The notes under the pieces are model-generated. The model did no database searches, had not been told where the DNA came from, and saw only the letters and a program-made list of their open reading frames with translations. The translations under genes and the position numbers were made by a program. From a virus, in IMG/VR virus record IMGVR_UViG_3300042542_004922, positions 1-22,693 of that record: a stretch of 22,693 bases of DNA; one strand, given 5' to 3'. This document shows positions 1 through 22,693 of this stretch, piece after piece (the stretch's first letter is position 1; every line of letters starts with the position of its first letter).

Positions 1-723
1 TACTGGATGGGTGTAGATAAATTCTTCTCATACACAGGTCGTGTAGAAACCCTGCCGTGTACGCTGTGGAAGTATATATTTGAAGACATTAATAGAGACC
101 AAGCGTTTCAAGTGTTTGCTGGGTCAAACGAAGCCTATAGTGAGGTATGGTGGTTCTACTGCTCTGAAAATAGTAATCAAATTGACAAGTACATAATTTA
201 CAACTACCTTGAGCGGGTTTGGTCGTACGGCACTATGGATAGAACTGCTTGGCTTGATTCTCCATTACGGCAATACCCAATGGCTGCATATCCAACAGAC
301 AGTAGGATTCTGTACCATGAAGCTAACGTAGATGACGTATCAGGGTTAACCCCAGTAGCAATTGAAGCGTTTATTCAGTCATCTGACTTTGACATCGGTG
401 ACGGGCATAACTTCGGCTTTGTATGGCGCATCCTGCCAGACATTACGTTTAATGGCTCTAATGTTAATGAACCCAAGGTAGTAATGACCGTTCGCCCACG
501 CAGAAACTCTGGAACACAATACGGCATTTCAGACTCACCTGACGTGCAAAGCGATCAGAACTATACAAATCAACGGAATTATGACGTGCAGTTATTTGAT
601 GGGCAGGTATATACCCGCCTTCGTGGACGCCAAATGGCATTTAGGATTACGTCTACCGACTTAGGTGTAGCTTGGCAGTTGGGTAGCCCACGAATTGATA
701 TTAGGCCAGACGGCAAACGCTGA
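1..723 (+). CDS. P22 gp10-like tail/DNA-stabilisation protein, C-terminal part (5' end outside window)
   Basis: Virion protein that in the P22 gp10 family closes the head-tail junction after packaging and keeps the genome inside the capsid. The visible 240 residues carry features I associate with that family: the opening Y-W-M-G-x-D-K-F run, the strand LPCTLWKYIFEDIN, the VWWFY segment, then SSDFDIGDG and VWRILPDITFNGS in the C-terminal half. The reading frame is open to base 1 (Tyr-Trp before the first Met) and the start falls within conserved sequence, so the ATG at position 7 is internal and the real start lies upstream of the window. The stop overlaps the next start by one base (TGATG), so translation of the two is probably coupled. 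The assignment rests on remembered family motifs. A generic tail-tube hub protein is the alternative. Confidence 0.7.
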   Translation, partial: YWMGVDKFFSYTGRVETLPCTLWKYIFEDINRDQAFQVFAGSNEAYSEVWWFYCSENSNQIDKYIIYNYLERVWSYGTMDRTAWLDSPLRQYPMAAYPTDSRILYHEANVDDVSGLTPVAIEAFIQSSDFDIGDGHNFGFVWRILPDITFNGSNVNEPKVVMTVRPRRNSGTQYGISDSPDVQSDQNYTNQRNYDVQLFDGQVYTRLRGRQMAFRITSTDLGVAWQLGSPRIDIRPDGKR

Positions 724-1394
724 TGGCTGAAATTACACTACGCCCGCCAAAAGCGCCCAATTTACTGGTTGCGCCTATTGTCTATGACCAGCGCTACATA
801 GACCAGCTTAATAACGCCCTGCGACTGTACTTTAACCAGATTGATAATGGTATGGCTGCTTTGCTGTCTGGTACGGGTGGATCTAGTTTAAGTCTTCCTT
901 TTATTGCTGCATCGGATAGTGTTGACCAGCTTGCTACTGCTTCAAACACCCCGACTGTAGTTGCGTGGGATACGCTTGAAGGCGGCAACGGATTTACTTT
1001 AAATGCCCCTGGATCCGCTACGGCGCTTGTGTCGGGTGTGTATAAAATTACATACAGCCTTCAGTTTACAAATACGGACAATGCTGCTCATGATGCTGCG
1101 GTATGGCTTAAGATTAACAATGTGGACGTACCCCGTTCTACTACGGTATTTTCTGTACCTGCACGTAAAAGCGCTGGGGTATTTAGCTATGTATGTGCCT
1201 ACTCGGAAGTGGTGTTTTCTTTAGAGGTTGGCGATGAGATGGAGCTGTACTGGGCAACTGGTCAAGCCTACGATACTTCCCCTGCAACAGACGGTATTTA
1301 TATAGAAGCATTAGCAGCGCAAGCTAGTCCTTATATCAGACCTGCAACCCCGTCTGCATTAGGCTCAATTACCTTTGTCTCAAGGCTTCCATAG
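723..1394 (+). CDS. virion structural protein with a C1q/TNF-like jelly-roll domain
   Basis: The 223-residue product has two parts. Residues 1-45 are a Pro-rich start (LRPPKAPNLLVAP) followed by an amphipathic helix (YIDQLNNALRLYFNQIDN) that could mediate trimerisation or attachment. Residues about 60-200 form a beta-rich domain in which the G-V-Y-K-I-T-Y-S-L-Q-F strand, then AVWLKINN and FSLEVGDEMELYW, follow the strand order of C1q/TNF-like jelly rolls often seen in phage fibre and decoration proteins. No membrane segment or signal peptide is visible. The gene starts inside the stop of the gp10-like gene without a clear Shine-Dalgarno, so it probably depends on coupling. Its place in the tail gene block suggests a surface or tail-associated structural role, possibly receptor binding. 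The exact role is unknown. Confidence 0.7.
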   Translation: MAEITLRPPKAPNLLVAPIVYDQRYIDQLNNALRLYFNQIDNGMAALLSGTGGSSLSLPFIAASDSVDQLATASNTPTVVAWDTLEGGNGFTLNAPGSATALVSGVYKITYSLQFTNTDNAAHDAAVWLKINNVDVPRSTTVFSVPARKSAGVFSYVCAYSEVVFSLEVGDEMELYWATGQAYDTSPATDGIYIEALAAQASPYIRPATPSALGSITFVSRLP

Positions 1395-1405
1395 GGGACA
1401 TAACA

Positions 1406-1447
1406 ATGATAAACTTGACACCAAATAACCCCAAGGTACGCGTATGA
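1406..1447 (+). CDS. possible 13-codon minicistron coupled to the next gene
   Basis: An ATG follows an AGGGGA Shine-Dalgarno-like site (1393-1398) at a seven-base spacing and opens a reading frame for MINLTPNNPKVRV. The frame closes with a TGA that overlaps the ATG of the following gene (ATGA at 1444-1447). It occupies nearly all of the 49-base gap between two long genes. The arrangement is typical of a translational-coupling leader, but the frame is very short and could be chance. No protein family is recognisable. Confidence 0.35.
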   Translation: MINLTPNNPKVRV

Positions 1448-2916
1448 GCCTACATAAACTAGCTAAAAAAGTGCAGAGTACTGGTCGCGGCCAAGACTCC
1501 ATGCTTGTACACATGTCGCCTCGTGAAGTTCGTGGGCTTCAGCAGCTTGCTAGAATCAAAGGCGGGTCGTTAACAACTAACCCAGAGACGGGTTTGCCTG
1601 AAGCTGGTTTCTTAGAAGATATTCTCCCAATGGTTGCCGCTGGCGCAGCTATTTACTTTACCGCAGGCGCTGCCGCACCGATGTTAATGAGCGCGGGTAT
1701 GGGCGCTACTTCTGCTGGTATTTTGGCTGGTGCTGGTTCTGGCGCACTTATTGGTGCTGGTTCTGCCGCTATTCAAGGCGGTGATGTAGGTCAAGCAGCT
1801 CTTATGGGTGGTGCTACTGGTGCATTAGGTGGAGCTATTTCTGGAATGGGTGGAGCTACCGCCCCTGTTCCCGGTGCAGAAGGTGCTGGTGGCGTAGCAA
1901 GTCAAACTGCTGGAACAAGTGCAGTCGCAGCAAACGCCCCGGTAGCTCAAGCTACCCAAGTTGGTACACAAGCTATTAACGTAAATCCTGCTACTGGTTC
2001 AGTTATTGACCCTCTGGCTACGGGTGCTGGCGCTACGGGGGGAGCTCAAATGCCTATGGCAGGTGCTCCTCAATTTGGTCAGTTTAACGCAGGAGCTAAC
2101 CCTGCCTATGGTAGTACCCCAAGCGGTGTTTCCGGTTTAACAGGCGCTCCACAAGCAGGTCAATACGCCGCTAGCTTACAAGCCCCAGTACAACCCCCTG
2201 CAGGTGGAACCGACTTAGGTAACTGGTGGGCTAAACAAACTCCCATGGAAAAAGCGGGTTATTCAACGCTGGGTGCTGGCTTAGTTGCTGGTTTAAATGC
2301 CCCACCTAATACGGTAGGCGATGCTGGTGAAGAAGACTATACAAGCTCACTACAACGCATTTCCCCTAACTTTAGGGCGCAAGAGCCAATTCAACCAAAC
2401 CCGTATTACAGAGCGCGTTACCCTACCTATGCAGCGCAAGGTGGTTTGATGGATGCGTACCAAGCAGGTGGTCCTGTAGAGCGCATGAGTCAGATGAATA
2501 CAGCGTTAAACCCACAAGGTGGTATGTACCCACAGGGCATGATTGATAAAACCCAGTATGCCCTACCTACGCAACGCCCAACCAGCATGGAAGTAATAGA
2601 TGCAGGTGCTCAGAGAATGTTTGCTAGAGGTGGTATTGCTGACTTAGGTTCTTATTCCGATGGTGGCCGTATGCTTAAAGGTCCTGGTGATGGTATGTCT
2701 GATAGTATTCCTGGTGTTATCGGAGGTAGGCAACCTGCTAGATTAGCTGATGGTGAGTTCGTGGTACCGGCAGATGTAGTAAGCCATATGGGCAACGGTT
2801 CTACCGATGCTGGCGCAAAGCGCCTCTATGCCATGATGGACAAAGTACGCAAAGCACGTACAGGCAAAAAGAAGCAAGCGCCTGCCGTAAACGCATCTAA
2901 CTTTTTACCAGCTTAA
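1444..2916 (+). CDS. glycine-zipper internal virion / ejection-type protein
   Basis: A 490-residue protein with three visible regions. Residues 1-55 are polar and basic. Residues about 58-140 are a long Ala/Gly/Met-rich hydrophobic stretch with repeated GxxxG spacing (AAGAAIYFTAGAAAP, GAGSGALIGAGSAA), which could insert into or cross a membrane. A low-complexity Gly/Ala/Pro/Gln linker leads to a conserved-looking C-terminal part with MLKGPGDGMSDSIPGVIGG, RLADGEFVVPADVVSHMGNG and a basic Lys-rich end. I recall this C-terminal motif from uncultured aquatic podovirus structural proteins, but know of no assigned activity. AAQGG and FARGGI elements recur in the 537-residue protein downstream. The gene lies where T7-like phages keep internal virion proteins, so a DNA-ejection role is inferred. 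The start has AAGG seven bases upstream and overlaps the minicistron stop. Confidence 0.7.
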   Translation: MSLHKLAKKVQSTGRGQDSMLVHMSPREVRGLQQLARIKGGSLTTNPETGLPEAGFLEDILPMVAAGAAIYFTAGAAAPMLMSAGMGATSAGILAGAGSGALIGAGSAAIQGGDVGQAALMGGATGALGGAISGMGGATAPVPGAEGAGGVASQTAGTSAVAANAPVAQATQVGTQAINVNPATGSVIDPLATGAGATGGAQMPMAGAPQFGQFNAGANPAYGSTPSGVSGLTGAPQAGQYAASLQAPVQPPAGGTDLGNWWAKQTPMEKAGYSTLGAGLVAGLNAPPNTVGDAGEEDYTSSLQRISPNFRAQEPIQPNPYYRARYPTYAAQGGLMDAYQAGGPVERMSQMNTALNPQGGMYPQGMIDKTQYALPTQRPTSMEVIDAGAQRMFARGGIADLGSYSDGGRMLKGPGDGMSDSIPGVIGGRQPARLADGEFVVPADVVSHMGNGSTDAGAKRLYAMMDKVRKARTGKKKQAPAVNASNFLPA

Positions 2917-2925
2917 GGAGCAGCC

Positions 2926-3522
2926 ATGGGCGGAATGGCAGGGCAGGCGGTAGGGCAAGCAGCAACAAGTGGGAGTCAAGGGCCTTCAGGTCCTTCAGGG
3001 CTTTTTGGTAACACACCTACTTCCGGCATCGGTATGGGTGGTGGCATGACTCAAAATGCGGTGAATCCACAAGCTCAAGGCGGTATGCCAATGAGTACCC
3101 CACAACAAGCTCCACAACAAGCTCCACAACAAGCTCCACAACAAGCTCCTCAAGCAGCTCCACAGCAAGTATCACCACAAGTACTGATGGTGCGGCAGCA
3201 ACAGCAACAACAGTTTCAGCAGCAAGGCTTGCAGCAGCTTTTAAATCAAATGATGAGCCGCTTTCAGCCACAACAAAGGCAGCCACAACAAAGGCAACCG
3301 CAAATGCAGCAACGCGCGCCTATGCCTCAGTTTAGAAGTCCAGCGCGGCAATACCGCCCCGATATGACGCAGGCGCAACAAGCGTTAAGCCGGGTAAAAC
3401 CTAGTGTTTATAAAACTGACCTAGATACAGCTAGAGCAAGGATTGCAGAATTAGAAGCGGCGCAGCAGTCCCAATATGATCCGTATCAGTATAACCCTTC
3501 CGCTGCGCTTGGTGGAGGTTAA
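2926..3522 (+). CDS. Q-rich low-complexity virion-associated protein
   Basis: The 198-residue product is dominated by Gln, Pro, Met and Gly. The first 50 residues are Gly/Ser/Met-rich. Then comes a PQQA tetrapeptide array, followed by poly-Gln stretches and QRQPQQRQPQ elements up to about residue 130. The C-terminal part is less biased and ends in a short predicted coiled coil (DLDTARARIAELEAAQQ) and a Tyr/Pro-rich tail. No catalytic motif, signal peptide or membrane segment is visible. An excellent Shine-Dalgarno (AAGGAG) is embedded in the stop codon of the preceding gene, five bases from the ATG. Position between internal-virion-type genes suggests a structural or assembly role. The function is unknown and the composition makes similarity searches unreliable. 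Confidence 0.6.
   Translation: MGGMAGQAVGQAATSGSQGPSGPSGLFGNTPTSGIGMGGGMTQNAVNPQAQGGMPMSTPQQAPQQAPQQAPQQAPQAAPQQVSPQVLMVRQQQQQQFQQQGLQQLLNQMMSRFQPQQRQPQQRQPQMQQRAPMPQFRSPARQYRPDMTQAQQALSRVKPSVYKTDLDTARARIAELEAAQQSQYDPYQYNPSAALGGG
3100..3171 (+). repeat. 12-bp in-frame tandem repeat coding for PQQA
   Basis: The unit CCACAACAAGCT occurs four times without a mismatch (3100-3147), followed by two degenerate units ending at 3171. Each unit encodes Pro-Gln-Gln-Ala. The length is a multiple of three, so copy-number change by slippage would keep the frame. Confidence 0.95.
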
Positions 3523-3936
3523 TTGAACTTAACTATTCAACCCGTCAGCGTTGCGTATTTTCACCAAACATGGCCGTTGGTTGAAGGTTTTTTAAGCGAA
3601 GCCTTAAAATGGGGTGAAGATGATTACACAGTTGAACAAGCAAAAGGAATGCTTGCAAGAGGTGATTGGTTATTAGTAGTAGCGGTAGATGAAGAAAATG
3701 CAATTCAGGGTGCGGCAGCGGTAAACTTTTTTAATATGCCAAACGACCGAGTTGCTTTTGTTACAGCAATTGGCGGTAAATTAATTAGCAATAAAGACAC
3801 GTATGAGCAGTTTTCTACGTTGTTAAAAAGTTATGGCGCAACTAAAATACAAGGTGCTGCACGAGAAGCCATCGCCCGGCTTTGGACACGGTACGGATTT
3901 AAAGAACGCTACAGAATTGTAGAGGCAAAAATATGA
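3523..3936 (+). CDS. GNAT-like small protein, possible T7 gp13 (internal virion protein A) counterpart
   Basis: A 137-residue protein whose layout fits a GCN5-related N-acetyltransferase fold. The N-terminal helix region is HQTWPLVEGFLSEALKW. Central strands are WLLVVAVDEENAIQGAAAV and RVAFVTAIGG, and the C-terminal end (REAIARLWTRYGFKERYRIVE) resembles the 'GFxxxY' terminal strand of GNATs. A classical acetyl-CoA loop (Q/RxxGxG/A) is not evident, so catalysis is doubtful. T7 gp13 has almost the same length (about 138 residues), and I recall its family (DUF2833) being related to GNATs. The genomic position also matches. The start codon is TTG directly after the upstream TAA, with GGAGG four bases ahead. 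The next in-frame Met would remove the first third of the domain. The gene ends in an ATGA overlap with the next gene. Confidence 0.65.
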   Translation: MNLTIQPVSVAYFHQTWPLVEGFLSEALKWGEDDYTVEQAKGMLARGDWLLVVAVDEENAIQGAAAVNFFNMPNDRVAFVTAIGGKLISNKDTYEQFSTLLKSYGATKIQGAAREAIARLWTRYGFKERYRIVEAKI

Positions 3937-5519
3937 GCATTTTAAAAAGCAAACACAACGGCTGGTTATCTGACGGTACGCGTACTCCATTTGGTGGCTC
4001 AGGCGGGGGCAGTAGTGGCCCAACTCAAAGCACAACGTACTCTTCAAACGTACCTGAGTACGCGCGGCCCTATGTAGAGAACATGCTTCAGTCTGCTCAG
4101 ACGCAGATTTACAACGATGATATGACATCGTTTCGCCCATACCAGCCCTACAGCTCGGACGTAAACAATTACTTTGCTGGCTTTTCTCCGCTACAACAAA
4201 CTGCACAACAATCCGCATATAACTTACAAACCCCCGGTCAATTTGGTTTGGCTTCTGGTTTAGCGGGTACTGCCGGTGTTCAAGCGTTAGGCGCACAAGA
4301 TCAATCAGGGTTTTTGGGTAATGAGGCATTGGGTTACGGCGCAGCCGGTCAAATGTATGGCGACATTGGTACTCAACAAGCTCTACAGCGTGCGCAACAA
4401 ACTGGTAGACAAGCCGGACTGTATGGGGGTATGGGCGCAGGCTATGGTGCTCAAGCTGCTGGGTTAGCTCCTACTGCACAAGCATACGGTCAAGAATCTG
4501 CTGATATTGGCATGGGTGGTATTGGATATGGTGCGCTAGGTACTGGTTATGGTATGCGTGGTGCGCAAGCTGCTGAACAAGGCTTTGGTGCTGGTGAGGC
4601 TTTTGCCCGTCAAGCTACTGATCCGTATGCTACTCAAGCCTATATGTCACCTTACATGCAGAACGTGGTTGACTATCAAAAACAGTCAGCCCTTCGTGAT
4701 TTCCAAGTAGCACAACCAATGCGTCAAGCTGAGGCAGTTGCTAAAGGGGCTTTTGGTGGTAGTCGCCAAGCTATTGTAGATGCTGAGGCACAGCGTAATT
4801 TAAACACGCAACTGCAGGGTATTGCTGCAACAGGGTCACAAAAGGCGTTTGAAGACGCACAACGTCAGCAACAGTTTGGTGCACAGTTAGATCTTCAAGG
4901 TTTACAGGCTGGTTACGGCGGTCTTGGTTTAGGTATGCAAGGCGCTGGTGTTGGTTTATCAGGTCTTGGCACCGCGCTTCAAGGGCAGCAAGGCAGAATG
5001 CAGGGTTTAGGTCAAGCGGGTCAGTTTTATGGGCAAGGCATGCAAGGCGCTGGAGTTGGACTTCAAGGTGTAGGGGCTCAACAAGCTGCAGGTCAATTGG
5101 GTTTGGCCGGAACAGCACAGGGTATGCAAGGTGCAGGATATGGACTACAAGGCGTTCAAACTGCTACTGGTGCTGGTCAATACGGCTTGGCAGGTCTAGG
5201 TGTAGCTAATCAATCGGCTGGCGCTTTGGGTCAACTCGGCACACAACAGCTTGGCGCAGATACTAGCATTATTGGAACTCAGTCACAAATGGGTGCGCAG
5301 CAACAAGGTCTTGAACAGCAGAAAATTAACCAAGCCATTCAAGATTACGCTACGGCTCAACAGTATCCGATGATGCAGTTGGCTCAGTTAAACGCAATGC
5401 TCCGTGGTTTGCCTTTACAACAAGCTACTACACAACAGTACCAAGCGCAGCCGGGTATAGCACAGCAAAGTCTTGGTCTTGGTCTTGGCGCACTAGGCGC
5501 CGTCAAAGCGTTCGGTTAA
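3933..5519 (+). CDS. Gly/Ala/Gln-rich internal virion protein
   Basis: A 528-residue protein with a short basic start, a Gly/Ser stretch, and a conserved-looking N-terminal element around residues 38-75 (NVPEYARPYVENMLQSAQ, then FRPYQPYSSDVNNYFAGFSP). Most of residues 95-440 is Gly/Ala/Gln low complexity with hydrophobic periodicity. It is interrupted at about residues 220-310 by a more ordinary helical block (AYMSPYMQNVVDYQKQSALR to FEDAQRQQQFGAQL). The C-terminus has QQYPMMQLAQLNAMLRGLP and a Gly/Leu tail. I recall the first and last elements from structural proteins of uncultured aquatic podoviruses. There is no enzyme motif. AGAGG seven bases before the ATG and the ATGA overlap support the start. 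A role as an ejected internal protein, like T7 gp14/gp15, is inferred from composition and position. Confidence 0.65.
   Translation: MSILKSKHNGWLSDGTRTPFGGSGGGSSGPTQSTTYSSNVPEYARPYVENMLQSAQTQIYNDDMTSFRPYQPYSSDVNNYFAGFSPLQQTAQQSAYNLQTPGQFGLASGLAGTAGVQALGAQDQSGFLGNEALGYGAAGQMYGDIGTQQALQRAQQTGRQAGLYGGMGAGYGAQAAGLAPTAQAYGQESADIGMGGIGYGALGTGYGMRGAQAAEQGFGAGEAFARQATDPYATQAYMSPYMQNVVDYQKQSALRDFQVAQPMRQAEAVAKGAFGGSRQAIVDAEAQRNLNTQLQGIAATGSQKAFEDAQRQQQFGAQLDLQGLQAGYGGLGLGMQGAGVGLSGLGTALQGQQGRMQGLGQAGQFYGQGMQGAGVGLQGVGAQQAAGQLGLAGTAQGMQGAGYGLQGVQTATGAGQYGLAGLGVANQSAGALGQLGTQQLGADTSIIGTQSQMGAQQQGLEQQKINQAIQDYATAQQYPMMQLAQLNAMLRGLPLQQATTQQYQAQPGIAQQSLGLGLGALGAVKAFG
4935..5147 (+). repeat. three diverged MQGAG(V/Y)GL coding repeats
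   Basis: Within the 528-residue virion protein the octapeptide MQGAGVGL appears at residues 335 and 370, and MQGAGYGL at residue 398. The DNA copies begin at 4935, 5040 and 5124 and differ mainly at third positions. The repeat has therefore been kept at protein level. The spacings are 35 and 28 residues, both multiples of seven. Confidence 0.8.
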
Positions 5520-5528
5520 GGAATAGAT

Positions 5529-7142
5529 ATGACACCAGCAATGAACCCCGGAATGAAAGGCCAGCCACAAGCTGGCTTAGCTGCGTTAGCTCAACCTGCA
5601 CAGGCTCCTAGAGGTATGTCGTCAGGCAGTATGGAGCAGATCATAGCTCGCGCTAGACAAATGTCGGATTCCCAGCTTGCGGACATTCTTAGTGGTAAGA
5701 GTATGGCTGTTCCACAATACGTTGCCATGACTGAAGCTATGGGGCGTAAGAGTTTGCGCACTGCAATGCAAGGAGCCCAAGCGCAACAACAAGCCAAACA
5801 ACCTAGCATTAAAGATAAGTTGTTGGCTGAGAACGCACCGCAGCAAATGATGCAAGAAGCTGTCAATATGGATCCTCAACAATCCGTAATGGCTGCTGAA
5901 GGTGGTTTGATGTACGCAGACGGCGGTATTGCTGGTTTGTCCGCCCCTAACATGGAGTCTATGGATATGGCTTCGGGCGGTATTGTAGCGTTTCAAGACA
6001 ATCAAGATCAACCTGTACGCGAAGGCATGCCTTCGGAACCTGTGTTTGGTTCACCTGAATACGACGAGAAATATGGCGCTCCAGGTTCGTTGAAACGCAG
6101 ACTTAAAGGTGTTCGTGATTACTACGCTAGCCCTAGTTCTTTAGAAGGTGTTGGCAGAAACATTAGTAATACAGCTACGGCTATAGCGCCTATGACGTTT
6201 GGTGCAGGGGTCACTGGACCCGCACAAATTATGCGGATGGGTATTCCTCAAACTGGCGGTATGTTTACAAAAGCTGCTGATTTTGGCCGTCGTTTAATGG
6301 GTACATCTGGAGCAGCAAACGCCGTATTAAGTGATGGCAACCAAAGAAGCGCGCTGCCTGTTCCTACTGGAGCCGAAGAAGAGGTAAAACCATTAGCTAA
6401 AGATGCCGCCGCCGACATAAAGGCTGGTCCAGCCGGTAAAGGTGATGACAGTAGTAAAGGCGGTTTAGGTGATTTAGCTAGTTACGAAGATTTATTGAAA
6501 AAACGAACCACCGATTTCTTGTCAAAGTTTGAAGGTGCGGGCGATAAAAAGCGTGAAGGGCTTAAAGCGCTTAAGAATCAGATACAAGGTCAACTTGCAT
6601 TGCAAGGTGCTTCTGCTTTGTTAGGTAGTCCAACGCTGGCTCAAGCTGGCGCTAAGTTTGGTCAACAAGCTGCTTCTACTGTTGCTGCTGGACGTGCTGA
6701 ACAACGCGGTGTTGAAGACGCTGCGGATGCGTATGACTTTAATATTGCCAAAGCCCGTGAAGCTGCCGAAAAAGGCGACATGCAATTATCGTTGCAATAT
6801 CAACAGCTTGCTAATCAAAACAAATACCAAATGGGCAGCCTTGATGTTGCAAGGCAGCGAAACGCCATTATGGGCGAAGCTGGTAGTCTTGGTAAAGTTC
6901 AGCTTGGTTTAAAGAATGCAGATGCGCAAGCGCTTGCTGAAGCTAAACAGCGGTTCCCTGTTGTTACTAAAACCAATCAAGCTGCATTTGATGCGTTCCT
7001 ACGTAAACGTGCTAATGAGTTAAAAATGCAAAATCCTTTAACTAAGCAATACGCTAATTTAGATGCAAACGATCTTGGCAGTAGCGCTTTCAATGTGGTA
7101 CAGTCTTTACCTAAAGGCGCTTCCGTAGTCGACCTCGGTTAA
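5529..7142 (+). CDS. internal-virion-type structural protein with GG motifs and a helical C-terminus
   Basis: A 537-residue protein. After a disordered start, residues about 30-80 form helices (MEQIIARARQMSDSQLADIL, then YVAMTEAMGRKSL). Residues 120-155 hold two Gly-Gly elements, AAEGGLMYADGGIAGL and MASGGIVAF, similar to elements in the 490-residue protein upstream. Residues 165-310 are Gly/Ala-rich linker. From about 318 to the end the protein is mostly charged helix with probable coiled coil (LLKKRTTDFLSKFEGAG, KALKNQIQGQ, GVEDAADAYDFNIAKAREAAEKGD). No membrane helix or catalytic motif is evident. AAGGA overlapping the upstream TAA gives the start. By position, and by the shared GG elements, I infer a virion protein of the ejection group. 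Scaffold-like function cannot be excluded. Confidence 0.65.
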   Translation: MTPAMNPGMKGQPQAGLAALAQPAQAPRGMSSGSMEQIIARARQMSDSQLADILSGKSMAVPQYVAMTEAMGRKSLRTAMQGAQAQQQAKQPSIKDKLLAENAPQQMMQEAVNMDPQQSVMAAEGGLMYADGGIAGLSAPNMESMDMASGGIVAFQDNQDQPVREGMPSEPVFGSPEYDEKYGAPGSLKRRLKGVRDYYASPSSLEGVGRNISNTATAIAPMTFGAGVTGPAQIMRMGIPQTGGMFTKAADFGRRLMGTSGAANAVLSDGNQRSALPVPTGAEEEVKPLAKDAAADIKAGPAGKGDDSSKGGLGDLASYEDLLKKRTTDFLSKFEGAGDKKREGLKALKNQIQGQLALQGASALLGSPTLAQAGAKFGQQAASTVAAGRAEQRGVEDAADAYDFNIAKAREAAEKGDMQLSLQYQQLANQNKYQMGSLDVARQRNAIMGEAGSLGKVQLGLKNADAQALAEAKQRFPVVTKTNQAAFDAFLRKRANELKMQNPLTKQYANLDANDLGSSAFNVVQSLPKGASVVDLG

Positions 7143-7180
7143 TAAATCGCCGCCTTGGGTCAAACTAAAATTTAAGAGCC

Positions 7181-10100
7181 ATGGCATATTTACAGCTACC
7201 CAACGGTAAGTATTTAAAAATCCCTGAAGGGATGTCCCCTGACCAAGCGTATGACGCGGCTTTAACAAAGTTTCCTAATCTACTAGACGAACCCCAGCAA
7301 AAAAAGGGCATTGGTGCGGCATTAGGAAAAGGAACGGAGTCCATGCTGGGCTCCTTGCGCACCGGCGCAGAAGCAATACTATCTCCAGAAGAAGCTGCTA
7401 AAAAAGGACTGCAACGCGGTCAAGAGCTTTCTGAAAAATATGCTGAACAAGTTGGTCTTGACCCCTTAAAAAAAGCATACGAAGAACGAGGCGTGCTAGG
7501 TGCGGGCGGTGAACTATTACGTCAAGTACCCCTAGCCATTGCTGAGCAAGCGCCTAATCTAGCAACAATGTTTGCTGGGGCTAAGCTAGGTGCCAGAGCC
7601 CCTATTCCGGGCGTTTACGGTAAAGCTATTGGCGCTGGTATTGGCGCTATTGCACCGTCTCTTTTACAGCAGTTTGGTACTAACGTTGAACGTCAAGCGG
7701 CTGAGCAAAAAGAAGCCGGGCAACCGATAGATATTAGTCGTGGCAAAGCGCTTGCTGCTGCCGTACCGCAGGCTGGCTTGGACGTTGCTGCTTCCTTTAT
7801 TCCGTTAGGCGGCAAAGTAGCCGGTAAGATTTTTGGCCCCGAAGTAGAACAGCTACTTATGCGTGGCGGTACAGAAGCTGCGGAAAGACTTGCGCAAGAA
7901 TCGTTTAAGAAAACGCTTGGCAAGGGCGTACTGGTAGGTGCAGCCGCAGAGATTCCAACCGAGATTACCCAACAGATGCTGGAGCGTGCCCAAGCCGGGC
8001 TGTCTTTAACGTCTGCTGATGCGCTTAAAGAGTATGGCGAGGTTGCATATCAAGCCGGTCTGTTGTCCCCCATTGGTGGCGCAGGGCGTTTTATTGATAA
8101 GTCTGGCGCTAGAGGCGAAATAGCTGCTCGGACAAAAGCTGAAGAAGACCGCATTGCACAAGAAAGCGCTCAGCAAGAGCAAGAAGCTATCTTAAACAAA
8201 CAAGCCATGGACGAAATGGCAAAAATTGCTGCGGAAAACAAGCCTACGTTTGCGCTTAATGAGCAACAGCTTGAAACCATGCAGAAAGAAATTAGTGCGC
8301 AGCGGTTTGACTACACCAAAAAACTTGATGATCTGCGTGCTGAAGCCCAAGGCGAAACAGACATTGATAGGCTTGTAGATATTGGCAACCGTGCTACACA
8401 AGTACAGACCATTCTTGACCAGATTTCTCCTGCCGGCATTCAAAAGCAGATTAAAGAGGTAGAAAAAAGCATCAAAGAAAAAGGGGCTGAACTAAAAGCC
8501 GCGCAAAAAGAAAAAGATGAAGAAGGTGCTGCTCGTTTAACGCAAGAACTTACTGGCATTCAAGACACTTTGGCAGAACTTAAAGCTAAGGCGCCAGCGT
8601 ATGCTGAAGTTGTGGCTGGTCCAGCGGCTAAATCCGTTAAAGATCAAATTGCCACCAAGTTAAAAGCCATTGATAAAGCCCGTGATACTGGCGATTTACA
8701 GGCTTTATCTAAGTTAGCCCAAGAAGTTAAAGCGCTTCAATCTCAGTATGGTGGCGAACAAACATCGTTGTTTGAAACAGACAAGCAAGGTTTTGCATAC
8801 CCGGAAGCTGAACGTCGGGAAACAATGCAGGCCAAAGAACTTGAAGAAACTCGCCCTGATATGGCGTTGGGTGCAGCTAAAACCAAAGAAAAGAAGCTCA
8901 TGGATGACGCCATGGCAATGCTTCGTGAGGACTTGCCTGAGCCTGAGAAAAAAGCAATTCAACAAATTCAAACACTGCCTATTGGGCAGTTGCGTGAGCA
9001 TTTAGCAAAACTAGAAGCTGACCGCCGTGAAGTTCTTAAAAACAATCCTGAGTTAACTGGGTTTGCGGCAAGTACTAAAAAACCTACTACGTACGAACAA
9101 CTTGCAAAGCAAAAAGGTATAACTGAAGAAACTCCAGCGCAGATTGCTGAAAAAGCTGCGTTTACTGAAGACGGCAAATATAAATTTTACAGTAGCGATC
9201 GTGCTGGCGTTGCGCCGGGCGGTTTAAAATCCGTACTTACTAAAGCGGGTAAAGATTTAGCCGTTATTGAAGATTCTATTCTTGCTACTCAGCAACGCAT
9301 TGACGAAGAAGAAATTGGCCTTAAGTTGCCAAAAGGCGAGGTTCCAAAATCTCTTTATGAGTTGCCGTCAGGTTATCCGGCTGCTAGCTACACACGTTTT
9401 GCCGAAGCAAACAAAGTTAATAGTGAGCAAAGCCTTGATGAATTAACTCAAACTTTGTTTAATTTGGGTAAAAGAATTGAAGATGACATTGCTAATACGC
9501 CTGAGCTGCTTAACAAAAAAATTGAAGGCTTGCGCGCTATTGTTATTAGAACAGCGCTTCGTGAGGTAGCGGCGCGTCGACAAGCTGAAGGCATGGAAAT
9601 GCTTACTTCAGCCGAGGCTCTTAAGTTGTCGTCTCGAATTGATGCAAATTTACGTGAATTAATTAACCGTCTTCCAGCGTTGCCTAAAAATCAAGTTATT
9701 GATGCAATGGGCATGGCAGTAGAGCCACGTGTTGAAGAACGTGGAAAACCTAGTCAAATTAAATTTAAAAAACAACAAGAAGAACTAGCTAATATTCGTA
9801 GCGAGCTAGTTAAAGTAAATGAAAAAGTAGCCGCTATTCTTAATACGGAGCGTGGTAAAGAGCTAAAAGCAGAACTGGCTGCCGCCAAAACACCACAACA
9901 AATACAAGCAGCAGAAAAGAAAATAAAAGCTCTTTCAAACATGGAGTTTTTAACACAAACAAAACGCAAACTAGAATCCCGTCAAGCGTATTTAGAAGAA
10001 CAACTTGGTGCTGCTGTTACAGGATCAAACATACAGCAAGTTATTGTAGAAAAAATGGGCAAAATCACTATTGATCCACGTGATCTTAGTGAACGTCCTT

Positions 10101-13100
10101 TTGCTAATTTAAAACGCGCCATTCAAATTATTAAGGGTGACATTGACGAAGCTAAAAATGAAGCAGCTATTGTCAAAGGTAAAGTACAAAAAATTACGCC
10201 TGATATTAAACAAGAGCGCGATCCAATTGCCGGGCTAAATGCGTTGCTTCCAAAAACAGCAAAAATAAACAAACTTAAATCTGAGCTGTACCAAGCGCAA
10301 AATGCGGCTAAGCCTGACGCTGACGCTATTAAAACGATTAAAAATCAATTAATTGATTCGGCTTCTGACAAACGTAGGGCTGCTTTGTACCTTGAAGAAA
10401 TTGAAAAAACCAAGGCTAAAGAAACTGCAGAAGCTATTGCCAAAGAAAAAGCCGAAGAATCCTCACCCGCTAAACCGGGTGGTGTTGATGTTGTTGGGCA
10501 AAAACAAGGCGAGTTGTTTCCTGAGTCTTTAGCTACTTTACGTTCTACCCCGCAAAACTTTATGCGGTTTTTGCAATCTACTGAGGTGTACAAACTTCGT
10601 GAAAAGCTGGGTTTGCTTGAAAAGAAAGACGTTGCGCTCTCTACAAAAATGTCAAAGGCGCCTACCTTAACTGATTTAAGAGCGCAACGTGAGCTTGTTT
10701 TAAATTTAAACCGTCTTGATGAAGTTGTTGCTAACTTTAGATGGAATGCCGCTCAACTGTGGCAAGGGCGCAAACCCATAGCAGATGCTCTTGAAAATGC
10801 AATAAAAGAAATAAAAACGGGCACAACACCTAAAATTGAAGAACTTAAAGAAAAACGTAAAAAGTACAACTTTAAACAGTACTCGCCTGAATACAAAGAA
10901 TTAAGTGCGCAAATTAGACGGCTAGAAATAATACTGGCTGACAAAAATTTTAAAAACGCAATGGAGTATGCTACGGCTTTAGGTACTTTTGATGCCACGG
11001 TAGATGAAAGAAACGCAGCTATTGAAGCTATTCAGGCGCGTATTCAAGATTTAACGGTACGTAACATAAAAGATGAGAAAAAAATTCTCGCTCGTATGGA
11101 GCGGCAGTACGCTAATCAAGCTTCGCCAGCAGCTAAAAAAGCCAAAGAATACGCAGATAAAGCCCGTGCTTTTGAAGCTACTGATAATGCTGTTGCCGCA
11201 GAAAGTTTAAAGCAACGTGTTGCTACAAAACGTATTGAAGAACAAAACCGTAAAGAAGCGTTGGAGCAGTTGCCTGTAATCCGTCGCATTACAGAACAAA
11301 CCCGTGCTTTTACTAAAGCTGATAACTCTAAACAAATTCGTTCGGACATTCGTGCACTTGAAAAGAAACTTGAAGCTGCTGCACCGGGTAGTTCCCAGTA
11401 CGCTAAACTTTCTGTACAGATTGGCGGTTTAAAAGCCGATTTAGACCGCGCTATACAGCCCTTGATGCGTAAAGTTGTACAAGCCGAAGTTATTCCTGAG
11501 CCAGCGGTTGAAAGAAAATCTAAAAAACAAGGTGTTCGTTTTGCACGAGGCCAAACAACAGGCTACACGTACCTTACGAAATCTGCTGAAGATATTGACA
11601 AGCTATTGGAAGAAGCACAAGAGGCGGCTATTACTCCTGAAGCTAAAGCAAGATTAATTGTACCGCCAACTAAAATAGTAGAAAAAGGCACTACTACATA
11701 TAAAGTTGCGGAAGTTAAATCAAAAGAAGTAGAAATACGTGACGAGCTAGAAGCAACTAAAAAAGAACTTGTTGAGCACAACCGAGAAGTTGCAGCTACA
11801 GAGAAAGCACTCAAAGGGGCCAAAACTCCTAAAAAGATTGCTGAACTTAAAAAACGTTTGGCTGGGTTACGCCAGTCTTCTACTAAGCAACGACTTGGTC
11901 AAAAGGTTGACGCGCTTACTAAAGAGTATCGTGAGATTCGGGCGCTTGGTACCGGTGTAGAAAGAATGCTGACTATAGCCGAAAGCGAGTCGCTCAAATC
12001 GTCCCGCCTTAATCCACTTAAAACCGGTGTTAAGCCATTACCTAGGCAAAAAGAAAGCGTTACCGGAGGAGCAACACGCCGTGAGTATGCAGAAAATGAA
12101 GCAGCTGAAGCAGGCATTCCGCGTGTAGATTACCTTAATGTTCTTGACGGTTTAGAAGGCGGCTTTAAGGCTCGTGACGAAAAAACACAAGGCGCTGGCG
12201 TAAGTCAGGCTGATGTAAACAAAGAGCTTGCTAAGATTAAGATGCCTAAAGGTTTGAAGATTACTGTTCTTGATAAGGTTCCTTCTAGTATGGCAGAGCT
12301 AATTCAAGCGCGTGGGTACGATCCTAAAACTATCCGTGGTTTCGTACTGGCAAGCGGTGAAGTAGTAATTGTTGCTGGCAACCACACCGATATTAAAGAC
12401 GTTAAATCTACAATCGCTCACGAGTTAATTGGCCACGTTGGCGTTGACGGGTTGCTAGGCGAAGCCGGTATGCGTGCTTTAGCTAAGAAAATTCAAAAGG
12501 ACGAAAACAGTGTATTTGAATTAGCTAAAAAACTGGGTGTGTTTGACGACGTGTTTGGCGCTTATGCTGCCGCTAGAAAGTACATGTCAGAAGAAGACGC
12601 TGTGCTGCACGCTGTACGTGAGTTAATTGCCCACGTTGAAGAAGCCTCGCCTAACAGAAGTTTCTTAGAAAAAGCCAACGCCTTTATTAAAGCAATGGTT
12701 GGTGCGTTACGCTCTGTACTGCGCAAGATGGGTTTGGATTTAGATATATCAACCAGTGATATATACAAACTGTTGCGTGATGCTCGGGCTAACTTTAAAG
12801 ACATGGCGCCCGGTGCGCACATTAACAAGATGGGTGAGATTGTATTTCGTTCTGCCCCTGCCGTAGCAAACGCTGGTTTTGAAAATGCACTAAATGCAAC
12901 TAAAGGTATTGTTGCTGAGCAAGCAGATTTAATGGATAAAGTAAAAGCTTTCTTTATTGGTTTTGAAACTAAGTATGTTGATAGATTTGCTCCTATACAA
13001 ACTGTTGCTAAAAAAATGACGGATTCGCTTAAAGCAACACAAATGATGTATTACCTGCGTATGCACGACCAACGTATGTCGTTTGTTTCTGAAATTACTT

Positions 13101-15433
13101 CTAACGGACCGTTGGATTTAGTTAAAGCTAGCGATGGTAAAGGCTTTGTAATTAGAAGCGTTAAAGGGGCAAACTTAGTTGATATGGTTGCCGCACTAGG
13201 AAAAGCACGGGTTGGTAACACAGAAGCTACTAAACGAGTCTTTACTTTGTGGATGATTGCTCAGCGTGTTAAAGATCCCCGTGTTGGTTTAAATAAACTA
13301 GACTTCTCCGGCAAGGTTACGCAAGAACTGCTTAATGAAGTTGAACGTAATGTAGCCGCAGACCCACAAACCAGCAAAGCTTTTAAAGAAGCGTCGGATA
13401 TTTACGCTAAGTACAACGAAGGTTTAATTAATTTTGCAGTTAAGACCGGCGCCATATCTAAAAAAGACGCTGAGGTTATGTTGCAGAACAAAAACTTTAT
13501 ACCGTTTTACCGTCAGCGGCCGAACTCACAAGAAGTGTTTCTTGAAATCGGTGGAGCGCCTGCAATTAAAATTGGTAACTTGACTGACCAGCCGTATCTG
13601 CACGAGTTGATTGGCGGTAAAGAAGCTATTTTAGATATATTTACAAGCGCTTTGCAGAACACTTCTATGCTTACAGACATGGCGTTGCGCAACAACGCTA
13701 CTAAAGAAGTGGCAAATTCCCTTGCTAGTTTGGGCATGCTTAAATCAAACCCTGACAGCCCTAAAGACAACGGCATACACAAAGGCGAAGGTAAGTTAGG
13801 TCCAAATACTATTCGTTTTAAAGTAGACGGTGAAATGTATTCGGCTGAAGTTGATACAAAGACTACAGACATTCCATCTGAGCTTTTGGTTAAGGGGCTA
13901 CAAGGCGTCAACACTTCTTTGCCACGCGTTGTAGAAATCCTTGGCGGTACAGGAAGTTTCTTACGTAAATGGATTACCCGCAACCCTGCATACGCATTAC
14001 GCCAGCTTATTCGAGACCCCTTAAACGCTGTGTTTGTATCCGGTTTAGACACCGTTCCGGTTGCAAGCTCTATTAAAGAAATAGCAAACATGTGGCGTGG
14101 TAAAAGTGAAGGCGAAATGCTTCTTCGGCGTAGCGGTATTTTAGGCGGGCAAGTATTAACCGGCACCACAGAAGACCAAAACAAAATTCTTAACGATCTT
14201 TTGTCAGGTAAAAAAGGCTGGGATTACTACATGGCGCAGCTAGATAAACTAGCAGTCCAAGGTGATGCTGCAACGCGTGTTGTAATGTACAACAACTTTA
14301 TGAAGCAGGGGCTGTCCGACATGGAAGCCACCTTAGCTACGCTTGAATCCATGAACTTTAACAAGCGCGGTATATCGCCTAGCTTGTTCCAGCTTTCCAT
14401 CATGGTTCCGTTCATGAACGCTCAGATTCAAGGTCTAAACGTCTTGTACAAGTCGTTCAGGGGGCAGATGCCTTTTGCTGAAAAACTTAGGGTTAAACAA
14501 AAACTTGTGCAACGTGCGTTAATGATGTGGGGCTTTAGTATGATTTACGCTTCGTTAATGCAGGATGATGAGGCATATCAGAACGCAAACGATGACGAAA
14601 AGTACAACAACTGGTTTGTGCCAAACCCATTCAGCGACGAGCACATCAAGGTACCTATTCCGTTTGAAATTGGTTTACTGTTTAAAGCCATTCCCGAAGC
14701 GCTTGTTAACACTATTTTTGGTGACGCTAAAGCCAAAGACGCCATGTCCGCAATCGCTAAAATGGCGTGGAATAACGTACCAAATATTGGACCTGCCGCT
14801 GTTAAACCGATAGTTGAAGTCGCAACCAACTACTCGTTCTACACAGGTCGTGATATTGAAAGCGCTCGTATGCAACAGTTTGAACCGGGCGAGCGTTACA
14901 CCGAACGCACTACTGAGATTGCTAAAGCTATTGGTGGCATGCTAAATATTTCCCCAACTAAGATTGAGTATTTAATAAGGGGCTACACAGGCTCAGTGCC
15001 GTTGGCTGTGGCATCTTTAGCAAACCCAGTCTTGCGTGATGGTGAAGGCGGTGAAAAACCTGATAGCCGAGGCATGGTAAGTAGTGAGACACCGCTAATT
15101 GGCACTTTCTTCCAGCCTAAAGACGCAAGCGGTTTAATTAACAAAGCGTACAGCGACATGAATGATGTCATTAAAGTTAAGCAAACGCACAACAAGATGC
15201 TTGAAGAAGGGCGTGATAAAGAAGCTCAGGCGTACGTTGATGCTAATGCTGACATGATGGGCATGTCTACAATGGCTGGTCAATTCCGGCAGAAAATGGG
15301 CGAACTAACCAAGCAAGAGCGTACAATTCGGTCGGCTACTGGTATATCAGGCAAAGAAAAACGGGAAGCGCTAGACGAAATTCGTCAAGCCAAGATCGAG
15401 TTAGCTAAAGAATTTTCTAGCGCACGCGAGTAA
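7181..15433 (+). CDS. giant 2750-residue ejection/polyvalent-type protein with HExxxH metallopeptidase-like motif
   Basis: One uninterrupted gene takes over a third of the window. Residues 1-35 (LPNGKYLKIPEGMSPDQAYDA) look like a short folded head. Residues 40-310 contain Gly/Ala-rich hydrophobic helices such as GKAIGAGIGAIAPSLLQQFG, suited to membrane interaction. Residues about 315-1650 are almost all Ala/Lys/Glu/Gln helix arranged as repeated helical hairpins. Residues about 1720-1830 carry HELIGH (1747-1752), an HExxxH zinc-site candidate, with a second acidic motif RELIAHVEE from E1814. The C-terminal 800 residues resemble the large-polyvalent-protein domain I know as LPD38: ITRNPAYALRQLIRDP at 2265, NFNKRG at 2392, PFMNAQIQG at 2410. 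Size and position match T7 gp16-like ejected proteins, but no lytic transglycosylase motif was seen. The start has only a weak AAGAG site 38 bases after the previous stop. That this is a coding gene is certain. The domain calls are inferred. Confidence 0.8.
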   Translation: MAYLQLPNGKYLKIPEGMSPDQAYDAALTKFPNLLDEPQQKKGIGAALGKGTESMLGSLRTGAEAILSPEEAAKKGLQRGQELSEKYAEQVGLDPLKKAYEERGVLGAGGELLRQVPLAIAEQAPNLATMFAGAKLGARAPIPGVYGKAIGAGIGAIAPSLLQQFGTNVERQAAEQKEAGQPIDISRGKALAAAVPQAGLDVAASFIPLGGKVAGKIFGPEVEQLLMRGGTEAAERLAQESFKKTLGKGVLVGAAAEIPTEITQQMLERAQAGLSLTSADALKEYGEVAYQAGLLSPIGGAGRFIDKSGARGEIAARTKAEEDRIAQESAQQEQEAILNKQAMDEMAKIAAENKPTFALNEQQLETMQKEISAQRFDYTKKLDDLRAEAQGETDIDRLVDIGNRATQVQTILDQISPAGIQKQIKEVEKSIKEKGAELKAAQKEKDEEGAARLTQELTGIQDTLAELKAKAPAYAEVVAGPAAKSVKDQIATKLKAIDKARDTGDLQALSKLAQEVKALQSQYGGEQTSLFETDKQGFAYPEAERRETMQAKELEETRPDMALGAAKTKEKKLMDDAMAMLREDLPEPEKKAIQQIQTLPIGQLREHLAKLEADRREVLKNNPELTGFAASTKKPTTYEQLAKQKGITEETPAQIAEKAAFTEDGKYKFYSSDRAGVAPGGLKSVLTKAGKDLAVIEDSILATQQRIDEEEIGLKLPKGEVPKSLYELPSGYPAASYTRFAEANKVNSEQSLDELTQTLFNLGKRIEDDIANTPELLNKKIEGLRAIVIRTALREVAARRQAEGMEMLTSAEALKLSSRIDANLRELINRLPALPKNQVIDAMGMAVEPRVEERGKPSQIKFKKQQEELANIRSELVKVNEKVAAILNTERGKELKAELAAAKTPQQIQAAEKKIKALSNMEFLTQTKRKLESRQAYLEEQLGAAVTGSNIQQVIVEKMGKITIDPRDLSERPFANLKRAIQIIKGDIDEAKNEAAIVKGKVQKITPDIKQERDPIAGLNALLPKTAKINKLKSELYQAQNAAKPDADAIKTIKNQLIDSASDKRRAALYLEEIEKTKAKETAEAIAKEKAEESSPAKPGGVDVVGQKQGELFPESLATLRSTPQNFMRFLQSTEVYKLREKLGLLEKKDVALSTKMSKAPTLTDLRAQRELVLNLNRLDEVVANFRWNAAQLWQGRKPIADALENAIKEIKTGTTPKIEELKEKRKKYNFKQYSPEYKELSAQIRRLEIILADKNFKNAMEYATALGTFDATVDERNAAIEAIQARIQDLTVRNIKDEKKILARMERQYANQASPAAKKAKEYADKARAFEATDNAVAAESLKQRVATKRIEEQNRKEALEQLPVIRRITEQTRAFTKADNSKQIRSDIRALEKKLEAAAPGSSQYAKLSVQIGGLKADLDRAIQPLMRKVVQAEVIPEPAVERKSKKQGVRFARGQTTGYTYLTKSAEDIDKLLEEAQEAAITPEAKARLIVPPTKIVEKGTTTYKVAEVKSKEVEIRDELEATKKELVEHNREVAATEKALKGAKTPKKIAELKKRLAGLRQSSTKQRLGQKVDALTKEYREIRALGTGVERMLTIAESESLKSSRLNPLKTGVKPLPRQKESVTGGATRREYAENEAAEAGIPRVDYLNVLDGLEGGFKARDEKTQGAGVSQADVNKELAKIKMPKGLKITVLDKVPSSMAELIQARGYDPKTIRGFVLASGEVVIVAGNHTDIKDVKSTIAHELIGHVGVDGLLGEAGMRALAKKIQKDENSVFELAKKLGVFDDVFGAYAAARKYMSEEDAVLHAVRELIAHVEEASPNRSFLEKANAFIKAMVGALRSVLRKMGLDLDISTSDIYKLLRDARANFKDMAPGAHINKMGEIVFRSAPAVANAGFENALNATKGIVAEQADLMDKVKAFFIGFETKYVDRFAPIQTVAKKMTDSLKATQMMYYLRMHDQRMSFVSEITSNGPLDLVKASDGKGFVIRSVKGANLVDMVAALGKARVGNTEATKRVFTLWMIAQRVKDPRVGLNKLDFSGKVTQELLNEVERNVAADPQTSKAFKEASDIYAKYNEGLINFAVKTGAISKKDAEVMLQNKNFIPFYRQRPNSQEVFLEIGGAPAIKIGNLTDQPYLHELIGGKEAILDIFTSALQNTSMLTDMALRNNATKEVANSLASLGMLKSNPDSPKDNGIHKGEGKLGPNTIRFKVDGEMYSAEVDTKTTDIPSELLVKGLQGVNTSLPRVVEILGGTGSFLRKWITRNPAYALRQLIRDPLNAVFVSGLDTVPVASSIKEIANMWRGKSEGEMLLRRSGILGGQVLTGTTEDQNKILNDLLSGKKGWDYYMAQLDKLAVQGDAATRVVMYNNFMKQGLSDMEATLATLESMNFNKRGISPSLFQLSIMVPFMNAQIQGLNVLYKSFRGQMPFAEKLRVKQKLVQRALMMWGFSMIYASLMQDDEAYQNANDDEKYNNWFVPNPFSDEHIKVPIPFEIGLLFKAIPEALVNTIFGDAKAKDAMSAIAKMAWNNVPNIGPAAVKPIVEVATNYSFYTGRDIESARMQQFEPGERYTERTTEIAKAIGGMLNISPTKIEYLIRGYTGSVPLAVASLANPVLRDGEGGEKPDSRGMVSSETPLIGTFFQPKDASGLINKAYSDMNDVIKVKQTHNKMLEEGRDKEAQAYVDANADMMGMSTMAGQFRQKMGELTKQERTIRSATGISGKEKREALDEIRQAKIELAKEFSSARE

Positions 15434-15494
15434 AGAGCACACCGATCTTACCGTTTAGGGTACCGAAAGCAGCTTTGGCTTTTATGTTGTAGTG

Positions 15495-15522
15495 AAGGGC
15501 GGCCGCCAAGCCGTCCTTTTTT
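15495..15522 (+). terminator. rho-independent terminator of the structural arm
   Basis: A nine-base stem AAGGGCGGC / GCCGTCCTT (one G-T wobble) encloses the loop CGCCAA. It runs into TTTTTT, followed by ATTT, 60-90 bases after the stop of the giant gene. The run of T is on the plus strand only, so it acts on the structural transcript. Confidence 0.85.
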
Positions 15523-15548
15523 ATTTCTGTTAAGCGCAAAGTAGGTAC

Positions 15549-15574
15549 AAAAAATACCCCCTTGACGGGGGTAT
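15549..15574 (-). terminator. rho-independent terminator of the replication operon
   Basis: On the minus strand ATACCCCC and GGGGGTAT form a perfect eight-base stem around a five-base loop, followed by a T run (six T including the stem end). It sits 21 bases beyond the stop of the primase-helicase gene. The plus strand has no T run here, so it is directional. Confidence 0.85.
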
Positions 15575-15594
15575 CAAGCCAAGGGTAATGCACT

Positions 15595-18444
15595 TTAAGT
15601 TTCCTCATCTTCGTACACAGGGCGGGTAATCTGCATCACGTTGACTCGCATAGTAGGACCACGGGTCTTGGACAACATATCTTTGCGCAGGTACTTAATC
15701 TTGTAGTTTGGCAAGCGCTCAAGCTGTTCCTTGAAGTCTTTGTAGCCGTAACTCATCGATACACAGTGCTGTTTGAGAAGCTGTTCCTCAATGAAATAGT
15801 CCACGTGTCCGGGTGTAAACCCATGCTCTACACGCCCAGCTACATCAGATCGGGTCAGCGACTGGTCAATATCCCCATTACCGCCTAGCGTCGCATCCAG
15901 TACACCGTTGAGGTTCTTAACTACTACGAACTTACCAAAGCGCTCACGGGTATAGGCGTTGAGTACATCTTCTGCATTGCGCTTGCTTCCATGGATAATG
16001 CCCCGTGCGCTGTACACCATCAGGCGCAGAACTTCTACGATCGGCTTGATGGGGATGTCAATCAGGTTGGCATACTTCTTACCAAGCAGTTGCACAATGG
16101 TTAGGATACAGGCGTTACCCGCAGTCCAGTACCGCTCGTCAGCGTTGGTCTCAAACTCGGTTTCTAAGTTTGCTTGGGTTTTCATCAATACTTGTTTGGC
16201 AACCTCACGGTTCTGTACCATCCAGCGGATTAACTCTAGCCCAACTACACCAAAGTTATCTTTAAGTAGCCCCAGCGTTGCGCCTTCTTCCGTCGTCCAC
16301 TTCAGCTTCTTGTTCATCTGCAACTCAAGAATACGGAACATCTCGCCCTGCGACGCATGCTTACGTGCGCCTGATAAGAAGTCCATAACGTGCGTATTCG
16401 ATGATAGAAGCACCAGCAGTTTCCATGTAGAGGTGTTGATGCGCTCCTCGTTAGAACCCTGCTTCATGCGGTCTTTGCCCTTACCCTGCGTTAAGTCAAG
16501 TAAGAACTCAGGCAACCACTCGAAGTCTTCACGGCTCTTGCTAGTGGTCTCGTCAATAATGAACGGCAAGCTGTTAAGCAAACCCTGACGCTGTTGCGAT
16601 GCAACAATAGATGTACTCTGTGTCACACGGTAACGCTCGGGGTGCCCAAAAAAACTAGCCGCCAGTTCAAGGGCTAAAGACTTACCCATTCCCGACTCAG
16701 AAGAACCAAGGTGATACACACAGCCGTTGAACTTGGTGAAGTTCATTAGCAAGCTAGCAGGTCCAACCAAAGCCATCGCTAGCACCGACCACTCTTCCTT
16801 GGCGATCAACATGTTAAACACCTTGCGCCAGTTTTCTATCGTGCCGGTCGGTACTGTGGACTGGTTGATGTTATCCAAGGCGGGTGTGGGTACGTATACT
16901 TCGCTTCCGGTGTAGGACAAAATCCGACTGTTGTATACGAACGTGTTGTCAGCCTGCCAACCACAGCTATTCGGTACCTTAACTGCCCGTTTGTTGGCGC
17001 TAATAAACTCCACACAACCACGGATGTAGTCAAACAAGTTCTTATCGTTACCTGAACCGTAAGCGGCAATCACGTTCTGATTGGCTAGCGCCTTAACTGT
17101 CTCGTCCTTACTTACGATGGACTTCTGTGGAATCAAGATGTCGACTGCGCCCTCGGGTCTAAAGGCAAGTAGATGCACCAAGTGGTCGCCGTTGCTGTTC
17201 AGAATGTCCACCGCAAACAAGTCGTATGGCAACAGCATGACCTGCTTGCGTGACTTACCCCCCTGCTCGTCTTCTACCATTCTGTCCATGAACACACCGC
17301 CGTTGCTGCCGAACGCAAAGCCTTTGGGTGGGGTTGGACGGGTGATGGTCTGCGGCGTAAGTACGGCTTCTTCTTCCTGCACGCGCTCAACTACTACCTC
17401 TTTCTGTTCTACGTCAACTTTAATCTCTCGACCTAGCGCTAACGGATTGGTGAACTTGTTGTAGTGTGGACACGTTTCGCATACTCCTGGATTAGCCTCA
17501 TCAAACTTGAGACAGCCGTAAGGCCCCTTGATGGCATGCCACTTCTCGTTGTGCCGAGCCGTGTCGTATGGGTGCATGGCAGAAATCGCCAAGCCCTCTT
17601 CTTCCCCATCATCGCAGTATTTAGCTATGCTGAGGACGCCACGCCATAGGGGCTCCATGCCGTCTTCAGTTGCATGTTCTTTGTAGTAATTGATCTGTGC
17701 GCACGTTTTGATGTTCTTAAAGTAGGTGGCGCTGTTCTCGATTAGCTTGACGCTGTTGGCATTGGGTGTTAGTTTGGGGCGTTTACCGGGCAGTTGGAGT
17801 GGGGGTAGGCTTTCGTACGACTGCTCACCAACGGCTTCCCGTAAGTGGTTTGATAGAGCCTCGAAGTTAAAGATGGTGCCCTTGACCTTGATAGATACCT
17901 TGCGTGGCTTGGTTTCTTTGTAATTGTGTGTATCAGGCACACGCAGAATACGGGCGCTATCACCAGTAACCGAAGCATCGATGTTAAAGTCGTGCTTCTT
18001 AGCCAACCGCTTAAGGTTCTCTGCAACAGGTTTCCATACAGCAACATCTACTTCTTCCTCGAACGGAAAGTAAACATGCAAGCCACCGCCACTAGAAATA
18101 ATGAACGGCGTGCCTAGAGTATTTAAGTCTGTGTCACCCAAGAACAAATCCAAAGCAGTAGCCGCTTGCGCTTTGTTCTCGTAGTTCTTACCCTTACCGC
18201 AGTCGATGTCCAAGAACAAAGACCTCATCTTCAAAGCGCTGTCGGCGGTGCGCTTCTTTTTATCATCAAACGATGCCAAGGCAAAGAAAGTGTTGTATCC
18301 CTTCCCATCAAACGCCATGGCGGCGTTGTACAACTCGTCAATCGTGTTGACAAATACGTGCTCTCTTTTTGCTGTGCTAATCTCGGCCGTGCAGTAAACA
18401 CCCGAAGACGGTAGCACAGTCGCTAGGAATTCCTGCGACGTCAT
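15595..18444 (-). CDS. AEP-type primase fused to a DUF927-like helicase
   Basis: A 949-residue replication protein. The N-terminal third has archaeo-eukaryotic primase motifs: LFLDID (D79, D81) for metal binding, SSGGGLH (H123), and NID at D156 with RVPDTHNYK (168-176). Four cysteines, C248, C311, C322 and C325 (the last three in CLKF...GVCETC), suggest a zinc or Fe-S site between the two enzyme parts. The C-terminal part has a P-loop SSESGMGKS (581-589, K588) and a Walker B FIIDE (628-632), as in DUF927/superfamily 3-like helicases. It would synthesise primers and unwind the phage genome. GAGAGG six bases before the ATG supports the start. It is the last gene of the minus-strand operon, 15 bases after a 55-codon gene and just before a terminator. 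The primase motifs are clear. The helicase family name is less certain. Confidence 0.85.
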   Translation of the reverse strand: MTSQEFLATVLPSSGVYCTAEISTAKREHVFVNTIDELYNAAMAFDGKGYNTFFALASFDDKKKRTADSALKMRSLFLDIDCGKGKNYENKAQAATALDLFLGDTDLNTLGTPFIISSGGGLHVYFPFEEEVDVAVWKPVAENLKRLAKKHDFNIDASVTGDSARILRVPDTHNYKETKPRKVSIKVKGTIFNFEALSNHLREAVGEQSYESLPPLQLPGKRPKLTPNANSVKLIENSATYFKNIKTCAQINYYKEHATEDGMEPLWRGVLSIAKYCDDGEEEGLAISAMHPYDTARHNEKWHAIKGPYGCLKFDEANPGVCETCPHYNKFTNPLALGREIKVDVEQKEVVVERVQEEEAVLTPQTITRPTPPKGFAFGSNGGVFMDRMVEDEQGGKSRKQVMLLPYDLFAVDILNSNGDHLVHLLAFRPEGAVDILIPQKSIVSKDETVKALANQNVIAAYGSGNDKNLFDYIRGCVEFISANKRAVKVPNSCGWQADNTFVYNSRILSYTGSEVYVPTPALDNINQSTVPTGTIENWRKVFNMLIAKEEWSVLAMALVGPASLLMNFTKFNGCVYHLGSSESGMGKSLALELAASFFGHPERYRVTQSTSIVASQQRQGLLNSLPFIIDETTSKSREDFEWLPEFLLDLTQGKGKDRMKQGSNEERINTSTWKLLVLLSSNTHVMDFLSGARKHASQGEMFRILELQMNKKLKWTTEEGATLGLLKDNFGVVGLELIRWMVQNREVAKQVLMKTQANLETEFETNADERYWTAGNACILTIVQLLGKKYANLIDIPIKPIVEVLRLMVYSARGIIHGSKRNAEDVLNAYTRERFGKFVVVKNLNGVLDATLGGNGDIDQSLTRSDVAGRVEHGFTPGHVDYFIEEQLLKQHCVSMSYGYKDFKEQLERLPNYKIKYLRKDMLSKTRGPTMRVNVMQITRPVYEDEET

Positions 18445-18459
18445 GTGAAACCTCTCGAG

Positions 18460-18627
18460 TTAGTGTGCGATGCCGGTGATTATTCTTGATGCAAAACGTT
18501 TTACAAGTTCTATTTGAAACTCTTTAGGCAAGCCGTCGCCGTAAACAAAATCTTCAGAGAATCGCAACAGTTCGTAGTCAGTAAGGGTTCTTGGATGTAG
18601 GGTTGTTTCTACTGGTTCTTTAAGCAT
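18460..18627 (-). CDS. 55-residue protein of unknown function
   Basis: A small reading frame fills most of the gap between the HTH gene and the primase gene. It starts 19 bases inside the end of the HTH gene, ten bases after an AGAGG site, and stops 15 bases before the primase start. The product has a polar start (MLKEPVETTLHPRTLTDYEL) and an amphipathic helical remainder containing FSEDFVYGDGLP and ELVKRFASRII. No cysteine, signal peptide or membrane segment is present. Composition is protein-like and translation coupling to both neighbours is plausible. I do not recognise a family. The assignment as a gene rests on context, the ribosome site and the absence of any other explanation for the gap. 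Confidence 0.6.
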   Translation of the reverse strand: MLKEPVETTLHPRTLTDYELLRFSEDFVYGDGLPKEFQIELVKRFASRIITGIAH

Positions 18628-18875
18628 TGTCTTAGCGCCTCTTCTGCTGTTTTACTGTTCTGTAATATGTTCAACAAAGACTGTACCCGTAACCGATATG
18701 AAGGCGTCACTTCCGTGCCGCTGAACCAGTTGTAAACCGTCTGCCTTGTTGCGCCTGTAAATTTTGCTACTTCAATAACTGGAAAGTCTAAGCTAATCGC
18801 CCACCGCCCCAACTGGTTGCCCAGCGTTTTTGGTGCGCTCTTTGTTGTATTTTTAATCTCGTCTGAGTAAGCCAT
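18609..18875 (-). CDS. small helix-turn-helix DNA-binding protein
   Basis: The 88-residue product has a basic, disordered first 15 residues. Residues about 18-52 form an HTH: GNQLGRWAISLDFPVIEVAKF, then a turn at TGATR, and the recognition helix QTVYNWFSG. This resembles the 'sxxTVxxWxxG' recognition helix of Cro/XRE-type regulators. A further helical segment (YRLRVQSLLNIL) could dimerise. It is likely a transcriptional regulator acting on phage or host promoters. Its target is unknown, and the palindrome at 20394-20409 in the same operon is a candidate. The ribosome site is weak, and a GC-rich hairpin ends 15 bases before the ATG. The gene overlaps the 55-residue gene by 19 bases. A role in replication initiation rather than transcription is possible. 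Confidence 0.75.
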   Translation of the reverse strand: MAYSDEIKNTTKSAPKTLGNQLGRWAISLDFPVIEVAKFTGATRQTVYNWFSGTEVTPSYRLRVQSLLNILQNSKTAEEALRQCLKNQ

Positions 18876-18890
18876 GATGTTCTCGTTAGT

Positions 18891-18906
18891 GGGGGCCGGA
18901 GCCCCC
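18891..18906 (-). promoter_or_regulatory. GC-rich hairpin between the cysteine-rich peptide and HTH genes
   Basis: GGGGGC / GCCCCC form a perfect six-base stem around a four-base loop. On the transcribed strand it begins four bases after the stop of the peptide gene and ends 15 bases before the HTH start codon. It lacks a following T run, so it is not a standard terminator. It could damp translation or mark an RNA-processing site. Confidence 0.55.
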
Positions 18907-18910
18907 TATC

Positions 18911-19063
18911 TTAAAAGCAAGTTGTGTTGCAGTTCCCACCGTTACAACACGTTGTACAGACCATAAATTTACCATCGGGAGTAGAAATGGTAGAAGTTGT
19001 ACATGATGCGTAAACAGAAAATGCCGTTAGGGATAGTACTGCGGTAAGAATAAACTTATTCAT
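18911..19063 (-). CDS. exported cysteine-rich 50-residue peptide
   Basis: A short gene with a strong GAGGAG ribosome site seven bases before its ATG, overlapping the end of the SSB-like gene by eight bases (ATGAATAA). The product begins with a textbook Sec signal peptide: MNK, a hydrophobic core FILTAVLSLTAFS, and a V-Y-A cleavage site before residue 20. The mature part would be about 31 residues, rich in Thr, Asn and Gly, with six cysteines (C21, C36, C39, C40, C45, C49), the last five in the motif CTTCCNGGNCNTTC. Such a peptide would reach the periplasm and form disulfides or bind metal. C21 is close to the cleavage site, but the preceding Tyr-Ala-Ser is a poor lipobox. Its location among replication genes does not explain the export. 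I do not recognise the family. Superinfection exclusion or envelope modification are guesses. Confidence 0.75.
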   Translation of the reverse strand: MNKFILTAVLSLTAFSVYASCTTSTISTPDGKFMVCTTCCNGGNCNTTCF

Positions 19064-19958
19064 CGTCCCACTCCTCAACAGTAGAGGCTAAGCTACTAGC
19101 TTTCTTGGCTGGTACTGCGCTTGCCTTTGTTGCTGGCTTACGCTTCTCAGGCTCGTCTACTTCTTCAGTTTCAACTGCAACTTGCGCTACTTTGGCTTTA
19201 GCTGACGGCTTAATTCCTTCGAGGGCTAGCGGCTTGTCAACAGGTTTGGAAACGCTCATGGTCACAGCCAATTTCGCTTCTGTGGACTCGCCCTTCTTAA
19301 CGGCTACTGCGTACTCGTCGTCCTCTAACCAACGTACTGGTTGGAAAAACAACTTGGGTACTGCGGCTTTTGTATCAAAACGAAGACGTGTTACAAGTGT
19401 CTCAGGGTTGATGCTTTGTGCGGCAAGGTAACGAGCGTAGGCTTGTAGTGGGCGTTTGTCGCCTTCTTCCTTACCAAAGATGGATGTAGCGGCTAGGGTC
19501 AACTGCATTACGTCACCCTGTACATCGTTCGCTAAGACTACTGCAAGGCGCTGTGAGAAACGGCAAGCCTTAGATTCGCCTTGGCCTGAGCCTTTGACGT
19601 TCATTGGGCATGATGCGCAGTCGTTTGCTTGTGGCTCTTCAATAGATGCGTCGGGCTTGTCACCGTCAGCTGACCAGCAATCGGGTCCTTTTGTTTCGCC
19701 TTCAACGTATTGCCCAGCGTAGAAAGTACGGCTAATCTTCGGTGCCGCATTGACAATAACAACATCAAGGTGACGGTCGTCGATTGAGGTAATTTCTTTA
19801 CCGTCAGCCATCAAGCGGAATACACCGCCTTTGATCGAGATGCGCTTGGTACTGCCGCCGCCCGTGCCGCCGGTAAGGCTCTTGGTTAATGCAGATAATT
19901 CACCCTTGCGTGCAAATGCTGGGGTTTGATTCGGGTTAAAGCTGGCTAGATCGCCCAT
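19056..19958 (-). CDS. SSB-like DNA-binding protein with Cys4 site and acidic C-terminal tail
   Basis: With the start chosen here the product has 300 residues. A disordered Gly/Ser/Thr-rich N-terminus leads into a beta-rich core (RISIKGGVFRLMADGKEI, LDVVIVNAAPKISRTFY). Then follow four cysteines, C94, C114, C117 and C132, spaced C-x19-C-x2-C-x14-C, which probably bind zinc. A second core part ends near residue 240. The last 60 residues are a Lys/Ala/Glu/Pro linker ending in the acidic tail STVEEWDDE. A folded core, flexible linker and acidic tip is the architecture of phage single-stranded DNA-binding proteins such as T7 gp2.5, although the zinc site differs and the tail ends in Glu rather than Phe. 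Neighbouring helicase and primase genes agree. A longer start at 19973 overlaps the upstream stop but has no ribosome site. Confidence 0.65.
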   Translation of the reverse strand: MGDLASFNPNQTPAFARKGELSALTKSLTGGTGGGSTKRISIKGGVFRLMADGKEITSIDDRHLDVVIVNAAPKISRTFYAGQYVEGETKGPDCWSADGDKPDASIEEPQANDCASCPMNVKGSGQGESKACRFSQRLAVVLANDVQGDVMQLTLAATSIFGKEEGDKRPLQAYARYLAAQSINPETLVTRLRFDTKAAVPKLFFQPVRWLEDDEYAVAVKKGESTEAKLAVTMSVSKPVDKPLALEGIKPSAKAKVAQVAVETEEVDEPEKRKPATKASAVPAKKASSLASTVEEWDDE

Positions 19959-19965
19959 AATACTG

Positions 19966-19971
19966 CTCCTC
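19966..19971 (-). promoter_or_regulatory. ribosome binding site fixing the SSB-like start
   Basis: GAGGAG on the minus strand lies seven bases before the ATG at 19958 and downstream of the alternative ATG at 19973. It therefore supports initiation at the second methionine (MGDLASF). Confidence 0.8.
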
Positions 19972-20380
19972 ATTTGGTTGGTTTACGTACTGTTACTGCA
20001 TACTCCGACATCGAGTTGAGCCCGGCTGGCACTACACCCGGGTTCTCTTCTAAAAACATAGACATATTCTTCTGCGCTATGCGCTTCTCAAACAGGTCTA
20101 GTGCATCGTGTTCTACAACAAAGTTCTTAAATGAATCCCAGTCGTCTGTGTAGTAACGAGTTTTCTGTGACAAGATGATAGTGCCTTCTTCTGTCCGCAC
20201 CGAGTTCATACCCAGCGCCAACATCTGATCTTTCATGGCGTTCTTAATTTCGTCTTGCTTTGCTTTGAGTTCTTCGATCTCACTTTCATACTGCTTGGTA
20301 AGTTCTTGAACCTTTGCGTACATCTTACGATATACACGTGCTAGTTTATCTAGCGGTACTACTTCCTCTTCGTTTGGCAT
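19970..20380 (-). CDS. coiled-coil protein of the replication operon, function unknown
   Basis: A 136-residue protein. Residues about 5-55 are a charged helix with coiled-coil character (LARVYRKMYAKVQELTKQYE, EIEELKAKQDEIKNAMKDQM). The second half has short strands (SVRTEEGTIILSQKTRYY) and helices (WDSFKNFVVEHDALDLF), ending with a conserved-looking GVVPAGLNSMSEYAVTVRK. The long helix followed by a T-x-E-G-T-I strand recalls phage Gam-like or Gp157-like proteins, but the similarity is too weak for a name. AAGGAG six to seven bases before the ATG is a strong ribosome site. The gene ends three bases inside the longer form of the SSB-like gene. It begins directly downstream of a palindrome and candidate promoter. 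A role in protecting or organising DNA ends, or as a partner of the SSB-like protein, is inferred only from context. Confidence 0.7.
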   Translation of the reverse strand: MPNEEEVVPLDKLARVYRKMYAKVQELTKQYESEIEELKAKQDEIKNAMKDQMLALGMNSVRTEEGTIILSQKTRYYTDDWDSFKNFVVEHDALDLFEKRIAQKNMSMFLEENPGVVPAGLNSMSEYAVTVRKPTK

Positions 20381-20393
20381 TTTTATGCTCCTT

Positions 20394-20409
20394 TGTAAAA
20401 TATTTTACA
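20394..20409. promoter_or_regulatory. 16-bp perfect palindrome, candidate operator
   Basis: TGTAAAATATTTTACA is perfectly self-complementary and lies between the helicase stop and the next gene's start. It abuts the AAGGAG ribosome site and covers the -10 box of a candidate promoter. A dimeric repressor bound here would block transcription start. Confidence 0.6.
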
Positions 20410-20430
20410 TCAACAAAGTCAGGTGTACAA
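20402..20430 (-). promoter_or_regulatory. candidate sigma70-type promoter for the distal replication genes
   Basis: On the minus strand TTGTAC (20430-20425) is separated by exactly 17 bases from TAAAAT (20407-20402), which matches TATAAT at five of six positions. The -35 box is poorer. The predicted start would leave a leader of about 15-20 bases before the ATG at 20380. It sits in the only gap above 60 bases between the minus-strand genes apart from the one at the HTH region. Confidence 0.4.
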
Positions 20431-20448
20431 CCCAACTTAGGGTTTTCC

Positions 20449-22008
20449 TTAAAAATTAATTTCTTCCTTGTACAAGTTCAGCAAGAGGTCGTGCCCTGCA
20501 ACACGTTTCTCTAACTGTTTAAACATGCGCTTCTCTATTTCACTGCCTTGCAAATGTATTACGGTTACGTTAGTCGAAGTTTGCCCGATGCGGTCTGCTC
20601 TTGCGATGCACTGCAAGTAGGTTTCGACGGACATGACTGGGCCATAAAACACCACGGTATCTGCCGCTGTTAATGTTACACCATGCGATGCGGCTTGCGG
20701 CTGAACAACGAGTATACGGGGGTCAGCGGCCGACTGAAAGCGTTTGAAGATGTCTGTGCGTTTGTTAACGCTTACATCACCGTGTATCACTTCACTGGCT
20801 ATGTTGTGTCTGAGTAAGTGCGCGTTGATTGCCTCAATGCTGTGCCTAAATGGTGCGAACACAATAACCTTGCGACGGGTTTCCTCAAGTACTTCCAAGA
20901 GCACGTTCAATCTAGGCGAACAGTCAAACTCTACTACCTCGTGGTCGTCGGTGTAGGCGGCGCCTGCGGAGATTTGTAATAGTTTGGATACACCTGCCGC
21001 CGCATTGACGGCAGTAATCGTCTCGCCCGATGCCTGCATAACCATAAGGTCTTTGAGCATGCGGTAGTACTTGACCTGTTGTGGCGTAAGGGGTATTTCA
21101 CGGGTCTCGGTAAGTACGGGTGGCAAGTCGGTACACTCTTCCTTGGTGTATCTAATCGCTGGCTGAAGGGCATCAAATACGTCCTGCTGAGCGTTACGTT
21201 TTGGCGCCCACTTAAACTTGGATAACTTGTTCATTACTTTGTCACGCCATGCGGTAGCGAACTTGGGTACACCTAGGGGGTTTACTAGCTTGGCTAAGCC
21301 GTACGCATCTATGGGCGACTGTGCGGCTGGTGTGCCTGTCATCATCCACAGCATGGTGTCAGGCTTTAGTATCTTGTTGAGGGACTTCCAGCGCTGTGTT
21401 GATGGGTTCTTGTAGGCGTTTGCTTCGTCCACAATCACAAGGTCGAACTTGCCGTTGGCAACAACTTCATCAGCGATCAGGTTCAGCCCATCGTAGTTAA
21501 CTACTACGAACTCGTAGTCGCCTTGTACCATCTCGATGCGCCGTGATGCCTGTGAATGATGCGCCGCAATGACTGAACGGTGAATGATGCTCTTGCCGAT
21601 ACTACTTATCCAAGCGTCGTGCATGATGGACAGGGGGCATAGAATCAGGCAACGCCGTACATGTTTAAGGTTCATCAAGTAATCAGCCGCCCACAAGGCA
21701 GAGAAGGTTTTGCCAGTACCGGGGTCGTTAAAAACAAAAGCCCGTCTGTGCATAGTTAGAAAGCAAGCGGTATCTACTTGGTGTGCAAACGGCTTGAACC
21801 GCCCCGGCCAGTCGTACTTAGCGGTAATCGGTGATGGTGCGTTCTTTACGCCTAGGTTGCGGAGCACACGCGTTTCGTCTAACCCCCAGTACACGGCTAC
21901 TTCAAACGTGCCGTTGTCTTCGCTGACGATTTTGCTTCTAGGTATAACGCTGTACTTGTCGGGGTTGCGTGTCTTAAACAGCAACGCTTTGTTTTCTATG
22001 ATCTGCAT
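20449..22008 (-). CDS. SNF2-type superfamily 2 helicase
   Basis: A 519-residue DNA-dependent ATPase with the full motif series. Q77 lies in FAHQ, the Walker A is NDPGTGKT (K100), and the DEAx box is VIVDEANAYKNP (D194, E195). TGTPAAQSP at 224-232 is motif III. The second RecA lobe has VIVFAPFRHSIEAI, VIHGDVS, VVQPQAASHGVTLTAAD, and motif VI IARADRIGQT with R470 and R473. The RxxRxGQ form and the G-V-T-L segment are typical of SNF2 proteins. Such enzymes translocate along duplex DNA, displacing proteins or remodelling forks. Here it probably works with the primase-helicase, the SSB-like protein and the nucleases. No extra targeting domain is present. Its start overlaps the upstream stop by one base (TAATG), with only a weak AGGA site, so translation coupling is likely. 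Confidence 0.9.
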   Translation of the reverse strand: MQIIENKALLFKTRNPDKYSVIPRSKIVSEDNGTFEVAVYWGLDETRVLRNLGVKNAPSPITAKYDWPGRFKPFAHQVDTACFLTMHRRAFVFNDPGTGKTFSALWAADYLMNLKHVRRCLILCPLSIMHDAWISSIGKSIIHRSVIAAHHSQASRRIEMVQGDYEFVVVNYDGLNLIADEVVANGKFDLVIVDEANAYKNPSTQRWKSLNKILKPDTMLWMMTGTPAAQSPIDAYGLAKLVNPLGVPKFATAWRDKVMNKLSKFKWAPKRNAQQDVFDALQPAIRYTKEECTDLPPVLTETREIPLTPQQVKYYRMLKDLMVMQASGETITAVNAAAGVSKLLQISAGAAYTDDHEVVEFDCSPRLNVLLEVLEETRRKVIVFAPFRHSIEAINAHLLRHNIASEVIHGDVSVNKRTDIFKRFQSAADPRILVVQPQAASHGVTLTAADTVVFYGPVMSVETYLQCIARADRIGQTSTNVTVIHLQGSEIEKRMFKQLEKRVAGHDLLLNLYKEEINF

Positions 22009-22352
22009 TATTCGATGATCCTATACACAGACATGTATTGGTTAGCTAGGTTGTGTTTCTCCAACTTGTTGGCACCAGTGAGGCGTACCAAAGCAATGCG
22101 CCAAAAATTGTCTTCTTGAAACTCGGTTTCGCTAACCCACTCGCTACCCCACCGCACCGTCCACATGTCGAGTAATGCGGATAATGGTGCCTTCATGCCT
22201 TCATGCCGTAGGTCTTGCTCGGTTAACGCCTTGAACTGCCCGTATGGTTGATCGACTGTACTTAACGTTACCGTTCCTCCATTTTTTATCGCTTGCATGT
22301 GCACTCTTTGGTGCTCTATTGCGTCAGCGTAGTCCTTGTCGCTTATTCCCAT
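22008..22352 (-). CDS. conserved-looking phage protein of unknown function
   Basis: A 114-residue product between the HNH and helicase genes, linked to both by one-base TAATG overlaps. The N-terminal half starts with a polar helix (DKDYADAIEHQRVHMQAIKN) and a beta segment (GGTVTLSTVDQPYGQF). The C-terminal half is aromatic and mixed (LLDMWTVRWGSEWVSETEF, DNFWRIALVRLTG) and appears to be a compact folded domain. No cysteine pair, catalytic signature, signal peptide or membrane segment is visible. An AAAGGGGG stretch about ten bases upstream may serve as ribosome site. Close coupling to two DNA enzymes suggests DNA metabolism, but nothing in the sequence shows an activity. Confidence 0.75.
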   Translation of the reverse strand: MGISDKDYADAIEHQRVHMQAIKNGGTVTLSTVDQPYGQFKALTEQDLRHEGMKAPLSALLDMWTVRWGSEWVSETEFQEDNFWRIALVRLTGANKLEKHNLANQYMSVYRIIE

Positions 22353-22609
22353 TATTTTATTGCCCCCTTTGCGGTGCGTTTGTACGAACGGTTCTCGCTA
22401 GCTGGCACAGCTTTTAGATTGGAACGTGTTGTGGTACCGCCCTTGCTGAGTGGCTTCTTGTGATCTACGTCCTTGCCGTCACCCTTACTTACCACACCTT
22501 CACGCTCAAGCATGCGCCTAGCTTTGTTACGCTGAGCCCGCTTCTTCTTAACTGCTTCTGTACCGTCGTAGTTTGCGTATTCTTGTTTGTAGTCTCTTTT
22601 GTATGTCAT
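22352..22609 (-). CDS. small HNH endonuclease
   Basis: The 85-residue protein has a very basic N-terminal half (VKKKRAQRNKARRMLEREG) and a minimal HNH core: DVDHKKPLSKGG (residues about 47-58, with the catalytic His in VDH), then the Asn of TRSNLKAVPASENRSYKR. This is the short phage HNH form without the flanking CxxC zinc pairs. Enzymes of this kind nick or cut DNA and assist replication, recombination or packaging in phages. The gene is in line with the operon rather than inserted into another gene, so it is unlikely to be a homing element. AAGG six bases before the ATG supports the start. The next gene starts inside its stop codon (TAATG). Confidence 0.85.
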   Translation of the reverse strand: MTYKRDYKQEYANYDGTEAVKKKRAQRNKARRMLEREGVVSKGDGKDVDHKKPLSKGGTTTRSNLKAVPASENRSYKRTAKGAIK

Positions 22610-22617
22610 GATATGCC

Positions 22618-22693
22618 TTAGTGTTTGGGGTTAAACTCGCAACCCTTGACTTGGCACCAACCGCAGAGCGGGGTGCTGGTTGGGTTCCAAATG
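22618..22693 (-). CDS. C-terminal end of a RecB/Cas4-like nuclease (start outside window)
   Basis: Only 24 residues are visible, read from the window edge to a TAA eight bases before the HNH start. They end W-N-P-T-S-T-P-L-C-G-W-C-Q-V-K-G-C-E-F. A P-x-C-x2-C-x4-C cluster just before the C-terminus, after a WxP, is characteristic of the Fe-S or zinc tail of PD-(D/E)XK nucleases of the RecB/Cas4/AddB type. I expect the catalytic domain upstream, beyond the window. The other two frames give no comparable sequence: one ends at a stop without pattern. Certainty is limited by the short length. Confidence 0.6.
   Translation of the reverse strand, partial: IWNPTSTPLCGWCQVKGCEFNPKH

Follow-up and report, generated by a model that had tools for sequence, protein, structure and literature searches.

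Several small phage proteins act at the envelope of the infected cell after export. Among these, T5 Llp and the Cor proteins of phi80 and N15 block reinfection, and the T4 antiholin RI acts in the periplasm to control lysis. In the T4 replication cluster, the gene for Spackle (gp61.3) adjoins the primase gene 61. Spackle is a small, early periplasmic protein with a cleaved signal peptide and a disulfide bond, and it inhibits the gp5 lysozyme to cause superinfection exclusion (PMC7677548, PMC7650644).

The window, which is the whole stretch of 22,693 bases that was analyzed, is an IMG/VR virus record and is possibly a fragment. An earlier note had described within it a 50-codon gene with a GAGGAG ribosome site and an 8-nt overlap with an SSB-like gene. 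Reading the sequence confirms this gene (Table 1). On the minus strand, an ATG at 19063 opens a frame whose stop ends at 18911 and whose product has 50 amino acids (MNKFILTAVLSLTAFSVYASCTTSTISTPDGKFMVCTTCCNGGNCNTTCF). The GAGGAG is located 7 nt upstream of the ATG, and the frames overlap by 8 nt, with the SSB-like frame (19973..19056) ending at 19056. All six cysteines fall in a mature part of 31 residues, the last five as CTTCCNGGNCNTTC, just as had been claimed.

Table 1. Features of the mini-protein locus and its operon, in window positions.
Feature	Position	Strand	Basis
Predicted exported cysteine-rich mini-protein gene, 50 codons (stop counted in)	18911..19063	(-)	Sequence, homologues, dN/dS
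Shine–Dalgarno GAGGAG of mini-protein gene, within SSB-like gene	19071..19076	(-)	Sequence; SD-like motif in 177/182 family loci
Signal peptide, residues 1-19 (MNKFILTAVLSLTAFSVYA), predicted cleavage between A19 and S20	19007..19063	(-)	A-1/small-3 rule
Predicted mature peptide, residues 20-50, six cysteines (C21 C36 C39 C40 C45 C49)	18914..19006	(-)	AlphaFold2 mature part, cysteine register
SSB-like gene (PHROG 27714), directly upstream, 8-nt overlap	19056..19973	(-)	PHROG match
Upstream operon gene, 136 aa (PHROG 13900, labelled minor head protein)	19970..20380	(-)	PHROG match
SNF2-type DNA helicase, same operon	20449..22008	(-)	Listed operon part
Helix-turn-helix regulator, 88 aa, downstream	18609..18875	(-)	Listed downstream gene
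Primase/helicase, 949 aa, same operon	15595..18444	(-)	Listed operon part

The term SSB-like is our reading from family and position; the label of PHROG 27714 itself is "unknown". The label "minor head protein" on the 136-aa gene looks wrong for a position in a replication operon. A GC-rich hairpin (GGGGGCTCCGGCCCCC) without a T run is present at 18891-18906, between the mini-protein stop and the helix-turn-helix gene; it is kept in loci L002-L005 and replaced in L006. A scan for promoters and terminators was uninformative. The plus-strand frame 7181-15433 encodes 2750 residues. Its product carries Pfam LPD38 close to the C-terminus and, deeper inside, a zincin-like HELIGH motif, and is probably a large polyvalent virion protein ejected into the host.

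Conservation and selection

A single-query scan of IMG/VR with the window peptide yielded 6 relatives. An alignment scan yielded 181, of which 80 were taken, and two DNA patterns gave at least 119 and at least 64 matches. Removal of duplicates left 183 contexts, and 184 distinct coding sequences were obtained when those found via the neighboring gene are included. Relatives are encoded at about 180 IMG/VR loci. The mature part contains six or eight cysteines in all family members, and never an odd number. The window protein has the family pattern Cx13-14CxxCCx4-5CxxxC together with a signal peptide and an early operon position; members with eight cysteines keep the same six positions. An SD-like motif is found at 177 of 182 family loci (97%), compared with 14% at random positions. 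Over close pairs, which were found by pattern, dN/dS is 0.10 (0.12 for the signal and 0.08 for the mature part).

Because the DNA patterns select for the cysteine motif, a second set of loci was collected through the SSB-like gene alone. In this set, 75 loci extend far enough downstream to show the peptide, and 28 of these encode it with the identical overlap (-8 or -11); dN/dS in the set is 0.22. The TTC motif varies here (VTC, STC, TFC), and therefore only the cysteines, and not the threonines, are truly invariant. The earlier note had proposed a test for dN/dS well below 1 across relatives, for which the values are 0.10-0.22, and had considered absence of the frame from related phages to count against the gene. 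This absence is partly borne out, since the peptide is missing from 47 of the 75 phages that share the SSB-like gene, whereas all 28 carriers retain the frame, the signal peptide, and the six cysteines. The reality of the gene and purifying selection on it are well supported.

Predicted export and fold

The signal-peptide rule applied here calls for a basic start, a hydrophobic core, and small residues at -3 and -1. This rule is passed by 182 of the 184 family coding sequences, but by only 12 of 366 other SD-preceded small ORFs (3%), a background set of 45-60 codons drawn from the same loci. None of these other ORFs has six cysteines. Every one of the 184 members has A at -1 and a small residue at -3 (an A-x-A site) just before Cys1. 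The signal peptides vary in sequence and length, and their overall plan is kept. By these computed measures export is well supported, and the previous claim of a clear signal peptide gains support from the simple rule.

We rejected a lipoprotein of the Llp type, with a lipidated Cys at +1. There is no lipobox: Y or W predominates at -3 from Cys1, and N or T is often present at -1. A signal peptidase I site of the A-x-A type is kept where the lipobox would stand.

AlphaFold2 modeling gave a pLDDT of 73.8 for the full-length mini-protein and 92.9 for the mature part alone. In the latter model, strands 2-8, 14-22, and 25-30 form a three-stranded β-meander on which the cysteines are in cross-strand register. 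The pairing was derived from strand order (8 opposite 14; 22 opposite 25) and not from coordinates or distances. With this order, the residue numbers of facing partners add up to 22 within the first hairpin and to 47 within the second, and the predicted disulfides are C2-C20, C17-C30, and C21-C26 in mature numbering. The predicted fold is well supported by computation, and the broader proposal of the earlier note that an exported, disulfide-type cysteine-rich mini-protein is encoded in a replication operon is supported.

Members of the eight-cysteine subfamily have two extra cysteines, always both. The Ca-C1 and C3-Cb spacings are both 6 in 23 of 23 members, across two turn lengths, and the extra pair is in register with C1-C3 in all 23, although the relatedness of these sequences means that they do not count as 23 separate events. 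The C2-C4 and C5-C6 spacings are largely fixed by the search pattern and were not counted as evidence.

Genomic context and distribution

The gene upstream of the mini-protein is on the same strand at 160 of 176 loci, with a median gap of 8.5 nt and 62 overlaps. An SSB-type acidic tail (e.g., DDDIPF) ends this gene in 50 of 145 cases versus 40 of 2479 other genes; the P value for this enrichment is only indicative, being inflated by shared ancestry because related phages are not independent. Other upstream genes encode NinB, PD-(D/E)XK nucleases, ERF, and the SSB-like PHROG 27714. Judged by these family matches, the upstream neighbors appear to be genes of early type. Downstream genes are varied (helix-turn-helix regulators, ERF, endonuclease VII, DNA polymerase), and no recurring downstream partner was found among the family loci.

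Exactly one copy of the gene is present in each of the 40 viral records that were searched whole, 30 of which are 34-65 kb. The upstream genes fall into 57 clusters. For 76 of 182 peptide pairs with ∼85% identity or more, the upstream genes come from different clusters and are unrelated. The occurrence of similar peptides behind unrelated genes indicates that the gene moves as a single-gene cassette. Loci L327 and L329-L334 encode, immediately behind the SSB-like gene and with the same 8/11-nt overlap, an unrelated protein of 80 residues (MSKLTQEQ...). The position after the SSB-like gene is an exchangeable slot, which holds this protein or the mini-protein in sister phages.

PHROG, Pfam, and PDB searches by sequence and fold returned no relative of known function. 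The window protein matched no PHROG, and its one Pfam match (E 0.079) was far below the cut-off; 103 members gave only weak, scattered Pfam and PHROG matches. Foldseek comparison of the predicted fold with PDB mini-proteins gave E values of 0.57 or worse, with VIA Z at most 3.7. Two proteins of uncultured Caudovirales in BFVD are full-length structural matches, A0A6J5M8Q5 (49 aa, 42% identity, E 0.0017) and A0A6J7VK77 (46 aa, 34% identity, E 0.054). These are probably family members already in UniProt, and the name "Lipoprotein" given to the first is automatic.

When INPHARED was searched by tblastn with the window peptide and four other subfamily queries, only two carrier records were found, both from Manatee Spring. 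One query detected them at E 0.001 and another weakly, and the others found nothing. In one of these records (L266, MW202462.1), an antisense hypothetical CDS is annotated at 817-1059 over the unannotated mini-protein gene. The earlier expectation that routine gene calling would miss the gene is thus supported by the one INPHARED carrier inspected.

No family member was found on plasmids. A DNA pattern run against 84,980 prokaryote species genomes gave one true match, on a phage-like contig from a pond MAG of Alphaproteobacteria, where ERF-like and SSB genes lie upstream of the mini-protein gene. This was one exact pattern that reads a single spacer length and requires TTC, and the absence from bacterial genomes should be read with this limited sensitivity in mind. 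A profile search of 142 genomes from the order of the pond MAG gave no further match. The terminases of carriers are of unrelated types, nearest to those of Caulobacter phages, Pseudomonas phages, and the Rhodoferax P26218, methylophage, and pelagiphage types. These types point to several lineages with relatives among the phages of Proteobacteria.

No description of the family was found in the open-access literature. By every library searched the family is new, whereas its broad kind, the early exported phage proteins, is known. Some members may be present, without a description, in the large catalogs of small phage genes that PMC11323111 cites.

Candidate functions

The early-type position of the gene, the export of its product, and its mobile single-gene habit suggest an envelope function soon after infection. 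We tentatively favor, with a probability of roughly 0.4, an early Sec-exported periplasmic mini-protein that alters the host envelope, most specifically for superinfection exclusion, in the manner of Spackle but not homologous to it. The protein would be translated early from its own ribosome site within the replication operon, exported by the Sec pathway, and cleaved after A19. In the periplasm, the mature part would be oxidized to yield a three-stranded β-meander stapled across its strands. It would then alter the envelope of the infected cell soon after DNA entry, and could exclude a second phage by binding either the penetration machinery of the incoming phage or a host envelope component used by that phage.

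We infer the step from export to exclusion, and likewise the timing of expression, the disulfide pairing, the periplasmic action, and the target. A search of the 22.7-kb fragment revealed neither a virion lysozyme nor a receptor-binding partner, and therefore a Spackle-type target stays conjectural. Exclusion alone leaves the frequent position behind ssDNA-binding genes unexplained, which early expression would explain. The earlier note had offered the exclusion of competing phages or the neutralization of a periplasmic factor; this fits everything seen and stays a suggestion.

A role in counter-defense or host takeover is unlikely on balance but deserves serious weight. The peptide would then bind and block a protein of the host periplasm or membrane (a protease, a cell-wall enzyme, a stress sensor, or an envelope-located defense), helping its own phage and not excluding others. 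An early operon position, a single-copy accessory gene, patchiness (28 of 75 sister loci), and mobility are typical of host-interaction genes. However, nothing ties the peptide to any particular host target, and its near-absence from bacterial genomes leaves no co-occurrence signal.

It is improbable that the mini-protein regulates lysis timing as the periplasmic antiholin RI of T4 does. A small exported protein would suit this task, and an endolysin gene is located within four genes in a few carriers (three endolysin matches among 127 downstream neighbors), but most of these lie on the opposite strand. Furthermore, the constant neighbors are replication and recombination genes rather than holin or spanin genes.

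The earlier note had left the choice between disulfides and metal binding open. The vicinal CC and CxxCC motifs are potential metal ligands, but we consider a periplasmic metal-binding or thiol-redox peptide very improbable. Disulfides appear likelier than metal binding because the cysteine number is always even and the extra cysteines were gained as cross-strand pairs. In addition, the alignment has no invariant His or acidic ligand set, and exported cysteines normally are oxidized. The idea of a released signal or antibacterial peptide acting on neighboring cells or phages seems far-fetched: a small, probably stable, secreted scaffold would be suitable, but the mature part is close to neutral (net charge 0 to +2 in most members) and no recurrent immunity or receptor gene is found beside its gene. 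Finally, one might suspect that a short frame missing from many sister phages arose by chance across the end of the SSB-like gene. This is refuted by its conservation in unrelated phages, at about 180 loci, together with purifying selection, a ribosome site, and a signal peptide.

We see even odds that these loci represent a large undescribed family of exported, disulfide-laddered β-meander mini-proteins, a shared envelope-acting early module that travels, as a single-gene cassette of the recombination/ssDNA-binding operon, among phages of aquatic Proteobacteria that are otherwise unrelated. At 50 codons, such a widespread gene family tends to escape annotation, and it yields strong predictions (exported, disulfide-stapled, early). 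If an envelope or superinfection block is true, then it would be common for aquatic phages to compete for or reshape the periplasm with a shared portable module, which would also supply a very small genetically encoded β-sheet scaffold.

The known systems differ from the mini-protein in instructive ways. T4 RI serves lysis control, whereas the mini-protein gene is located in replication operons and not with lysis genes. T5 Llp is lipidated, whereas the residues before Cys1 of the mini-protein misfit a lipobox and its A-x-A site is kept. A homologue of T4 Spackle was considered and rejected, as the AlphaFold2 mature part (pLDDT 92.9) is all β and not a helical bundle, and is much smaller. Spackle has 97 amino acids (75 mature), an all-helical fold, and one disulfide, compared with 50 amino acids (31 mature), a predicted all-β fold, and three or four predicted disulfides for the mini-protein, and the two have no sequence relation. 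The proposed likeness is in position and behavior, and in this respect Spackle is a working precedent for an early exported protein that gives exclusion.
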